Source of the DNA: Longimicrobiales bacterium
GTDB lineage: Bacteria > Gemmatimonadota > Gemmatimonadetes > Longimicrobiales > Gaopeijiaceae
Direction: 5' to 3'
NCBI GenBank assembly: GCA_951828585.1
Contig: OX639991.1
Coordinates: 558,001 to 622,000 of the forward strand
DNA length: 64,000 bases
Part shown: piece after piece, positions 1-64,000 of the stretch
Numbering within the stretch: the first letter of the stretch is position 1
Layout: every line of letters starts with the position of its first letter
The notes under the pieces: model-generated
What the model was told of the DNA's origin: nothing
The model's input: the letters and a program-made list of their open reading frames with translations, nothing else
The model's database searches: none
Program-made: the position numbers and the translations under genes

Positions 1-51
1 GCTGGAGCTAGTGGGGCTGGGGGATGGGGGGTAGGACGCAGGACACAGGAG

Positions 52-930
52 TCAATCCAGGGTCCGGGCGACTCGAAACCCGAGGTCCTTGTTCCGGATC
101 CCGGCAGGGACACCGAAGCGGAGCGCGGATCGGAGGAACCTCGGTCTGAGGTCGTAGGAGCCGCCGCGCACCACAATCCGGGAACAGTCCCCCTGCAGCC
201 TGGCACTCCCATCGGCCGGCGCACCCGAATGGTCGCCATTCCAACAATCCCCCGTCCACTCGAAGACGTTGCCCAGCATGTCGTACATCCCGAAGCGGTT
301 CGGCTCGAACGAACCGACTGGGGCCGTATACACATTGCCATCGGAGCAACCCACGAAGAATGAGTCCGCAGCACTGGGATATGCCTCATGTGCTGTCGCA
401 TCCGCACCATTCGCATACTGGCACTGCTCCCTCTCGCCCTCCCCCCAGTATCGCGCCGTCTGCGTACCCGCTCGCGCCACGTACTCCCACTCCGCCTCGC
501 TCAACAGCCGGTACTGTGCCCCCGTCTCCCCAGACAACCACCTCACGTACTCCTGCGCATCCTCCCTGCTCACATTCATCACCGGACGGCTTCCCCGGCC
601 CCACACCTCGTCGCGAGGACGGAATCCTCCGCACCCCCCCGCCTCCACACAAGCGTCCCACTCCGCGAACGTCACCTCGTACACCCCGACAGCGAACGGC
701 GAGCCGATCGTCACCAGGTGCTGCGGCCCTTCGTCGCCCTGCCTTTCCTCCTCCGATGACGGCGACCCCATCGTGAAGCTCCCCTCCGGCACCACCACCA
801 TCTCCGGACACGACGCGCAGTCTCTGAACCGCTCTCCAGGCTCGCGGCCGGCCCCTTCCTGGGCCTCCAGGCGGGAACCTCCGGCCAGCAACAGAATCCC
901 TGCCAGCGCGCTTCGTGTGATCGTCTTCAT
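52..930 (-). CDS. Secreted formylglycine-generating-enzyme (SUMF1/EgtB/PvdO) family protein
   Basis: This 292-residue protein starts with a Sec-like signal peptide ending near AGGSRLEAQ. It then shows the FGE-sulfatase fold signatures: MVVVPEGSFTMGS near residues 44-56, LLSEAEWEYVARAGT, GMYDMLGNVFEWTGDCW, and a C-terminal VVRGGSYD...GFRVARTLD. The family includes formylglycine-generating enzymes and many exported proteins without known catalysis. I cannot assign the FGE catalytic cysteine pair, so sulfatase maturation is not claimed and no sulfatase gene is nearby. It is transcribed away from the broken propeller P1. Confidence 0.85.
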   Translation of the reverse strand: MKTITRSALAGILLLAGGSRLEAQEGAGREPGERFRDCASCPEMVVVPEGSFTMGSPSSEEERQGDEGPQHLVTIGSPFAVGVYEVTFAEWDACVEAGGCGGFRPRDEVWGRGSRPVMNVSREDAQEYVRWLSGETGAQYRLLSEAEWEYVARAGTQTARYWGEGEREQCQYANGADATAHEAYPSAADSFFVGCSDGNVYTAPVGSFEPNRFGMYDMLGNVFEWTGDCWNGDHSGAPADGSARLQGDCSRIVVRGGSYDLRPRFLRSALRFGVPAGIRNKDLGFRVARTLD

Positions 931-1026
931 CAGGGGCCTCCTTCGAGCCGGAGATCAAACGGTGTGGTGGGATGTTGCTGACAGTCTACGCAGGAGGCGC
1001 TGGCTGCGCACTTCGTGGGGGGGCGG

Positions 1027-1760
1027 TCACCGTAGTGGCAGCGGCGCCCTGACCACATACTGGACATCCAGTTCGTCCACCACCCAGGTGTAGATGTTGC
1101 CGTGCTGCACCCAGAGCACTGTGTTCGGTGCCGGTGTGAACCCAAGCCGGACGGAATCCAGGTAGTCGCCGTCTTCGGAGAACAGGTCGTAGAAGGGTGA
1201 AGCATCGTTCGGGACAACTCGTCTGACGATGTACTCCCGGTAGACGTCCTCACCCATGTAGACCGAATCCACGCCACCGGTGGCCAGGTCGTAGGACTTG
1301 TAGTAGCTGCGATACTCGTGGTTGAACAAGCCGGTCGCCTGCTCCCGGCGCGCGTCCATCACCTCGTCCGCGTGTCTGGTTGTACCCCCGGATCCAGACG
1401 GGCTTGGTGAACCGGCGAAGCTCATTCTTGTCGGGATCAACCCCGATGATCGTCCACTGCCGGGTCTCGTTCACCCTAAGCAGAGTGTCGCCCGACAGGA
1501 TGATTCCGTTGGTTCTGAGGATTTCTCCCTCCCCGCGCCGGACGATCGTGCGCAGGTATTCCCCCGCGGACGAAAACACCCGGACCTCGAGCGCCTGGCT
1601 GTCCGCCACGTACATGGTGCCGTCGCTCGCGGCCTGAATGCCCCGGAGGCCCCGTCTCGGGGTCCAGAAGGTAGGTGCGCACCGCCTCAACGTGCTACCG
1701 ATCTCCGATGCGCTCGTATTGCAGGACGACATGGCCCGACTGTGTCGATCTGTAAATGAA
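1027..1760 (-). pseudogene. P1: mosaic remnant of beta-propeller genes
   Basis: Three incomplete reading frames follow each other on the minus strand. Positions 1760-1640 encode SGHVVLQYERIGD and then, after a stop, VEAVRTYLLDPETG, matching the C-terminal region of P2 (GHVVLQYQRYGE...AVRTYLLDPATG). Without a gap comes a middle propeller segment of another type (DGTMYVADSQALEVRVFSS, 1640-1390). A frameshift near 1385 leads into the C-terminal frame that ends WVVDELDVQYVVRAPLPLR at 1027. No signal peptide remains. The order, C-terminal piece then middle then C-terminus, shows that two different paralogues were joined and then decayed. Confidence 0.75.
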
Positions 1761-1864
1761 ACCTGGGAGATTGCGGAGCAGGCCGGGAATGAGTCACATT
1801 GTCGTCGCCCTTCATCGCTCCCGGACGGGAATCGTAACGCCCGCCAAGACCTTGAGACGGATCC

Positions 1865-2515
1865 ATGACAACAGCGCAGAATATGGACACGACTCGTCGG
1901 CGGAGGAATTGGACCATCCTGGCGCTCGTCACGGGCGTTGTTGTCGGCTTCGTCCTCGGTCGTCAGGGGCTCTTGCCGATCCCCGAAGTACGCTGGCACC
2001 TTCCGGCGCGGGCGGCAGGCGAGTACGCGCCGGCTCGCTCCTTGAGCGCGGGTCCAGAGGTTGCCTTCGTCTTCGTGGGTTCTTCGACCTGTGGCTGGTC
2101 GAACGTTCCGGAACTGCCCGACCTGATCAAGGAACTGAAGCGGGAACTGAGACAGCGGGCGGAGAATCTCGGTATGTCCTTTGCGGCGGTGGGAGTCGCC
2201 CGCGACATGGTGGCTGCGGACGGCATTCGGCATCTCGGGAAGTTCGGCGATTTCGATGAAGTCATGAGTGGGCGGGGCTGGGCAAACATCGGCGTGCTGA
2301 AGTACGTCTATGACGAAGTGTCGGCAGGTTCCGGCGTGACACCGCAGGTGCTGGTTGTCGAGCGCTCGCTGGATGACTCGGGCGGGCACGTGGCACTTGG
2401 AACCGACCGCGTTGTACTGAGAAGAGCTGGACTCGACCAGATCAAGCAGTGGGTGCGCGCCGGGGCGCCAACGCAATTGCTGGGTGACGGTCCGCGCGTG
2501 ATCGACTCAAGATGA
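1865..2515 (+). CDS. Membrane-anchored protein with a possible thioredoxin-like fold
   Basis: This 216-residue protein has an N-terminal basic stretch (TTRRRRN) and one hydrophobic segment (ILALVTGVVVGFVLG, about residues 17-31), so it is probably anchored with the rest outside the cytoplasm. The body contains AFVFVGSSTCGWSN, an amphipathic helix, and TPQVLVVER, which resemble thioredoxin-fold strand and cysteine positions but with one Cys instead of CxxC. That assignment is inference. Its stop overlaps the start of P2 by four bases (ATGA), so the two are probably co-translated. Confidence 0.6.
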   Translation: MTTAQNMDTTRRRRNWTILALVTGVVVGFVLGRQGLLPIPEVRWHLPARAAGEYAPARSLSAGPEVAFVFVGSSTCGWSNVPELPDLIKELKRELRQRAENLGMSFAAVGVARDMVAADGIRHLGKFGDFDEVMSGRGWANIGVLKYVYDEVSAGSGVTPQVLVVERSLDDSGGHVALGTDRVVLRRAGLDQIKQWVRAGAPTQLLGDGPRVIDSR

Positions 2516-3678
2516 GGTGCTCGATGCGAATCGGAGGACGTTTGAGGCGACATGTGGTGGGAGCCTCCGTGGTCACGGCAGCCTTGCTTGCCCCCGCATG
2601 TGAGACCGAGCGGCTGGAGTTGGGCTGGGAGCTTCACCCCACGGAGGAGAACGCCCCGCCGCCGGACGCGATCGCGCTCACCGACGACACCGTACCACCC
2701 AGCCTCTCGGGCGGGCCGCTGGAGAGGTGGCTGAACGCCCGGGAACGCCTGACGGGGGCGCGCACGGTCGCACGCTTCGGCTCGGAGGAAGAGGGGCCCG
2801 AATTGTTTGGCGAGGTCAGGGACGCGCGGGTCGATCAGGACGGGAGACTCGTGGTGCTGGACTACCAGGCCCGTTCCGTCAGGTTCTTCGGGCCCGGCGG
2901 CGACTATCTCCATGGCTTCGGCGAGTACGGCGAGGGTCCAATGGAGTGGAAGACTGCATACGGCCTCGAGCTTCTCGGTCCAAACCGGCTGGCCGTGTTC
3001 GTGGGCGGGCGCAGGGCCAAGGTGTTCGTCCATGAAGCGGGCGAGTGGCAGCTCGACAGCATCGTGGGATTGCCTGTCTCGATGAACGACAACTGTGCGC
3101 TCGGCGACAGGCTCTTTCTTCACGGATTCCTGGCGCGTCCCGCCGACGAGCACACGCTGTTCTATGAGATCAGCGCACTCGGCAGCCCCAATATCGTGCG
3201 CCATGGAAGAGGATACCAGGATGATTTCTTCATGGTGCGAGCGGGTCTGTCGGAGGGCGGGATCGCCTGCGTGCCCGCACTCGATCAAGTCGTCTTTGCG
3301 TTCCAGATGCTTCCGTCGGTGCGGTCCTACTCGGGCGCGAGCGGCGAGTTGCTCTGGACGGCCTACGTCGAGAACTACATCCAACAGGAGATCCACGTCG
3401 ATCCTGCGAAGGGCGCAATGAAGTTCTTTCACGGCCTGCCCAACGACTATCTCGCAACGGTCCTGGCCATGCGGTCGGGCCACGTCGTCCTCCAATATCA
3501 ACGCTATGGGGAGATGTCGGATCTGAAGGCCGTGCGCACCTACTTGCTCGACCCCGCAACCGGACGGGGCTCGCTGATCAGCGAGGATCTGCCCCCGATC
3601 GAATCGTTCTACGAGGGCGGATACGTCGCCTCGTTCGAAGATCCCCATCCGCGCCTCGAGGTACGGGCGTTCCAGTAA
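2512..3678 (+). CDS. P2: six-bladed beta-propeller lipoprotein
   Basis: This 388-residue exported protein has a signal peptide ending in the lipobox LAPAC (Cys about residue 30), so it is probably a lipoprotein. It then shows the subgroup motif HPTEENAPPPDAIALTDD. Propeller repeats include DARVDQDGRLVVLDYQARSV, FGEYGEGPMEW and GHVVLQYQRYGE, ending SLISEDLPPIESF...LEVRAFQ. P3 is a close paralogue with the same subgroup features, and P1 carries a fragment. The start at 2512 overlaps the upstream gene; ATG at 2524 behind GAGGTG is an alternative. Ligand and function are unknown. Confidence 0.8.
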   Translation: MRCSMRIGGRLRRHVVGASVVTAALLAPACETERLELGWELHPTEENAPPPDAIALTDDTVPPSLSGGPLERWLNARERLTGARTVARFGSEEEGPELFGEVRDARVDQDGRLVVLDYQARSVRFFGPGGDYLHGFGEYGEGPMEWKTAYGLELLGPNRLAVFVGGRRAKVFVHEAGEWQLDSIVGLPVSMNDNCALGDRLFLHGFLARPADEHTLFYEISALGSPNIVRHGRGYQDDFFMVRAGLSEGGIACVPALDQVVFAFQMLPSVRSYSGASGELLWTAYVENYIQQEIHVDPAKGAMKFFHGLPNDYLATVLAMRSGHVVLQYQRYGEMSDLKAVRTYLLDPATGRGSLISEDLPPIESFYEGGYVASFEDPHPRLEVRAFQ

Positions 3679-3706
3679 CGCGAATGAAACCCGGGAAGGA
3701 TACTTG

Positions 3707-4414
3707 ATGAAGATTCATTGGAACCGAGTCGCGGGGACCGCTGCATGGCTCGCAATTGGCGTTTTGGCCGGTGGAGTCGCCGCCGCGGGGTTCCCGGGCG
3801 AACGGCGTCCCGCCGCCATGACCGGCTACTGCGAGCATAATGTCTGCAGCGCAGGCGCTTGCAAGGATACCCGCCCTCCTGTCCGGTCCAACTGCAATAT
3901 GCAGGAAGGTGGCGGGTGCACCAACTACCCCTGTCCGCCCGAACTTCCGTTTCCGGATCTGGTCAACTTTGCCGAGCCCGAGAGCCGTCGCATGCTCATG
4001 GAGTCCGGCGTGCCCGGCCTGCGCACGCTGATGGACCGCATGCGAGCCCGGCAGCAATACCAGCAGGCGAACCAAGCCCTGGAGACCCTCGCCGAGATGG
4101 CCGACAGGGGCTGGTTCTGGCGCGACCACGTCGAGGAAGGCGACTGGAAGGGCATGCGCGAAATCGCCACAGCCTACCTCACCGCGTCGCCCCCCTATCT
4201 GGACGCCTTCCAGCGGGCCGGCACGATGACGGCCGCCATCACGCTGGCGTTGGCGATGCGGGACTCGCTATTGCCGGAGGAAGACAGGGAGTCGCTGACT
4301 GAGCAAGTCAGGCAACTGGTGGCGAACCGCGATGCCGTGTTGGAACGTGTGAACGGAGATTCGTCGCTTGCCGACCAGGTGATTCGGCACGCAACCGAGC
4401 TCCTCGGCAACTGA
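3707..4414 (+). CDS. Exported cysteine-rich protein of unknown function
   Basis: The protein has about 235 residues and an N-terminal signal or anchor (TAAWLAIGVLAGGVAAAG). A short segment with seven cysteines follows (YCEHNVCSAGACKD...SNCNM...GGCTNYPCP, about residues 44-80), then an alpha-helical, charge-rich C-terminal half. It starts 28 bases after P2 behind GGGAAGG and lies between two propellers of one subgroup, so it may be cotranscribed with them. In Bacteroidetes, small exported NVEALA proteins sit beside propeller lipoproteins. The arrangement here is similar but I do not see a clear NVEALA motif, so this remains analogy. Confidence 0.6.
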   Translation: MKIHWNRVAGTAAWLAIGVLAGGVAAAGFPGERRPAAMTGYCEHNVCSAGACKDTRPPVRSNCNMQEGGGCTNYPCPPELPFPDLVNFAEPESRRMLMESGVPGLRTLMDRMRARQQYQQANQALETLAEMADRGWFWRDHVEEGDWKGMREIATAYLTASPPYLDAFQRAGTMTAAITLALAMRDSLLPEEDRESLTEQVRQLVANRDAVLERVNGDSSLADQVIRHATELLGN

Positions 4415-5077
4415 CGGACGAGAATGGTCAAGGTGGGATCCCTTGAGCCACGGAGGCGTAGTCAATGCTGGACGAGATGAGAAACAGGACCATCCGCACG
4501 GGTGCGATCTCGCTGCTTCCACCGAATCGCGCGGCTCTGTTCAGGATTGCTTGACCAGCGATTCTCGTGCTCCTATTCGCCGCCGCATGTGAGACCGACC
4601 TGGCCGAAGTGCGCTTCAGGAGTCACCCCACGGAAGAGAACGCCCTCCCACCCGACGCGATCGCGCTGACGGATGACCCCCAGCCGCCCGGTCTCGCGGA
4701 TGAGCGGTTGGACCGATGGCTGGCGGCTCGAGAGCGCGTGATGGGAGCGCGCACGATCGCAACAGTCGGATCCAATGAGGAGGGCCCCGAGCTGTTCGGC
4801 GAGATCGCGGACGCGAGGGTCGACGAAGCAGGCAAGCTCGTGGTGCTGGACGAGCAAGCCGTCGCGGTGCGCGTTTTCGGGCCGGACGGCACCTATCTCC
4901 ACGGGTTCGGCAGGAAAGGCGAGGGTCCGCTCGAAATGATTCAGCCGTTGGGGCTTGAGCTGCTCGGTGGAGACCGTCTGATTGTGTACCACGGCCTCCA
5001 GGCCAAAGTGTTTTCGCGGCCCCGGGATGATTGGCAGCTCGACAGTATCGTCTCTCTGCCCACCCGAGTCAAGGAAA

Positions 5078-5108
5078 ACTGTGGGGGTTCTTCCCCTGTC
5101 GTGGTGGG
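5078..5108 (+). repeat. Left target duplication and left terminal repeat of the ISL3 element
   Basis: ACTGTGGG (5078-5085) is the left copy of the target duplication. The terminal repeat follows at 5086-5108, beginning GGTTCTTCCCCT and ending TGGTGGG. Confidence 0.9.
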
Positions 5109-6726
5109 CGGGCAAGGGGGAGGGTCGAATTATGGGGCGGGTTGGCGGGCTTTCGCAACAGCGGCGGTGGGATGAGCGTGGGTGGAGAGAGTGGAACAGC
5201 GAGGATGTAGTAGACGACGGGAGGGGCGATCCCCTTCGGCGAAGGCTGACGTGCCGCCGACCGGCCGGGGTGACCCTCTCGACCACTCCTCGCACAACGA
5301 CTTGGTTGGGCGCGGAAGCCACCGGCGCTGGTGCTGAACGGGGAGGAGAGTAGCGGGTTGCCTTTCGGGATCGCGAGACTCGGAGGAAATTGCGTGGTCA
5401 GGCCGCGGAGCGCTCGCTCCCGGCAGGTGTCCACAACGAGACGGAAGGGAACTCGCAGACATGGCCGGAAGAGACTGGCTGGACGCCGTTCTGGGCCTGG
5501 GTCCGGAGTGGAAGGTCACGAGGGTGGAGCCGACCCGGGACCCCAAGGAACTTCGGGTGGAGTTGCAACGGACCGGAGGGAGCCCGTTGAGGTGTCCTCA
5601 CTGCGGCGAGGCGTGCCCGGGCTACGATACGCGCCGCCGCGAGTGGCGGAACCTGGATGCCTGGGGCTACAAGACCTTTCTGGTCTGCAATGTCCCGCGG
5701 GTCCAGTGCCCGGAGCACGGGGTGGTCACGATTCAGGTGCCGTGGGCGGAGGGGAGCACGAGGTACACGATGGAGTTCGAGGCGGAGGTGATCCGGTGGC
5801 TCAAGGTGGCGAGCGTACAGGCGGTCGCCAGCCGGATGCGGCTGAGCTGGAACGCGGTGGACGGAATCATGCAACGTGCAGTGGCGCGGGGACTTGCGCG
5901 CCGCAAGACGAAGGCGGTTCGGCGCCTTTCGGTGGACGAGACCTCGTTCCGCCGCCGGCACCAGTACGTGACCGTGGTGTCGAATCCGGAGACGGGCCAC
6001 GTCGTGCATGTCGCCCCGGGACGGGGCAAGGACGTGCTCCTGGCGTTCTACGAGGGCATGGGAGAGAAGTACCGGGAGGCTGTCGAGAGCGTCAGCATGG
6101 ACATGTGGGGGCCCTACATCTCGGCGACTCTGGCGATGATCCCGGATGCCGTGATGAAGATCGCGTTCGACCGGTTCCACGTGGCCAAGCACCTCGGCGA
6201 CGCGGTGGACAAGGTCCGGCGGGCGGAGCACCGGGCGCTGGTGAAGGAGGGCAACGGGATCCTCGTGGGCACCAAGTGGCAGTGGCTGAAGGGCCCCAGA
6301 CGGAAGACGCACGCCGAAAAGCTGGCGTTCGCGAGGCTCCGTGCGGGCACCCGCCGGACCGCCCAGGCCTGGGAGCTGAAGGAAGCGGCCGCGAACCTCT
6401 GGAACTACCGGAGCAGAACCTGGGCGCTGGCCGGATGGCACCGGTGGCTGGAGTGGGCATCGGACTGCGATCTGGAGCCGGTCCTGAAAACCGCCCGGAT
6501 GATCCGGGAGCATCTGTGGGGAATCGTCAATGCGATCATCCTCCGCGCCACCAACGGACCGGCGGAAGGCATCAACAGCCGGATCAAGACAGTCAAGGTC
6601 CGCAGCCGCGGCTTTCGCAACCGGGAACGCTTCGCGAACGCCATCCTCTTCCACCTCGGCGGCCTCGACCTCTACCCCGATGGCCTGCGCACATGACCTG
6701 CTACCCACCAGAAAAGGGGAAGAACC
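5086..6726 (+). mobile_element. Complete ISL3-family insertion sequence
   Basis: The 1641-bp element has imperfect terminal inverted repeats of 23 bp (20 match): the left starts GGTTCTTCCCCT at 5086 and the right ends AGGGGAAGAACC at 6726. The outer 12 bases are identical. An exact 8-bp direct repeat, ACTGTGGG, flanks it at 5078-5085 and 6727-6734, as expected for ISL3 transposition. It carries one transposase. Clean ends and an intact target duplication suggest a recent insertion. Confidence 0.93.
5461..6696 (+). CDS. ISL3-family transposase
   Basis: The 411-residue DDE transposase has an N-terminal zinc-finger-like cysteine set (LRCPHCGEACPGYD near residue 44 and CNVPRVQCPEHG near 78). The helix-turn-helix region reads VASRMRLSWNAVDGI. 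The catalytic domain shows LSVDETSFRRRH (first Asp), VSMDMWGPYISA (second Asp) and the C-terminal ATNGPAEGINSRIKTVKVRSRGFRN that carries the Glu. Length and order fit ISL3. The frame appears intact. It lies in the same direction as the gene it interrupts. Confidence 0.93.
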   Translation: MAGRDWLDAVLGLGPEWKVTRVEPTRDPKELRVELQRTGGSPLRCPHCGEACPGYDTRRREWRNLDAWGYKTFLVCNVPRVQCPEHGVVTIQVPWAEGSTRYTMEFEAEVIRWLKVASVQAVASRMRLSWNAVDGIMQRAVARGLARRKTKAVRRLSVDETSFRRRHQYVTVVSNPETGHVVHVAPGRGKDVLLAFYEGMGEKYREAVESVSMDMWGPYISATLAMIPDAVMKIAFDRFHVAKHLGDAVDKVRRAEHRALVKEGNGILVGTKWQWLKGPRRKTHAEKLAFARLRAGTRRTAQAWELKEAAANLWNYRSRTWALAGWHRWLEWASDCDLEPVLKTARMIREHLWGIVNAIILRATNGPAEGINSRIKTVKVRSRGFRNRERFANAILFHLGGLDLYPDGLRT

Positions 6727-6734
6727 ACTGTGGG
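6704..6734 (+). repeat. Right terminal repeat and right target duplication of the ISL3 element
   Basis: The right terminal repeat occupies 6704-6726 (CCCACCA...GGGGAAGAACC), only eight bases after the transposase stop. The second ACTGTGGG target copy follows at 6727-6734. Confidence 0.9.
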
Positions 6735-7482
6735 TTCCCGGATCGGTTCTTCCTCCACGGAACCGTTCACATGTCAACCAACCAACGCCCCGACGCCGTT
6801 CGCGTGCTCGACGACTATAGCGTGTTCTATGAGGTGGAGGCGCTCAGCGATCCGCCTCGCGTCACTTACGGCGGGGCATACCGGGATGCGTCCTGGATGA
6901 TTCGGAGCCGCCTGTCCATGGGCAAGATTGCGTGTGTGCCCAAAGTCAGCCAGGTGGTATACGCTGTTGAATTCCGGCCTCTGGTGAGGTCCTATTCGGC
7001 CACGACTGGAGATGTGGGCTGGTCGGCCTACGTCGAGAACTACGTGCAAATGCGATTCGAGGAACAGCCCGACGGGGGATTCAGGATGTACAACGGCTTG
7101 GCCAATGACCACCTGATCACCGCCTTGGCCATGCCGTCGAGTCACGTCGTCCTGCAGTACCTGCGGGTGGGATACATGCGGCAGTTCGTGGCCATCCGCA
7201 CCTTCCTTCTGGACCCCGAACCGGGTCACGGCTCATTGATCAGCGAGGAGTTGCCCCGGATCGAATCGTTCCATGAAGGCGGATACGTCGCCACGTTCGA
7301 AGATCCCTTCCCGCGGCTCGAAGTGCGGGCGTTCGAGGGGGGGCAGGAGTTCGCCTGCCTCACTTCGCTCGGGAGCCGACCGGGGCACCGCCGGTTCGCC
7401 TTCGCCCTGCTTCAGCGACGGACTCGGCAACCCGCTACTTTCAGCTTGGCGGGGGGGCACGCGCCGACCTGCGCCTGGGGAA

Positions 7483-7525
7483 TTGCACGTTCTGGCGTTT
7501 CAGCTTGTTTACTCAGTAGACGGGA
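7483..7525 (+). promoter_or_regulatory. Shared upstream element, copy A (before P4)
   Basis: TTGCACG-TTC-TGGCGTTTCAGCTTGTTTA...CAGTAGACGGG lies about 70 bases before the P4 start. Similar blocks precede P8, P10 and P12. Conservation between otherwise divergent intergenic regions suggests a promoter or operator. The factor is unknown and no transcription start is known. Confidence 0.5.
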
Positions 7526-7555
7526 AATACATGCCAGGAGACACGGAAGAGACAC

Positions 7556-8869
7556 ATGATATTCGAGCGATGGATCGCCAGGAGAGGTCAACGCAACAGC
7601 CGGGTTGGATCGATCCGGCATCGGCTCGTAGCGCCCGGCATGGTCCTGCTTTGCCTTGCGACTCTCGCACTGGGCGCCTGCGATTCACCCCCGGAGTCCC
7701 AGACCACGATCAGGACCGATTCCGCTGGAATCCCCATCACCACCGCGCTGGCCCCCCAGTGGGGATCCGGTGAAGGCTGGACGATCAGCGAGGAACCCCT
7801 CCTCGAAATCGGCGCCGTAGACGGACCAGGCGAGTACCTGCTCCACGGCGTGATCGGGGCTGTCCGCCTGAGCAACGGCGACATCGTGCTCGGAGAGTGG
7901 GCCAGTGGCGAACTGCGCCGGTACGACCGGAACGGCACATTCATGTGGCGGGCGGGCGAACAGGGCGAGGGTCCCGGAGAACACGCCTTCCTGACCTTCG
8001 TGGGGTTGCTGCCAGGCGACTCGGTGGTCACCTACGACGGTGCTCTGCGACGTGTGCAGGTGTTCGGGCCCGATGGCGTCGTTGCCCGGACCATGAGCAT
8101 CGAATCTCCCTGGTCAGGATTCCCGCCGGCCAGCGTCGTCGGCGTGTCGGAGCGCCGTCTCGTCATGACCTTCCAGGACCAGCAGGGGGAGATTCCAGTC
8201 GGAGTCGTGCGGTGGCCCGGCATCCGGATCACGACGCTTTCCCTGGAAGACGGGGCTGTGGCCACGGTGATGGACATTCCCGGAGCCGAGCAATACATCA
8301 CTCGGACGGGGTCGAGCATCAGCTATCGCGGGTACGAGTTTGGAAGGGGACCCAAACTGGCGATGACGGGCGGGCGGCTCGCCGTGGTCGATACTGAGGT
8401 GTTCTCCGTCCGGTCGGTTTCCCTCGACGACGGCGCCACCACGGCGATCCTGCGGCGGGATGAGCCGGCCCGGGAGGTGACATCCGAGCATGTGGAGGCC
8501 TACGTCGAATGGATGGCCAGGCGGAACGTTGCCTACGGAGGCTATTCGGAGGAGCAGGCGGAAGCGAGCAAGCCGGTCTGGCGCAATGAACCGATGGCTC
8601 CCACCCTCCCGGTCCTCGCGTCGATCCGTCTGGACGCAGCCGGAAACCTCTGGGTGGAGCCATTTGCCGTCTACGGTTCCGAAAGGTCCCCCTTCGAGGT
8701 CTACACACCGGACGGCACCTGGCTGGGGTCCGTCGCCACGCCACCGGGGCTCATTCTGGCCGTGGGAAGGGACAATACCGGCCTGGAAATCGGTGAGGAC
8801 TACGTTCTGGGTGTGTGGAGCGGGGAGCAGGGGGTTGAATACGTGCGGATGTACGGGTTGGAGAAGTAG
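7556..8869 (+). CDS. P4: six-bladed beta-propeller lipoprotein
   Basis: The 437-residue protein has a long basic N-region, a hydrophobic core (VLLCLATLALGAC) and a lipobox Cys near residue 42. The mature protein starts with TDSAGIPITTALAP, followed by propeller blades with GEQGEGPGEHAFLTFVGLLPGDSVV and LDAAGNLWVEPF. It ends GEDYVLGVWSGEQGVEYVRMYGLEK. Internal ATGs after the basic N-region could be the true start, since the preceding 20-odd residues are unusual for a signal peptide. It follows the run-on frame of P3 and carries shared upstream element A. Confidence 0.8.
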   Translation: MIFERWIARRGQRNSRVGSIRHRLVAPGMVLLCLATLALGACDSPPESQTTIRTDSAGIPITTALAPQWGSGEGWTISEEPLLEIGAVDGPGEYLLHGVIGAVRLSNGDIVLGEWASGELRRYDRNGTFMWRAGEQGEGPGEHAFLTFVGLLPGDSVVTYDGALRRVQVFGPDGVVARTMSIESPWSGFPPASVVGVSERRLVMTFQDQQGEIPVGVVRWPGIRITTLSLEDGAVATVMDIPGAEQYITRTGSSISYRGYEFGRGPKLAMTGGRLAVVDTEVFSVRSVSLDDGATTAILRRDEPAREVTSEHVEAYVEWMARRNVAYGGYSEEQAEASKPVWRNEPMAPTLPVLASIRLDAAGNLWVEPFAVYGSERSPFEVYTPDGTWLGSVATPPGLILAVGRDNTGLEIGEDYVLGVWSGEQGVEYVRMYGLEK

Positions 8870-8915
8870 GCGGGGGGCGGGGCGAGGGCTCGATGAGCCG
8901 AATCGAGACCGCTTC

Positions 8916-10949
8916 CTACATCCCCCCGCCAGTCCGCAGAGCATCGATCCGAATGGCCGTCTGGTGCTCGTACCCGTTTTCCTCGAACCCCTCGCGTCTG
9001 TACTGGATAAGGCCGTCGGGGTCCAGGAAGAAGGTGGTCGGGTAGCCGAGGATCTCGAAGTCCACCGCTTTGCCTTCGTTGTCAAGGAGGACCGGGAAGG
9101 TGTAGCCGTTCTCCGCGAGGTACTCCTTCAAGCCCTCGCGGGGGGAGCCCGCCGTCGCGACGGTGAGGAACACGACCTCGTCGTCGTCTTCGTACTTCTC
9201 CAGCAGCTTCACGAAGTGCGGGAATTCGGCCAGGCAGGGCCCGCACCAGGTTGCCCAGAACTTGAGGACGACGACCTTGCCGGTGAGGTCGCGGAGCGCC
9301 CACTCGACATCGTTCTGGTCGGGTAGGGCGAGGTCGGGAGGATCCAGTTCGAGACGCGCGCCGAGGGCCCGTGCTTCCAGCTCCGCCTGCACAACGGGTT
9401 GCCGCACCGCCAGTCGTTCGTCGACGACCTCGACCGGCAGACCGGCGGCTGCGGCGGCCTCCTCGGCGGTCCGGCGCCAGCCTCCACCGTGGGCGAGCGC
9501 CTCCACGAGCATGTCGAGTCCCCGCTCCGGCTGGCCGGTGCGCACGAGGTGTCGGCCGAACTGCGCGAGCGTCTGGCTGCCCGGAGACTCCGTCGCAAGC
9601 TCCTCGAACAACTCGCCCGCCGCTTCGGTCTCGCCCAGCTGAGCGAGCGCGCGCGCTTGAAGGACGCGTGCCGAGGCGATCACGGACTGCCTGGAACTCT
9701 CCCGGGCCTCGCCACGGCTTCCGGCATAGAGATAGCCCGGGCGGTCGGCGCGTAGCGCTTCCTCCAGGTTGATGGCCTCCTCCAGTACCCTCTGCGGTTC
9801 GATTCCGTAGTGGAGCAAACGGCTCAGCGATGAAGTGGGCGCCACGTTCTGCCAGGCGATCTCGTCCATGACGGCCTCAAAGAGGGGTTCTGCGTACTCC
9901 GGTGCGAGCCCTGGTCGGCGCGGCTCCGCCGCCATCGATCGGGATTCGTCGCCCGGCGCCGGTTCGTCGGCCATGGCTTGATCGGCCATCGCCCTGACGA
10001 GCGACTCGCGGCGGTTTACCCAGGCGCCGCGGTGGCTCAGCGTCGACGACTCCATGCCCTCTTCCACGATTCGCATTGCCTGGTCCATGTCCTCCGCGGC
10101 CCCCGGGCCGCCGCGGGGAATCTGAAACTTGAGGACCAGATCCCAGTAGCGCAGGTCGTCCGCCAGGACTCCGCGGTCCGGAGCCGCCAGCAGCCGCGAG
10201 AGCCAGATGTCCTTGTTGGCCGTCAGCTCCTTCGCCAACTGGACATCCGCCTGCGCGCCCAACCAGAGGTAATCGTAGCCCGCCGCCAGCCGGTAGAGGA
10301 TCGGCGCCGCGATCTCGGCGTTGTCCCTGTTCCTCTCGGCCAGAGCGTCTAGCTCCGCGCGCATCGAGTCCTTCAGGACCTGGCTTCGGTCACCCTCCTG
10401 CAGTTCCGCAAGCGCCAACTGCGCTTCCCCCAGGTGCTGGAGAAATACGGGATTGTCGGCCTCCGATTCACGACGGTCGTTGAGAACGGCATGGTATGCT
10501 TCCAACTGCCCCACGTCCGCCGCCGCATCCTGCGCGTTGTCGTAGAGTCCCGGTCGCCGGCTCGCGTTTCGCAGTGCGTCGGGAAGGAGTTGCATCAGCT
10601 TTTCGCCGTACCTGCGATCCGTCTCGAAGATGCCCGCCCAGCGCAGCGCATGGAAGTAGCCGTCCCACGCCGCCGCGTTCGCCGGCTCGAGTTCGAGGAC
10701 GCGCTCCCAGACCTCGGCCGCCTTCGCATACAGTTGGAAGTAGGTGGCCATCTCGGCGTACCGGGAATGCGCCTCCGCGTCTTCAGGCATGGCCGTGCGG
10801 GCCGAATCGAAGCGGTGCATCGCGCGCTCGAAGCGGATGGCGTCAACGTCGGCGGCCGCGTCGACCATGAGGTCGGAATGGGGGCGGATGTCGGCGCACG
10901 CGGACGCGAGGGTGAGGGCGGTCAAGGTAGGGAGGACGGGGTTTTTCAT
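8916..10949 (-). CDS. Exported TPR-repeat protein with C-terminal TlpA-like thioredoxin domain
   Basis: The 677-residue protein has a signal peptide with a possible lipobox (LTLASAC). A long helical region contains TPR-like repeats (YAKAAEVWERVLELEPANAA near residue 75). A C-terminal redoxin domain (about residues 545-670) contains KFWATWCGPCLAEFPHF with the CxxC motif and the cis-Pro strand GYPTTFFLDPDG. Such domains reduce or isomerise disulfides outside the cytoplasm; the TPR part probably binds a partner. Its ATG overlaps the stop of the Rpn-like gene by four bases, so the two genes share a transcript. Confidence 0.85.
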   Translation of the reverse strand: MKNPVLPTLTALTLASACADIRPHSDLMVDAAADVDAIRFERAMHRFDSARTAMPEDAEAHSRYAEMATYFQLYAKAAEVWERVLELEPANAAAWDGYFHALRWAGIFETDRRYGEKLMQLLPDALRNASRRPGLYDNAQDAAADVGQLEAYHAVLNDRRESEADNPVFLQHLGEAQLALAELQEGDRSQVLKDSMRAELDALAERNRDNAEIAAPILYRLAAGYDYLWLGAQADVQLAKELTANKDIWLSRLLAAPDRGVLADDLRYWDLVLKFQIPRGGPGAAEDMDQAMRIVEEGMESSTLSHRGAWVNRRESLVRAMADQAMADEPAPGDESRSMAAEPRRPGLAPEYAEPLFEAVMDEIAWQNVAPTSSLSRLLHYGIEPQRVLEEAINLEEALRADRPGYLYAGSRGEARESSRQSVIASARVLQARALAQLGETEAAGELFEELATESPGSQTLAQFGRHLVRTGQPERGLDMLVEALAHGGGWRRTAEEAAAAAGLPVEVVDERLAVRQPVVQAELEARALGARLELDPPDLALPDQNDVEWALRDLTGKVVVLKFWATWCGPCLAEFPHFVKLLEKYEDDDEVVFLTVATAGSPREGLKEYLAENGYTFPVLLDNEGKAVDFEILGYPTTFFLDPDGLIQYRREGFEENGYEHQTAIRIDALRTGGGM

Positions 10950-12046
10950 GGGGCTGCCTTCGTGAGGTTCGTTCCCACGCGAGCGAACAGCTCCGCGTCG
11001 CTGTCACAATCCATGATCGCGTCGGCTACCTCAGCAAGCTGTTCCGGATCCGCCATGTCATCCAGGACCCGGGACAGTTGCTCCGCGGTCTGCGCTCCGA
11101 ACTTCCTCGTCGCCAGACGCCCCACGAGCGCCCGCCCTTCAGCGCGCCCGCGCTCCAGACCCTGCTCCAGACCCTTCTGGATACCATCCCGGTGAACCTG
11201 CTCCCGCATCTCCCTGACTCTCTCGTACATCGTCTCATCCTCCGTCAACGTCTGCATCTTTGCCAACTCCTCTTTGGGAATCTGCCACGCTTCCGCGGCA
11301 CCCGCCACCCACGAAAACAACGCCTTGCGGAGCTCGGCGAACCCCGCCCCCCGAAACCGGCCGGTCAGATCCCGCATGACACGCTGCAGGTTCTCGGGCG
11401 AGGGTTCCCGCTCCATCTTGCCGAGCGAGGTCACCAGATCCGTTGATGGCGGATCTTGCGCGCCGATCCTCTGCAGGTCGAGCAGGAGAAACTGCGCCCG
11501 CGGCAGAAAGCGCGCCAGCTGCGTCGGCACCCGGGCTATGAGCTCCGAGATGTCCGTTGAAGCTCGCCAGCGGGCCTGGCCGTTGTAGATCGTGACCGGC
11601 AGGACCGGCGGCAGCTTGTCGCTTGCCTTCAGTTCCCTTCGACGGACCAATTCTTCGTAGGTAAGACAGATGTAAGTCAGAATGCGAAGAGCCATGAAGT
11701 AGTCGCTCTCCGACTGGAATTCGAGAAGGATCAGCAGGTAGAGCCAACTGCCCCGAAAACGAATCTTCCAGAGCAGATCGACCTGGCGCTGAACCAGGCC
11801 GCCGCTGATGCGGTCGGTCGGAAGGGCCTCGAGCGTGCCGAAGTCGAGTTCGTCGGCGAGATCCTCGCCCACGAAGTTGCGGACCAGTTCTTCGACCGCC
11901 GCGCGCTGGGAGAAGATGAACTTGTAGGTCTCGTCGTGTTTGCGGGCCAATCCGGGCTCCGGCGAGGGGTGTTTGCGTGATGGCAGGAGTTGGGCGGACA
12001 CGGCGCCGCCTGCCATCTGAAGTATCGGTTGGTCCATGGGGCTCAT
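10946..12046 (-). CDS. Rpn/PD-(D/E)XK transposase-like nuclease with DUF4351-type C-terminus
   Basis: I place the start at the ATG at 12046 (MSPMDQPILQ), because the frame upstream of it reads as arginine-rich non-coding sequence. The protein is about 366 residues. The N-terminal half has HDETYKFIFSQRAAVEELVRNF and QVDLLWKIRF...YLLILLEFQS, a pattern of the Rpn family of recombination-promoting nucleases, with D in VDLLW and E-Q in LLEFQS as likely metal ligands. The C-terminus has a repeated EQGLERGRAEGRA linker and a DUF4351-like helical tail. An 18-bp dyad pair lies about 180 bases upstream. Confidence 0.75.
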   Translation of the reverse strand: MSPMDQPILQMAGGAVSAQLLPSRKHPSPEPGLARKHDETYKFIFSQRAAVEELVRNFVGEDLADELDFGTLEALPTDRISGGLVQRQVDLLWKIRFRGSWLYLLILLEFQSESDYFMALRILTYICLTYEELVRRRELKASDKLPPVLPVTIYNGQARWRASTDISELIARVPTQLARFLPRAQFLLLDLQRIGAQDPPSTDLVTSLGKMEREPSPENLQRVMRDLTGRFRGAGFAELRKALFSWVAGAAEAWQIPKEELAKMQTLTEDETMYERVREMREQVHRDGIQKGLEQGLERGRAEGRALVGRLATRKFGAQTAEQLSRVLDDMADPEQLAEVADAIMDCDSDAELFARVGTNLTKAAP

Positions 12047-12223
12047 ACATGGTGAAATGGGACGCCCCGGGAGACCTGGGCCCAGTCGGGGACGGTGAGT
12101 CCGCCCGCGCCGTAGACCTCGGGGAAAGTCGGTGGTCAGGGGGTGACGCACACGACGCCGACCGCGCCGGACCCCAGCGCGGCGAGCGCGGCCATCGCAG
12201 TGGGGGTGGTAGCCATCCACGAC

Positions 12224-12262
12224 AGTAAAGCGAAGTTTACTGTTTGGAAAGTGGAGTTTACA
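12224..12262. promoter_or_regulatory. Tandem 18-bp dyads with 21-bp period, site 1
   Basis: AGTAAAGCGAAGTTTACT (12224-12241) is separated by GTT from TGGAAAGTGGAGTTTACA (12245-12262). Each is a dyad with 6-base arms and a 6-base centre; the first has perfect arms. It lies just after the 3' end of P5 and upstream of the Rpn-like gene. Three related tandem sites occur in the window. The most likely role is binding of a repressor on one DNA face. Confidence 0.6.
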
Positions 12263-12271
12263 AAATTGTTC

Positions 12272-14130
12272 TCACGAAGCGTCCCCCACCAGTTCGTACA
12301 CCACGACATTCTCCACATCCATGTCGTCCAGCTGGACGCCGAGCACGAGCCCACCGGCCACGTCCAGGATCCGGAACCGCGGTGGAGCCTCAACCGTGCC
12401 CAGCCACTCGCCGTCGGCGGAGATGACGGTGTAGTGTGGTGTGCCCTCGGTCTCGTCGCCAGGCCGGTAGGATGGCAACCACACCCTGCCCTCGGAGTCG
12501 CCGAAAGGGGTGGTGAAGAGAGGCATCGGATCGCCGAGGACCGCCCGGTACCGGGCCATGTTGTCATTGGTCATGCGTTCGATGTCGGCCTCCCCCGCGC
12601 CCGGGTTGGCCAATCGGTTTCCCGCCCGGAATCCCTCCTCGATACCTTCGAGCAGCTCCTCGGTCGGGGGAGCCGCCGCGGTCTGCCAGCGCACGATCTG
12701 AGTGACGGTTCCGTCGGGACGATGCCAGGTGACCTGCGGCCGGTCGGAGCGTGCGTAGACGAATTGACCGGCGGCGACCGCAACCCAGCCGGCCGCCCCG
12801 ATCGGGTTCCACCGCATTCCCGGAGGAGCCCGCGCGAGCAGGTCGTAGGACACGACCGTGTCGACGATGCCGGTTTCCATGTCGAATACGGCCATATGCC
12901 CCGGAAGCCACTCCTCTTCGAAGTCGGGTGTGAGCGAATTCGCGGTTCCCAGCAGCTGTCCGGATGCGCCGACCCCCAAGACGCTCAGCCCGTCCGCGTG
13001 CCGGATGTCCACCGTGCGTTCGACCGAACCGCCGGCGAAGATGGTAAGGCGGTCCAGGAATATGTCGACCGCCAGAAACCTGTCCTGCTCCAGCGCGAAC
13101 GTGGCCCCCACGTAGCTCACGTCTCCCGGTCCCTCCACGACGACGCTGTGAGCATCCGTTTCGCCTCTCAGCAACCCGAGGACGAGCCCGCCGGCCACAT
13201 CGAGGATGCGAACCCTCGGCGGGGCCCCGACCGTGCCCAGCCACTCGCCCTCGGCCGAAATCACCGTGTAGTCCGGCACGTCGAAGCGCCAGCTTCCCGG
13301 TCGGTAGGCAGGCAGCCAAACCCGCCCCTCGGCGTCGCCGATGGGGTCATTGAAGAGGGGCATCGGGTACCCGAGGGCGGCGCGATAGGGGGCCAGGTCG
13401 GACGCGGTGATTCGCTCGATGTCGGCTTCCGACGCGCCGGGGTTGGCCCTCCGATTGCCGACTCGATATATGGCCTCCAGACCTTCCAGCACCTCCTCTG
13501 TCAGCGGAGCCGGCTCGGCCTGCCATCGGACGATCTGCGCTATTGTGCCGTCCGGCAGCCGCCACGTGATCTCGGGCCTGTCGGTCCGGGTGTAGACGAA
13601 TTGACCGTTCGCAACCGTGACCTGGCCATCCGCTGCTATCGGGTTCCACGCGGCTCCGGCGGTGAGGCGAGACAGGTGATCGTAGGAGGCAATCGTGTCC
13701 AGCGCGCCTGTGTCCATGTCGAAACGGGCCATGTGCCCGGGGAGCCAATCCTCCTCAAAGCCCCAAGAAAACACCCCGGTGGTCAGCAGCAGGTGGCCGG
13801 AGGAACCGATTCCCCGCACCCCAAGGCCATTCGCGGTCCGTATATTCACGGTGCGGGCGACCGAACCACCGACGAAAAGGGTCACGCGGCCCAGGTTGCG
13901 ATTGGCAACCATGATACTGTCCTCACCCAGCGCGTACACGGCGCTGACCGAGTTGTAGTCGCCCGGTCCTTCTCCCTGCCAGTCCAGCACATCATGCGTC
14001 GTACCGTCTTGGCTCAACACGACCAGCTCGATGTTGTGTGCATCGGCGACAACGGCCCCACCGTCGGCGAGCAGGGTACCCGCGTGGATGTAGCGGAACC
14101 GGTAGTCGCCCGGGCCGGCGCCGCCCGGTC
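12272..14130 (-). pseudogene. P5: two propeller genes fused in frame, 5' end lost
   Basis: The open frame contains two copies of one propeller type. Copy 1 runs from about 14130 (GDYRFRYIHAGTLLADGG) through GEGPGDYNSV to IRILDVAGGLVLG...DAHSVVV. It passes near 13130 directly into EGPGDVSYVGATFALEQDR, the middle of copy 2, which runs to ENVVVYELVGDAS. Copy 2 therefore lacks its signal peptide and first blades. Copy 1 also lacks its signal peptide and abuts the broken M56 gene. P10 is the closest relative. The frame is open for about 600 codons, but export signals are absent, so I treat it as non-functional. Confidence 0.75.
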
Positions 14131-14827
14131 GTGGGCAAAGCCGGAGGGGTTGCCAGAACCGTCCTCAACCTCTTCTCCAGCCGCCTCGAATCCAGGCAAC
14201 TGTCAGCCGTGCTCGCCAGCGCCGGTGCCCGCGGGATCGGCACAACCGACATGACCTCGACCACGCCCAGCAGCGACCTGGCGTACCGGTCTCGCGTCAA
14301 CCTCGAAGCGGAGACAGCGAGGATATCGCAGCTCGACTCCTCCGAGGACCTCATTCTGCGCTTCACCCACCAAGCGACCGGATTCCACCAGTAGGCCGAG
14401 CACGCCAGCAGTTCCACCCCTCGCACCAGGTAGTTCCGGCGCCGCACGTGGGCCAGTTCATGCGCCAGCACCGCGCGAAGCTCCGTCTCGTCGAGTTCGG
14501 CGAGGAACACCGAAGGAATCAGGATCCGGACGCGGCCGCCCGCCCACCACACCAGAGGACGCAAGCGCGCACCGGTCGCGTAGACTCCAGGCACTCGCTG
14601 CAAGCCCAGCGTGTCGCCGATTTCAGCCGCGAGCCGTTGCAACTGTGGGGCCGACCGGGCGGCCCTGGTAAGCATTCGCTGAAAACGCACCGTCCGCAGC
14701 ACGGTCCACGCGAAGAAGCCAGCAGAGCCGATAAGCCACAAGAGCGCCGCCAGCGGCTTTCCGTTCTGCGCGAGCCAACCCTTGGGGCCAGCTTCGTGGC
14801 GCCGATCTGGAGCAGGATATCAGTCAT
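14131..14827 (-). pseudogene. Broken M56 (BlaR1-like) membrane metallopeptidase gene
   Basis: The ATG at 14827 overlaps the blaI stop (ATGA). It reads MTDILLQIGATKLA and then loses frame. The frame resumes at KGWLAQNGKPLAALLWLIG, so the early transmembrane region expected in this family is missing. The catalytic part is present: AVLAHELAHVRRRNYLVRGVEL with the HExxH zinc motif, and WWVKRRMRSSEESSCDILAV. After RLEKRLRTVLATPPALPTTG, near 14130, the sequence switches to propeller P5, so the sensor and C-terminal part are lost. Family members normally cleave BlaI-type repressors in response to a signal. Confidence 0.75.
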
Positions 14828-15195
14828 TTCCACTCCTCCAGAATCCTGCGGAGCCGTTCGATCTCCTCCTTCGGCAACCTGTCCGCCTCGAGCAATTGCG
14901 TGATAATCGGAACCACCGAGCCCCCGGTCAGCCGACCGGCGAGCGCATTGAGACGCTCACTCGCGTACTCCTCGCGGCTCGGGACCGCGAAGAACAGGTA
15001 AACACCCACGTCGCGGTTGCGCACCACGAAGCCTTTCCGCATCAGGCGTTGCAGCAGGCTCTGGACGGCGCCGTGCTGGGACCGGGCCGAGTCCGGGTAG
15101 AGTCGTTCGAGAATCTGGCGCGCGGACAGCCTGCCCTTCCGCCAGAGCAGCTCCATCACGGCCAGTTCGGAGTTCGGTATTCTCGGCAAGCCCAT
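14824..15195 (-). CDS. BlaI/MecI-family transcriptional repressor
   Basis: The start is the ATG at 15195 (MGLPRIPNSELAVMELLW), because the residues upstream do not resemble the family. The 123-residue protein shows the typical winged helix: ELAVMELLWRKGRLSARQIL, then SARSQHGAVQSLLQRLMRKGFVV and a C-terminal dimerisation helix (EEIERLRRILEEW). Such proteins dimerise on operators and are released when an M56 peptidase cuts them. The partner gene directly downstream is broken, so this repressor may no longer be inducible that way. Confidence 0.85.
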   Translation of the reverse strand: MGLPRIPNSELAVMELLWRKGRLSARQILERLYPDSARSQHGAVQSLLQRLMRKGFVVRNRDVGVYLFFAVPSREEYASERLNALAGRLTGGSVVPIITQLLEADRLPKEEIERLRRILEEWK

Positions 15196-15301
15196 GACTG
15201 TGTCTTCCGTGTTCCAGGATCTGATGGATACGGCAACTTGCCTTAAGACTACTACAGCTCGCCGTATTGCGTCAAGGGGACGGTTCCTGGAGGTTGGCTG
15301 C

Positions 15302-15341
15302 GCCAATCGATGTCGTCACGATGGACGGGCGATACCTCGGG
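15302..15341 (+). repeat. Orphan fragment of a P6-like propeller 3' region
   Basis: About 40 bases encoding [13 protein letters not shown] nearly repeat 16506-16545 inside P6. The fragment then breaks off into unrelated DNA (HKCPRF, stop). It lies upstream of intact P6, so a second P6-like gene once stood here and was mostly deleted. Confidence 0.7.
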
Positions 15342-15456
15342 CGCTTTCATAAGTGCCCCCGATTTGCATGTAGCCTCGTGGATACGAAGTTCTTCGTGAA
15401 TCCGCTATCTTGAACGCGGTGGGAGGGTCTATAGTGCCAACAGGAGAAAATGCCCC

Positions 15457-16674
15457 ATGAAGAGAAGAGCAACGCATTCCAGCGTCGGAATCGTTTTCTG
15501 CAGCGTGGCGCTGGCAGCCGCGGCGCCAGCATCCCCCCAGGAAACCATCACCCTCCCCGGCGAGGACCGCTGGCTGGAGCCCCGGTTCGAGGAACTCTAC
15601 CGCGTCGGATCCCTGTCCGGTGCGGACTGGGAGCAGTTCGGCTCCATCCGCCGGGTCGCCTTCGATGAGGCGGGACAGTTATACGTTTTCGACAGTCAGG
15701 CCGACTACATCTTCGTGATAGCCCGGGGCGGCGAGCTGCGGCGCACAATCGGCGGGCGGGGCGATGGCCCGGGCGAGTTTCGCAACCCGGACGGGCTCGC
15801 GGTGATGCGCGACGGGAGGTTGGCGATCCTGGACACCGGCTACCCCGGGTATCACCTCTTCAACGCGGACGGGGAATACGAACGCAGGGTGCGCCTGCTG
15901 CCCGGGCCGGGCCGCATGATGCATATGGACTACCTGCCGTACCCCGGTGGCGACGCCGTCGTATCAGCGGTGGGAAGTCTGCCGCTGGTCATCCGGTTCT
16001 ACGATGGCGCGGATGACAAGTCGCACACGTGCCGGCCGGTCGAACGCCTCATCCTGACGGGCGACGTGGTGACGAGGGACACTGTCGCCGAGGGCTGGTT
16101 GCCGCCGGGCGGAGAGCCGGTGACCAGTGGTGAGCGGTCGGGGAAGGTCTTCGGGCCGAGGATGCTTCTGGGGGTGCTGCCGGACGGGAGCGTGGCCTTC
16201 TCAGACTCGTCGGCTTACGCAATCAGGATTGCACGACCGGGCACCGGTGTGTGGCGTGTGCTGAGACGCCCGCTTCGGCCCATCCCGGTAACGAACCGGA
16301 TGATCGATGCCGAGAAGAATCGTCAGCTGGCGAGGCTCGACAAATCGGAGGGGTCGATGCATCCAACCCTCATCCGGATGGGGCGCGAGCGAGTCGCCAA
16401 ACTGGAATTCTTCGAAGAAGTCTCGATCCTTCGTGAAATGAAGACGGGCTGGAGCGGCGAAATCTGGGTGCAGAGGCGTGGGGAGGAGCCGCTCGACGAT
16501 GAGGGGCCAATCGATGTCGTGACTATGGACGGGCGATACCTCGGGAGCTTTCGGGTCGGCACCATTCAGCTGCCTTCCGCTTTCGGCCCGGACGGCCTGG
16601 TGGCATTCATCGAGATGGACGAGCTCGGGGTGAACACGGTGGTCGTGAAGAGACTGCCGGAGACGTTGAAGTGA
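15457..16674 (+). CDS. P6: exported six-bladed beta-propeller protein
   Basis: The 405-residue protein begins [23 protein letters not shown], a Sec signal with cleavage probably after AAAAPASPQ and no lipobox. Blades include [39 protein letters not shown] and [12 protein letters not shown]. The end reads [20 protein letters not shown]. The ATG follows CAGGAGAA. Its end overlaps the nominal start of P7. Relatives are the orphan fragment at 15302 and a fragment in P11. Confidence 0.8.
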
Positions 16675-17823
16675 GCGGAGCAGCTTTTCGGAATGTAAAG
16701 CGGAAATTACATATTGGAAAGTGTCGTTTACATAGTAAGTCCCCAATTTGCCTGTCCCTCCTGCCAACAACGATCCTCTTCACCCTCGCAGCCTGCGCCG
16801 ACAACCCCGACGATTTCTCAACCCCCGAGCCACAGTCCCAACTGCGAGACAGCGCCGGCATCCAGATCGTCGAGAACTCCCGCCCCGCTGACGGCTCGCG
16901 GCTGGACTGGCGCATCGGACCGGAGCCGGCGATCTCGATCGGCGTGCTGGAGGGCGAGGACCCCTACATGCTCTTCGGCGTACGGGACGCGGCAATGTTG
17001 CCTGACGGGCGGATCGTCGTGGTGAACGCCGGCACCATGGAGCTGAGGGTCTTCGACGCTCTGGGAACTCACCTGGCGACCTGGGGCGGAAGGGGCGAAG
17101 GGCCGGGAGAGTTTCGCAATCTTGTTCGCGTCGAACCCTTCCCGGGTGACTCGATCGTCGCCTGGGAGTGGCTGGCGAAGAGCATGAGCGTGTTCGATTC
17201 GCAAGGAAATTTCGTTCGGACAATCCGCCTGGCGAGAAGTCTCGACGATCGCCATGACCTGGGCCCGGTGACGGTCCTGCGCGACGGCACGATTCTGGCC
17301 AGCCAGGACCCGATCTCCGTCGACCCCGTCGTGGTTGAACTCTGGGATGGGGACGGAGAGCTTCGGAATTCCCTGGGAACACACCCCGGTTCGGAGCGGC
17401 ACTTCATCCAATCATTCACCAGAATGTACTTCCCGAAAACCTTCGGCCGGACCCTTGAACTGGGCTCCTGGGGCGAACACGCCGTCGTCAGCGGGACCGA
17501 CCGATACGAAATGAAGGCGTTTTCGACGAACGGCACGCTGGCGCGGATCGTCCGTGCCGGTAGGCGAGCACCTCCCGGCCTTTTCTTCCATCATGTCCGA
17601 TGCCCTGGAACACCTCTGGGTCGAGGAATACGAAGCCCCCGGGGAAGAGCGCCCGGGCGTACTCTGGACCGTCTTCGATCCCGAAGGGCGGGTGCTGGGG
17701 TTCGTCGAAACACCGGAACAGTTGGAGATCTACGAGATCGGAGGGGACTACATTCTGGGCAAGGCGGTGAGCGAGGAGCTTGAGGTGGAGTCGGTACAGG
17801 TGTGGCCGCTGGAGCGGCGATGA
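16671..17823 (+). pseudogene. P7: beta-propeller lipoprotein gene with internal deletion and frameshift
   Basis: A GTG at 16671 opens the frame, but the first 30 codons run through the operator-like dyads, so the true start is unclear. A lipoprotein signal follows (TTILFTLAAC), then LRDSAGIQIVENSRPADGSRL, GGRGEGPGEFRNL and down to GTLARIVR near 17556. Here intact paralogues have about 60 more residues. The sequence instead shifts frame directly to PVGEHLPAFSSIMSDALEHLWVEEYE and FDPEGRVLGFVETPEQLEIYE, ending VWPLERR at 17823. Both ends survive; the middle of the last blades is gone. Confidence 0.8.
16694..16732. promoter_or_regulatory. Tandem 18-bp dyads with 21-bp period, site 2
   Basis: TGTAAAGCGGAAATTACA (16694-16711), spacer TAT, then TGGAAAGTGTCGTTTACA (16715-16732). 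It lies between the end of P6 and the signal-peptide codons of P7. The second dyad differs at few positions from the second dyad of site 1. Confidence 0.6.
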
Positions 17824-17866
17824 TTGCACGGTTTGGCGTCTCGGCCGGTTGTAGTGGTGGAACGGG
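17824..17866 (+). promoter_or_regulatory. Shared upstream element, copy B (before P8)
   Basis: TTGCACGGTTTGGCGTCTC...GGTTGTAGTGGTGGAACGGG begins one base after the P7 stop and about 150 bases before P8. The match continues into GCCCGAATCC, as in copy C. Confidence 0.5.
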
Positions 17867-17974
17867 CCCGAATCCGGTGCTAGAGCTTTCCGCCGATTGG
17901 CGGAACACCGGGATGCCGGGGCAATCCGTTTCCGGGATTCACCATTCCCAATCACAATCACAGGAAGTGGCACA

Positions 17975-19229
17975 TTGAAGATCCCGTCGCTGAGGTTCCT
18001 GGCTGGGGCTGCAGCGCCGTTCCTGGCCGACCGCCCCCGTCGTTCCAAACTCACGCGGCTCGTGGCCGCTGTCTTCTTTGGGGGACTCGTAGCCCCAGGC
18101 CTACCGACCGCCTTGGCCGGGGGACAGGAGACGCCGGTGCGCACATTGCGTGCGAGCACCGAACCCGTCCTCTCCATCGGCCCTGGCCAAGGGGTGGATT
18201 CGCCCTACGAACTCTTTCAGGTGGATGGAGCGATGCGTCTTCCCGACGGCAGTGTCGTGGTGATGGTCCGAGGCCACTACGAGGTACGCAGATTCGGGCC
18301 GGACGGCACCCACCTGTGGAGTAGGGGGCGTCATGGCGAAGGCCCGGGGGAGTTCGAGTTTCCGGTACTGCTGACCACCTGCTCAAGCGACAACCGGATC
18401 GTCATCTACGACCGTTCCCAATACCGGGTGACCATCCTGGACAACGATGGCGAGCTGGTGGACGACTACCTCTTCGATTTCGGAGACCGGACACCCTATA
18501 TCCTGATCAAGTGTGCTCCGTCGGGGCGGATGGTCTTCACTCCATACGCAGACCAAAGTCAGATGCCGGACCGTGAGGGTCCCTACCGATGGGTTGCGGA
18601 TATCGTCTACCACGACGGTGAGGGGTCGAGTCCCCGAGTATTTCGCCAGGGGATCCCCGGGGCCGACCGGATGCTGTATTTCCTGCATGGCGTGCCGTCC
18701 ACTGCGTTGCCGCTGACGTGGGGACGCGCCCTGTCCATTGCCGCGACCGACGAAGGCGCCTGGATCGGAACGGCCGACAGTCTCGTGATCGAACTCGTTG
18801 ACTGGACAGGAACCACGATCGACCGGATTCGGTGGGATGGCCCCGACCTCGAGGTCACGGACGACCACCTTGACGCCTATCGCGACGAGTTGTACGAGGC
18901 ATACCGAAACCAGGGACGTGAGGATTGGCAGCAACGGTTCAATAGGATGTGGGAGGGTCGGCGTCCCAACTTGCCGACCAGGTTTCCCGCCTACACCGAT
19001 CTCATCCTCGCCGATGGCTTTGATCTGGGTGCGGCACTTTCGCCCACCCGGGCAGACGGACCAACACTGGCGGGGCTTCGACGACGATGGGACTCATGTC
19101 GCCACGATGTTCCTGCCAAGCCGCATGAAGGTCCAGGACCTCGGATCCGATTGGGTTCTGGCCGTCCTGACCGGCCCGCTTGGAATTGAGCGGCTGGTCG
19201 TCCATCAACTTGAGAGGAACGAGCCATGA
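17975..19229 (+). pseudogene. P8: beta-propeller gene with a late frameshift
   Basis: The likely start is TTG at 17975 behind CAGGAAG (LKIPSLRFLAGAAAP). A second hydrophobic stretch near AAVFFGGLVAPGLPTALAGG could be the cleavable signal. Blades include MRLPDGSVVVMVRGHYEVRR and GRHGEGPGEFEFPVLL. Near 19030 the frame is lost. The correct C-terminus continues in another frame (WVRHFRPPG, DDDGTHVATMFLPSRM, LGSDWVLAVL) to LVVHQLERNEP, stop at 19229. That stop overlaps the ATG of P9, which supports this frame as ancestral. A single missing base would explain it, so a sequencing error is possible. Confidence 0.75.
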
Positions 19230-20479
19230 GGACGAGGATGAGAAAACGGGCGCGCAGCCTCTGGGGCAACTCAATCGTCCTGGCCGCAATCTACGCGACT
19301 TGCGCGGACACCCAACACCTGTCATCCCAGCAGTTTGTCTCCGTTACCGACAGCGCCGGAGTGCGCATCGTGGAAAGCAGCGCACCGGCGTGGGCTGCCG
19401 GTGGCGGATGGAACGTCGGAACCGAACCCGTCTTGACCATCGGGAAGGTCTCTGGTGATCCGGACTACCTCCTCGAACGGGTCTCGCATGCGCTTCGCCT
19501 GGAAGACGGAACCATCGTCGTGGCCGACCGCGGCCCGAACCAACTTCGCGTTTTCGACGCCGAGGGTGTGTTCATCCGGAACCTCGGTGGCAGCGGCGAG
19601 GGTCCGGGCGAGTTCGCGCTGCTGAGCGAGGTGTGGGCACGGGGTGACACAATTCTGGCTTCCGATGGCTTTCGGGGCCGGATTTCCGTCTTCGGTCGCG
19701 GTGGAGACGTGCTAGAGACCTTTCGGGTCGAGGTGGCGGAGGGAAGGGGGGGGTACCGGTCGCCAACAAGACAATTCACCGATGGAGCCATCCTGGTCTT
19801 GAATCCACCATCCGGCGGCGTTGGCATTGGCGGTGGCGACGTAATCCCCGGAGCCGTCTGGAGGCTCGACCGGTATTCCCGGGCCGGCCGGTTCATGAAC
19901 GAGATCTCATCGGTGCAGGAGTCTCCCAGGTGGGAACACGGCATCTACGAGCTTCCTCCAGGCCTGTATCTGCCGTTTTCCCTGGGACTTCCCTTGTATG
20001 CGGCCAGCGGGGACCACGTCTACACCGCAGAGGGAACCGAGGCCAGCATCCAGCGATGGAAGAGCGACGGCGAGCTGTCCCACGTATTCCGGTGTACGAT
20101 CCAGGAGCGGCGCGTTTCCAACGACGACAGGAGACGGTGGCGCCAGGCTAATTCCACCACGCCCCAGGGATACGATCCCACCGCCTGGGCCCGCTATGTA
20201 CGCGAGATACCATTCCCCGAGCGGATGCCCGTGTACCGGCGCCTGCAGGTCGACACACAGGGCAATGTCTGGGCGGAGCGCTTCTCACCCCCGTGGGAAG
20301 AGGACTCCTCGTGGTACGTGTTCGATGAGCAGGGCGTGTGGCTTGGCGAAGTCTCCACTCCCCCCGGTCTCGACATCTTGGAGATCGGCGCGGACTACGT
20401 GCTCGGGCTGCGCCGGGACGAACTCGGCGTGCCGTTTGTCGTGATGGTGCTGCTCGACCGGAGCGGCTCCGGCCTCTAG
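19226..20479 (+). CDS. P9: six-bladed beta-propeller protein, probable lipoprotein
   Basis: The 417-residue protein has a basic start (MRTRMRKRARSL), a hydrophobic core and a possible lipobox ending ATC near residue 26. It continues with VTDSAGVRIVESSAPAWAAGGG, typical of the family, then DGTIVVADRGPNQLRVFDAEG and GGSGEGPGEFALLSEVWARGD. The end reads DILEIGADYVLGLRRDELGV. Its ATG overlaps the P8 stop by four bases, so it is translationally coupled to P8. A damaged P8 could affect its expression. Confidence 0.82.
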   Translation: MRTRMRKRARSLWGNSIVLAAIYATCADTQHLSSQQFVSVTDSAGVRIVESSAPAWAAGGGWNVGTEPVLTIGKVSGDPDYLLERVSHALRLEDGTIVVADRGPNQLRVFDAEGVFIRNLGGSGEGPGEFALLSEVWARGDTILASDGFRGRISVFGRGGDVLETFRVEVAEGRGGYRSPTRQFTDGAILVLNPPSGGVGIGGGDVIPGAVWRLDRYSRAGRFMNEISSVQESPRWEHGIYELPPGLYLPFSLGLPLYAASGDHVYTAEGTEASIQRWKSDGELSHVFRCTIQERRVSNDDRRRWRQANSTTPQGYDPTAWARYVREIPFPERMPVYRRLQVDTQGNVWAERFSPPWEEDSSWYVFDEQGVWLGEVSTPPGLDILEIGADYVLGLRRDELGVPFVVMVLLDRSGSGL

Positions 20480-20870
20480 CGGGCCAACCGGATCCCAAGG
20501 GATTCGCCCCTCGGACCCATTCACTCCATTTCAAGAGGCGGGCATCATGGAAGAGTTCTCACGAGGAGCTGCGCCCCCCATAGTGGAGCCACTCTCGGCA
20601 GCGGTCGCCATTTTCGCGCTGGCGACCACTCCCGGCTGCGCACCGGACGTGGCCGGTGTGCCCGAAGTCATCGAGCTTCTACCCTTCGCCTCGAATGGTG
20701 CCCCGTGGGCTTCGACATCTTCGGCTCGACCCTCGTGACCCTCGTGGAGCGCACACTCGGTGAGGACGGTATCGGTGAGCGGGCGATCGACTGGTACGAT
20801 CTCGGCGAGGTTGGCGATGGCCGGTAGTCGGCGGCTCAGCGCCTCGCCGCGTTCGCCCGATCCCGCCATG
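20480..20870 (+). other. Intergenic remnant with a lipoprotein-like signal peptide
   Basis: An ATG at 20547 opens a 63-codon frame with a signal-like stretch ending ALATTPGC and then APDVAGVPEVIELLPF, before it turns into low-value sequence. In another frame, 20690-20828 reads FDIFGSTLVTLVERTLGEDG and ends YDLGEVGDGR with a stop. Both look like the two ends of a lost exported protein. I cannot name the family. Confidence 0.35.
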
Positions 20871-20873
20871 TGA

Positions 20874-20916
20874 TTGCACACTTGGGCCTCTCAACCTGTT
20901 GTAGTAGTAGAACGGG
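20874..20916 (+). promoter_or_regulatory. Shared upstream element, copy C (before P10)
   Basis: TTGCACACTTGGGCCTCTC...CTGTTGTAGTAGTAGAACGGG, followed by GCCCGAATCC, lies about 120 bases before P10. It is closest to copy B, with which it shares the longest match. Confidence 0.5.
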
Positions 20917-20993
20917 CCCGAATCCCGTGCCAGAGATGGGACAGCCCGCGACTCCCGCGTTACTGTCGGCAGACAGCAGCAAGGAATAACGAA

Positions 20994-21963
20994 ATGCGAA
21001 GCCGTACCCACCTCATCCTCGTGCCCATGGCGCTCTTCGCCGCTTGCCAGGGCGACCCTGGGCCCACCACGGACATCCCGGTCCAGGTCGAAGACAGCGC
21101 CGGTGTGCGTCTCGTCGAATACGCGGGCACCCCGGCTGCCGACGCTCCCTTCCGCTTCCGCGCCGAGCCATTGTACCGCCACGGCGCCAACCCGGGCGAC
21201 TACGCTTTCCAGAGAATCGATGTCGGCCGTCTTTTCCCGGACGGCAGCGCCGCGGTCTCGGATGGGGGCAACGACGAACTCCTGGTGTTGAGCCGGGACG
21301 GCAAGACGTACGAGTTGCTTGCCGGGCCTGGAGAGGGACCGGGCGATCTCAGCTACGTCAACGCCGTTTTCGTGCTGGGCCAGGACACGGTTCTGGCAAC
21401 AGACCGCGAACTGCTCCGCGCGACCGTATTCGCCGGTGGGTCGGTCGCCCGCACGGTGGATACCCGGCATCTGTACGGTCTCGGCGTCCAGGGTATCGGT
21501 TCTGCCAGCCAACTGCTAATGGCCAGGGATGGGTTCCGGTCCGGTTTTGAGGAGGAGTGGCTCGCTGGGCACATGGCCCGGTTCGACATGGACACCGGAA
21601 CGCTGGACACGGTCGCATCCTACGACTTCATGTCGCATACCCGCCGGGGCTGCGGTTCAACCCGATCGGAGCGTCGGGCAGGGTAACCGTCGCGGACGGC
21701 CGGTTCGTCTACACCAGGTCCGACCGGCCGGAGATCACCTGGCGTCGGCCCGACGGCACGGTAACGCAGATCGTGCGCTGACAGGCCGCGCAGACTCCCC
21801 TGACGGAGGAGTTGCTGCAAGGTATCGAGGCCGGAATCCGGGGGCGCTACCGTACAGCCAACCCCGGCGCGTCGGATGCTTGCTGAGGGACGAAATGAGC
21901 GTGCAGATCGTGGCGGTGTACGAACTGGTGGCACTTGCGAACCCGGCCGGATCCGGTCGATAG
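20994..21963 (+). pseudogene. P10: decayed beta-propeller lipoprotein gene
   Basis: The start is ATG 20994 (MRSRTHLILVPMALFAAC, lipobox FAAC). The mature part has EDSAGVRLVEYAGT, LFPDGSAAVSDGGNDELLVL and GPGEGPGDLSYVNAVFVLG, as in P5. A frameshift occurs near 21640 after ASYDFMSHT. The next frame (LRFNPIGASGRVTVADGRF) meets a TGA at 21779-21781 where paralogues have the Trp of IVRWQ. The text then continues to NPGASDA, and after a deletion of roughly 100 codons ends with VQIVAVYELVALA. Three independent lesions make this a pseudogene. Confidence 0.88.
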
Positions 21964-21989
21964 TCCCCATTGGACACAGGAGCGGCAAT

Positions 21990-22628
21990 ATGAAATGGAT
22001 GAAGTACTGGATGTGGTACGCACCCTGGGCTGCGGCGCTGGCGGCCTTGATACTGATCGCGGAGACCGATGCGTCCGCCACGAACCAGGAGCCGACCAGC
22101 TGGTGGGTGGATATTGACGTTGACCACGCGGCCGACACCATGCGCAGTGCCTATTCGCCCCCCGCAAGCGCGCCGGAAGCGCTTGCCGACGCCGAGGGCG
22201 ACTTCCAAAGTGTCATCCGGTATCTCTGCCTCAACGCCGAAGAGCGGGAAATGGGGATCGTCGCCCCTGCCCACCTTGTGTTCCGGGAACATCCGCGCCC
22301 GACCGCGCGGGCGGTTCCGGGGTCGATAATGACGGAACCGCTGGAACTGCGGACCACCTGGGGCGAAGAGACCGTCGTATTGCAAGCTCGCGCGGTCCCG
22401 GTTCGGAACCGGATTTACCTCGACCGGGACGACGCCAAAGACAGGAGCGCGGGCGAGAGTTCGGATTCCGAATTCGTGAGGCGTCTCCTTGAAAGCCCTT
22501 CCAACGCGAGCGACTCCCTGGTGATCGAACTGAATTGGGAGGAAGTGGGCGCCGTCCGCTATGCCTACTCCCTGGAGGGCGCGGCTAGCGCCATTCGCGA
22601 GGCGGGGCGTCCGTGTGGGGTCGGGTAG
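21990..22628 (+). CDS. Exported protein resembling the TagO/VasI family
   Basis: The 212-residue protein starts at ATG 21990 behind AGGAG (MKWMKYWMWYAPWAAALAAL), giving a signal or anchor. The body shows FQSVIRYLCLNAEEREMGIV, TTWGEETVVLQARAVPVRN and a C-terminal YSLEGAASAIREAGRPCG. That layout resembles the TagO/VasI protein associated with type VI secretion, in which a strand with one Cys pairs with a C-terminal AxxxxxxxC helix. No type VI genes are in the window. The assignment rests on pattern only; the frame itself is convincing. Confidence 0.5.
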   Translation: MKWMKYWMWYAPWAAALAALILIAETDASATNQEPTSWWVDIDVDHAADTMRSAYSPPASAPEALADAEGDFQSVIRYLCLNAEEREMGIVAPAHLVFREHPRPTARAVPGSIMTEPLELRTTWGEETVVLQARAVPVRNRIYLDRDDAKDRSAGESSDSEFVRRLLESPSNASDSLVIELNWEEVGAVRYAYSLEGAASAIREAGRPCGVG

Positions 22629-22670
22629 GAACGACCTGGACTTCGCCGACCCGCGCGGACGACGGCGCTG

Positions 22671-23364
22671 CCTGCCGCCTTAGGCCCCAACGGCTTGACC
22701 GCCTTCACCGAGACGAACCAGCTGGACGTAGAGACGGTCGTGGCGAAGCGGGTGGTCGGAAGTGGGGCAGACGGAATCGAAAGGCGAGGATGGTGAGAGA
22801 CATGACTGCGCTGGACGCCGAGACGCTGGTCACAATCCGGCCTGGACCCGCTCACGAAGCATCGGCGACTGCACGTTTTCTCGCCAACAACTGTTGGTAG
22901 GGTGACGATCAGAGGGACATGCAGATCGACGACACGCCGGTGCTCACGGACTACGGGCTCATTCTGGCCGAGACAAGCACTCACTCGCTGCGGTTCTACA
23001 ACCGTACGACCGGTGCGCTGATACGTGCGGTCGGCCAGAAGGGCGAAGGCCCGGGTGACTCGGGAATCTCAGCCTGCTGCACGACGCCGACAGATTGTGG
23101 GTTCTGTTCCGCATGATGCGCGACGGCTGGGAGCGACACTACGAGCCGCAAGAATATCCCGACGGCCTGGTCGGTATTCGTCAGCTGCCGAGCAGCCCGT
23201 CGGACTCAATCTACGAATCAAGGCTCGATGTCATCGATCTGCAGTCAGGCATGGTGGTCGTCAGAGCACAGTTGCCGGGTCTTTTCGAGCCCTTTGTGGG
23301 CGACGGGTGTATGCCAGAAGCCCGTCGGGGACGACGTTGCGTCGCCGTCGGCCTGCTCCCCTGA
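22671..23364 (+). pseudogene. P11: fragments of at least two beta-propeller genes
   Basis: Three separate pieces are visible. Positions 22671-22796 encode LGPNGLTAFTETNQLDVETV and end, matching the P6 C-terminus ([20 protein letters not shown]). Positions 22919-23062 encode VLTDYGLILAETSTHSLRFY and AVGQKGEGPGD, an early blade. Positions 23095-23364 encode WVLFRMMRDGWERHYEP...SRLDVIDLQSGMVVVRAQLP, a late blade of a third type. None has a signal peptide, and stops separate them. I see no intact gene between 22629 and 23623. Confidence 0.7.
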
Positions 23365-23546
23365 GGTGCTGGCTTGCGACCGCTACCGGTCATAGGCCGG
23401 CCGACGGACCGTCTAACTCGCGGTCAGTCTGGCAGGGAGGCTCCGCCCCCTTAACCTCGAACGGTTCTTCCCTCTCTTGTGACCTGGTACCTCCTGAGGC
23501 TCGCTGACAGCCCGCGGCGCCCCTGATTCCACCAATGATATGATAG

Positions 23547-23590
23547 TTGCACGCTTTGGCATCTCAGCTTGGAGTAGTGGTAGAGCATTG
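23547..23590 (+). promoter_or_regulatory. Shared upstream element, copy D (before P12)
   Basis: TTGCACGCTTTGGCATCTCA, then GCTTGGAGTAGTGGTAGAGC, lies about 75 bases before P12, nearly the same distance as copy A from P4. The 5' half (TTGCACG...TGGC...TCTCAGC) is the best conserved part. Confidence 0.5.
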
Positions 23591-23623
23591 GCCCAGTCCT
23601 TCCGCGTTCTCAGGAGAACCGCA

Positions 23624-24799
23624 ATGATCCCTCGTCCCTTCCACCTCGCGGCGGCCGCACTCCTCCTCGCGTCATGCGTGTCGCCCGACAACCCTTCCTC
23701 GACCATCGTTCGCGACAGCGCCGGTGTTCGGATCGCCGAGAGCCCCCTCGAAGCCTCCGGCGACCAATGGCGGCTTCAGCTTCCCCCCGTCCTCCAGATT
23801 GGGCGAAACGAGGGAGGGGATGACGGGCCGGACCTCTTCGGACGCATCATGCAAGTCATACGGCTATCGAGCGGGGACATCGCCGTGGCAGAAGGCTTGG
23901 CGCACGAGATCCGCATTTTCGACGATGGCGGAGGGCATCTGCGCACGTTCGGGCGAAGCGGTGAAGGACCCGGAGAGTTCACAACCCTCTCGACGATCGC
24001 GGAATTGCCGGGCGATACGATTGTGGCGGTCGATCCCCGGGGCGGGCGGGCTTCCCTGTTCACATCCTCCGGAACGTTCGCTCGGTCATTTCTCATTCCC
24101 CGGCTTCCGGGCGCGGCCGCCCCGAACGTGATTGACTGGCTCGACGACGGCACCCTGCTTATCGACGCCCTCACTCGATCTCCCTCGCGGGATACGCGTG
24201 ACCAGTCCACGCACTTCCTGTACGCGGTTGACCGTGATGGCGAGGTTCTGGGGACCCTCGGCGAGTTCGCGGGCCAGCAGTTGGGCCGCAACGGCTATGC
24301 AATGGCCTTCAGCGGGCGGGCGGAGTTCGCGGCAGGCGGCAACCTTGCCTGGTATGGCCATTCCAGCCGATTCGAGTTGATCGGCCATGACCGATCGGGA
24401 TCCGTAGGCAGGATCGTGCGCATGGATCGGGTCCCAAAGGCGGTGACACAAGCCGAGATCGACGAATCGCGGGCTGCGGCCGAGGAGAGCCTCCGGGGAA
24501 TGTCGGGCCCTGCCGCGGAACGAATCCGCGCGACTGAGTTCGCGAGCACACACCCGGTCCACGATAGAGTCCTCTCCGACAAAGCAGGCAACCTGTGGGT
24601 GGAACGGTATCCAAGTGACGCGATCGAGGATTCCGGTGACCGAGAGTGGGACATCTTCGACGACGAGGGCAGGCTCATCGGCTATCTGGCGACTCCTGGC
24701 GACTTCCGGATCACCTGGATCGGCGCGCAGCTCGTCCTTGGGGTGCATTCTGATCCGCTCGGCGTAGAGACGGTCCGGATGTACCGATTGGACCGGTGA
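23624..24799 (+). CDS. P12: six-bladed beta-propeller lipoprotein
   Basis: I place the start at ATG 23624 behind AGGAGAACC (MIPRPFHLAAAALLLASC), because earlier starts would run through the upstream element. The lipobox is LLASC. The mature 370-odd residues carry VRDSAGVRIAESPLEASGDQ, DGGGHLRTFGRSGEGPGEF, LPGDTIVAVDPRGGR and LSDKAGNLWVERYPSDAIED. The end is VETVRMYRLDR. It appears intact, unlike its neighbours P10 and P11. Confidence 0.85.
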   Translation: MIPRPFHLAAAALLLASCVSPDNPSSTIVRDSAGVRIAESPLEASGDQWRLQLPPVLQIGRNEGGDDGPDLFGRIMQVIRLSSGDIAVAEGLAHEIRIFDDGGGHLRTFGRSGEGPGEFTTLSTIAELPGDTIVAVDPRGGRASLFTSSGTFARSFLIPRLPGAAAPNVIDWLDDGTLLIDALTRSPSRDTRDQSTHFLYAVDRDGEVLGTLGEFAGQQLGRNGYAMAFSGRAEFAAGGNLAWYGHSSRFELIGHDRSGSVGRIVRMDRVPKAVTQAEIDESRAAAEESLRGMSGPAAERIRATEFASTHPVHDRVLSDKAGNLWVERYPSDAIEDSGDREWDIFDDEGRLIGYLATPGDFRITWIGAQLVLGVHSDPLGVETVRMYRLDR

Positions 24800-25095
24800 C
24801 CAGGTCTGCTCACTCCACCTGTCCATCACCTCCTGGTGACTCTGCAGCAGGTCGGAGTGCGGCATGCTTCTCGGCGCCCACGCCACCCTGGCTCTTGGAA
24901 GCAATCGGCAAGCTCCAAGGCGAAGAGCCATGCATGCCTTGGCGGTTCCATCACACGCTCCACCCCGGAAACCTCCACCGAATCGGCAGCGTAGGCCCGC
25001 TTGACAGCGTACCTTGACGCGTCGAAGATGCGCGCGCTCACCTGACCGCTCACCATCGCGTTACCTACCGTCCCCCCCTGACACGGCTGCCCCCA
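24800..25095. other. Gap without a recognisable gene
   Basis: About 300 bases separate P12 from the ABC ATPase. A short minus-strand frame reads LLQSHQEVMDRWSEQTW (about 24865-24810) and could be a decayed gene end, but no complete gene or clear promoter is seen. Confidence 0.4.
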
Positions 25096-26007
25096 ATGCT
25101 AGCAATCAAGAACCTCGTCAAAGTCTACCCCGGTCCCGTCGCGGCGCTGCAGGGCGTCTCGCTCGAGGTCCCGCAGGGCATGTTCGGTCTCCTCGGCCCC
25201 AACGGCGCGGGCAAGACCACCCTGATGCGCATCGTGGCCGGGCTGCTCGAGCCCACCTCCGGCACGGTTCACTTCAACGGCGAGGACATTGTCGCCGATC
25301 CCCGCCGCATTCGACGGCAGCTCGGCTACCTTCCCCAGGACTTCGGCTTCTACCCGCACCTCACGGGGGAGTCCATGCTGAGATTCCTGTTGGTCCTCAA
25401 GGGGGTGGAGGCACCGGATGGCGTGAAGCACCTCGCGTCGGAACTGCTCGACCGGGTCAACCTTTCCTACGCCGCCAAGCGCAAGGTGAAGGGTTATTCG
25501 GGCGGGATGCGGCAGCGGCTGGGGATCGCGCAGGCGCTTGCGGGAGACCCGAAGCTGCTCGTGGTCGACGAACCCACCGCGGGTCTCGACCCCGAGGAGC
25601 GGCTCCGCTTCTACCGCCTCCTAGCCGAGCTGGCCGAGGACCGAACCGTGCTGCTCTCCACGCACATCGTGGACGACATCTCGGTGTTGTGCCCTCGCAT
25701 GGCGATCATGTACGATGGACGCTTCGTGGCCGACACGACCCCGGCCGAGGCGCGCGGCCGCCTGGCGGGCACGATCTACCAGGGCGTGGTGGAGAAGGAT
25801 GACCTCGAGCGGATCGATCGCGACTACCGCGTGACGCAGGCGATCCTGTTCGAGGGGCGTAACGAAGTGCGGATCCACCTGGAGGAAGGACCGCCGCCCG
25901 ACGGATTCGAGGCAACCGAGCCCACCCTGGAGGACGCATACCTGCTGCTGGCGCAGGCGAACGGGTCGGGGAATGCGAGTGCGGTCGGCGAGGAGGCCGG
26001 CTCGTGA
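25096..26007 (+). CDS. ABC transporter ATP-binding protein
   Basis: The 303-residue ATPase has Walker A GPNGAGKTTLMR (about residues 34-45), the Q-loop YLPQDFGFYPHLTG, the signature YSGGMRQRLGIAQAL and Walker B LLVVDEPTAGLDPEER, followed by the H-loop STHIVDD. It belongs to the ABC-2 exporter type that pairs with separate permeases. Its TGA overlaps the GTG start of the permease-peptidase fusion, so the two form one operon and probably one complex in the inner membrane. The transported substrate is unknown. Confidence 0.93.
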   Translation: MLAIKNLVKVYPGPVAALQGVSLEVPQGMFGLLGPNGAGKTTLMRIVAGLLEPTSGTVHFNGEDIVADPRRIRRQLGYLPQDFGFYPHLTGESMLRFLLVLKGVEAPDGVKHLASELLDRVNLSYAAKRKVKGYSGGMRQRLGIAQALAGDPKLLVVDEPTAGLDPEERLRFYRLLAELAEDRTVLLSTHIVDDISVLCPRMAIMYDGRFVADTTPAEARGRLAGTIYQGVVEKDDLERIDRDYRVTQAILFEGRNEVRIHLEEGPPPDGFEATEPTLEDAYLLLAQANGSGNASAVGEEAGS

Positions 26008-29000
26008 ATCCTTTCACAAGATGGTGGGAAGTCACGCGCCGGGAGTTCCTGGCGGGACTGCGCCGTCCAGCCAACTGGGTACTTCTTGCCATCGTGGGCT
26101 TCATGGCCTGGGGCCTGTCGGAGGGTTCCGTGACCATCGGGACCGGCGGGTCGGGAGTGGACGCGGAACAGCCGCACATCACGTCGGTCTTCAACCAGAG
26201 CATGATCCAGTGCGTGATCATCATGGTGATTGCGGCGTGGTTTCTGGCCATCTCCTGCGGGATGGTGGTGATCCGCGACCTGGAGCTGCGGGTGGTCGAG
26301 GTCTTCCATTCGACCCGTTTGACCCCGCGCGAGTACGTATGGGGCAAATTCTGGGGGCCGGTGGGCGTGTTCGCGGTCATCTGGATGTTCTTCCTGGCCT
26401 TCTCGATGTTCATGGCACACGTCGTCAGGGGAGCGGGAGCTTCCGATGTGGTCGGCGACTTCGCGCTGGGCAACTACCTGGTCCCGACGCTGCTCTTTGG
26501 GCTGCCGCAGATCCTGCTGTTCGCGGGCGTTCCCTTCTTCCTGGGCACTTGGACGCGCCGCCCGATCCTGGTCTTTGCCTTCCCGTTGGCGTCGATCCTG
26601 GTGACCATGACCTTCCTGTCCACGTGGTCTCCGAGCTGGCTGTCGCCGGATGTCAACCGACTGCTCATGCTCTTCGATCCGTCGGGCTTCCGGTGGCTCA
26701 ACGAGACGTTTCTCACGGTGGACCGGGGGGTGGAGTTCTACAACACTGCCTCCCTGCAGCCCGACGTGGGGTTCGTGCTTAGCCGCGTGGCGTTCGCGCT
26801 CGTGGGACTGGCTGCCGTGGTGGCTGCGGCTCGCAGCTACGCGCGCAGGATGCTCGCGGGCGGCATGGAATTGCGGTTTCTACGGTGGCTGCGGCGGCTG
26901 CGGTGGCTGCGGTGGCTGTGGCGGCGCCGCACACCGGTTTCGGCTCCGGCGACCACCTCGAAGGCAACCGTGGCCGACCTGGGGATGACGACCCGGCCGA
27001 TCGGCTTCTGGAAGGCCGCCCGCGTGATCGCGCGCAGCGAGATCCGGGACCTCGTGGTACGGCCCGGGATGTATCTCTTCGTGCCGCTCATCCTCTTCCA
27101 GGTACTCAGCACGACGGTCCTGGCCATCGGCCCGTTCAATTCGCGCATTCTGCTGACTTCGGGCGCCCTCGCGGTCAACCAGCTCAACACGCTCAACCTC
27201 CTGATCTGCTTCCTGCTCCTCTTCTACACCGTCGAGTCGCTGCACAAGGAACGCAGCCGCCGGCTGCACGAGATCTTCAGTTCTACTTCGGTCGGGACCG
27301 GGGCCGTGCTGCTGGGCAAGACACTCGGGAACAGCGTCGTGGCGGGTTTCATCCTGCTCGCCGCGCTTATCGGCGATGCGGTGATGATCGTGTGGCAGCA
27401 ACTCTTCGGGGGCAGCCCCGTCGGGTTCGATGCCTTCCCCTTTCTAGCGACATGGGGACTGGTCCTCATCCCCACCTTCATCTTCTGGACGGCCTTGGTC
27501 ACGGCGCTCTTCGCCCTCTTCCGCAATCGCTACGCCGTGTACGGACTTGGAGTGGGACTGATCATCTACACCGTCTTCGATCTGCAGACGGGCGGTTCGC
27601 TGACGTGGGTGACCAACTGGCTGGGGTGGGGCGTTATCAACTGGAGCGACATGGGCCCCTTCACCCTGCACGGCACGCCGCTGCTACTGAACCGTCTTCT
27701 CTACCTGAGCCTGGTTCCGCTCCTCGTGGCGCTCTCGGTGAAGTGGTTCGGCCGGCAGGACTTCGACGCCATGGGAATCATCCACCGCATCCGTCCCAAA
27801 CCGCTATTGCTCGGCACGCTGCGTCTGCTTCCCTTCGCGGCCCCCGCGATCATCCTGGCTTCGTTCCTGGCCATGAAGGGCGAGTCGGGCTACGAGGGCG
27901 ACGCCGCGGACGAATGGGGCGAGGACTACTGGAGGAAGAACACCGCCACCTGGACCGATTTCCGCATGCCGTCGGTGTCGCACGTGGACATCGACCTCGA
28001 CTTCGAGCCCGCCGAGCGGTCCGTTGCCGTGGAGGGCGAGTACACCTTCTACAACCACCGCGACTACCCGTACGAAAAACTGCCGATCACGGCCGGGCCG
28101 TGGGATCCGATCGAATGGACCATGGACGGCGAGAGCTACGTGCCCGACGACCGCGCGAACCTCTTCGTCTTCACCCCGGACGAGCCCCTGGAACCCGGCG
28201 ACACCCTCACGATCGGCTTCAGCTACGACTTCGTGTTCATGGAGGGAATGAGCAAGTATCCAAGCGGTGCAGGGGAGTTCATCCTGGAGTCCGGGATCGT
28301 GCTCACGGCCTTCAATCCCAGTTTTGCCCCGGTGCCGGGATACCTGCCCGGAATCGGCGTGGACGGCGACAATTCGTCCGAGCCGCGGGACTACGAGGAC
28401 GACTTCTTCGAGGGCGAGACGGAACCGCTTTTCGGCTGGGGCGGCGCGCCCTTCACCGTGCGTACCCGCATCACCACGCCCGAGGAGTACATGGCCAACG
28501 GAGTGGGGCAGAAGGTCAGCGACGAGGTCGTGGACGGACGGCGCACGGTGGAGTGGGAAACCGATCACCCGGTGAGTTTCTTCAACGTGATTGCGGGCAA
28601 GTACGCGGTGAGCGAGGGAGAGGGCACGGCGATTTACTATCACCCGGAGCACGACTACAACATCGAGGAGATGACGGCCGCCCTGGACGCGGCGCGCAAG
28701 TACTACTCGGAGTGGTTCTATCCCTTCCCGTGGGAGCTGCTGAAGATTTCGGAGTTTCCGGCGTACGCGGGCTACGCGCAGGGCTTTCCGACGAACATCT
28801 CCTTCAGCGAGAGCATCGGGTTTCTGGCCAAGAGCGATCCGCTGTCGCATGTGGCCTTCATGGTGGTGGCGCACGAGGCGGCGCATCAATGGTGGGGCAA
28901 CCTGCTCACGCCGGGTGAGGGGCCGGGGGGGAATATTCTGTCAGAGGGGATGTCGCACTACGCCACGACGCTACTGCACGAGCAGGTGTACGGCGATCGC

Positions 29001-29651
29001 TACCGGATGGAGTTCAGTAAGAGGCTCGAGGAGTCGTACGGCGACGGGCGCTTCGTGGACTCGGAGCGCGCGATGGTCAAGACGGACGGGACGCGGAGCG
29101 GAGACGGAACCGTCACCTACGACAAGGGCGGCTGGGTGATGTGGATGCTGCAGCAGGAGATGGGGCGGGACAATATTCTGGCGGGACTACGCGCGTTCAT
29201 CGCGAAGTACAACCCGGACCCGGATTTTCCGGTCATTCAGGACATGCTGGCCGTGCTGAGGGACTTCGCGCCGGATACGACCGCGTTCGACGACTTCGCC
29301 GCGCAGTGGTTCCACGCGGTGGTGGTGCCGGAGTACGAGTTGTCGGATGTGACGAAGGTGCAGGAGGGGGAGGGATGGGTGGTGCGGGGGACGGTGGTGA
29401 ATGCGGGCACGGGGAGGATGAGGGTGGAGGTGGGGGCGGTTGTGGGGGGACGGTGGTCGGATGAGGGTGATGATCGGGGGCGGACGGTGGTGGCGGAGGG
29501 GTACCGGGATGCGCGCGCGGTGGTGGAGGTGGGGGCGGGGGAGGCGGCGGAGTTCGTGATCCGCGCGGGGTTCGAGCCGGAGCGCGTGGTGATCGACCCG
29601 GATGTGCTGGTGCTGCAGCTGAACCGGGAGGCGGCGGTGTTCGAGTGGTGA
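26004..29651 (+). CDS. ABC-2 permease fused to an M1-family aminopeptidase domain
   Basis: The 1215-residue protein starts with GTG overlapping the ATPase stop. About the first 620 residues are membrane-embedded: two permease halves, each opening with a cytoplasmic helix (FTRWWEVTRREFLAGLRRP and FWKAARVIARSEIRDLVVRP) and several hydrophobic segments. A large extracytoplasmic part follows, with beta-rich M1-like domains and HEAAH at about residues 957-961, then QWWGNLL and SEGMSHYATTLL, giving the third zinc ligand. The spacing HEXXH-x19-E is one longer than usual in M1, and no GAMEN motif is seen. It probably exports and trims or chaperones peptides at the membrane, which is inference. A close paralogue lies at 35676. 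Confidence 0.88.
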   Translation: MNPFTRWWEVTRREFLAGLRRPANWVLLAIVGFMAWGLSEGSVTIGTGGSGVDAEQPHITSVFNQSMIQCVIIMVIAAWFLAISCGMVVIRDLELRVVEVFHSTRLTPREYVWGKFWGPVGVFAVIWMFFLAFSMFMAHVVRGAGASDVVGDFALGNYLVPTLLFGLPQILLFAGVPFFLGTWTRRPILVFAFPLASILVTMTFLSTWSPSWLSPDVNRLLMLFDPSGFRWLNETFLTVDRGVEFYNTASLQPDVGFVLSRVAFALVGLAAVVAAARSYARRMLAGGMELRFLRWLRRLRWLRWLWRRRTPVSAPATTSKATVADLGMTTRPIGFWKAARVIARSEIRDLVVRPGMYLFVPLILFQVLSTTVLAIGPFNSRILLTSGALAVNQLNTLNLLICFLLLFYTVESLHKERSRRLHEIFSSTSVGTGAVLLGKTLGNSVVAGFILLAALIGDAVMIVWQQLFGGSPVGFDAFPFLATWGLVLIPTFIFWTALVTALFALFRNRYAVYGLGVGLIIYTVFDLQTGGSLTWVTNWLGWGVINWSDMGPFTLHGTPLLLNRLLYLSLVPLLVALSVKWFGRQDFDAMGIIHRIRPKPLLLGTLRLLPFAAPAIILASFLAMKGESGYEGDAADEWGEDYWRKNTATWTDFRMPSVSHVDIDLDFEPAERSVAVEGEYTFYNHRDYPYEKLPITAGPWDPIEWTMDGESYVPDDRANLFVFTPDEPLEPGDTLTIGFSYDFVFMEGMSKYPSGAGEFILESGIVLTAFNPSFAPVPGYLPGIGVDGDNSSEPRDYEDDFFEGETEPLFGWGGAPFTVRTRITTPEEYMANGVGQKVSDEVVDGRRTVEWETDHPVSFFNVIAGKYAVSEGEGTAIYYHPEHDYNIEEMTAALDAARKYYSEWFYPFPWELLKISEFPAYAGYAQGFPTNISFSESIGFLAKSDPLSHVAFMVVAHEAAHQWWGNLLTPGEGPGGNILSEGMSHYATTLLHEQVYGDRYRMEFSKRLEESYGDGRFVDSERAMVKTDGTRSGDGTVTYDKGGWVMWMLQQEMGRDNILAGLRAFIAKYNPDPDFPVIQDMLAVLRDFAPDTTAFDDFAAQWFHAVVVPEYELSDVTKVQEGEGWVVRGTVVNAGTGRMRVEVGAVVGGRWSDEGDDRGRTVVAEGYRDARAVVEVGAGEAAEFVIRAGFEPERVVIDPDVLVLQLNREAAVFEW

Positions 29652-29686
29652 ACGGACGTGCGGGCGTTTCAGCTGAAACGTGAGGT
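29341..29686 (+). repeat. Shared 3' segment of the two permease-peptidase genes, copy 1
   Basis: This segment matches 38941-39286 at roughly nine of ten bases by eye, while the 5' parts of the two genes match far less. The match continues about 35 bases past the stop into non-coding DNA and includes the perfect 16-bp palindrome CGTTTCAGCTGAAACG (29665-29680). The strand is strongly G-rich here. Recent gene conversion or a short duplication would explain it. The palindrome may also act in transcript ending. Confidence 0.75.
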
Positions 29687-29893
29687 GGAGAACGGTCGCT
29701 TGGGCTCAACTCCATCTTCCTCACACCATTTGAGGTATTCGTCAACTGACTGTTCAAATTCCCCCCACAGCTCCCTGGCGTCTGTCGCCTCGAAGGTCGC
29801 GATCGGATAGGGACCGCTGTTCACGATCCGTCCGTGCAGGACATCGATGGAGTCGTCGAACTCCACCGCGGCGACGTATCCCTTGTACTCCAT
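29669..29893 (-). CDS. HicB-like small protein (orphan antitoxin candidate)
   Basis: The start is ATG 29893 (MEYKGYVAAVEFDDSIDVLH), giving 74 residues. The pattern MEYKGYxAxVEFDDSIDVLHGRI, ATDARELWGEFEQSVDEYL and CEEDGVEPKRPFS fits HicB antitoxins, which bind DNA or the HicA toxin. No hicA is seen on either side: the upstream side carries an IS3 element and the downstream side the convergent permease-peptidase gene. The last codons use the palindrome shared with 39265-39280. Confidence 0.65.
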   Translation of the reverse strand: MEYKGYVAAVEFDDSIDVLHGRIVNSGPYPIATFEATDARELWGEFEQSVDEYLKWCEEDGVEPKRPFSTSRFS

Positions 29894-30058
29894 CACTTCA
29901 GGTTGCTCATCACGTCCTACTTGACCGACGGCAGCATTCCGGGACACGGCTCACCGCTGATCCGGCGTAGCGCGTGCATCGCCACCCCCTCTCTGCCAAC
30001 ACACGCGAGACACGAGAGGAGAAAGAGATTAGAGTAGGGCGAGGCAGAGAGTTGAACG

Positions 30059-30508
30059 ATGGCACGAGGAGAAGGAATGAAGGTGAACGGAACGCCCCTC
30101 TCCACGGGGGAGGGCAAGCGAAGCGCGGCAGCCCGGCCGGATCCGGAGGTTGCGGCGAAGACGACGCGGCGGCGGTTCACGGCGGCGTACAAGCTTTCGA
30201 TCGTGGAGAAGGCGGACGCCTGCGATACACCGGGCGAGATCGGAGAGCTGCTTCGGCGCGAAGGACTGTATAGTTCGCACTTGTCGTCGTGGCGGAAGGC
30301 GGCGCGGGAAGGGTCGCTGCGGAGGCTGGCGAAGAAGCGAGGCCCGAGGCCGTCCGGCGGGAAGCGTGAGGCGAAGAGGGTGCGGAAGCTGGAGCGGGAG
30401 AACGCGCGGTTGCGCGAGGAACTTCGCAAGGCGCGCATCATCATCGATGTCCAGGGAAAAGTTGCGGGGCTGCTGGGTGTGAGCCCCGGGGACGGGAAGC
30501 GCTCTTGA
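30059..30508 (+). CDS. IS3-family OrfA (helix-turn-helix)
   Basis: This 149-residue protein has a basic N-terminus and RRRFTAAYKLSIVEKADAC, a typical start of the IS3 helix-turn-helix. It is followed by LLRREGLYSSHLSSWRKAAR and a leucine-zipper-like region KLERENARLREELRKARIII. It binds the element ends and joins OrfB to form the transposase. The TTG start of OrfB overlaps its stop by four bases. Confidence 0.85.
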   Translation: MARGEGMKVNGTPLSTGEGKRSAAARPDPEVAAKTTRRRFTAAYKLSIVEKADACDTPGEIGELLRREGLYSSHLSSWRKAAREGSLRRLAKKRGPRPSGGKREAKRVRKLERENARLREELRKARIIIDVQGKVAGLLGVSPGDGKRS

Positions 30509-31542
30509 GCGCGGCCAGAGGCTTGGCCGGGCACGTGGGCGTACGCGCGGCGTGCAAAGCCCTCGGGGTTGCGCGCGCCACGTTCTACCGTCGCCGGAGG
30601 CCGAAGACCGGGCAGTGGCAGCCCCGGCCGGCTCCTGCCCGGGCCCTGGACGCGACGGAGCGGGCGGGGGTCTTTGGTGTGCTGTGCTCGCCGCGCTTCG
30701 CGGACCGTGCTCCCGCGGAAGTGTACGCGACGCTGCTGGACGAGGGCGTCTATCTGTGTTCGGAGCGGACGATGTACCGCGTCCTGGCCGAGAATCAGGC
30801 GGTCCGCGAGCGCCGGGCGCAACGTAGCCATCCCAACCACCCGAAGCCCGAGGTGGTGGCCAGGGCACCCAACGAGGTGTGGTCCTGGGACATCACCCGG
30901 CTGCTGGGGCCGGAGAAGTGGCAGTACTTCTATCTGTACGTGATCCTGGACATCTACAGCCGCTACGCCGCCGGATGGATGGTGGCGGAGCGCGAGACCG
31001 CCGGCTTGGCCGGACACTTGATCGGGGAGACATGCCTCAAGCACGGTGTGCAGCCCCGGGTGCTCACGCTGCACTCGGACCGGGGATCTCCCATGACGGC
31101 CAAGTGCACGGCGCAGCTCCTGGCCGACCTGGGCGTCACCCAGTCGCTGGGCCGCCCCAGGGTCTCGAACGACAACCCTTACTCGGAGGCGCACTTCAAG
31201 ACCGTCAAGTACCATCCGGGCTTCCCGGGTCGCTTCGGCAACATCGAGGAGGCGAAGGACTTCTGCCGGGAGTTCTTCCAGTGGTACAACACCGAGCACC
31301 GGCACGGCGGCATCGGCTTGCTGACGCCGGAACAGGTCCATCTCGGCCGCGCCCCCGCGGTCATCGAGCACAGACAGAAGGTGCTGGCTGCGGCCTACGC
31401 CGCCCGGCCCGACCGCTTTGTCGGTGGCCCGCCGAGAGCTGCGGAACTCCCGGTGGAGGTCTGGATCAACCGCGCACTCCCCGTCACGGCAGCCGATGGA
31501 GCAGAGCCGGCCAACGGGGGAAAGGAGGGCTCACTAAACTGA
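30505..31542 (+). CDS. IS3-family OrfB (DDE transposase)
   Basis: The 345-residue catalytic protein has an HTH_21-like segment (ALGVARATFYRRR). The rve/integrase core follows: NEVWSWDITRL (first Asp), LHSDRGSPMTAK (second Asp) and VSNDNPYSEAHFKTVKYHPG (Glu). The C-terminal region reads CREFFQWYNTEHRHGGIGLL. The frame is intact, so the element may be active if its ends are. Confidence 0.92.
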   Translation: MSAARGLAGHVGVRAACKALGVARATFYRRRRPKTGQWQPRPAPARALDATERAGVFGVLCSPRFADRAPAEVYATLLDEGVYLCSERTMYRVLAENQAVRERRAQRSHPNHPKPEVVARAPNEVWSWDITRLLGPEKWQYFYLYVILDIYSRYAAGWMVAERETAGLAGHLIGETCLKHGVQPRVLTLHSDRGSPMTAKCTAQLLADLGVTQSLGRPRVSNDNPYSEAHFKTVKYHPGFPGRFGNIEEAKDFCREFFQWYNTEHRHGGIGLLTPEQVHLGRAPAVIEHRQKVLAAAYAARPDRFVGGPPRAAELPVEVWINRALPVTAADGAEPANGGKEGSLN

Positions 31543-32601
31543 ATCGGAAAGTGTCTCAACGTCGTTGGCAGGTTCCGCCTTGGGCGAAGACCCCACATTC
31601 CAGGAGGTGGTATCGCGCTTACCATTGCGGATACGCTCTACGGGTCGGTTGTGGTACACGAGCACGCTGTCTGCGTGGACCGCAACCGGCGTATACCTCG
31701 AGAATGTCGTGGCGTGAATCAATGCGTAGCAACCGGTCTCGGGATCAATGATGGCACCGTAAGTCAGCATGTCGGTGCCAAGCATTACGAGATTCCCTAG
31801 GTCGTCGAAGGACAGTTGCGTTCCCCAGCTCCAGTGAGGGCAGGGCCTGGTTTCGGGACCAACCCCTATCTCGCACTTGGCTCCCGGCACCGCACCTTCA
31901 AGCGGAACCGGCACCGTGTCCACTCCACCATCAGCATGGTATGCGAACACAGTGTTCGGCCCCTCGTCGTAGTAGGACCTCGACACGTAGGCCACGCCAT
32001 CAAGACAGGCGATCCGGGCCCGCTGAAGCTGGCTTGCCCGCTTGGCTTGCTGTGCGGCCATCTCGGCTGTGACCGCACCTTCCCTCGCCACACCGGGCCC
32101 CATCAGCTCAATCGTGCCGTCAGAAATGCGTCTGGCCACTCCCCCTTGGGTTGGGACCACTGGAGCGCCGCCGAGGGCGCACACTGCCTTGGACATCGGT
32201 CCTCGTGGAGTCCAGGAGTTGACCGCGAACCCTTCGGCATCATACTCAATGACCCTCTGTAAACCCGACACGTACAAGCCGCCACCCGGCCTGAGAGCCA
32301 TCCCGGACCGACCCCAAGGAAACTCGTAAGGACCTTCGCCTGTCGGCGTTCGTATCGTTCGGAGCCACTCGCCAGTCTCAAGTGAGAAGGCCATGATCCC
32401 ATCTGGCTCCTCGTCGTCGTCGGAGTAGAGAATGCCGCCGTGCCAGTCCACAACCACCAAATGGTAGCCCAGGGACCGGAACTCATGATCAATGATGGTG
32501 CGGCCGCTGTCGAGGTCGATTTTGAGTGCTTGCTGGGCATCAGCCGGAGAAACCGCCAAGATGGCGAAGCCCACAACCCAAGGGGGAGCTAGTCTGTTCA
32601 T
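31534..32601 (-). CDS. P13: exported beta-propeller-like protein, tail reaching into IS3
   Basis: The 355-residue protein has a Sec signal (VVGFAILAVSPADAQ) without a lipobox. Repeats include GYHLVVVDWHGGILYSDDDE, TPTGEGPYEFPWGRSGMAL and FDDLGNLVMLGTDML. It is a distant member of the family. Its last codons (DVETLSDSV) lie over the presumed right end of the IS3 element, so the original C-terminus may have been replaced. It reads toward the IS. Confidence 0.65.
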   Translation of the reverse strand: MNRLAPPWVVGFAILAVSPADAQQALKIDLDSGRTIIDHEFRSLGYHLVVVDWHGGILYSDDDEEPDGIMAFSLETGEWLRTIRTPTGEGPYEFPWGRSGMALRPGGGLYVSGLQRVIEYDAEGFAVNSWTPRGPMSKAVCALGGAPVVPTQGGVARRISDGTIELMGPGVAREGAVTAEMAAQQAKRASQLQRARIACLDGVAYVSRSYYDEGPNTVFAYHADGGVDTVPVPLEGAVPGAKCEIGVGPETRPCPHWSWGTQLSFDDLGNLVMLGTDMLTYGAIIDPETGCYALIHATTFSRYTPVAVHADSVLVYHNRPVERIRNGKRDTTSWNVGSSPKAEPANDVETLSDSV

Positions 32602-32753
32602 GGTTGGCCTGCTAGGGTAAGAGCCGTGAGTCTCTTCATGAGGCTACCTCTGTGGAGTGGTACCGCGAAGACGCTCTCCAGTACCTTACGGTGCTTGGAG
32701 TTGCCCCGCTATGACGGACACCTTTCCATTGGGTTCAACCAAGGAGGTGAGTC

Positions 32754-33071
32754 ATGGCGGGAAGAAGACGAGGGCGGTATCCGCCCGAGTACAAGGAACG
32801 TATCGTCGAGCTGGTGAGAGCCGGGCGTAGTCCGGGGTCTCTCGCACGCGAGTTCGAGCCTTCGCAGCAGACGATCCGGAACTGGGTCAAGCAGGCGGAC
32901 CTGGACGAGGGCCGGCGCAGTGACGGTCTGACGACGGAGGCACGCAAGGAGATGAGGGAGCTGAAGCGGGAAGTCAAGCGGCTCAGGATGGAGCGGGACA
33001 TCCTAAAAAAAGCCGCGGCCTGGTTCGCGAGGGAGAGCGAATCGATCCCTGGCGGGGGTATGCGTTCATGA
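32754..33071 (+). CDS. IS3-family OrfA
   Basis: The 105-residue protein begins behind a strong AAGGAGGTGAG site. It has the helix-turn-helix YPPEYKERIVELVRAGRSPG...SQQTIRNWVKQA and a coiled coil ELKREVKRLRMERDILKKAA. The codons for ILKKAAAWF contain a run of seven A before G (33005-33011), a classic -1 slippery site, so an OrfAB fusion protein is likely made by frameshifting. Confidence 0.92.
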   Translation: MAGRRRGRYPPEYKERIVELVRAGRSPGSLAREFEPSQQTIRNWVKQADLDEGRRSDGLTTEARKEMRELKREVKRLRMERDILKKAAAWFARESESIPGGGMRS

Positions 33072-33919
33072 AGGCGAACCGGGCAACCTTTCCGCTTGCA
33101 GCCATGTGCCGGGTGCTGGGTCTCTCCCCCAGCGGGTACTACGGCTGGCTGAACCGTCCGCCCTCGGCGCGAGCGGGGCGAGACTCCGAGCTCAAGGTCA
33201 GGATCAAGGCGATCTGGCGCGACAGCGACGAGACCTACGGCTGCCCGCGGATCCACGCGGCGCTCTTGGCCGACGGCGAGCGTGTGAGCCGGAAGCGAGT
33301 GGCACGCCTGATGAGGGAGCTGGACATCGAGGGCGTGACGCGGAGGCGATTCAAGACGGGCACGACGAAGAGGGACGCCAAGGCCGAGCCCGCGCCGGAC
33401 CTGGTGAACCGGGACTTTTCGGCCAAGGGTCCCGACCAACTGTGGGTGGCGGACATCACGTACGTGCCCACCTGGACCGGCTGGCTGTACCTCGCCGTGG
33501 TGCTCGATGCCTGGAGCCGGCGGATCGTCGGCTGGGCGATGGCACCCCACATGAAGGCCGAGCTGGTCGGGGCCGCGCTGGAGATGGCGGTCCGCCGCCG
33601 CCAGCCGAGGGGTGGAGTCGTCCATCACTCCGACCAAGGCTCGCAGTACACGTCGCTGGCGTTCGGGGAGCATTGTCGCGAGGCGGGCATCGCGCAGTCG
33701 ATGGGCTCGGTGGGCGACGCATACGACAACGCTATGTGTGAGAGCTTTTTCGCCACGCTCGAGTGCGAACTCATCGACCGGCGGCGTTTTCCGACGGTGG
33801 CCAAGGCGCGGCGTGAAGTCTTCCAATTCATCGAGGGCTTCTACAACACCCGCCGACTCCACTCCGCGCTCGGCTACGAATCGCCGGCGGACTTCGAGAA
33901 ACTCAACCATGCGGCCTGA
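33068..33919 (+). CDS. IS3-family OrfB (DDE transposase)
   Basis: The 283-residue protein has HTH_21 (RVLGLSPSGYYGWLNRP), then the integrase core: LWVADITYVPTWTGWLYL (first Asp), VVHHSDQGSQYTS (second Asp) and GDAYDNAMCESFFATLECEL (Glu). The end is FYNTRRLHSALGYESPADFE, typical for the group. It overlaps orfA by four bases (ATGA) in the -1 frame. Confidence 0.95.
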   Translation: MKANRATFPLAAMCRVLGLSPSGYYGWLNRPPSARAGRDSELKVRIKAIWRDSDETYGCPRIHAALLADGERVSRKRVARLMRELDIEGVTRRRFKTGTTKRDAKAEPAPDLVNRDFSAKGPDQLWVADITYVPTWTGWLYLAVVLDAWSRRIVGWAMAPHMKAELVGAALEMAVRRRQPRGGVVHHSDQGSQYTSLAFGEHCREAGIAQSMGSVGDAYDNAMCESFFATLECELIDRRRFPTVAKARREVFQFIEGFYNTRRLHSALGYESPADFEKLNHAA

Positions 33920-34192
33920 AGCGAACCTGCAGCTCCGGGGCGGCCGAAGCTCTCCGGGCTTCTCCGGCCTGCTCGCTTCGTCGGGGTCGCTCGTTACCCC
34001 TCTCCACCGTTGAAAGAGCGAGAAAAAGAAACCATTATCAGACACCATCAACACCAAAACATAACCGTCCGTGAAAGCGGGGTAGGTCCAGCTTGGTTCT
34101 GACATGGTAAGGTACCCGGACAATGGTACCAGGTCGAGTACCACAATGAATCGCTCGCCGTGATGCGGATCGATCCGTCCGGTTCTACCGCC

Positions 34193-35392
34193 TCAACGCA
34201 GTTCCACGTCCCAGATATTGATCAGCGGGTCGCCGAGGCGCCCGTAGAAGAGTTCGGAAACCTCTACACTCGCGCCGTCCACGAAGCCGCTCAGGACGCC
34301 CTCTCCGTCAAACCACCGTGATCCCAGCATGGTACAGGCGACCGGATCGAACACATCCAGGCGGCTGCGGTAGAGAGCCCCGGGATCGTCCCAGGGCCAT
34401 TCCAGCGATGTGGTGCCGTCCGGCCTGGTCACCTCGGTCACATGGTCCCGCCAGTCCTCCTGGCGAATCTGCACGATCACCCACAGGCGCCCGTCACCAG
34501 TGACCTTGAGGTCTCGAACCCGGCTCCACGGCGGATTCTCCAGTGACCACGAGCCATCGGGAGTGCGGAGTCCGTCGTCGAGGTCCGGTCCTTCGAGTCT
34601 TCCGCTTCTGGTCCCGTCCTCGGTCCAGGACTCGATCACGTAGTCCCAGAACGGCACCGCGAAGACATCCCAGGAACCGCTGGTGCTCAGCCAGCGTTCG
34701 GCCGTGAAATAGTCCGTGACGCTGTCCTGGCCCGGGACGATTCCGAACGACTGGACGATGTCGCCGTCATCGAGGACATGAAGGGGAAGCCCGCTCCTGT
34801 TTTCTGCTGAGACAAAGGCTGCAAACACGTAGCGTGCGCCGTCGTCGAGGGGCGCCATGGTAATGCCGGGGTAAGCAAACCTCATCTCTCGGGCCAACTC
34901 GAAGTCCTCCCCGATTACGGAGATTCTCTTGAGAAGGTCGTACACATGCACGTGACCCGCGCTGTCCAGATGAAAGGGGTGGACGTGGCCGAACTCCATC
35001 GGTCCTTCGCCCGCCCGCCCGACGGTGGCGGCGAACTCCCCGTCGGGCCCGAAGACCTTGATCTCCGTATCCTGGCCAACCCAGTACCTTCCCCGCGCGT
35101 CCCGCACGATGTCGCTGACTGTCGTGGCGCCGGTCAGAAAGCCCGGCCCGGGCTCGGGCCCCTCTGCCCCGAGCCGCGTCGAGTGGGTGAAGTCTATGGC
35201 ATCATCCTGTGGCTCGATCAACGTGAAGGCGCACACCCCGTCGGAAAGCGACCCGGGAACGACCGTGCGTTCGGCGGGCGGGGAATCGGTGGGTTCGCCG
35301 GGTGGGGAATCGCACCCGGATCCTCCAGCCAAAACAAACGCGGCGACGATTGCGAGAACGACGGGGACAGGCGGGTAAAACGGTCTATTCAT
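34193..35392 (-). CDS. P14: beta-propeller lipoprotein
   Basis: The 399-residue protein has a signal peptide with lipobox AGGSGC (Cys about residue 27), then a proline-rich linker (DSPPGEPTDSPPAERT). Blades include VSDIVRDARGRYWVGQDTEI, VGRAGEGPMEFGHVHPFHL and VTGDGRLWVIVQIRQEDW. It diverges from the DSAGI group but keeps the AGEGP turn. The intact IS3 element sits just past its 3' end, without touching the frame. Confidence 0.78.
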   Translation of the reverse strand: MNRPFYPPVPVVLAIVAAFVLAGGSGCDSPPGEPTDSPPAERTVVPGSLSDGVCAFTLIEPQDDAIDFTHSTRLGAEGPEPGPGFLTGATTVSDIVRDARGRYWVGQDTEIKVFGPDGEFAATVGRAGEGPMEFGHVHPFHLDSAGHVHVYDLLKRISVIGEDFELAREMRFAYPGITMAPLDDGARYVFAAFVSAENRSGLPLHVLDDGDIVQSFGIVPGQDSVTDYFTAERWLSTSGSWDVFAVPFWDYVIESWTEDGTRSGRLEGPDLDDGLRTPDGSWSLENPPWSRVRDLKVTGDGRLWVIVQIRQEDWRDHVTEVTRPDGTTSLEWPWDDPGALYRSRLDVFDPVACTMLGSRWFDGEGVLSGFVDGASVEVSELFYGRLGDPLINIWDVELR

Positions 35393-35675
35393 TCTTCTGT
35401 CGGATTGGTTGCGACGACGCTTCTGATCTGATACCCATACCCTCTGGTGGCAGCATGGTTTCGGTAGGGTGGCCGCCCGGGATTGGCGTGGGAAAGTTAC
35501 AACATCGCGGAAACCCGGCCTGCCCCACCGGCGTAGAGCCCCCTGACAACCCCACCCCAGCCTGTCGAAAGCAGGGCTTGATGGTCGACCAGCCCGTGAA
35601 AAACGCCAGCCTACTCCGCCCCTCTCGCCGCTCGTCCGGGCCCGTCCAGTGTCAAGTCAGCCGGCAGCCCCGCTT
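35393..35675 (+). other. Leader of the second permease-peptidase gene, no ATPase left
   Basis: No complete gene is seen. In the paralogous locus an ABC ATPase stop overlaps the GTG start. Here the same GTGA overlap remains at 35676-35679, and the frame ending there (CQVSRQPRL) shows no ATPase motif. The ATPase was probably lost or never copied. Confidence 0.5.
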
Positions 35676-38600
35676 GTGAACAGTTTCACAAGGTGGCGTG
35701 AGGTCGCCTGGCGGGAATTCCTGACCGGAGTTCGCCGCCCCGGCTACTGGATCCTACTCTTCCTCATGGGGTTCCTGGCGCTCGGCCTGTCCGACGGCTC
35801 GGTGACCATTGCGTCGGGCGGCGGCGAGGCCGGAAGCCCCCACTTGACCTCGGTCTTCGGTCAGAGCCGGGTCCAGGCCGTCCTGATCATTTCGCTGGGC
35901 GGACTGTTTCTGGCGATCTTCTCCGGGCTGACGGTGATCCGCGACATCGAACTCCGCGTCGGGGAGGTGTTCCATGCGACGCGCCTCACCGTCCGGGAGT
36001 ACCTGTGGGGCAAGTTCTGGGGGGGCGTGGCCGTCTTCGTCTTCATCTGGACGCTCTACCTGTGCGTGTCGATGGGCTTCAACCATGTCCTGCAGAGCGG
36101 GAAGGACCACATCGGCTTCTTCTCGCTGGCCAACTACCTCTTCCCGACGCTGCTCTTCGGGGTCCCGCAGATCCTCCTGTTCGCGGGCGTCCCGTTCCTG
36201 ATCGGCACCTGGTCGCGCCGTCCGATCCTGGTCTTTCTGTTCCCGCTGGTGACGCTCCTGCTGACGTTCACGGTGTTGACCACCTGGTCGCCGGGCTGGC
36301 TGTCGCCGGAGCTCAACCGGGCGTTGATGCTGATCGATCCGTCCGGCTTCCGCTGGCTGATCGAGACGTTCCTCAAGGTTGACCGCGGGGTCGACTTCTA
36401 CAACACGTCGCCGCTTCAACCCGACGTGGGTTTCGTGTTGAGCCGGCTGGCGTATTGCGCCGCCGGGCTGGTCGCGGTCTCCGGGGCCGTCGCAAGCTAC
36501 ACACGCCGTCTCCGGGCGGGAGGCTCCGATTCGCGCTTCATGCGACTGTTCCGTCGCCGCAGAGTTTCCGTGAAGGCCAAACCCGCGTCAGGGACGCCGC
36601 TCAAGGATCTGGAGATGGCGACCCGTCCGCTCGGCTTCCTCCAAGCCACCATGGCGATCGCTCGCAGCGAGGTCCGGGACCTTGTGGCCCGTCCGCCCAT
36701 CTACTTCTTCGTGCCGCTGATCCTGCTGCAGGCGATCTCGACGACGGCGCTCGGCTACAGCTACTTCGGGTCCCGCATCCTCCTGACCCCCGGCACCATT
36801 GCCGAGCAGCAACTCAACACCCTGAACCTGCTGATCTGCTTCCTTCTGCTCTTCTACACGGTCGAGTCGCTCCACAAGGAACGCAATCGGCGCATGCACG
36901 AGATCTTCAACTCGGCGCCGGTCGGCACGGGTGCGATGCTGCTGGGCAAGACAATGGGCATCGCGGCCATGGCCGGCCTGATCCTCGTTGCCGCGCTGCT
37001 GTCGGGCGTGGGCATCATCCTGTACCACCAAATCGTCAACGACAGTCCGGTGGGATACGATCTCTTCCCGTTCGTCGCGGTCTGGGGCGGCGTGCTGCTG
37101 CCCACCTTCGCCTTCTGGACGGCGCTCGTGACGGCGATCTTCTCCCTCCTGCGCAACCGCTACGCGGCGTACGTGGGCGGGCTCGCGATCCTCGTCTACA
37201 CGATCTACAAGCTGGAAACCGAGGGGACCCCGGGCTGGCTGACCAACTGGCTCGGGTGGAACCTGGTGCGCTGGACCGACATGGGTGCCTTCAGCCTGCA
37301 CGGCACCCCGATCCTGCTGAACCGTCTGCTCTATCTCGCCTTCGTCCCGCTTCTCGTCGCGCTGTCGGTGCGGTGGTTCCCGCGCCGTGCCTTCGACGCG
37401 ACGGCGACGCTGAACCGCATGCGTCCCAAAGCATTGGCCCTTAGCGCGCTACGCCTTCTGCCCCTCGCGATCGTGCCGGCCGTGCTGGCGTCGATGCTCT
37501 ACTTCGGCGGCCGTTCCGGCTACCAGCGTTCCGGCGTGGGCGAGTGGAGGGGCGACTACTGGGAGCGCAACTTCGCGACCTGGAACGGCTTCGAGATGCC
37601 TTCGGTGTCGCATGTGGACCTGGATCTGGCGATCGAGCCGGCCGAGCGATCCATCGCCGTCGAGGGCGCGTACACATTCCTCAACCACCGCGACTACCCG
37701 TACGAGGAGCTACCGATCACGGCCGGGCCCTGGCATCCCATCGAATGGACGCTCGCCGGAGAGGCTCACGAACCCGAGGACCGCGACAACCTGTTCGTCT
37801 TCACGCCCGCCGAGCCCCTGGCCCCCGGCGATACCGTCACCATCGGCTTCAGCTACGATCTGGTCCGGCTCGAAGGCATAAGCCGGCGACCCGGCGGCGC
37901 CAGCCAGTTCGTCCTGGAATCGGGCGTGGTGCTCAACGGCTTCGAGCCGACATTCGCGCCGGTTCCGGGCTACGACGCTTCGATCGGGTCGCCGGGCTTC
38001 CGCCGACGCGAAGTCGAGGACGACTTCTACCTGGGCGAGACCGAGCCGCTGATCGGGTGGGCGGGGAAGCCCTTCACGGTTCGCACCCGCATCGCCATCC
38101 CGGAGGAGTACACGGCCAACGGCGTGGGCCAAGTGGTCAGCGACGAGGTCGAGGACGGCAGGCGCACGGTGGTGTGGGAGACCGACCACCCGGTGCGCAT
38201 GTTCAACATCATCGCCGGGAAGTACAGCGTGATCGAAGGGGACGGGACGGCGATCTACCATCATCCGGCGCACGACTACTACGTCGAGGAGATGTCGGCC
38301 ACCCTGGACGCGGCCCGCAGGTACTACTCGGAGTGGTTTCATCCCTTCCCGTGGAGCGTGCTCAAGCTCTCGGAGATGCCGGCCTTCTCCGGAGGCGCGC
38401 AGGGGTTTCCCACCAACATCACCTTCAGCGAGGAGATGGGATTCCTGACGCAGCGCGACCCCCGCTCCCACCTCGGGTTCATGGTGGTGGCGCACGAGGC
38501 CGCGCACCAATGGTGGGGCAACCTGCTCGGGCCGGGCCGGGGTCCGGGGGGCAACATGCTGTCGGAGGGGATGTCCCACTACGCGACGACCCTGCTGCAC

Positions 38601-39251
38601 GAGCAGGTCTACGGCGACCGCTACCGGATCGAGTTCACGAAGCGGATGGAAGAGGAGTACGTCCAGCGGCGGCGCGTGGACACGGAGCGCGCCATGGTCA
38701 AGTCGGAGGGCGGCGCCTACAACAGGGGCGCCTGGGCGATGTGGATGCTGCAACAGGAGATGGGGCGGGACAATATCCTGGCGGGACTAAGGGCGTTCAT
38801 CGGGAAGTACAGGGAGGACCCGGACCATCCGGTGATTCAGGACATGCTGGCGGTGCTAAGGGACTTCGCGCCGGACACGGTGGCGTTCGACGCGTTCGCC
38901 GAGCAGTGGTTCCTCGAGGTGGTGTTGCCGGAGTACAGGTTGTCGGATGTGACGAAGGTTCGGGAGGGGGAGGAGTGGGTGGTGCGGGGGACGGTGGAGA
39001 ATGTGGGGACGGGGAGGATGAGGGTGCAGGTGGGGGCGGTGGTGGGGGGGCGGTGGTCGGATGAGGGGGATGATGGGGGGCGGACGGTGGTGGCGGAGGG
39101 GTATCGAGAAGCGCGCGTGGGGGTGGAGGTGGGGGCGGGGGAGGCGGTGGAGTTCGCGATCCGGGCGGGGTTTGAGCCCGAGCGCGTGGTGATCGACCCG
39201 GATGTGCTGGTGTTGCAGTTGGGGCGGGGGGCGGCGGTGTTCGAGTGGTGA
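35676..39251 (+). CDS. Second ABC-2 permease / M1 aminopeptidase fusion protein
   Basis: The start is set at GTG 35676 (VNSFTRWREVAWREFLTGVR) by comparison with the paralogue at 26004; GTG 35649 would add nine residues. The protein has about 1191 residues. The permease halves open with REFLTGVRRPGYWILL and LQATMAIARSEVRDLVARP. The peptidase part has VVAHEAAHQWWGNLLGPG and LSEGMSHYATTLLHEQVYG, so all three zinc ligands are present. No ATPase is adjacent; it may use the one at 25096. It is followed directly by the IS21 region. Confidence 0.88.
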   Translation: MNSFTRWREVAWREFLTGVRRPGYWILLFLMGFLALGLSDGSVTIASGGGEAGSPHLTSVFGQSRVQAVLIISLGGLFLAIFSGLTVIRDIELRVGEVFHATRLTVREYLWGKFWGGVAVFVFIWTLYLCVSMGFNHVLQSGKDHIGFFSLANYLFPTLLFGVPQILLFAGVPFLIGTWSRRPILVFLFPLVTLLLTFTVLTTWSPGWLSPELNRALMLIDPSGFRWLIETFLKVDRGVDFYNTSPLQPDVGFVLSRLAYCAAGLVAVSGAVASYTRRLRAGGSDSRFMRLFRRRRVSVKAKPASGTPLKDLEMATRPLGFLQATMAIARSEVRDLVARPPIYFFVPLILLQAISTTALGYSYFGSRILLTPGTIAEQQLNTLNLLICFLLLFYTVESLHKERNRRMHEIFNSAPVGTGAMLLGKTMGIAAMAGLILVAALLSGVGIILYHQIVNDSPVGYDLFPFVAVWGGVLLPTFAFWTALVTAIFSLLRNRYAAYVGGLAILVYTIYKLETEGTPGWLTNWLGWNLVRWTDMGAFSLHGTPILLNRLLYLAFVPLLVALSVRWFPRRAFDATATLNRMRPKALALSALRLLPLAIVPAVLASMLYFGGRSGYQRSGVGEWRGDYWERNFATWNGFEMPSVSHVDLDLAIEPAERSIAVEGAYTFLNHRDYPYEELPITAGPWHPIEWTLAGEAHEPEDRDNLFVFTPAEPLAPGDTVTIGFSYDLVRLEGISRRPGGASQFVLESGVVLNGFEPTFAPVPGYDASIGSPGFRRREVEDDFYLGETEPLIGWAGKPFTVRTRIAIPEEYTANGVGQVVSDEVEDGRRTVVWETDHPVRMFNIIAGKYSVIEGDGTAIYHHPAHDYYVEEMSATLDAARRYYSEWFHPFPWSVLKLSEMPAFSGGAQGFPTNITFSEEMGFLTQRDPRSHLGFMVVAHEAAHQWWGNLLGPGRGPGGNMLSEGMSHYATTLLHEQVYGDRYRIEFTKRMEEEYVQRRRVDTERAMVKSEGGAYNRGAWAMWMLQQEMGRDNILAGLRAFIGKYREDPDHPVIQDMLAVLRDFAPDTVAFDAFAEQWFLEVVLPEYRLSDVTKVREGEEWVVRGTVENVGTGRMRVQVGAVVGGRWSDEGDDGGRTVVAEGYREARVGVEVGAGEAVEFAIRAGFEPERVVIDPDVLVLQLGRGAAVFEW

Positions 39252-39286
39252 ACGGATGTGCGGGCGTTTCAGCTGAAACGTGAGGG
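38941..39286 (+). repeat. Shared 3' segment of the two permease-peptidase genes, copy 2
   Basis: It pairs with 29341-29686 at a constant offset of 9600 bases, without visible gaps. It includes the coding end, the stop and the non-coding palindrome CGTTTCAGCTGAAACG (39265-39280). Confidence 0.75.
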
Positions 39287-39408
39287 GGCGGCCTCCGGGT
39301 TCTGAAGGACCGCAGCTGAGCGATCCACTCGCGGTACGGCTCTCAGGAACAACACGATGTATCGGACTTCACTCGGTGCGAATCACGGCCCGATGCTGAT
39401 TCCGGCCC

Positions 39409-39500
39409 ATGCCGATCAGTGATTCCATTTCATGCCGATCACCGATTCCAGAGTATGCCGATCAGTGATTCCAGAGCATGCCGATCACCTTGGAGTGAGC
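39409..39500 (+). repeat. Left terminal repeats of IS21 (23-bp period)
   Basis: ATGCCGATCA starts at 39409, 39432, 39455 and 39478. The first three continue to GATTCC (ATGCCGATCAGTGATTCC type). The fourth continues into CCTTGGAGTGAGCG, which is also found at the inner end of the right repeats. Such repeats are the IstA binding sites of IS21 elements. Confidence 0.85.
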
Positions 39501-39581
39501 GAGTAGGAGCGCTGGAGAACCTGCTGTAGCGACACCCTCTTCCATCCTCGCCAGAGGTTCCTTGAGACGAGGAGAAAGAGG

Positions 39582-41144
39582 GTGTCACAGAAGAGGTTGT
39601 CCATGCGGAAGATTCGAGAAGTGCTGCGTCTGAAGTACGAGGCCGGGCGCAGCCACCGGGAGATCGCCAGATCGCTCGGCATCGCCAACAGCACGGTGAG
39701 CGATTACGTGCGGCGGGCAAGCGCCGGGGGCTTCTCCTGGCCGTTGCCGGAGGGGCTGGACGACGCCGCGCTTGAGGCGGCGCTGTTCCCGCCCCTGCCA
39801 CCGTCGCGGGTTCCCCGGCCGGAGCCGAACTGGGAGCAGGTTCACCGGGAGCTTCAACGCCACAAGGGCGTGACGCTGCAGCTGTTGTGGCTGGAGTACC
39901 GGGCGGCGCATCCGAACGGCTACGGGTACAGCTGGTTCTGCGAGCGCTACAGGGCGTGGCGGGGACGGATCGACGTGGTCATGCGGCAGGTGTACCGGGC
40001 GGGCGAAAAGGCGTTCGTGGACTACGCGGGCCCGAAGTTCGAAGTCGTGGACCGGAAGACCGGCGAGGCGCGGGACGTCATGGTCTTCGTCGGTGTCCTC
40101 GGCGCGTCGAACTACACCTTCGTGGACGTGACCCGGAGCCGGTCCCTGCCGGACTGGACGATGTCGCATGTCCGGATGTTCGAATTTTGGGGCGGGGTGC
40201 CCGAACTCGTGATCCCGGACAACGAGAAGGCCGCGGTCCACAAGGCCAGCCGCTACGAGCCGGACTTGAACCCGACGTACCAGGAACTGGCCACCCACTA
40301 CGGAACCGCAGTGCTGCCGGCGCGGCCCCGGGCACCTCGGGACAAAGCCAAGGCGGAAACCGCAGTCCAACACGTCGAGCGCTGGGTCATGGCGCCGCTG
40401 CGCAACCATACGTTCTTCTCGCTCGGCGAACTCCGCGACGCCATCGCGCCGCTGCTGGCCGCGCTGAACGAGCGGCCGTTCGACAAGACCGATGGGAGCC
40501 GCCGCAGCTGGTTCGAGGATCTCGACCGGCCGGCGCTCAAGCCGCTTCCGGCCGAGCGCTACGAATACGCGGAGTGGCGCAAGGCGCGGGTCAACATCGA
40601 CTACCACATCCAGGTCGAGCACGCGCTCTACAGCGTCCCCCACCCGCTGGGCCGCTGCGAGGTCGACGTTCGGCTCACGGCCCAGACCGTCGAGATCTTC
40701 CACAAGTACCGCCGGGTGGCCGCGCACCTACGGGTCCACAGGAAGGGCGGATACGCGACCGAACCGTCGCACATGCCCGCCTCGCACCGCGCCCATGCGG
40801 GTTGGACGCCGTCCCGACTGATCGCCTGGGGACAGAGGACCGGATCGCACACGGCCGCGTTCGTCGAACAACTCCTCGACAGCCGGCCCCACCCCGAACA
40901 GGGCTACCGCAGCTGCCTCGGGCTCAAGGCACTGCTGCGGGCCTACGGCGCCGAGCGCCTGGAGGCCGCCTGCCGCCACGCGCTGGACATCGGCACGCTG
41001 AGCTACAAGTCCGTCAAGTCCATCCTCGCGACCGGCCTCGACCAGGCCGGCGACGACCACCAGTACACGCTCTCCCTCCCCGGCCACCACGCCAACATCC
41101 GCGGGCCCGGGTACTACACTCCCCAGAATGGAAAGGAGTCCTGA
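39582..41144 (+). CDS. istA: IS21-family transposase IstA
   Basis: The 520-residue DDE transposase has an N-terminal helix-turn-helix (KYEAGRSHREIARSLGIANS). The catalytic core shows EKAFVDYAGPKFEVVDR (first Asp), PELVIPDNEKAAVHKASRYE (second Asp) and DKAKAETAVQHVERWVMAPL (Glu). The end is a basic region used for DNA and IstB contact. Length and order match intact IstA. istB follows five bases after the stop. Confidence 0.95.
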   Translation: MSQKRLSMRKIREVLRLKYEAGRSHREIARSLGIANSTVSDYVRRASAGGFSWPLPEGLDDAALEAALFPPLPPSRVPRPEPNWEQVHRELQRHKGVTLQLLWLEYRAAHPNGYGYSWFCERYRAWRGRIDVVMRQVYRAGEKAFVDYAGPKFEVVDRKTGEARDVMVFVGVLGASNYTFVDVTRSRSLPDWTMSHVRMFEFWGGVPELVIPDNEKAAVHKASRYEPDLNPTYQELATHYGTAVLPARPRAPRDKAKAETAVQHVERWVMAPLRNHTFFSLGELRDAIAPLLAALNERPFDKTDGSRRSWFEDLDRPALKPLPAERYEYAEWRKARVNIDYHIQVEHALYSVPHPLGRCEVDVRLTAQTVEIFHKYRRVAAHLRVHRKGGYATEPSHMPASHRAHAGWTPSRLIAWGQRTGSHTAAFVEQLLDSRPHPEQGYRSCLGLKALLRAYGAERLEAACRHALDIGTLSYKSVKSILATGLDQAGDDHQYTLSLPGHHANIRGPGYYTPQNGKES

Positions 41145-41149
41145 CCATC

Positions 41150-41914
41150 ATGCTTCGCCAACCCACCCTCGACCTGCTTCACGAACTCCGGCTCTCCGGC
41201 ATGGCCGAGGCCTTCCAGGAACAGGCCGCCATGCCCGACATCGCCGAACTGTCCTTCGAGGACCGCCTCTCCCTGCTCCTCGAACGCGAGAAGACCGAAC
41301 GGAAGCAGCGCCGCTACCAGCGACTGAAAGGCCACGCCAAGCTCCACCTCGACGCGACCATCGAAGACATCAACTTCAAGGCCCCTCGCGGACTGGACAA
41401 ATCCCTCGTGCTCCGCCTCGCCTCCGGGCAGTGGATCCGGGACGGCCAAACCGTGCTCGTCAGCGGTGCCACGGGCTCGGGAAAATCCTACTTGGCGTGC
41501 GCGCTGGGCCACCAGGCCTGCCGCGCCGGAATCTCGACGCGCTACTACCGCGTCTCCCGCCTGCTTGACGAACTCACCCTCGCCCGCGGCGACGGGTCGT
41601 ATCCCAAGGTCATCCAGAGGCTCGCCCGGACGTGGCTCCTCGTCCTCGACGACTGGGGGCTCGCTTCGCTCTCGGGACAGGGACGGCACGACCTCCTCGA
41701 GGTCCTCGACGACCGCTACGCCCGCCGCGGCACGCTGCTGGCCAGCCAGGTCCCCGTCGAGCACTGGCACGAGGTCGTCGGCGATCCCACCTTCGGCGAC
41801 GCCATCCTCGACAGACTGCTCAACAACGCGCACCGCATCGCCCTCAAGGGCGGATCGATGAGAAGGCTCTACGACTCGACGAAGGAAGCCGACGCCGTCC
41901 CCGGCGACGCCTGA
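41150..41914 (+). CDS. istB: IS21-family helper ATPase IstB
   Basis: The 254-residue AAA+ protein starts at ATG 41150 behind AAAGGAG. It has the IstB N-terminal helix set (LHELRLSGMAEAFQEQ), Walker A LVSGATGSGKSYLACAL, Walker B TWLLVLDDWGLASL, and DRYARRGTLLASQVP as sensor. It bends target DNA and recruits IstA. The frame is intact. Confidence 0.95.
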   Translation: MLRQPTLDLLHELRLSGMAEAFQEQAAMPDIAELSFEDRLSLLLEREKTERKQRRYQRLKGHAKLHLDATIEDINFKAPRGLDKSLVLRLASGQWIRDGQTVLVSGATGSGKSYLACALGHQACRAGISTRYYRVSRLLDELTLARGDGSYPKVIQRLARTWLLVLDDWGLASLSGQGRHDLLEVLDDRYARRGTLLASQVPVEHWHEVVGDPTFGDAILDRLLNNAHRIALKGGSMRRLYDSTKEADAVPGDA

Positions 41915-42383
41915 TCCGCCGAGAGACCGGGCTCAAGCATGCCTCTGGAAGCGCGTCTCTCCCTGCGATCGGGGGTGAAAAGACGGAAAGACAGCTCTGA
42001 GCGGGCCGTGCGGCCGTCCGGGCGTTCCGTTGCGGCCGGCCCGGATCCGTCCGCACCCCCCAATCCGGGACAAATGGCCCGGTTCCCTCGCAAAACCGCT
42101 CTCCAGAGCGCCGTAGAGGCCGTCCGAAGACCTTCGCCCTACCTACACCCCTCCGGAAAAACCGGCCCGCCGGCCGTCCCAGCAACACACTGCCAACGGT
42201 CCCTTCACACAGTGTTTTCCAACCCGGACATGATCATGAACGAGCCGGGGGGGAGGGGCCGAGGTTGGGGGGTGTGATGGTGAGGGGTGGATGGAGGTTG
42301 GGATGGTGGGGTGGGGGAGGGGGCGGCGCAAGGGCCGCCAGCCCCGAGGCGAGCGGAGCGAGCCGAGGGGCGGGCGGGGCCGG
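41915..42383. other. Non-coding stretch between istB and the IS481-like gene
   Basis: I find no gene here. The left part is probably the inner flank of IS21. GTTTTCC near 42215 faces an inverted GGAAAAC near 43714 on the other side of the IS481-like gene, a weak candidate for its terminal repeats. The last 120 bases are G-rich low-complexity DNA. Confidence 0.4.
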
Positions 42384-43649
42384 TCATGCTGCGGGGTTCA
42401 GCGCCTTGGCGATGAGGTGGAAGAGCGCCTTGCGGGCCCGCTGGACCTCCTGGCCCGCCTTGAGGCTGTCCACGGCGTGCGCCGCGGCGTCAATCTGCTC
42501 GAAGGTGATGCCGGGCTTCAGAAAGCCGTCGGCCCCGGGCAGCGATCCGAGCTTTTCGTACGGGGTCATGACCAGCTCCTGGGGGTACTTCCTGCGGCGG
42601 TGCCCGTTCGCATCCTCGACCTCGACCGCGAAGAGGCAGGTGCGGTGATGGTTGAGAAAGGGCGAGAGATGGTCGCGCAGGAACGCGTCGGCATCCGGTG
42701 CCAGAGACTCCGGGATGTGGCTGCGCCCCAGCCACCGGCGTACGACGTTGCCGTTCTTGGACTCGACCAGCGCGTTGTCGTTCGAGCGCCGGGGCCGCGA
42801 CTTCGTGAACTCTTCGACGTGCAGCTTGTTCAGCATCTCCGCGACCCGGTGGTTGATGTACTCCGACCCGTTGTCGGAATGGAAGGCCAGGACGCGGAAG
42901 GGGAACGCGCCGACGAGCACCTCGAGCACGGGGACCATGAACTGCTCGGTGATCCGCCGAACCGACGCAAGTTGTTGGTACTGCGTCACTTCGTCGACCA
43001 TGTTGATCACGTAGGCCCCCTTCTCGCCGTCGCGGTCGCCGCTGTGCACGGTGTCGACCCGCACGAAGCCCGGGCGGCCCTCCGGCCGGGGCCTGCGCCG
43101 CTGCCCGATCGGCGACGACGAGCCCCGCGTCGCGCGGTACGTGGTCCGGGCACGCCGGTACGCCCGGCGGGCACGCAGGTTGTAGATGTGGCCGTTCGAA
43201 ATCCCCGCCAGGCGCTCGAAGCGCTTGTCGCCGAAGACATGGTACATGCGCCACAGGATCCTCTTCGTCGCCGGTCCCGAGAGCTGGCCGAAGGCCTCGT
43301 CCACCTCCGCCAGCAGTATCGCGTCAGCGGTCGTGTAGACCGTGGCGAAGGGACGCGAAGGAGGGCGCAGCCGGTGGTCGCGGATGCGGCCCGTGCGGCG
43401 CTGCTGCCTGATCAGCCGCGTCAGCTGGGCGTCCGAGTAGCCGGTGACCTTGGCGGCGTACTTCCTGACCAGGCCCTTCCCGGCCCTCGACAGGCCGAAG
43501 TGGTAGCGGAACCGGACCAGCGTCCGCTCAATGAACGCGTATGCCGCCTCACGGTCGTGGGGGGCGATGTCCGCCCCCTCGCTCCCGCCGAGGAAGGCGC
43601 GGATGTCGTCGACGGTGCGAATCCGTTCGGTGCTGAGTGTCACGATCAT
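42384..43649 (-). CDS. Integrase-core (IS481/ISNCY-like) transposase
   Basis: The start is ATG 43649 (MIVTLSTERIRTVDDIRAFL); an upstream ATG at 43670 adds seven residues. The roughly 421-residue protein has a helix-turn-helix region (AKVTGYSDAQLTRLIRQQRR). The rve core shows FVRVDTVHSGDRDGEKGAYV (first Asp), LAFHSDNGSEYINHRVAEML (second Asp) and SNDNALVESKNGNVVRRWLG (Glu). The C-terminus has HLSPFLNHHRTCLFAVEVED and YEKLGSLPGADGFLKPG. It lies opposite to istAB, inside the IS21 limits. Confidence 0.85.
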   Translation of the reverse strand: MIVTLSTERIRTVDDIRAFLGGSEGADIAPHDREAAYAFIERTLVRFRYHFGLSRAGKGLVRKYAAKVTGYSDAQLTRLIRQQRRTGRIRDHRLRPPSRPFATVYTTADAILLAEVDEAFGQLSGPATKRILWRMYHVFGDKRFERLAGISNGHIYNLRARRAYRRARTTYRATRGSSSPIGQRRRPRPEGRPGFVRVDTVHSGDRDGEKGAYVINMVDEVTQYQQLASVRRITEQFMVPVLEVLVGAFPFRVLAFHSDNGSEYINHRVAEMLNKLHVEEFTKSRPRRSNDNALVESKNGNVVRRWLGRSHIPESLAPDADAFLRDHLSPFLNHHRTCLFAVEVEDANGHRRRKYPQELVMTPYEKLGSLPGADGFLKPGITFEQIDAAAHAVDSLKAGQEVQRARKALFHLIAKALNPAA

Positions 43650-43693
43650 GCTCCCATGATCTGCTCGCACCCCCGCTCATGCTTGTCTGTTAG

Positions 43694-44833
<1,140 letters not shown>

Positions 44834-44995
44834 TGGCTACGTCATACCTCTGCCCCGGACCCGCTCGCACTGGAGCTGCGACTCGCCCCGCCGGCTTGCG
44901 ACATGGATACTCACTTCCCGTTGGAAACCGGCTCCCCGCTCATGATCATTTCTCATTGGACAACGCTCACACTCGACGACTACCCCCTCCAACCC

Positions 44996-45436
44996 CTAAA
45001 CTTCAAACCCGTAACCCGACCCCAGCGCCCCTATGGACCTCCGCTCTCCTCCAAGGTGATCGGCATGCCCCGGAATCGGTGATCGGCATGGCGGAATCGG
45101 TGATCGGCATCGGCGGAATACGGACCCGAAGGCATCTGGATCCAAAATGCGATCAAGGGCCCGTGCCGTGTGGACGACCCGCAGGATCGTGATAGGCGTA
45201 GTCTCCCAGTCGTAGAGGACAATCCAGCTGAATACCCGCCACCACCGGACCCGGTCACCTGTGATTCGGCCGCGTTTCCACCCGGAGCCCGGCATCTCGG
45301 CAAGGTGCTCGAAAGCCTCGACGAATCTGGCGTGAACATGCTGCGCGCGATTGGGTCCGGACACTTCCAGGACCCATTCGAGGATTCCCTCCAGATCGTC
45401 CTCGGCAGTGCGGCTGAGCCGGTAGCCCGGCGGCAC
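44996..45436 (-). CDS. parE: ParE/RelE-type toxin with IS-derived C-terminal tail
   Basis: The first about 107 residues fit ParE: YRLSRTAEDDLEGILEWVLE, HARFVEAFEHLAEMPGSGWK, WWRVFSWIVLYDWETTPITI and LRVVHTARALDRIL. From about residue 109 the codons come from the IS21 right repeats (RRCRSPIPPCRSPIP), adding about 38 foreign residues. Normal ParE ends near residue 95-105, so the core is complete. The gene starts just after parD. ParE toxins act on gyrase; RelE relatives cut mRNA. Activity with the tail is uncertain. Confidence 0.8.
   Translation of the reverse strand: MPPGYRLSRTAEDDLEGILEWVLEVSGPNRAQHVHARFVEAFEHLAEMPGSGWKRGRITGDRVRWWRVFSWIVLYDWETTPITILRVVHTARALDRILDPDAFGSVFRRCRSPIPPCRSPIPGHADHLGGERRSIGALGSGYGFEV
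45054..45109 (-). repeat. Right terminal repeats of IS21
   Basis: Read on the minus strand: ATGCCGATCACCGATTCC, a second copy, then GCATGCCGATCACCTTGGAG. This is the inverted counterpart of the left repeats, including the inner CCTTGGAG extension. It identifies this as the true right end of IS21, 3.1 kb beyond istB. Confidence 0.85.
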
Positions 45437-45438
45437 CG

Positions 45439-45780
45439 TCAGGACCGCTCCTCAATACGTTCTCTCAGCCGGTCCATGGTCTCTGGCCCATCGGACACGT
45501 GGTCATCCGCCACTTCGCGAAGAGCATCGTTCGCAAGTCGGCGGAAGTGGGCTCTCGCGCGGTCGAGAAGCTCGGGCGGGATCCTGTCGCGTTCCTCGTC
45601 GAGTAGACCTTCAAGCATCCACTTCTCGAGCAGCCTGCGGTGCTCCGCTTCCTCCAGCAGACGCAATCCGTGCCGCATTACTTCGCTGGCCGTACGGTAA
45701 CGCCCACGCGAGACCAATCGTTCCACGAAGGCGTCCTGTTGCGGTGGTAGTGAGATGCTTCGCGTTTGCCGTATAGCCAT
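45439..45780 (-). CDS. parD: ParD-type antitoxin
   Basis: The 113-residue protein starts with a ribbon-helix-helix segment: TRSISLPPQQDAFVERLVSR and GRYRTASEVMRHGLRLLEEA. The acidic C-terminal half should wrap around the toxin. It is upstream of parE, as usual, with three bases between the genes. It probably represses its own promoter in 45781-45840. Confidence 0.85.
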   Translation of the reverse strand: MAIRQTRSISLPPQQDAFVERLVSRGRYRTASEVMRHGLRLLEEAEHRRLLEKWMLEGLLDEERDRIPPELLDRARAHFRRLANDALREVADDHVSDGPETMDRLRERIEERS

Positions 45781-45913
45781 GTCAAGAAGATCGCAGGGAT
45801 TGAGTGCTGTGTCAATTATTGCTACAGTGGCCTCGAACGCCGTCTTGCAGGGCGAAGCAAGTTACTGTCACAAACAAGGCATCGGAACCTATGTTGACAC
45901 CGGCCGGTGTCTG

Positions 45914-45996
45914 CCCGGCCCGCGATCGGGGCAGGGTTTCTGGCAATGTGCCGCCCTACCCGGCCCGCGAACCGGTTTCCTGGCAATGTGCCACCC
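45914..45996 (+). repeat. Imperfect direct repeat in the P15 leader
   Basis: CCCGGCCCGCGA...TTTCTGGCAATGTGCC (from 45914) is repeated from 45959 as CCCGGCCCGCGA...TTTCCTGGCAATGTGCC, with a 5-bp length difference. It ends just before the ATG at 45997 and 22 bases before the chosen P15 start. A role in expression is possible. Confidence 0.6.
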
Positions 45997-46017
45997 ATGA
46001 AGGGAGTTGCACGAACG

Positions 46018-47217
46018 ATGAGGAATCGACCACTCCTGGTTTTCGTATTGTTCGGCGCGGCGGCGTGCCAGCCGAATCAAGAGGACGGATCCGGCCTCGC
46101 CACCGCGACCCGCGACAGCGCAGGCATCCAGATCATCGAGAATGCGAAGCCGCATGAGGGATCGCGAGTGTGGCAGGTCGGACCCGAGCCGACCCTTTCG
46201 ATCGGGGACCGGGAAGGCGAAGACGCCTACATGCTCTACCAGGTCTCGGATGCCATGAGGCTCCCCGACGGACGGATTGTGGTTGCGAGCAGTGGAGACA
46301 ACGAAATGCGGGTCTTCGACGCGTTGGGGATACATGTGGCGACCTGGGGCGGTCCCGGTGAGGGGCCGGGAGAGTTCCAGTACCTGGAGGTTGTCGAACC
46401 CTGGCCCGGTGACTCGATCATCGCGTGGTACGGGCCCCGCAATGGTGTACTGGTCTTCGACTCCGAGGGGAATCTCGGCCGCGCCTTCACCCTGGAGCCA
46501 ACCGTCGAGCGTCCGTTTGCATCCGTGCGTGCGATGGCGGTGACCCCGGGCGGCACGATCCTGGCCGGACACCACCCGCATGTCCTCGACCCGGTAGTGG
46601 TCGAAATCCGGGACGCCGAGGGCAGGCTGCGCAGTTCACTCGGAGAGCATCCCGGTGACGAGCGCCACATCACCCCGGATGGACGTCGATCCGATCCGAT
46701 CTACAGCGCGACAGCAGTTCAGGTGCCGTGGGGTGACCTGATCGTTCACAACATGAACAATCGCTACGAGATCAGAGCGTTCGCCGAGGATGGGTCGCTG
46801 GCCCGGATCGTGCGGCGCGATCATGTGGCGCGTCCACCAACCCAGGCAGAGGTCGACGCCTATATCGAGGAACGAGCCTCCTGGTTGCCCGTGGATCTGA
46901 CACCAACCCAGATCGAGGAGTACCAGGCGGAGGTGCGCCAGAGGCTCCAGTCCGTCCCGGTCGCGGAGCACATTACGGCCTTCTCGTCAGTCATCGTCGA
47001 CAGGCTGGACCACCTCTGGGTAGAGGAATTCGAGCCTCCGGGCCAGGCGCGGCCAGGGTCACTTTGGACGATTTTCGACCCCGAGGGGCGGGTGCTCGGG
47101 TTCGTGGAGACGCCGGACAGGCTGGAGATCTTCGAGATCGGCGAGGACTACATCCTCGGGCGTTCGTGGGACGAAATGTACGTGGAATACGTGCAGTTGT
47201 GGGCGTTGGAGCGCTGA
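46018..47217 (+). CDS. P15: six-bladed beta-propeller lipoprotein
   Basis: The start at ATG 46018 follows AAGGGAG and gives a compact signal (MRNRPLLVFVLFGAAAC, lipobox GAAAC). The 399-residue protein has TRDSAGIQIIENAKPHEGSR, MRLPDGRIVVASSGDNEMRV, GGPGEGPGEFQYLEVVEPWP, VEEFEPPG and FDPEGRVLGFVETPDRLEIF. It ends EYVQLWALER. It opens a run of closely related genes (P15 to P18) on one strand. Confidence 0.87.
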   Translation: MRNRPLLVFVLFGAAACQPNQEDGSGLATATRDSAGIQIIENAKPHEGSRVWQVGPEPTLSIGDREGEDAYMLYQVSDAMRLPDGRIVVASSGDNEMRVFDALGIHVATWGGPGEGPGEFQYLEVVEPWPGDSIIAWYGPRNGVLVFDSEGNLGRAFTLEPTVERPFASVRAMAVTPGGTILAGHHPHVLDPVVVEIRDAEGRLRSSLGEHPGDERHITPDGRRSDPIYSATAVQVPWGDLIVHNMNNRYEIRAFAEDGSLARIVRRDHVARPPTQAEVDAYIEERASWLPVDLTPTQIEEYQAEVRQRLQSVPVAEHITAFSSVIVDRLDHLWVEEFEPPGQARPGSLWTIFDPEGRVLGFVETPDRLEIFEIGEDYILGRSWDEMYVEYVQLWALER

Positions 47218-47269
47218 GAGAGCGAGACTGGCTACGGACGGGAGGAGGGAACGCACGATTTGGGCCAGA

Positions 47270-47308
47270 TGTCAATTGCACTTTACATAATGTCAATTAC
47301 GCATTACA
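47270..47308. promoter_or_regulatory. Tandem 18-bp dyads with 21-bp period, site 3
   Basis: TGTCAATTGCACTTTACA (47270-47287), spacer TAA, TGTCAATTACGCATTACA (47291-47308). A weaker third unit (TGTAATGTAGCATTGTGT, 47312-47329) follows after another 3-bp spacer. It lies between P15 and P16, right before the nominal P16 start. Confidence 0.6.
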
Positions 47309-47327
47309 TGTTGTAATGTAGCATTGT

Positions 47328-48602
47328 GTGTTTGGTTCCCTGACATGCGCTGACCAACAGGAGCTCCTCATAAACACCCGTCGGGTACGGCATCCCCTCC
47401 TGTTCCTCCTTGTCGGTCTGGCCACGCCCGGTTGTCAGCCGGACCTGGATGAGCAAGACCCGGACCCGACCGACCTGTCCGTTTCGGTAACCTCCGACAG
47501 TGCCGGGATCCGGATCGTCGAAAACGAACGGCCTCCAACGGGCTCCCGGCTATGGCAGGTGGGATCCCAGCCGTCAGTCTCGATCGGCGAAGTCGAGGGC
47601 GAGGAACCTTACATGCTCAGCGGCATCCGGGATGCCATGAGACTGGCAGACGGGCGCATCGTCATCCCCAACAGTGGTAGCAACGAGGTTAGAGTCTTCG
47701 ACGCTTCCGGAGTCCATCTGGCAAGCTGGGGCCGTTCGGGCGAGGGGCCCGGCGAATTTAACGCCCTGGTGGAAGTCGAGCCCTGGCCGGGGGACTCGAT
47801 CGCCGCCTGGTACGGACCCCGGCGCGGCGTCTCGGTGTTCGACCTCGATGGCAACTTCGCGCGCGAGATCACTCTGGAGAGAGACCCCGACGACCCGAGA
47901 TCACGCTATGTCCGCCCGGGGGCGGTGACGCGTGACGGCTTGATCCTGGCTGGCGTTGATCCGCACAGCGACGTTGAAGTGCCGGTCGAGATACGGGATG
48001 CGGACGGCCGGCTGGCGAGTTCACTGGGCACGCATCCGGGTCAGGTGGTGCTCATCGACGGAAGCGCAACTCCGAGGATTCTGGGTTGGAGAGTCGTCCA
48101 GGAGCCGTGGGGAGATCTGATTGTCCACAGTAGGACGGAGTGGTACGAGATCACCGCGTTCGAGAGGGACGGGACGATCGCGCGGATCGTCCGCCGGGAA
48201 CATGAATCCCGCGCTCCGACGAGGGCGGAAATCGAGGCCTATATCGAGGAACAGGTCTATTATCCGCCGGAGAGCTTGACGAGCGAAATCGAAGAGGAGC
48301 AGGAGCGGGAACGCCAACGATACCGGGACTATCCGGTCGGGGAGCGCATTCCAGCATACGCCTCGATCATCGTCGACAAGCTCGACCACCTCTGGGTCGA
48401 GGAATACGAAGTCCCCGGCTCGCGGCGGCCCGGCGTGCTCTGGACCGTGTTCGATCCCGAGGGACGGGTGCTGGGGTACGTGGAGACTCCAGAGGGGTTG
48501 GTGATCCACGAGATTGGCGAGGACTACATCCTGGGGCACATCTATGATGAACTCCATGTGGAGTATGTGCAGTTGTGGCCGCTGGAGCGTTCGGGAAGCT
48601 GA
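47328..48602 (+). CDS. P16: six-bladed beta-propeller lipoprotein
   Basis: GTG 47328 opens the frame, but no ATG precedes the signal peptide. An AGGAG motif at 47360 stands six bases before an in-frame ATA (47371), which may be a mutated or unusual start. The signal ends LLVGLATPGC. The mature part has TSDSAGIRIVENERPPTGSR, GRSGEGPGEFNALVEVEPWP and HLWVEEYEVPGSRRPGVLWT. The end is GEDYILGHIYDELHVEYVQL. Expression depends on which start works. Confidence 0.8.
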   Translation: MFGSLTCADQQELLINTRRVRHPLLFLLVGLATPGCQPDLDEQDPDPTDLSVSVTSDSAGIRIVENERPPTGSRLWQVGSQPSVSIGEVEGEEPYMLSGIRDAMRLADGRIVIPNSGSNEVRVFDASGVHLASWGRSGEGPGEFNALVEVEPWPGDSIAAWYGPRRGVSVFDLDGNFAREITLERDPDDPRSRYVRPGAVTRDGLILAGVDPHSDVEVPVEIRDADGRLASSLGTHPGQVVLIDGSATPRILGWRVVQEPWGDLIVHSRTEWYEITAFERDGTIARIVRREHESRAPTRAEIEAYIEEQVYYPPESLTSEIEEEQERERQRYRDYPVGERIPAYASIIVDKLDHLWVEEYEVPGSRRPGVLWTVFDPEGRVLGYVETPEGLVIHEIGEDYILGHIYDELHVEYVQLWPLERSGS

Positions 48603-48620
48603 CAACGGGAGGTTGGAGAC

Positions 48621-49883
48621 ATGAAGATTCGCATCCTCGCGGCGGTCGCGGCCATCGCCGCCCTGGGCACGTTCGCCTGCCAGCAGGATCTGGATCAACA
48701 GGAGCCGGCCCAGGGCGCCGACCAGCCGACCTCCGAAATCCGCGACAGCGCAGGCATCCTGATCACCGAAAACGCCCGCCCTGCCGACGGCTCGCGCCTC
48801 GGGTGGCGAATCGGGCCGGAACCGACTGTGGCGATCGGCGCGGTCGAGGGCGAGAAACCGTACCTGTTCGACATGGTCCGCAGCGCCTTCAGGTTGCCGC
48901 ACGGACGCATTGTGGTACCGGACCTTGGCACGGACGAGATGCGGGTCTTCACCGCGACCGGGAACCATCTGATGTCCTGGGGAGGGAAGGGACCGGGTCC
49001 CGGGGAGTTTTCCGGTCTGTTCGGTGCGGGACCGTGGCCGGGGGACTCTATTGTGGCCTGGTATTCGGGCAAGGAAGGGATTTCGTTCTTCGATGCCAAC
49101 GGTCGCCACGCGCGCTCCATTTTCCTGCGGGGTAACCACCCGGAACAGTCGTGGGCGAACCCGAGACCCGTGGCGGTACGCCAGGACGGAACGATCCTCT
49201 CCGTCATGGGGGAGGAGGTCCTCGGCTCGATCATCGTCGACGTTTGGGATGGGGACGGCGGACTTCATGCTTCGCTTGGTCACTATCGGAACAGCGAGAT
49301 GATCACAAGGAGAGATGTCGACGTCGACGGGGAGACCGAGACGGTGGAGCCCGCCTACAGCCGGAAACTGGTGACGACAACCTGGGGAGATCTCATTGTC
49401 GCCACCTGGAACAAGCCTTACGAGATCAGGGCCCTTCATGCCGATGGCACACTCGCACGCATTGTCAGACGTGACCACGTGCCGATGGTGCCGACCGAGG
49501 CTGATCGACACCTCTTTCTGGAAGAGCGCAAGGCCTCCTTTGGCACGTTCGTCAATTCGAGCGGACAGCTGATGTCGGAGGCCCAGGTGGAAGAATGGAT
49601 CATGCCATCGTTGGAATCCTTGCCCCTCGCCGAGCATTTCCCGGCGTTTTCGACGGTCCTGGCCGACGACACGGGCCACCTGTGGGTCCGCGAGTACGAC
49701 CTGCCACAGGAGCAGAACCCGGCGCCGCTATGGACCGTGTTCGATCCGGAGGGCCGCGTGCTGGGATTCGTCGAGACGCCGGCGGGCTTCGACATCCTGC
49801 AGATCGGCGAGGATTTCATCCTGGGGCGGGTCAAGGACGAGTTCGAAGTGGATTATGTGCAGTTGTTGCCGCTGGAGCGGTGA
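48621..49883 (+). CDS. P17: six-bladed beta-propeller lipoprotein
   Basis: The 420-residue protein starts at ATG 48621 behind GGGAGGTTGGAG (MKIRILAAVAAIAALGTFAC; lipobox GTFAC). It carries IRDSAGILITENARPADGSR, FRLPHGRIVVPDLGTDEMRV, GGKGPGPGEFSGLFGAGPWP and HLWVREYDLPQEQNPAPLWT. It begins 18 bases after P16, so it is probably on the same transcript. The blade turn GKGPGPGEF differs from the usual GEGPGEF. Confidence 0.87.
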   Translation: MKIRILAAVAAIAALGTFACQQDLDQQEPAQGADQPTSEIRDSAGILITENARPADGSRLGWRIGPEPTVAIGAVEGEKPYLFDMVRSAFRLPHGRIVVPDLGTDEMRVFTATGNHLMSWGGKGPGPGEFSGLFGAGPWPGDSIVAWYSGKEGISFFDANGRHARSIFLRGNHPEQSWANPRPVAVRQDGTILSVMGEEVLGSIIVDVWDGDGGLHASLGHYRNSEMITRRDVDVDGETETVEPAYSRKLVTTTWGDLIVATWNKPYEIRALHADGTLARIVRRDHVPMVPTEADRHLFLEERKASFGTFVNSSGQLMSEAQVEEWIMPSLESLPLAEHFPAFSTVLADDTGHLWVREYDLPQEQNPAPLWTVFDPEGRVLGFVETPAGFDILQIGEDFILGRVKDEFEVDYVQLLPLER

Positions 49884-49911
49884 CCAACCAGGCAGAGGAG
49901 CCCGACGAAAC

Positions 49912-51114
49912 ATGAAGATCCGCATTCTCACGATCCCGTTACTCTTCGCGCCGCTGGCGTGCGCACCCGATCGCGACGGTACACCCAGCCCCCCCACCGT
50001 CACCCGCGACAGCGCCGGCATCCAAATCGTCGAGAACGCCCGCCCCGCTGACGGATCCCGCCTCCCCTGGAGCATCGGACCCGAGCCCGCGGCCTCCATC
50101 GGAGTCCTCGAAGGCGAAGAACCCTACATGCTCCACCGCGTCATGGATGGCACGAAACTGCTCGACGGGCGGATCATCGTGGCGAACAACGGGACGCACG
50201 AGCTACGGGTGTTCGACGCTGCGGGAACCCACGTGGCTACCTGGGGGGGAAGGGGCGAGGGACCCGGCGAGTTTCTCGAACTGTGGCAGATCGAGCGTTG
50301 GCCGGGCGATTCGATCGCGGCCTGGTACGCGCCCCGCCTGGGAATGTCGGTCTTCGACTCGGACGGGAACTACGGGCGCACCTTCTGGCTGGAGGAGGTC
50401 GGCGAGCGGTTCACCTTCGGCGACCCCGCAGCGGACGGCTCGGTCCTCGCAATCCACAACCCCGAAGGTGGAGATACCCTCATCGTCCAGCTCAGGGATG
50501 CCGAGGGCCGGGTCAGGAGTTCCTTAGGCACGCACCCCGGCGGCGAGCCGTTCCGCAAGACTGTGGACGGGCGCAGGATGCTGTTCTGGACAATCCTGGG
50601 ACGGGATCCGGTTTGGGCGCCGTGGGGCGACCGTGTCGCGATCGGTCACACGGGACGGTACGAGATCAAGGCCTTCCGCGCGGACGGTTCGCTGGAGCGG
50701 ATCGTCAGGCGCGACCTTGTTCGACGGGTGCCGGCGCAGGCCGATATCGTGGCGGACATCGAGAAGGGGTTGCCGATCTACGGACTGTCCGAAGCCGAAG
50801 CCGACGCTGTGCGGGCAGAGGCGATGCCCCGGTACGAGGGGGTGCCGGTGGCCGATTACCTCCCCGCCTTCGCATCGATCATGGTCGATCGGGTGTCCCA
50901 CCTCTGGATCGAGGAATACGAGTCGGTGACGGACGACTTTCCCATGCGTCTCTGGACGGTCTTCGATCCGGAGGGGCGGGTCCTGGGCTTCTTCGAGACG
51001 CCGAAGGACTGGCGCATCTTCGAGGTTGGAGAGGACTACATTCTGGTTGGCGTCCGGGACGAACTGGGGGTGGAGGGGGTGGAGGTTTGGCCTTTGCAGC
51101 GGTCGGGGGAATAG
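49912..51114 (+). CDS. P18: six-bladed beta-propeller lipoprotein
   Basis: The start is ATG 49912 behind GAGGAGCCCG (MKIRILTIPLLFAPLAC). The N-terminal MKIRIL is shared with P17, which suggests a recent duplication. The 400-residue protein has TRDSAGIQIVENARPADGSR, GGRGEGPGEFLELWQIERWP, HLWIEEYESVTDDF and FDPEGRVLGFFETPKDWRIF. It starts 28 bases after P17. Confidence 0.87.
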   Translation: MKIRILTIPLLFAPLACAPDRDGTPSPPTVTRDSAGIQIVENARPADGSRLPWSIGPEPAASIGVLEGEEPYMLHRVMDGTKLLDGRIIVANNGTHELRVFDAAGTHVATWGGRGEGPGEFLELWQIERWPGDSIAAWYAPRLGMSVFDSDGNYGRTFWLEEVGERFTFGDPAADGSVLAIHNPEGGDTLIVQLRDAEGRVRSSLGTHPGGEPFRKTVDGRRMLFWTILGRDPVWAPWGDRVAIGHTGRYEIKAFRADGSLERIVRRDLVRRVPAQADIVADIEKGLPIYGLSEAEADAVRAEAMPRYEGVPVADYLPAFASIMVDRVSHLWIEEYESVTDDFPMRLWTVFDPEGRVLGFFETPKDWRIFEVGEDYILVGVRDELGVEGVEVWPLQRSGE

Positions 51115-51125
51115 ACGGTGGAACC

Positions 51126-51895
51126 ATGTTGACGAAATACCGCCGTGCCGTGGTCGTCTTCACGGGGCTGTCGTGCGCCGCCGTCCGCGCACTTGCTGTA
51201 CGCTGTGGGGCCCGCTTCCGGACGGCGCCTTCCTCGGCTCCTACTCCGACATGATTCCCCTTGCCGGAAGCGGGACGATCCGGGGCTCCGTGATGGCGGC
51301 CATCGTCCCCGATTCCGGCGGCGCACCCGAGTCCGTGGGCGTCTTCAAGGGAGGACAGTACGACCTTCTCGAAGGAAGTGTCGCGGAACCTCAGTTCCAG
51401 TTCCGGTTCAGCATGGCGGTGGGACCGGACGGCTACTTCGTCACGGAGGGCGACTCGTACTCAATCGATGCCTACGACGCCAGCGGGCGCCTGCGGCGAA
51501 TCTTCCGGCTCGCTCGTGGACCTCGCCCGGTCACGGATGAAATCAGGGCGGCGCACGAGGCCCGGCTTCGCGAGCAGACCTCGCCCGAAGACGAGGAGTG
51601 GCTTCAATGGCAGCTTTCCGTCCCCTACCCCTCCCATCTTCCCACCTTCGAGCGGCTACATGCGGACTCGGAGGGGAACGTTTGGGCGGGTCAGGAGAAG
51701 TATGGCGCCGACGCCGGCGTGGCCGACCCCGACATGTCCGAGTTCTTCATCTTCCGAGCCGACGGCCGGCACCTCGGCGTCGTCGAGTTGCCCGCGAATC
51801 TCGAGGTGCTGCAGATCGGGGCGGATTTCATCCTTGCGAAGGTGCGTGACGAACTCGATGTCGACTACGTGCACCTGTATCAAATCGAGAAGTGA
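51126..51895 (+). pseudogene. P19: beta-propeller gene with deletion after the signal peptide
   Basis: ATG 51126 gives a signal-like start (MLTKYRRAVVVFTGLSCAAV). The sequence then jumps, in another frame, into the middle of a propeller (LPDGAFLGSYSDMIPLAGSG, about 51200). The rest is well preserved: AVGPDGYFVTEGDSYSIDAY, FERLHADSEGNVWAGQEKYG, FRADGRHLGVVELPANLEVL and the end VDYVHLYQIEK. About the first 150 residues of the mature protein are gone. It runs convergently into the DUF4143 gene and overlaps it by 16 bases. Confidence 0.75.
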
Positions 51896-53088
51896 GCCAA
51901 TTCCTCCACCATCCCCCCCAGCCCCACAGCCTCCACGCCGCCCGGCAGCGGATAGCGCTCGTCACCACCGTACACCACAAACGCGCGGTCGGGACCGACA
52001 TCATCCAGCGCAACCCGCAGCGACCTGGCAGGCGCGGTGGCGATCCCCCGCTTGATCTCGATCGCCCACACCGCACCACCCGGCAATTCCAGCACGAGAT
52101 CGATCTCGACTCCCGTGGCCGTGCGGTAGAAGCTGGCCCGGGTGCGGTCCGGGGCCGCACGGATGAGCGTTTCGACGACGAAGCCCTCCCAGCTGCTTCC
52201 GGCGACCGGGTGCCCGAGCACATCGTCCCATGTGTCGAGGCCGAGGAGGGCGTGGACGATGCCGCTGTCGCGGATGTACACCTTGGGCGACTTCACCAGC
52301 CGCTTGCGCACGTTCATGTGAACCGGCGGCAAGCGGCGCACCAACAGCAGGTCGACCAGGAGGTCGAGGTAGCGCATGACGGTCTTGCCGTCCACGCCCA
52401 GGCTGCGGGCCAGGACCGACGCTTTCCAGAGTCCGCCTTGCGAGTGCGCCAGCATGGTCCAGAAGCGGCGCAGGGTCTCGGCGGGAATGCGGGGTCCCAG
52501 CATGGGAATGTCCCGCTCCAGATAGGTGCGGATGAAGTTTCGCCGCCAGAGAGCGCTCGCCGCGTCGCCCGGGGCGAGGAAGCTGCGGGGGAATCCGCCG
52601 CGGATCCACAGACGGGTCGGGTTGTCGGGTGCGGCCTCGCGAATGTCCAGGGGATCGAGGGCGAGGTAGCCGATTCGGCCCGCGAGGCTCTCTCCAGATT
52701 GCCGCATGAGGTCCATGGAGGCCGAACCGAGGATGAGGAAATGGCCGGCGGCTTCGCCATCGCGGATGCGGTCGTCGATGATGCCGCGAAGCACCTGGAA
52801 GAGCTCGGGGACACGGTGGATTTCGTCGAGGACGACCAGCCGGTCGCGCACCGAGCCGAGGTAGCCGCGCGCGTCCGAGAGCCGCTCGAGGTGGGCGGGG
52901 TTTTCCAGGTCGAGGTAGAGGCCGGGTGTGGGTGAGCAGGCGGCGGTTCCGGGGGGTGCGTCGGCGATTGCGCGAGCGAGCGTAGTCTTGCCGACCTGCC
53001 GGGGGCCGAGAAGGGCGACGGCCGGGAAGAGGGCGAGGTGGTCCTCCAGGGTGGACCGGAGGATGCGGGGAATGATGGGTGGGTTCAT
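51880..53088 (-). CDS. AAA-type ATPase with DUF4143 domain
   Basis: The start is ATG 53088 (MNPPIIPRILRSTLEDHLAL). The 402-residue protein has Walker A ALLGPRQVGKTTLARAIAD near residue 28, Walker B SVRDRLVVLDEIHRVPELF, and sensor HFLILGSASMDLMRQSGESL. The C-terminal DUF4143 part has WEGFVVETLIRAAP and GVEIDLVLELPGGAVWAIEI followed by K, a PD-(D/E)XK-like nuclease pattern. Such proteins are common, dispersed and of unknown role. A palindrome and a dyad pair lie directly upstream. Confidence 0.88.
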   Translation of the reverse strand: MNPPIIPRILRSTLEDHLALFPAVALLGPRQVGKTTLARAIADAPPGTAACSPTPGLYLDLENPAHLERLSDARGYLGSVRDRLVVLDEIHRVPELFQVLRGIIDDRIRDGEAAGHFLILGSASMDLMRQSGESLAGRIGYLALDPLDIREAAPDNPTRLWIRGGFPRSFLAPGDAASALWRRNFIRTYLERDIPMLGPRIPAETLRRFWTMLAHSQGGLWKASVLARSLGVDGKTVMRYLDLLVDLLLVRRLPPVHMNVRKRLVKSPKVYIRDSGIVHALLGLDTWDDVLGHPVAGSSWEGFVVETLIRAAPDRTRASFYRTATGVEIDLVLELPGGAVWAIEIKRGIATAPARSLRVALDDVGPDRAFVVYGGDERYPLPGGVEAVGLGGMVEELAHFSI

Positions 53089-53101
53089 GGTTTGGAATAT
53101 C

Positions 53102-53114
53102 GGTATACTATACC
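53102..53114. promoter_or_regulatory. Palindrome GGTATACTATACC upstream of the DUF4143 gene
   Basis: The perfect 6+1+6 palindrome lies 14-26 bases before the DUF4143 ATG and includes a TATAGT-like -10 box on the minus strand. It could be an operator for self-control of this gene. Confidence 0.45.
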
Positions 53115-53157
53115 TATTTTGCAAGAATAGTCCACAAACGACAGCACCAATAGTATA

Positions 53158-53196
53158 TTAGAATTAGACATGACATTATGTAAAGTGTGATTTACA
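53158..53196. promoter_or_regulatory. Tandem 18-bp dyads with 21-bp period, site 4
   Basis: TGTAAAGTGTGATTTACA (53179-53196) has perfect six-base arms. It is preceded, after the 3-bp spacer TTA, by the weaker TTAGAATTAGACATGACA (53158-53175), which matches 12 of 18 bases of a site 3 unit. It lies in the AT-rich region between the restriction gene end and the DUF4143 start. Confidence 0.55.
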
Positions 53197-53249
53197 GAAG
53201 GGCTGGGATGGAGGTCAGCGGGCCTCTCGCCCAGGTCGGCGGTCGTCGC

Positions 53250-54146
53250 TCACTCAACCCGGGCTTCCATCTCCGCAAACGCCTCATCCCGGAAAATCGT
53301 GTCGGACAAGAGCGGCGACTCCCGGTCCCAGGTCTCCCGCTCGGTTCGTGACCTCAGGGCCGGGGCGTCGTAGACGAAGCGGCGGTCGTAGATGGCGTAC
53401 AGCCTCTGGAACATCCGATTGTAGTCGAGAACCGATCCGGGGGAGGGATGGCCTGAGTACACGCCGCAGTTGTCCGGGCCACCTCTGGACTTCACCAGCG
53501 TCAGACCGCACGCCTCGTAGCGAGAGGGGTGATCTCGCAGGTCTTCCCGGTCGGACAGGCGCTCCAGGGCGCGCCGGTAGCGGCGAATGGGTTCCGCAAG
53601 CACCCCGGCGTGGAGCACGGCAACATCCTGCACATTGTAGCGACCGTCCTTGAGGCGAAAATGAGCGACCGGAGCAGGGTCATCGGCTTCATTGGCGCGC
53701 AGGACATGCCAGAAGGCGTAGACCAGTGCAGGATACGACATATGGAGATTGGTGCAGTCTCCGGCTGCTTCCTCCATACGGTTGGTCAGGTTGCGGAACG
53801 CGTTGTGGCTGCCCTTCAGGGACACTGCGAGGGCGGGTCCGATTGTCGGAATCGCCACTGTCACATCCAGCCGCTTGGTCTTCAGCCCGCCGAGTATCGT
53901 CCGCTCGCCCGGTTTCGCGGCGCCGGGATCATGGTGCAGGAAGGTTCCGTACCGCGTGCGCTCCACTGTGATCGGCGGCCGAGGCCGAATCCTGTCCGGA
54001 TCGATTCCGCCCTCGATGACCAGCCGGCAAGCCACATACCAATGAAGCGCAAGGATGTGCCGGCTTGTCTGAACACTGGAATCCGGAAAGGCGAACCGGA
54101 CCAGGGCATCACCGAGACTGGTGAGCGCCGGCGCCTCAGGCGGCAC
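53250..54146 (-). CDS. Putative type II restriction endonuclease
   Basis: This 298-residue protein starts 11 bases inside the end of the upstream methyltransferase gene, so the two are translated together. I recognise no named family. A possible PD-(D/E)XK variant core is RLDVTVAIPTIGPALAVSLK, with Asp94 and Lys111 as candidates. Other landmarks are HNAFRNLTNRMEEAAGDCTN and SYPALVYAFWHVLRAN. The restriction role is inferred from gene order and this pattern. The frame is intact. Confidence 0.6.
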   Translation of the reverse strand: MPPEAPALTSLGDALVRFAFPDSSVQTSRHILALHWYVACRLVIEGGIDPDRIRPRPPITVERTRYGTFLHHDPGAAKPGERTILGGLKTKRLDVTVAIPTIGPALAVSLKGSHNAFRNLTNRMEEAAGDCTNLHMSYPALVYAFWHVLRANEADDPAPVAHFRLKDGRYNVQDVAVLHAGVLAEPIRRYRRALERLSDREDLRDHPSRYEACGLTLVKSRGGPDNCGVYSGHPSPGSVLDYNRMFQRLYAIYDRRFVYDAPALRSRTERETWDRESPLLSDTIFRDEAFAEMEARVE

Positions 54147-55596
54147 GGCAATGCCTCCACCGACGAAGCTCCGCGGTCCCGCGACGCAGAATCTCCTTCT
54201 GTTCCTCGGACAGGTCGAGATCGGGCGCCAGGAGCACGCGGCGGGCTTCCGCGGGCTCGATCTTCAGGACACCGCCTCCCAATGCGTGTCCCTCCAGTTC
54301 GCAGGACAGAGTCGTGAGTTCGTTCCGCCAGCTACGGACATACCGCATGACGTTCGCGCCGTTCACGAACTGGACCGCGTGGACCGAGTTCGTGCAGGTC
54401 ACACCGGCCGAGTTCCCGACCAGTCTCGGCCCGCGGCCGGACATGATCGAGAGGAATGCGTGCGGGGTGCGTACGTCCGGCACCGCGAACCATGGCTTCC
54501 GGTTGCGGCACTTGTAGGTCCGGCTCGCGGAGAGTCCCTCCGGGGATGCCAGGTAGGCTTCCACTGACCGGGGCAGCTTCGTCACTCCAGCCAGATCCAG
54601 CAGGAGAACCGGGCGGTCGGCCGCGATCCATGTCTTCACCACGTCCCCGCGGACATCGTCAACGGCCAGATCGCGGTTGGAACGGACACAGACTCGGAGC
54701 ATCTCCCTCGGGATGCCGAGCGCGGCCGCGGCGCTCGGGCGCAGGTGAAAGAAGTCGTTGGCGCCCGTGACATAGCCGATCCCGACCCGTGCCACATTGC
54801 CCAACCTGCGGGCTGCCGCGTGAACCGCGATTTCCCGGTACGCGGATCGGATGGCCGAAGGCACCAGAAAGGCACGCAGCCGGTAATCCCATCGGTCGAG
54901 ATCATCCACCGAAACCGGCTCGAAGACCCAGGAATCGTCACCCACCCCGAGCGAATCGAGTCGAACGAAGTGGATCGCTTCGGAACGTCCGCCGAATCCG
55001 GAAGCACGCAGGAGCCAGCAGTCTTCCGAGAGATCCGGGAACAGCTTTTCGCGAACCGCAACCACTTCGACGCGTGCGAACGACCGCAGGAGATACCGGA
55101 CTACATCCCTGGCGTACACCGCATGTCCGATCTCCGCGGGAATTACGAACGCGAGGCGTCCTCCCGGTACCAGGAGGCGGGAGGCCCCAACGACGAACGG
55201 CGCCCACGAGGAACTCAGCCCGGACAGCCTGACACCTTGGGCCGCGCAGAACTCCAGCGCTCGTCGCCGCCTGCGGCCGCTGAATCGCTGGTAGCGAATG
55301 AAGGGTGGATTGCCGACGACCGCGGTGAACCGGCGATCCGTGCCGGCTGCCCATGCGAAGAAGTCGGCGGTGACGGTCTCGGCTTGCGTACGCCGGGAGG
55401 CCTCGGCGGCAGCCGCGGGATCGATGTCAACGCCAACGGCATCTTTCAGACCCGCGAGGAAGCGCCCGTCACCACACGAAGGATCGAGTACGGGGCCGTC
55501 CGGATCTTGCTCCGTCGCCCAGGAGACCAGCGTCCGCACGACCTCGGGCGGAGTGTAGTAGGAGCCAAGATCCTTGCGGCTCGGGGACTCGCGCAT
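54136..55596 (-). CDS. Type II N6-adenine DNA methyltransferase (Eco57I/TaqI-like)
   Basis: The start at ATG 55596 (MRESPSRKDLGSYYTPPEVV) is chosen because YTPPEVVRTLV is the normal beginning of this family. The 486-residue protein has SAM motif I VLDPSCGDGRFLAGL (about 37-51), DIDP for motif II and the catalytic NPPF (96-99, VVGNPPFIRYQRF). A large C-terminal target-recognition region follows (GYVTGANDFFHLRP, KCRNRKPWF). It should protect the sites cut by the downstream gene product. Confidence 0.9.
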   Translation of the reverse strand: MRESPSRKDLGSYYTPPEVVRTLVSWATEQDPDGPVLDPSCGDGRFLAGLKDAVGVDIDPAAAAEASRRTQAETVTADFFAWAAGTDRRFTAVVGNPPFIRYQRFSGRRRRRALEFCAAQGVRLSGLSSSWAPFVVGASRLLVPGGRLAFVIPAEIGHAVYARDVVRYLLRSFARVEVVAVREKLFPDLSEDCWLLRASGFGGRSEAIHFVRLDSLGVGDDSWVFEPVSVDDLDRWDYRLRAFLVPSAIRSAYREIAVHAAARRLGNVARVGIGYVTGANDFFHLRPSAAAALGIPREMLRVCVRSNRDLAVDDVRGDVVKTWIAADRPVLLLDLAGVTKLPRSVEAYLASPEGLSASRTYKCRNRKPWFAVPDVRTPHAFLSIMSGRGPRLVGNSAGVTCTNSVHAVQFVNGANVMRYVRSWRNELTTLSCELEGHALGGGVLKIEPAEARRVLLAPDLDLSEEQKEILRRGTAELRRWRHCRAA

Positions 55597-55670
55597 GAAG
55601 TGGGGCCCGTGCTGGAGAGGCTGCCGATGCAATCTCCCAAGGTAACACCGGAGCGGTGGGGGAGCCCCCC

Positions 55671-57368
55671 TCAGATCTCCCCCCGCCGCGCCGCCCACAC
55701 CGCGTAGTGACTCGCCCGCGCCGCGAACGCCATGTACGTGATCGACGGATTCTGACACCCCGACGACGTCATCGCCGCCCCGTCGACCACGAACAGGTTG
55801 GGCACGTCCCACGCCTGGTTGTGCGCAGTGAGGATTGAAGTCGCGGGATCGCGCCCCATGCGCGCCGTCCCCATCTCGTGGATGGTCAGTCCCGGCGGCG
55901 TCATGTCGCTGTCGATCGAGATGTCGCGTCCGCCCGCCGCGTCCAGCATTTCGGCCGCCTGTTCGGCCGCGTCGAGCATCATGGCGCGCTCGTTGTCGCT
56001 CCACTCACAGCTGATGCGCAGCGTCGGAATCCCCCACTTGTCCACCTGCTCGGGGTCGAGGGCGACGTGGTTCTCCTCGCGGGGCAGACACTCGCCGAAG
56101 CCGGTGATCCCGAACGACCAGGGACCCGGACGCATGAGTTCGTGCTTGAAGTCCGCGCCGTATCCCGCCATTGAATTGCCCCGGCCCCAGCCCGCCCGTC
56201 TGGCCGACCCCTGGTAGCCGTAGCCCCGCAGGAAGTCGGCGGCGGGCTCGGTGACGTTGCGGAAGCGGGCGATGTAGATGCCGTTGGGGCGGCGACCGCG
56301 TGTGGTGCGATCTTCCCAGCCGTCGAAGCTGGCCCGGGCCCCGACACCCATGGTGTGGTCCATGAGGTACTTGCCGAGCACGCCGCTGGAATTGGCCAGG
56401 CCGTCCGGGAAGTCGGGTGATTTGGAGTTGAGGAGGATGCGCGCGGATTCCAGCGCGGAGGCGGCGAGGAAGACGGTGCGGCCGTGGAATTCGAGCTCGT
56501 CGTGCGACTCGGCGTCGATCACGCGGACGCCGGTGACGCGGCCCGCCCGCGGATCCCAGATGACGCTGGGCACGACGCTGTTGGGGCGCAGCGTGAGCCG
56601 CCCGGTGGCCTCGGCGGCGGGCAGCGTGGAGTTGATCGAGCTGAAGTAGCTGAGGGTGCGGCAGCCGCGCTCGCAGGGGCCGCAGTAGTGGCAGGCGCTT
56701 CGCCCCTTGTGGTCCTGGGTGAGCACGGCGGTGCGGCCGATCGTCATGCGGCGCGTTCCGCCGAAGGCCTGGTCGATCGCGTCACGAACATGTTCCTCGA
56801 CGCAGCTCATCTGCATCGGGGGAAGGAATACGCCATCGGGAACCTGCGGGAGACCCTCGGCGCGTCCGCTGATCCCCGCGAAGGCCTCGACGTGGTCGTA
56901 CCAGGGGGCGAGGTCGGCGTAGCGGATCGGCCAGTCCACGCCGTGTCCGTCCCGCGCGTTGGCCTCGAAGTCGAGATCGCTCATCCGATAGCACTGCCGG
57001 CCCCACATGATCGACCGTCCGCCCACCTGCCGGCCCCGGATCCAGCGAAACGGCTTGTCCGGGTCGGTTGTGTAGGGATTCTCGATGTCGTTGACGAAGA
57101 ACTTGCGCGCGACCTCGTCGCAGGCGTAGCACTCGCGCTGGACGGGCTGCGTGGCAGCCAGCGCCTTGCGGTCGTTCCAGCCGCGGTACGGCATCTCGTA
57201 GGTGGGCAGATGCTCGGCGTAGTCGCGCTCGGGGACGATCATGGGCCCGGCTTCGAGGACGAGAACGCGGGCGCCGAGTTCGGTGAGTTCCTTGGCGGCC
57301 CACCCGCCCGACATGCCCGAGCCGACGACGATGACGTCGTATTCCTGGCGGCGGGGGCGGATGTTCAT
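55671..57368 (-). CDS. GMC-family oxidoreductase (FAD-dependent)
   Basis: The start is ATG 57368 (MNIRPRRQEYDVIVVGSGMS), overlapping the partner gene by four bases. The 565-residue flavoprotein has the FAD fingerprint VIVVGSGMSGGWAAKEL near residue 12. It also has GGRSIMWGRQCYRMSDLDF, a cysteine-rich CHYCGPCERGC, the catalytic-region IHEMGTARMG, and the C-terminal GCQNPSITYMAFAARAS. It resembles membrane-linked sugar or polyol dehydrogenases that work with a small subunit. Substrate unknown. Confidence 0.92.
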   Translation of the reverse strand: MNIRPRRQEYDVIVVGSGMSGGWAAKELTELGARVLVLEAGPMIVPERDYAEHLPTYEMPYRGWNDRKALAATQPVQRECYACDEVARKFFVNDIENPYTTDPDKPFRWIRGRQVGGRSIMWGRQCYRMSDLDFEANARDGHGVDWPIRYADLAPWYDHVEAFAGISGRAEGLPQVPDGVFLPPMQMSCVEEHVRDAIDQAFGGTRRMTIGRTAVLTQDHKGRSACHYCGPCERGCRTLSYFSSINSTLPAAEATGRLTLRPNSVVPSVIWDPRAGRVTGVRVIDAESHDELEFHGRTVFLAASALESARILLNSKSPDFPDGLANSSGVLGKYLMDHTMGVGARASFDGWEDRTTRGRRPNGIYIARFRNVTEPAADFLRGYGYQGSARRAGWGRGNSMAGYGADFKHELMRPGPWSFGITGFGECLPREENHVALDPEQVDKWGIPTLRISCEWSDNERAMMLDAAEQAAEMLDAAGGRDISIDSDMTPPGLTIHEMGTARMGRDPATSILTAHNQAWDVPNLFVVDGAAMTSSGCQNPSITYMAFAARASHYAVWAARRGEI

Positions 57369-57949
57369 GGGCCGACCTCTGCGGGCGTCAGCGGCACGCA
57401 GCCCTCGAAGGTGCGGAAGGACGTGCGGTGGCCCAGCGCCGCCAGTCCCACCTCTGAGGTGAAGTAGGCGGTGATTGTGAAACGTTTCACATCGTGGAAG
57501 AAGTACCGGGAGACGCTTGCATCCGGGTCCTCGCGCAGACGGGTGAGTTCCGCGTCTAGTTCGCCGACGTATTCTGACTGCTGCTCGGCCGTGCAGTCCG
57601 CGAAGTCGGCGCCGAAGCGTTCCCGGGCCGCGGGGTCCACCGTGTCGAGCCCGGCCAGGAACCGGTCGCGGTGGTCGTCGTCGAGCCACCCGTCCACGAG
57701 CGCGGCCACGAAGTCGGTCACGCCGGCCTCCGAGGCGCCGGGGGTGTCCGTTGCGGGGATGATGACTTCGGCCAGCGCGGCCAGGACGCGGGTGCGGGGA
57801 GGGGTGAAATGGGAGGGGGATGTTGACTCCGTGCGGGACCGGCGGACGCGTCGGCTCCAGTCCAGCAGTTCCGCGAAAGCGGCCGAGGGCATGACCAGTG
57901 GCCCGGCCGCGACTCCCCCCAGGACGCCGATGGCTTGCCTTCGCTTCAT
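57365..57949 (-). CDS. Gluconate 2-dehydrogenase subunit 3-like protein
   Basis: The 194-residue protein has a Tat-like leader (MKRRQAIGVLGGVAAG). The family core follows: RVLAALAEVIIPATDTPGAS, VTDFVAALVDGWLDDDHRDR and SRYFFHDVKRFTITAYFTSE. Such subunits pair with GMC flavoproteins and may carry them through the Tat system. The four-base overlap with the GMC gene supports a two-subunit enzyme. Confidence 0.88.
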   Translation of the reverse strand: MKRRQAIGVLGGVAAGPLVMPSAAFAELLDWSRRVRRSRTESTSPSHFTPPRTRVLAALAEVIIPATDTPGASEAGVTDFVAALVDGWLDDDHRDRFLAGLDTVDPAARERFGADFADCTAEQQSEYVGELDAELTRLREDPDASVSRYFFHDVKRFTITAYFTSEVGLAALGHRTSFRTFEGCVPLTPAEVGP

Positions 57950-58023
57950 GCGCTACCGTACCCGTCGATTGGGACTGCCGGACCGCCGTCGTGAGCCTTC
58001 ACCGCATGGGATGAGTCACTACA

Positions 58024-58968
58024 ATGCCGAACCTTACACGTCGCCAGGCCCTCAAGGCAACCGGAGCCGCCTCACTGGGGCTGATCGCGGGAAGCGCCGG
58101 AGGGCGAATCAATCGGCAGATGGGCACGTCGGGACCAGCGGTAGACCGGATTGGTGCCCGCGGGCAAGTCAATAGCAAGACAGGTCGTGCTGCTGCCCCC
58201 CAACCCGGCCTCACCCAGTCGGTCGCGCGCTGGTGCTTCTCGGGAATCCCCCTGCAGCCGTTCTGCGCCTCCGTCGCCGACCTCGGCCTGACCGCCATGG
58301 ACCTCCTCAAGGTGGACGAGTGGTCCGTCGCGCACGACCACGGCCTCACCGTCTCCTGCGGCGATGTCTCGGCCGGAACGATCGAGGACGGGCTCAACGA
58401 ACCCGCCAACCACGCCACGATAATCGGGGCCTTCGAGGCGCACATCCCCCGGGCCACGCGCGAAGGCGTCCCCAACGTCATCTGCTTCTTCGGCAACCGA
58501 CGCGGCATGGCCGACGGTCCCGCGATCGAGAACTCGATCCGCTGCCTGCGCGAGTGCGCCCCGATTGCAGAGAGCGAAGGGGTCACCATCCTGGTCGAAG
58601 TGCTAAATTCGAAGGCCGGCGGGCACGTCGACTACATCGGCGACCACATGTCGTACGCGCTCGAGGTCATGCGCGCGGTCGATTCGCCCCGGGTGCGCAT
58701 CCTCTACGACATCTACCACATGCAGATCATGGAGGGGGACATCATCCGCACGCTGACCGACGCCCGCGACTGGATCGGGCACTACCACACCGGGGGCGTG
58801 CCGGGGCGCGCCGAGATCGACGGGACGCAGGAGCTGCACTATCCGGCGATCGTGCACGCGATTCGGGAGACAGGGTTCACCGGGTTCATGGCCCACGAGT
58901 TCATTCCGCGGAGCGGGGATCCGTTGCGGTCGTTGGCGGAGGCGGTGGAATTGTGTGCGGAGGGGTGA
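58024..58968 (+). CDS. Tat-exported TIM-barrel protein, hydroxypyruvate isomerase family
   Basis: The 314-residue protein starts with a twin-arginine leader (LTRRQALKATGAASLGLIAG). The barrel has GVTILVEVLNSK (metal Glu), the hallmark RILYDIYHMQIMEGDIIRTL, WIGHYHTGGVPGRAEIDGTQ and TGFMAHEFIP. This fits Hyi and related sugar isomerase/epimerase proteins. It is divergent from the GMC pair and may act on the same sugar-type substrate, which is inference. The export signal is unusual compared with cytoplasmic Hyi. Confidence 0.85.
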   Translation: MPNLTRRQALKATGAASLGLIAGSAGGRINRQMGTSGPAVDRIGARGQVNSKTGRAAAPQPGLTQSVARWCFSGIPLQPFCASVADLGLTAMDLLKVDEWSVAHDHGLTVSCGDVSAGTIEDGLNEPANHATIIGAFEAHIPRATREGVPNVICFFGNRRGMADGPAIENSIRCLRECAPIAESEGVTILVEVLNSKAGGHVDYIGDHMSYALEVMRAVDSPRVRILYDIYHMQIMEGDIIRTLTDARDWIGHYHTGGVPGRAEIDGTQELHYPAIVHAIRETGFTGFMAHEFIPRSGDPLRSLAEAVELCAEG

Positions 58969-59009
58969 CGTGATCCGGGTGGACGGATGCTAGCACTTTC
59001 TGCAAGCAG

Positions 59010-59618
59010 TCAGTTTTCGTCCTCTTTTGGCCCCACCGCCGCCGGAATCACCACAAACCCGGTCACCGCAGCGTAAGCCGCCCCGAAGACCGCCCCCCCC
59101 ACCCCACCCCCCGAATTCTCGCCCAGCGCGATCCCGCTCAGACCCGTCGCCACGACCGCCGCGACCACCGCGGCCACGCTCATCCACACAAGTCTGCCCG
59201 CTTCCGGAACCCGTCCCCGCAGCAACAGCCACTGCATCCCTGCGAACACGGCCAACCCGACGACCACAGCCGCGGCCACCGCCACCCCACCCCCACCCTC
59301 CCCACCCATCCCCTGCAGCACGCCGAACGCCGCCCCACCCCCCACAATCCCCCCACCGATCATCCCGGCTGCCAGCCACCCCGCCCACGCAACCCGCCGC
59401 CTCACCACCAGCCACTGATTCATCGCGATCCCGGCCATGATCCCCCCCAACGCCACCGCACCAATCACGATTTCGGCCACGACCGGCCCCAACTCCCAAA
59501 CGGAATCACCCGCCCCCATGCTTGTCCGCACCACGAGCGCGAACACGAATCCGCCCATCGCGCTGCCCACAATCCAGCGCAGCCAGAGCCCTCTCGTCTC
59601 CGAATTCGACTCAGTCAT
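59010..59618 (-). CDS. Glycine-rich integral membrane protein
   Basis: The start is ATG 59618 (MTESNSETRGLWLRWIVGSA). The 202-residue protein has about five or six hydrophobic segments, for example MGGFVFALVVRT, VVAEIVIGAVALGGIMAGIA, VAVAAAVVVGLAVFAGMQWL and AAVVAAVVATGLSGIALG. Cytoplasmic loops carry the Arg residues. I recognise no family. It stands alone between the isomerase-like gene and the TauD remnant. Confidence 0.6.
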   Translation of the reverse strand: MTESNSETRGLWLRWIVGSAMGGFVFALVVRTSMGAGDSVWELGPVVAEIVIGAVALGGIMAGIAMNQWLVVRRRVAWAGWLAAGMIGGGIVGGGAAFGVLQGMGGEGGGGVAVAAAVVVGLAVFAGMQWLLLRGRVPEAGRLVWMSVAAVVAAVVATGLSGIALGENSGGGVGGAVFGAAYAAVTGFVVIPAAVGPKEDEN

Positions 59619-59691
59619 TTCTCTCGCTCTCGTTGCGTGAACGCCCGCGGATGGAAACCGGCCGCTTGCCGGGAACCTCAACCACGCGCCC

Positions 59692-60056
59692 CTACACCGG
59701 CGCCTCCCCCCGAATCGTCACCCGATACCCCGACCGCGTCTCCGGAAGGAGACGTCGGAGTGCCACTGCTCGCCGGTTGCGCGCACGGAGTTCTTGTCGG
59801 CGTGGATCGGCATGACCTCGGGGTGGCCGTCGACTCCGGGGTCGTTGGGGTGGGAGACGAGGGCGCCGAAACGGGCGCCGAAGGCCTTGTGGCTCTGGAT
59901 CGAGATGTCCTGGTCGCGGAAGAAGAGGACGCAGTGGGTCATGAGGGCGTCGCGGATGACGGCGAACTCGGCGTCGGTGAGGCGGGCCAGGTCGACCCCG
60001 AGGATCTCGGCGCCGATGACGGGCGTGACGGGGCGGATGGAGAGGGGTGGGGTCAT
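59692..60056 (-). pseudogene. Internally deleted TauD/TfdA dioxygenase gene
   Basis: The first about 104 residues are typical of TauD: MTPPLSIRPVTPVIGAEILG, HCVLFFRDQDIS, and EQWHSDVSF with the HxD iron ligands. The sequence then jumps, out of frame, to SGYRVTIRGEAPV and a stop, which is the family's usual C-terminal end. About 160 residues, including the distal His and Arg ligands, are missing. The product cannot be active. Confidence 0.82.
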
Positions 60057-60107
60057 GGAGAGAATCTATTGGGGGGGACGGTGGGAGAGAATCTCTTGTT
60101 TGTTTCG

Positions 60108-60136
60108 TTGACACGGGGATTGTCTGCGCCTATCGT
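60108..60136 (+). promoter_or_regulatory. Candidate sigma-70-type promoter of P20
   Basis: TTGACA (60108-60113), a 17-base spacer and TATCGT (60131-60136) lie about 60 bases before the chosen P20 start. The AT content rises just downstream. No experimental support. Confidence 0.45.
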
Positions 60137-60198
60137 GTTACTAAGAAATTAGGATTATGAAGATCAGGAGATCCGGCTACGGCCGAAATGGAGGGGCG

Positions 60199-61509
60199 AT
60201 GGCTGGTCAGAAGGGAACGATGCGCAGCGAGGTTCTGCGGTTCCTCGCGAAGCGGTTCCCGCACGAGCGTTCGGACCGTAGACCGCTGCCGAAACCGCTG
60301 CTCGCCGTTTCCTGTCTGCTCCTCTGCGCCGCCTGCGTGGGCGACGCATCGGACCCGGGGGCCACGGGTCGCGCGGAGGTCGTGGACCTGTTCTCCCCGT
60401 GGCCTGGTGACGAGTCGTTGCGGACCGCCGCGGAACCAAGCCTGGTGGTGGGATCGGACGAGTCTCTCCCGCTGGGCCGGGTCTCCGGAGCGGTCTTCTT
60501 CGGCGACGGGATCGCTATCGCGGATATCCTGTCGCACGAAGTCCTAATCCTGGATGCTGCGGGCCGGCTGCTTTCTCGGCAAGGCACGCAAGGAGAAGGT
60601 CCCGGCGACTACATGAATCTGGCCGGGATCGCTCGCCACGCGGACGGATTGATCACTTGGGACGCATACCACGCCCGAGTAACCCGACTCGAAGCCTCTG
60701 GGAGGTACGTCGGCGAGACCAGGCTCCGAAGGCGTGGTTATGTAAGGTACGAGATGGTTGGAGCCTTCGGAAACAGCGTGCTGCACGACATCCGGGATTC
60801 GGGATTCTCGGGCTCCGGGGCCGTCGAGCCAATGGAGATCCGGCTGCCGGTGGCCTATGAAATCGCTCGTCTTTCTGACGGGGAGGTCGTCTTCGAGGAC
60901 ACCCTTCCCGGTCGAGAGGAGTGGGCAGCGAGGGAGAGTGACGGCGCAGGCGGGTACGTGCATGGCGGGGAACCCGTGATCTTCGGGCGGACTGCCGTCT
61001 CTGCCGTCACAGACCGCTACGCCTACCTGGCGACGACCGACTCGATCACGATCACGCGCTACGACGAGGCCGGGACCGCCGTTGAAGTCTCATTCGAGCA
61101 GCCCCGAGAGAGTGCGGAGGCAGCCTGGGTGCGGTTCCTCAGTGATAGCACACGGGCGTATCTCGAGAGTAGAGGTCCGGGCCAGCTGGTCATCGACGGA
61201 AGGAACTTCCGGGAGGCCATGACGGACTTCCGCCTCCGCCTCCTCGAGGATCTGCCGGCCCGCCCCACCCTTCCCGCTTTTTCCGCCATGAAGGGCGGCG
61301 CCGACGGCCTTCTGTGGATCCGGGAGTACTCCAACCCGCTTCAGGACCAAGTCGCCTGGGTCGGGTTCAACGAGGCGTGGGAACGGAAGAAGCGGATTGC
61401 GATGCCTGCGAACCTGCACGTTCTGGATATTTCGGAGGACCGGGTACTCGTCCAGGCGAAGGGCGCCCATGACGAAACCCTGATCGAGGTCTATCCGATT
61501 GAGCGCTGA
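60199..61509 (+). CDS. P20: beta-propeller lipoprotein
   Basis: The start at ATG 60199 follows GGAGGGGCG and matches the leader of P21. The 436-residue protein has a long basic N-region and then LLAVSCLLLCAACVG (lipobox CAAC). Blades include SGAVFFGDGIAIADILSHEV, QGTQGEGPGDYMNLAGIARH and GGADGLLWIREYSNPLQDQV. It ends LIEVYPIER. The DSAGI motif is absent; it belongs to a divergent subgroup. Confidence 0.8.
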   Translation: MAGQKGTMRSEVLRFLAKRFPHERSDRRPLPKPLLAVSCLLLCAACVGDASDPGATGRAEVVDLFSPWPGDESLRTAAEPSLVVGSDESLPLGRVSGAVFFGDGIAIADILSHEVLILDAAGRLLSRQGTQGEGPGDYMNLAGIARHADGLITWDAYHARVTRLEASGRYVGETRLRRRGYVRYEMVGAFGNSVLHDIRDSGFSGSGAVEPMEIRLPVAYEIARLSDGEVVFEDTLPGREEWAARESDGAGGYVHGGEPVIFGRTAVSAVTDRYAYLATTDSITITRYDEAGTAVEVSFEQPRESAEAAWVRFLSDSTRAYLESRGPGQLVIDGRNFREAMTDFRLRLLEDLPARPTLPAFSAMKGGADGLLWIREYSNPLQDQVAWVGFNEAWERKKRIAMPANLHVLDISEDRVLVQAKGAHDETLIEVYPIER

Positions 61510-61555
61510 TCAGGACTATGAATCGGAACCCGGCTACGGCCGAAAAGGAGGGGCG

Positions 61556-62104
61556 ATGACCGGCCAGAAGAGAACGATTGTCCTGGGGCCTGCAGCCACC
61601 CTGGCGCTCGCTGTGGTAACCGCCGTCGGCCCGGCAGGTGGCCATTCCGACGCTTCGGCGCAGGTGACCCGGGACAGCGCGGGCATCCGGATCGTCGAGA
61701 ATGCCCGTCCCGCGGATGCCTCGCGGCTGCCGTGGCGAATCGGGAGCGAGCCGGTAGTCTCGATCGGCGAGGTTGTCGGCGAAGAGCCGTATCTCTTGGA
61801 CCTGGTGAGCGACGCCATCGTCCTTCCCGACGGGCGCGTTGTCGTTGCAAACGCGGGCACGAACGAGCTTCGGGTGTACGATGCCGCGGGTGTCCACATG
61901 GCTACCTGGGGACGCAGGGGCGAGGGCCCGGGGGAGTTCATGAACCTGGCGGGAGTCGACGTCTGGCCGGGAGACTCCGTCGTTGCCTGGGATTGTCGGA
62001 ACCGTGCGATCTCGGTCTTCGATTCCGGAGGAACGTTTGGTCGCTCGTTTGTCCTCGAATCTGGAACCGACCGTCCGCTCGAGCCCCGGTTCGCGTTGCG
62101 TTGA
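61556..62104 (+). pseudogene. P21: 3'-truncated beta-propeller gene
   Basis: The start is ATG 61556 behind AAGGAGGGGCG. The 182-residue frame has a signal (LGPAATLALAVVTAVGPAGG), TRDSAGIRIVENARPADASR, VLPDGRVVVANAGTNELRVY, GRRGEGPGEFMNLAGVDVWP and stops after SGTDRPLEPRFALR. Paralogues continue for more than 200 residues. The next 18 bases lead into the convergent PIN gene, so the 3' half was lost. Confidence 0.8.
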
Positions 62105-62122
62105 CAAGGGGGGGATGACCGG

Positions 62123-62563
62123 TCAGGGATCGGATCCCCCTGATACCCCCGCCCGTCGGTTGATGAAGTCCCTCGGCGCAACGATCGGAATCCCGCAGAA
62201 CGGTGACATCGCCAGGAGATCCCGGTCACCCGTGATCAGACAATCCGCCTCACCCATCAGCGCCGTCTCGAGGATCTTGTCGTCATCCGGATCACGGCAG
62301 CCCAGCTTGGCGCCCACGATCGACACCCTTTCCGACACGGCCATCAGCTGAGCCAGGAAAACCATTCGGCCCTCCATTCCGACGTATGCATCGAACTTCG
62401 GACGGAGGAGACGACTCTGGAATTCCTCGAACGACTCTTCGGAGAAAAGCAGTACTCCGTTCCCCAACCGCACGCCATCCAGGACGCCGCGCGGCGGGCC
62501 GGTCGGCCGAAGTGCTGCGCTGATCAGGACATTTGTGTCGACAACGACCCGTTCAGCTTTCAT
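62123..62563 (-). CDS. PIN-domain toxin
   Basis: The 146-residue protein has the PIN acidic residues: RVVVDTNVLISAAL (Asp near 9), EESFEEFQSRL (Glu), CRDPDDDKILETALMGEAD (Asp) and CLITGDRDLLAM (Asp). These coordinate metal for RNA cleavage. It overlaps the antitoxin gene by 11 bases, a standard operon arrangement. Confidence 0.9.
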   Translation of the reverse strand: MKAERVVVDTNVLISAALRPTGPPRGVLDGVRLGNGVLLFSEESFEEFQSRLLRPKFDAYVGMEGRMVFLAQLMAVSERVSIVGAKLGCRDPDDDKILETALMGEADCLITGDRDLLAMSPFCGIPIVAPRDFINRRAGVSGGSDP

Positions 62564-62804
62564 CGGCCAGAAGCGCCTCGAGCCTGGCGTCGGTCAGTCC
62601 CTTGGCGGTGGCTTCTTCTCCCAGCGCATCCAATGTGCCTGCCAGTTGCTCCCAGGCCGCACCTCGAAGGCGCTCGAATTGACGCACGGACATCACCACG
62701 CCGACCGGTCTGCCGTTCCGGGTTACGCGCACCGGCGTGCTCTGGATGATGTCCAGCAACTGTCCGAAGCCGTTCTTGGCGTCCTTGGCGGTGATCTCTT
62801 TCAT
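62553..62804 (-). CDS. Phd/YefM-type antitoxin
   Basis: The start is ATG 62804 behind a weak site (MKEITAKDAKNGFGQLLDII). The 83-residue protein has the Phd/YefM fold (TPVRVTRNGRPVGVVMSVRQ) and a C-terminal helical tail that would neutralise the PIN toxin. It comes first in the operon and probably controls it. Confidence 0.88.
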   Translation of the reverse strand: MKEITAKDAKNGFGQLLDIIQSTPVRVTRNGRPVGVVMSVRQFERLRGAAWEQLAGTLDALGEEATAKGLTDARLEALLADES

Positions 62805-62882
62805 GGGGACTATAGTAGCTGGAGTGGCTCTAATGGGCAACGCGAGGTGTCGCCTTGACATCGGGATCCCGGAGGCCCGCGC

Positions 62883-64000
62883 CTACCGATCCAGCCTGGG
62901 CAGTACATCCTCCTGCAACCGACACATCTCGTTTACCAGGCCGACTGCCTGCCGATAGGACTCGGTCGTCGGATCCAGCAGCAGGGCCTGAAGCAGGGTG
63001 TGGCGGGAACGGTCCCTGAACGCATCCACCAGCAGGCGGTTGATGCTGGTCTGGGTCCTCAGCAGTGCGAGGATGGCCTCGGGGAGGGGGTCCATGGTGA
63101 AAGGATGGAGGCCGGATTCGTCCACAGTGGCGGGGACCTCGACGACCGCACACCTCGCGAGGCCCGGGACGTTGCCGGCGTTTGGGACATTGACCGCGTC
63201 CAGGTAGCGTTCCTCGCCGCACAGGACGCCTTCGAGGAGGGGGATGGCGAGTTCGCCGGATGGGGTGAGTGGAGTGGACGGACCGGATTCGGGGGACACG
63301 TCGGCCTGGCTTGATCCGGATGGCTGGTCAACGCCAGCCGCCCGGGCCGCCTCCCGCTCTTCACGCGTGTCCCGCGCGCGCCCTCGCCGCCGTTCGGGAA
63401 ACAGCGGCGTATCGGTCGGGTGGTCGCCCAGGTTGTAGATCCAGGTGGGGACTTCGCCGGTCTCCCACGGGTGGCCCTCGGCGGGATCGTAGAAGAACTG
63501 GATCGCGCTGCTGGCCAGGAAGTCGCCCGCCCAGCGGATGTACTCGCCGATGTGGTTCGCGCCGGGGCTCGGAAAGCGGCCGAAAACGCGAAAGAGGATG
63601 CGGCTGAGCGCGATCTCGTCCCAATCGTGAAGCCAGTCGGCGGCGCGCTCCCGTTCGCGCAGTCGGGGGTAGAGGTCCTCGCCGGTCTCGTGGTCGGTGA
63701 CGGTGTCAAACCAGGTGAAGTGGTTGAGCCCGCTCGCCCGCGCGTCGAGGCGGTCGGGGGGCAGCTCCAGGATCCGCGCCATCTGTTCGATGCCGTGGAA
63801 GACGCCGTGGCAGAGGCCGACGACGCGGATGTCGGTGAGGCGGGTCGCCGCTTCGCAGAGTTTGGTCAGAGGGTTGGTGTAGTTGATGAGCCAGGCGTCG
63901 GGGCAGTGGACCTCCATCGCGCGGGCGATGTCGACGGTGGGTCCCATGTTGCGGAGCGCGTGGAAGAGGCCGCCGGGGCCGCCGTTCTCGCCGTAGATCT
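62883..64000 (-). CDS. Glycoside hydrolase family 4 enzyme (partial, runs off the right end)
   Basis: The frame is open from the window edge (IYGENGGPGGLFHALRNMGP) to a TAG at 62883, about 372 residues. GH4 features include WLINYTNPLTKLCEAATR, VVGLCHGVFHGIEQMARIL (Cys and His metal ligands) and ASGLNHFTWFDTV. GH4 enzymes use NAD and a divalent metal to cleave alpha- or beta-glycosides by oxidation and elimination. The N-terminal NAD-binding part lies outside. An insert rich in Arg, Pro and Ser (SGSSQADVSPESGPSTPLTP) interrupts the C-terminal half. Substrate is not clear. Confidence 0.85.
   Translation of the reverse strand, partial: IYGENGGPGGLFHALRNMGPTVDIARAMEVHCPDAWLINYTNPLTKLCEAATRLTDIRVVGLCHGVFHGIEQMARILELPPDRLDARASGLNHFTWFDTVTDHETGEDLYPRLRERERAADWLHDWDEIALSRILFRVFGRFPSPGANHIGEYIRWAGDFLASSAIQFFYDPAEGHPWETGEVPTWIYNLGDHPTDTPLFPERRRGRARDTREEREAARAAGVDQPSGSSQADVSPESGPSTPLTPSGELAIPLLEGVLCGEERYLDAVNVPNAGNVPGLARCAVVEVPATVDESGLHPFTMDPLPEAILALLRTQTSINRLLVDAFRDRSRHTLLQALLLDPTTESYRQAVGLVNEMCRLQEDVLPRLDR

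What the first reader, a model, noticed from the sequence alone, without database searches (positions are those of the whole stretch)
53250..55596. Restriction-modification pair with an unrecognised endonuclease
A clear N6-adenine methyltransferase overlaps a 298-residue gene that fits no family I know. Asp94 and Lys111 in RLDVTVAIPTIGPALAVSLK could form a reduced nuclease core. The endonuclease may have a new specificity.
Basis: partly seen in the sequence, partly recalled or inferred. Interest (0 to 1): 0.5.

Follow-up and report, generated by a model that had tools for sequence, protein, structure and literature searches.

The report
XhoI-like restriction enzyme with displaced acid
Two overlapping bacterial genes look like a DNA-protecting methylase and a matching DNA-cutting enzyme; the cutter belongs to an unnamed, widespread family distantly related to the enzyme XhoI, with what looks like one catalytic residue moved, but its target sequence is unknown.

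Summary
Window 54136-55596 (-) encodes a 486-aa N6-adenine methyltransferase of the Eco57I/TaqI group, and 53250-54146 (-) a 298-aa protein overlapping it by 11 nt. The 298-aa protein has no Pfam, NCBIfam or PDB sequence hit, is under purifying selection, and has relatives in Gemmatimonadota, Planctomycetota, Pseudomonadota and Actinomycetota. In 24 of 26 active-site-intact members, an M homologue lies just upstream (once split by an IS), so a Type II restriction-modification pair is the best reading. The usual (D/E)xK acid is serine, but acids follow on the next predicted helix: positions 126 and 130 are acidic in 26 of 26 intact members and in 0 of 5 degenerate congener copies. This recalls the permuted PD...K...E site of CCGG-family enzymes, although the spacing does not fit exactly. 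Profile-profile comparison links the family to XhoI (score 72, against at most 21.3 in 60 shuffled controls). Structure models are low-confidence. Specificity could not be determined. Verdict: a new endonuclease family within a known kind.

The parts
54136..55596 (-). M gene: N6-adenine DNA methyltransferase, Eco57I/TaqI group, 486 aa
   Evidence: Pfam N6_Mtase, Eco57I, M_Eco57I_C above cut-off; PADLOC MTase_II PDLC03267 3e-88; TaqI MTase in PDB 1e-12
55465..55485 (-). SAM-binding motif DPSCGDG of M (residues 38-44)
   Evidence: translation; motif meaning recalled
55300..55311 (-). catalytic motif NPPF of M (residues 96-99)
   Evidence: translation; motif meaning recalled
53250..54146 (-). R gene: predicted Type II restriction endonuclease, 298 aa, GTG start
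   Evidence: family conservation; dN/dS 0.09-0.16
54136..54146 (-). 11-nt overlap of M stop and R start (suggests translational coupling)
   Evidence: coordinates
53748..53876 (-). nuclease core motif K91-x2-D94 ... S109-x-K111 ... N119-x2-N122-R123-x-E125-E126-x3-D130 ... N133
   Evidence: alignments; aligned to XhoI family by hhalign
53865..53867 (-). Asp94 codon, proposed metal ligand
   Evidence: identical in 32 of 32
53814..53822 (-). Ser109-Leu-Lys111 codons (SxK in place of (D/E)xK)
   Evidence: S 31 of 32, K 27 of 32
53769..53774 (-). Glu125-Glu126 codons; E126 is the preferred candidate for the displaced acid
   Evidence: position 126 acidic in 26 of 26 core-intact rows and 0 of 5 degenerate rows; E125 in 23 of 26 and 5 of 5
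53757..53759 (-). Asp130 codon, second candidate acid on the same helix
   Evidence: acidic in 26 of 26 core-intact rows and 0 of 5 degenerate rows
53130..55666 (.). segment absent from congeners G060 and G057, where the flanking AAA/DUF4143 gene and GMC oxidoreductase gene are neighbours, 204 nt (L065) or 19 nt (L066) apart

Best explanation
A horizontally mobile Type II restriction-modification cassette. M methylates an adenine in a short, unknown site and so protects the host. R cuts unmethylated DNA there. R is a PD-(D/E)XK-type nuclease of an unnamed family remotely related to XhoI: D94 and K111 make the core, and an acid from the following helix (E126 most likely; E125 or D130 possible) takes the place of the missing acid before the lysine (S109), in the manner of the permuted PD...K...E site of the CCGG-family enzymes. 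Shown here: gene pair, conservation, linkage, residue pattern, remote homology to XhoI. Inferred: DNA cleavage, metal binding, which acid acts (about 0.5 on its own), and protection by M.
For: M is a clear N6-adenine MTase. An M homologue lies just upstream on the same strand in 24 of 26 family members that keep the active-site residues (window + 25 loci; M match ending at most about 240 nt before R, most overlapping or abutting; one M split by an IS; the misses are L006 with no M in its 10.7 kb and L011 at a contig end). Seven of eight plasmid loci with a full R gene and unsplit M are annotated 'N-6 DNA methylase' followed by 'hypothetical protein' (in one search both are 'hypothetical'). D94 32 of 32, S109 31 of 32, K111 27 of 32; position 126 acidic in 26 of 26 core-intact and 0 of 5 degenerate rows. 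Profile-profile match to XhoI: score 72.0, probability 96.6, against a maximum of 21.3 in 60 column-shuffled controls and 14.6 reversed; the window's own subfamily alone scores 45.2, probability 83.7 (controls at most 24.0). PADLOC Type II endonuclease models hit the window protein and 6 of 9 relatives weakly at E up to 0.04, including the XhoI model PDLC03540 to L014 at 0.0014. The top 20 rows of the first structural comparison and 14 of the top 20 of the second are nucleases I recall as PD-(D/E)XK. Purifying selection. Empty site in two congeners.
Against: No experiment. Both structure models are poor (mean pLDDT 62.9; blocks of residues 81-130 at 29-68) and no structural match exceeds Z 5.6; a non-nuclease (acetyl-CoA carboxylase, Z 5.2) ties with the nucleases in the second comparison; Foldseek alone gives nothing below E 0.47. 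The canonical acid is absent, so catalysis rests on the displaced-acid idea. E126 is 14 residues after K111, outside the quoted x12-13; E125 (x13) fits but is A or G in 3 of 26 core-intact rows and is kept in all 5 degenerate ones. D94-x16-K111 lies outside the quoted x21-53. E81 is also acidic in 22 of 26 intact and 0 of 5 degenerate rows, so it competes. L028, L020 and L030 had no PADLOC hit. No palindrome is avoided in a way specific to the carrier.
Confidence: 0.82

Rival explanations
1. The same R-M system, but with an otherwise built PD-(D/E)XK site: the missing acid is supplied by an upstream residue, E81 above all, rather than by the helix after K111.
For: E81 is acidic in 22 of 26 core-intact rows and is Arg in 5 of 5 degenerate rows; PfoI of the CCGG family takes its acids from upstream positions (PMC6344858, passages read).
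Against: E81 is S or N in 4 core-intact rows, while positions 126 and 130 are acidic in 26 of 26; E45 is E in only 15 of 26.
Confidence: 0.3
2. M acts mainly as an epigenetic or orphan methylase and the 298-aa protein is a non-cleaving partner (DNA-binding or regulatory).
For: Five congener paralogues (L038-L042) have lost core residues but remain open frames of 335-780 residues with no stop inside, so the scaffold can be retained without the core; the canonical acid is missing also in the window protein.
Against: The window copy and 25 others keep D, K, N, N, R and helix acids; the window clade is under purifying selection; 24 of the 26 sit just after M, whereas none of the five degenerate copies has an M upstream (in two of five an M-like gene lies downstream).
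Confidence: 0.12
3. A modification-dependent (Type IV-like) or nicking enzyme rather than an ordinary Type II enzyme.
For: Specificity and substrate are untested.
Against: Tight linkage with an adenine methylase and relation to XhoI favour an ordinary Type II pair.
Confidence: 0.06

Closest known systems
XhoI / PaeR7I family (Pfam PF04555; PADLOC PDLC03540)
   Same: K-x2-D ... xK ... N..NR.EEA.G core motif in the same order; the XhoI homologue L048 also lies next to a Type II MTase; profile-profile score 72, probability 96.6 over 132 columns
   Different: XhoI members have ExK (5 of 5 seen), this family SxK; the window protein does not hit PF04555 and the best of nine relatives only E=0.038, below the cut-off; the A3 alignment to XhoI begins at residue 89, so the N-terminal part is not covered by it
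CCGG-family endonucleases (Cfr10I, NgoMIV, Bse634I, PspGI, EcoRII)
   Same: no acid two before the lysine and an acid on the following helix; K111-x13-E125 fits the quoted K-x12-13-E (PMC4652773, passages read)
   Different: no sequence similarity found; the better conserved E126 is at x14; D94-x16-K111 is outside the quoted x21-53 (BsaWI itself, D145 and K165, has 19); no R-(D/E)R motif in K111-E126
PADLOC REase_II PDLC03558 (identity not given by the tool)
   Same: E=0.005 to the window protein, 7e-5 to L006 and L010, 2e-7 to L043
   Different: only a partial match (residues 124-222 of the window protein)
TaqI / Eco57I methyltransferases (for M)
   Same: TaqI N-terminal domain 1e-12; Eco57I and M_Eco57I_C domains above cut-off
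   Different: separate M protein, not fused to a nuclease as in Eco57I (fusion recalled)

Membership tests
Type II restriction-modification system | adjacent modification methyltransferase | tested here: met
Type II restriction-modification system | partner cleaves unmethylated DNA at the site the MTase modifies | not testable with these tools
   needs biochemistry or long-read methylation data
PD-(D/E)XK nuclease superfamily | conserved Asp and Lys on neighbouring strands of an alpha-beta-beta-beta-alpha-beta core | tested here: inconclusive
   D94 and K111 conserved. First model: H29-44, E59-64, E67-72, E95-99, E103-110, H114-123, E142-151; second: no strand at 95-99, E106-109, H120-137, E142-151. 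Both low-confidence.
PD-(D/E)XK nuclease superfamily | acidic residue two before the lysine | tested here: not met
   Ser109 in the window; S in 31 of 32; permuted variants without it are known
XhoI family PF04555 | match above the Pfam gathering score | tested here: not met
   window protein no hit; best of nine relatives 14.3 bits against 25
XhoI family PF04555 | remote homology over the nuclease core | tested here: met
   hhalign 72.0, probability 96.6; 60 shuffled controls at most 21.3
CCGG-family permuted site | PD-x21-53-K-x12-13-E | tested here: not met
   K111-x13-E125 fits, K111-x14-E126 and D94-x16-K111 do not (formula from PMC4652773)
CCGG-family | R-(D/E)R recognition motif on the helix after the lysine strand | tested here: not met
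   no R-(D/E)R in residues 111-126

The most novel reading that the evidence does not exclude
The family is an evolutionary link between the canonical and the permuted active sites of PD-(D/E)XK restriction enzymes. XhoI carries both the ExK acid and the conserved helix acids (NNR.EEA); this family has lost the first and relies on the second. In some lineages the scaffold then lost catalysis altogether and was kept beside other defence-like genes or inside larger proteins (L168, L172, L169).
Probability: 0.35. Interest if true: 0.6.

Novelty: new variant of a known kind. Interest (0 to 1): 0.42.

Why it matters
It gives a remote relative and testable catalytic residues to a widespread 'hypothetical protein' next to adenine methylases in several phyla. 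If the displaced-acid reading holds, this family beside XhoI would be a natural series for studying how a restriction enzyme's catalytic acid migrates. The specificity may be new and useful.

Tried and rejected
Site avoidance as a clue to specificity: in 0.8 Mb of the host genome CTCGAG is at 0.69 of expectation, but congeners G127, G347 and G309, without a family match, show the same (0.71 pooled), so the signal belongs to the genus, not to the system. Among 43 palindromes with enough counts, the largest carrier-specific deficit is GGCGCC (-2.8, no adenine), not significant after 43 tests.

Viral relatives: none found for the window protein in viral contigs or phage records; a query with the distant member L028 found two viral contigs; five other queries (57 was a XhoI homologue) found none. 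Fold searches by Foldseek: nothing below E 0.47. PDB sequence search: none for the protein, for the profile A3, or for a XhoI homologue. CCGG family as an actual home: not filed there because of spacing and the missing R-(D/E)R motif. E125 as first choice for the displaced acid: dropped in favour of E126.

Papers: searches listed no paper that, by title and start of abstract, describes this family; these are capped lists. Only passages of PMC6344858, PMC4652773 and PMC4081073 were read. REBASE could not be searched, so a putative entry there is likely and not excluded.

Full report
What is there. On the minus strand, an M gene (55596->54136, 486 aa) and a second gene (54146->53250, 298 aa, GTG start preceded by GGAGG) overlap by 11 nt. 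M has N6_Mtase, Eco57I and M_Eco57I_C domains above Pfam cut-offs, PADLOC MTase_II PDLC03267 at 3e-88 and TaqI methyltransferase as nearest solved structure by sequence. The sequence shows DPSCGDG and NPPF (their meaning is recalled). The 298-aa protein has 0 hits in Pfam, NCBIfam and PDB and one weak PADLOC hit, REase_II PDLC03558, E=0.005.

A real, widespread family. The genome-contig scan gave 12 relatives from records titled Gemmatimonadetes/Gemmatimonadota, BD2-11 clade, Pseudomonadales, Gammaproteobacteria, Planctomycetota and relatives, Binatota and Nealsonbacteria (bins, so labels may err). Plasmid records gave 14, in Alpha- and Betaproteobacteria and, more distantly, Actinomycetota; a second query with the Dietzia member found 23 records. 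In 395 genomes of the window's phylum 13 have a match, 9 of them in the window's genus counting itself; three of the 13 (G022, G304, G392) match only in part. Comparison with the four closest relatives gives dN/dS 0.09, 0.14, 0.13 and 0.16.

Linkage with M. I counted the 26 family members (window, L001-L012, L014-L016, L018-L020, L028-L032, L037, L044) that keep K111, N119, N122 and R123. An M homologue lies just upstream on the same strand in 24; the M match ends at most about 240 nt before R, and in most it overlaps or abuts R. One of these (L016) is split by an IS1634 element. The misses are L006 (no M in its 10.7 kb) and L011 (contig end, 162 nt upstream). Left out of this count: the window's own loci L013 and L036, L033-L035 (the same matches as L001, L002 and L004), the truncated or broken copies L017 and L021, the short piece L045, the degenerate copies L038-L042, and L043, where K111 is Arg and an M-like gene lies downstream on the other strand. 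L012 carries a frame break in the R gene. The fetched plasmid loci are 9 of the records listed; the other records were not examined for linkage.

Active site. In a 32-sequence alignment (near-identical, broken and short loci dropped before it) D94 and G103 are identical in 32, S109 in 31, K111 in 27, N119 in 27, N122 in 26, R123 in 27, E125 in 29. Splitting the rows (26 core-intact, 5 degenerate, L043 apart): K91 is kept in 26 of 26 and lost in 5 of 5; position 126 is acidic in 26 of 26 and 0 of 5; position 130 in 26 of 26 and 0 of 5; E81 in 22 of 26 and 0 of 5; E125 in 23 of 26 but 5 of 5; D94 and S109 are kept in both groups. K111, N119, N122 and R123 define the split, so their counts there say nothing new. 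CCGG-family enzymes share a permuted PD...K...D/E site (PMC6344858, passages), quoted as PD-x21-53-K-x12-13-E (PMC4652773, passages). Here K111-x13-E125 fits, while K111-x14-E126 and D94-x16-K111 do not, so the likeness is one of arrangement, not membership.

Relation to XhoI. Five XhoI-family proteins from the phylum read K-x-W-D ... E-x-K ... N-x-F-N-N-R-(A/T)-E-E-A. hhalign of the broad family alignment A3 (12 rows) with them gives score 72.0, probability 96.6 over 132 columns. The window subfamily A1 (15 rows) gives 45.2, probability 83.7, and four distant members alone 48.8. The highest of 60 column-shuffled controls is 21.3, 24.0 and 22.8 respectively; A3 against the reversed XhoI alignment gives 14.6. 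So the two families are remotely homologous over the core. PF04555 itself does not detect the window protein.

Structure. Two AlphaFold runs (12 and 15 rows) gave mean pLDDT 62.9 each and low confidence in the core. Foldseek found nothing significant. VIA-align's best rows are Z 5.2 (NucC, 141 residues, 4.2 A) and Z 5.6 (BbvCI, 145 residues, 4.1 A), within the range that may mean only a common arrangement. All of the top 20 rows of the first comparison (about ten different proteins, several repeated) and 14 of the top 20 of the second (seven proteins) are nucleases whose fold I recall as PD-(D/E)XK; the other six of the second are acetyl-CoA carboxylases and dehydrogenases. This is supportive, not proof.

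Mobility. Six congener loci around the GMC oxidoreductase gene were compared. In two, G060 and G057, the AAA/DUF4143 gene and the GMC gene that flank the pair here are neighbours, with 204 and 19 nt between the aligned ends. In G239 only pieces of the AAA gene remain beside the GMC gene; in G309, G127 and G347 no AAA match is found there. The window pair is thus an insertion of about 2.5 kb relative to G060 and G057 (a loss in those is not excluded). Relatives L001-L004 share only the pair, not the flanks (alignments end at 53247-53252 and 55603-55648).

Specificity. Unknown. Word statistics over 0.8 Mb of the host, 0.4 Mb each of G057 and G068, and 0.36 Mb of three congeners without a family match gave no carrier-specific avoided palindrome.

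Verdict. Type II R-M pair (about 0.82), endonuclease of an unnamed family remotely related to XhoI, probably with a displaced catalytic acid (about 0.5 on its own). Whether REBASE already lists members could not be checked.

Noticed in passing
L172:2902-9316 (-), L168:2534-8969 (-), compared with L177 and L178: A three-gene module: N6-adenine MTase (553 aa), protein with two HATPase domains (777 aa; also PADLOC REase_II PDLC03419 at 1e-14), and a 377-aa protein with a receiver-like start (VDDE; no Pfam hit). The HATPase protein is in 4 of 200 phylum genomes, with both partners adjacent in 4 of 4; in the two from the window's genus a degenerate paralogue of the 298-aa protein lies directly upstream, in the other two none was found.
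   Followed up: partly
L038-L042 (same genes in L172, L170, L171, L169, L168): Five congener paralogues of the endonuclease with degenerate core: K91 lost in 5, K111 to E in 4 (kept in L038), N119 to E or D in 5, N122 to G or E in 5, R123 to G in 4 (kept in L042), position 126 to R or G in 5; open frames of 335-780 residues, no stop inside. Possibly repurposed non-catalytic copies.
   Followed up: partly
L169:1942-4269 (-): A 775-aa open frame holding such a degenerate core between an N-terminal part weakly like DUF7255 (E 0.01) and a C-terminal part weakly like uracil-DNA glycosylase (E 0.046). The start is mechanical, so the fusion is unproven.
   Followed up: partly
L168:7785-8969 (-): The degenerate paralogue here has an extra N-terminal segment of about 90 residues that resembles, from memory only, the head domain of ScoMcrA-type proteins; no Pfam hit.
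   Followed up: no
L170:9814-11145 (+): Just downstream of another degenerate paralogue: a protein with Schlafen AlbA_2 and RecG C-terminal-like HATPase domains.
   Followed up: no
window 46000-51900: Several neighbouring paralogous genes (for example 48621-49883 and 49855-51114, about 420 aa each) that cross-match each other's counterparts in congeners.
   Followed up: no
L016:697-2433; L017: Family copies on plasmids broken by insertion sequences: the Dietzia M gene is split by an IS1634 element, and the pNGR234a copy is in pieces near IS elements.
   Followed up: no
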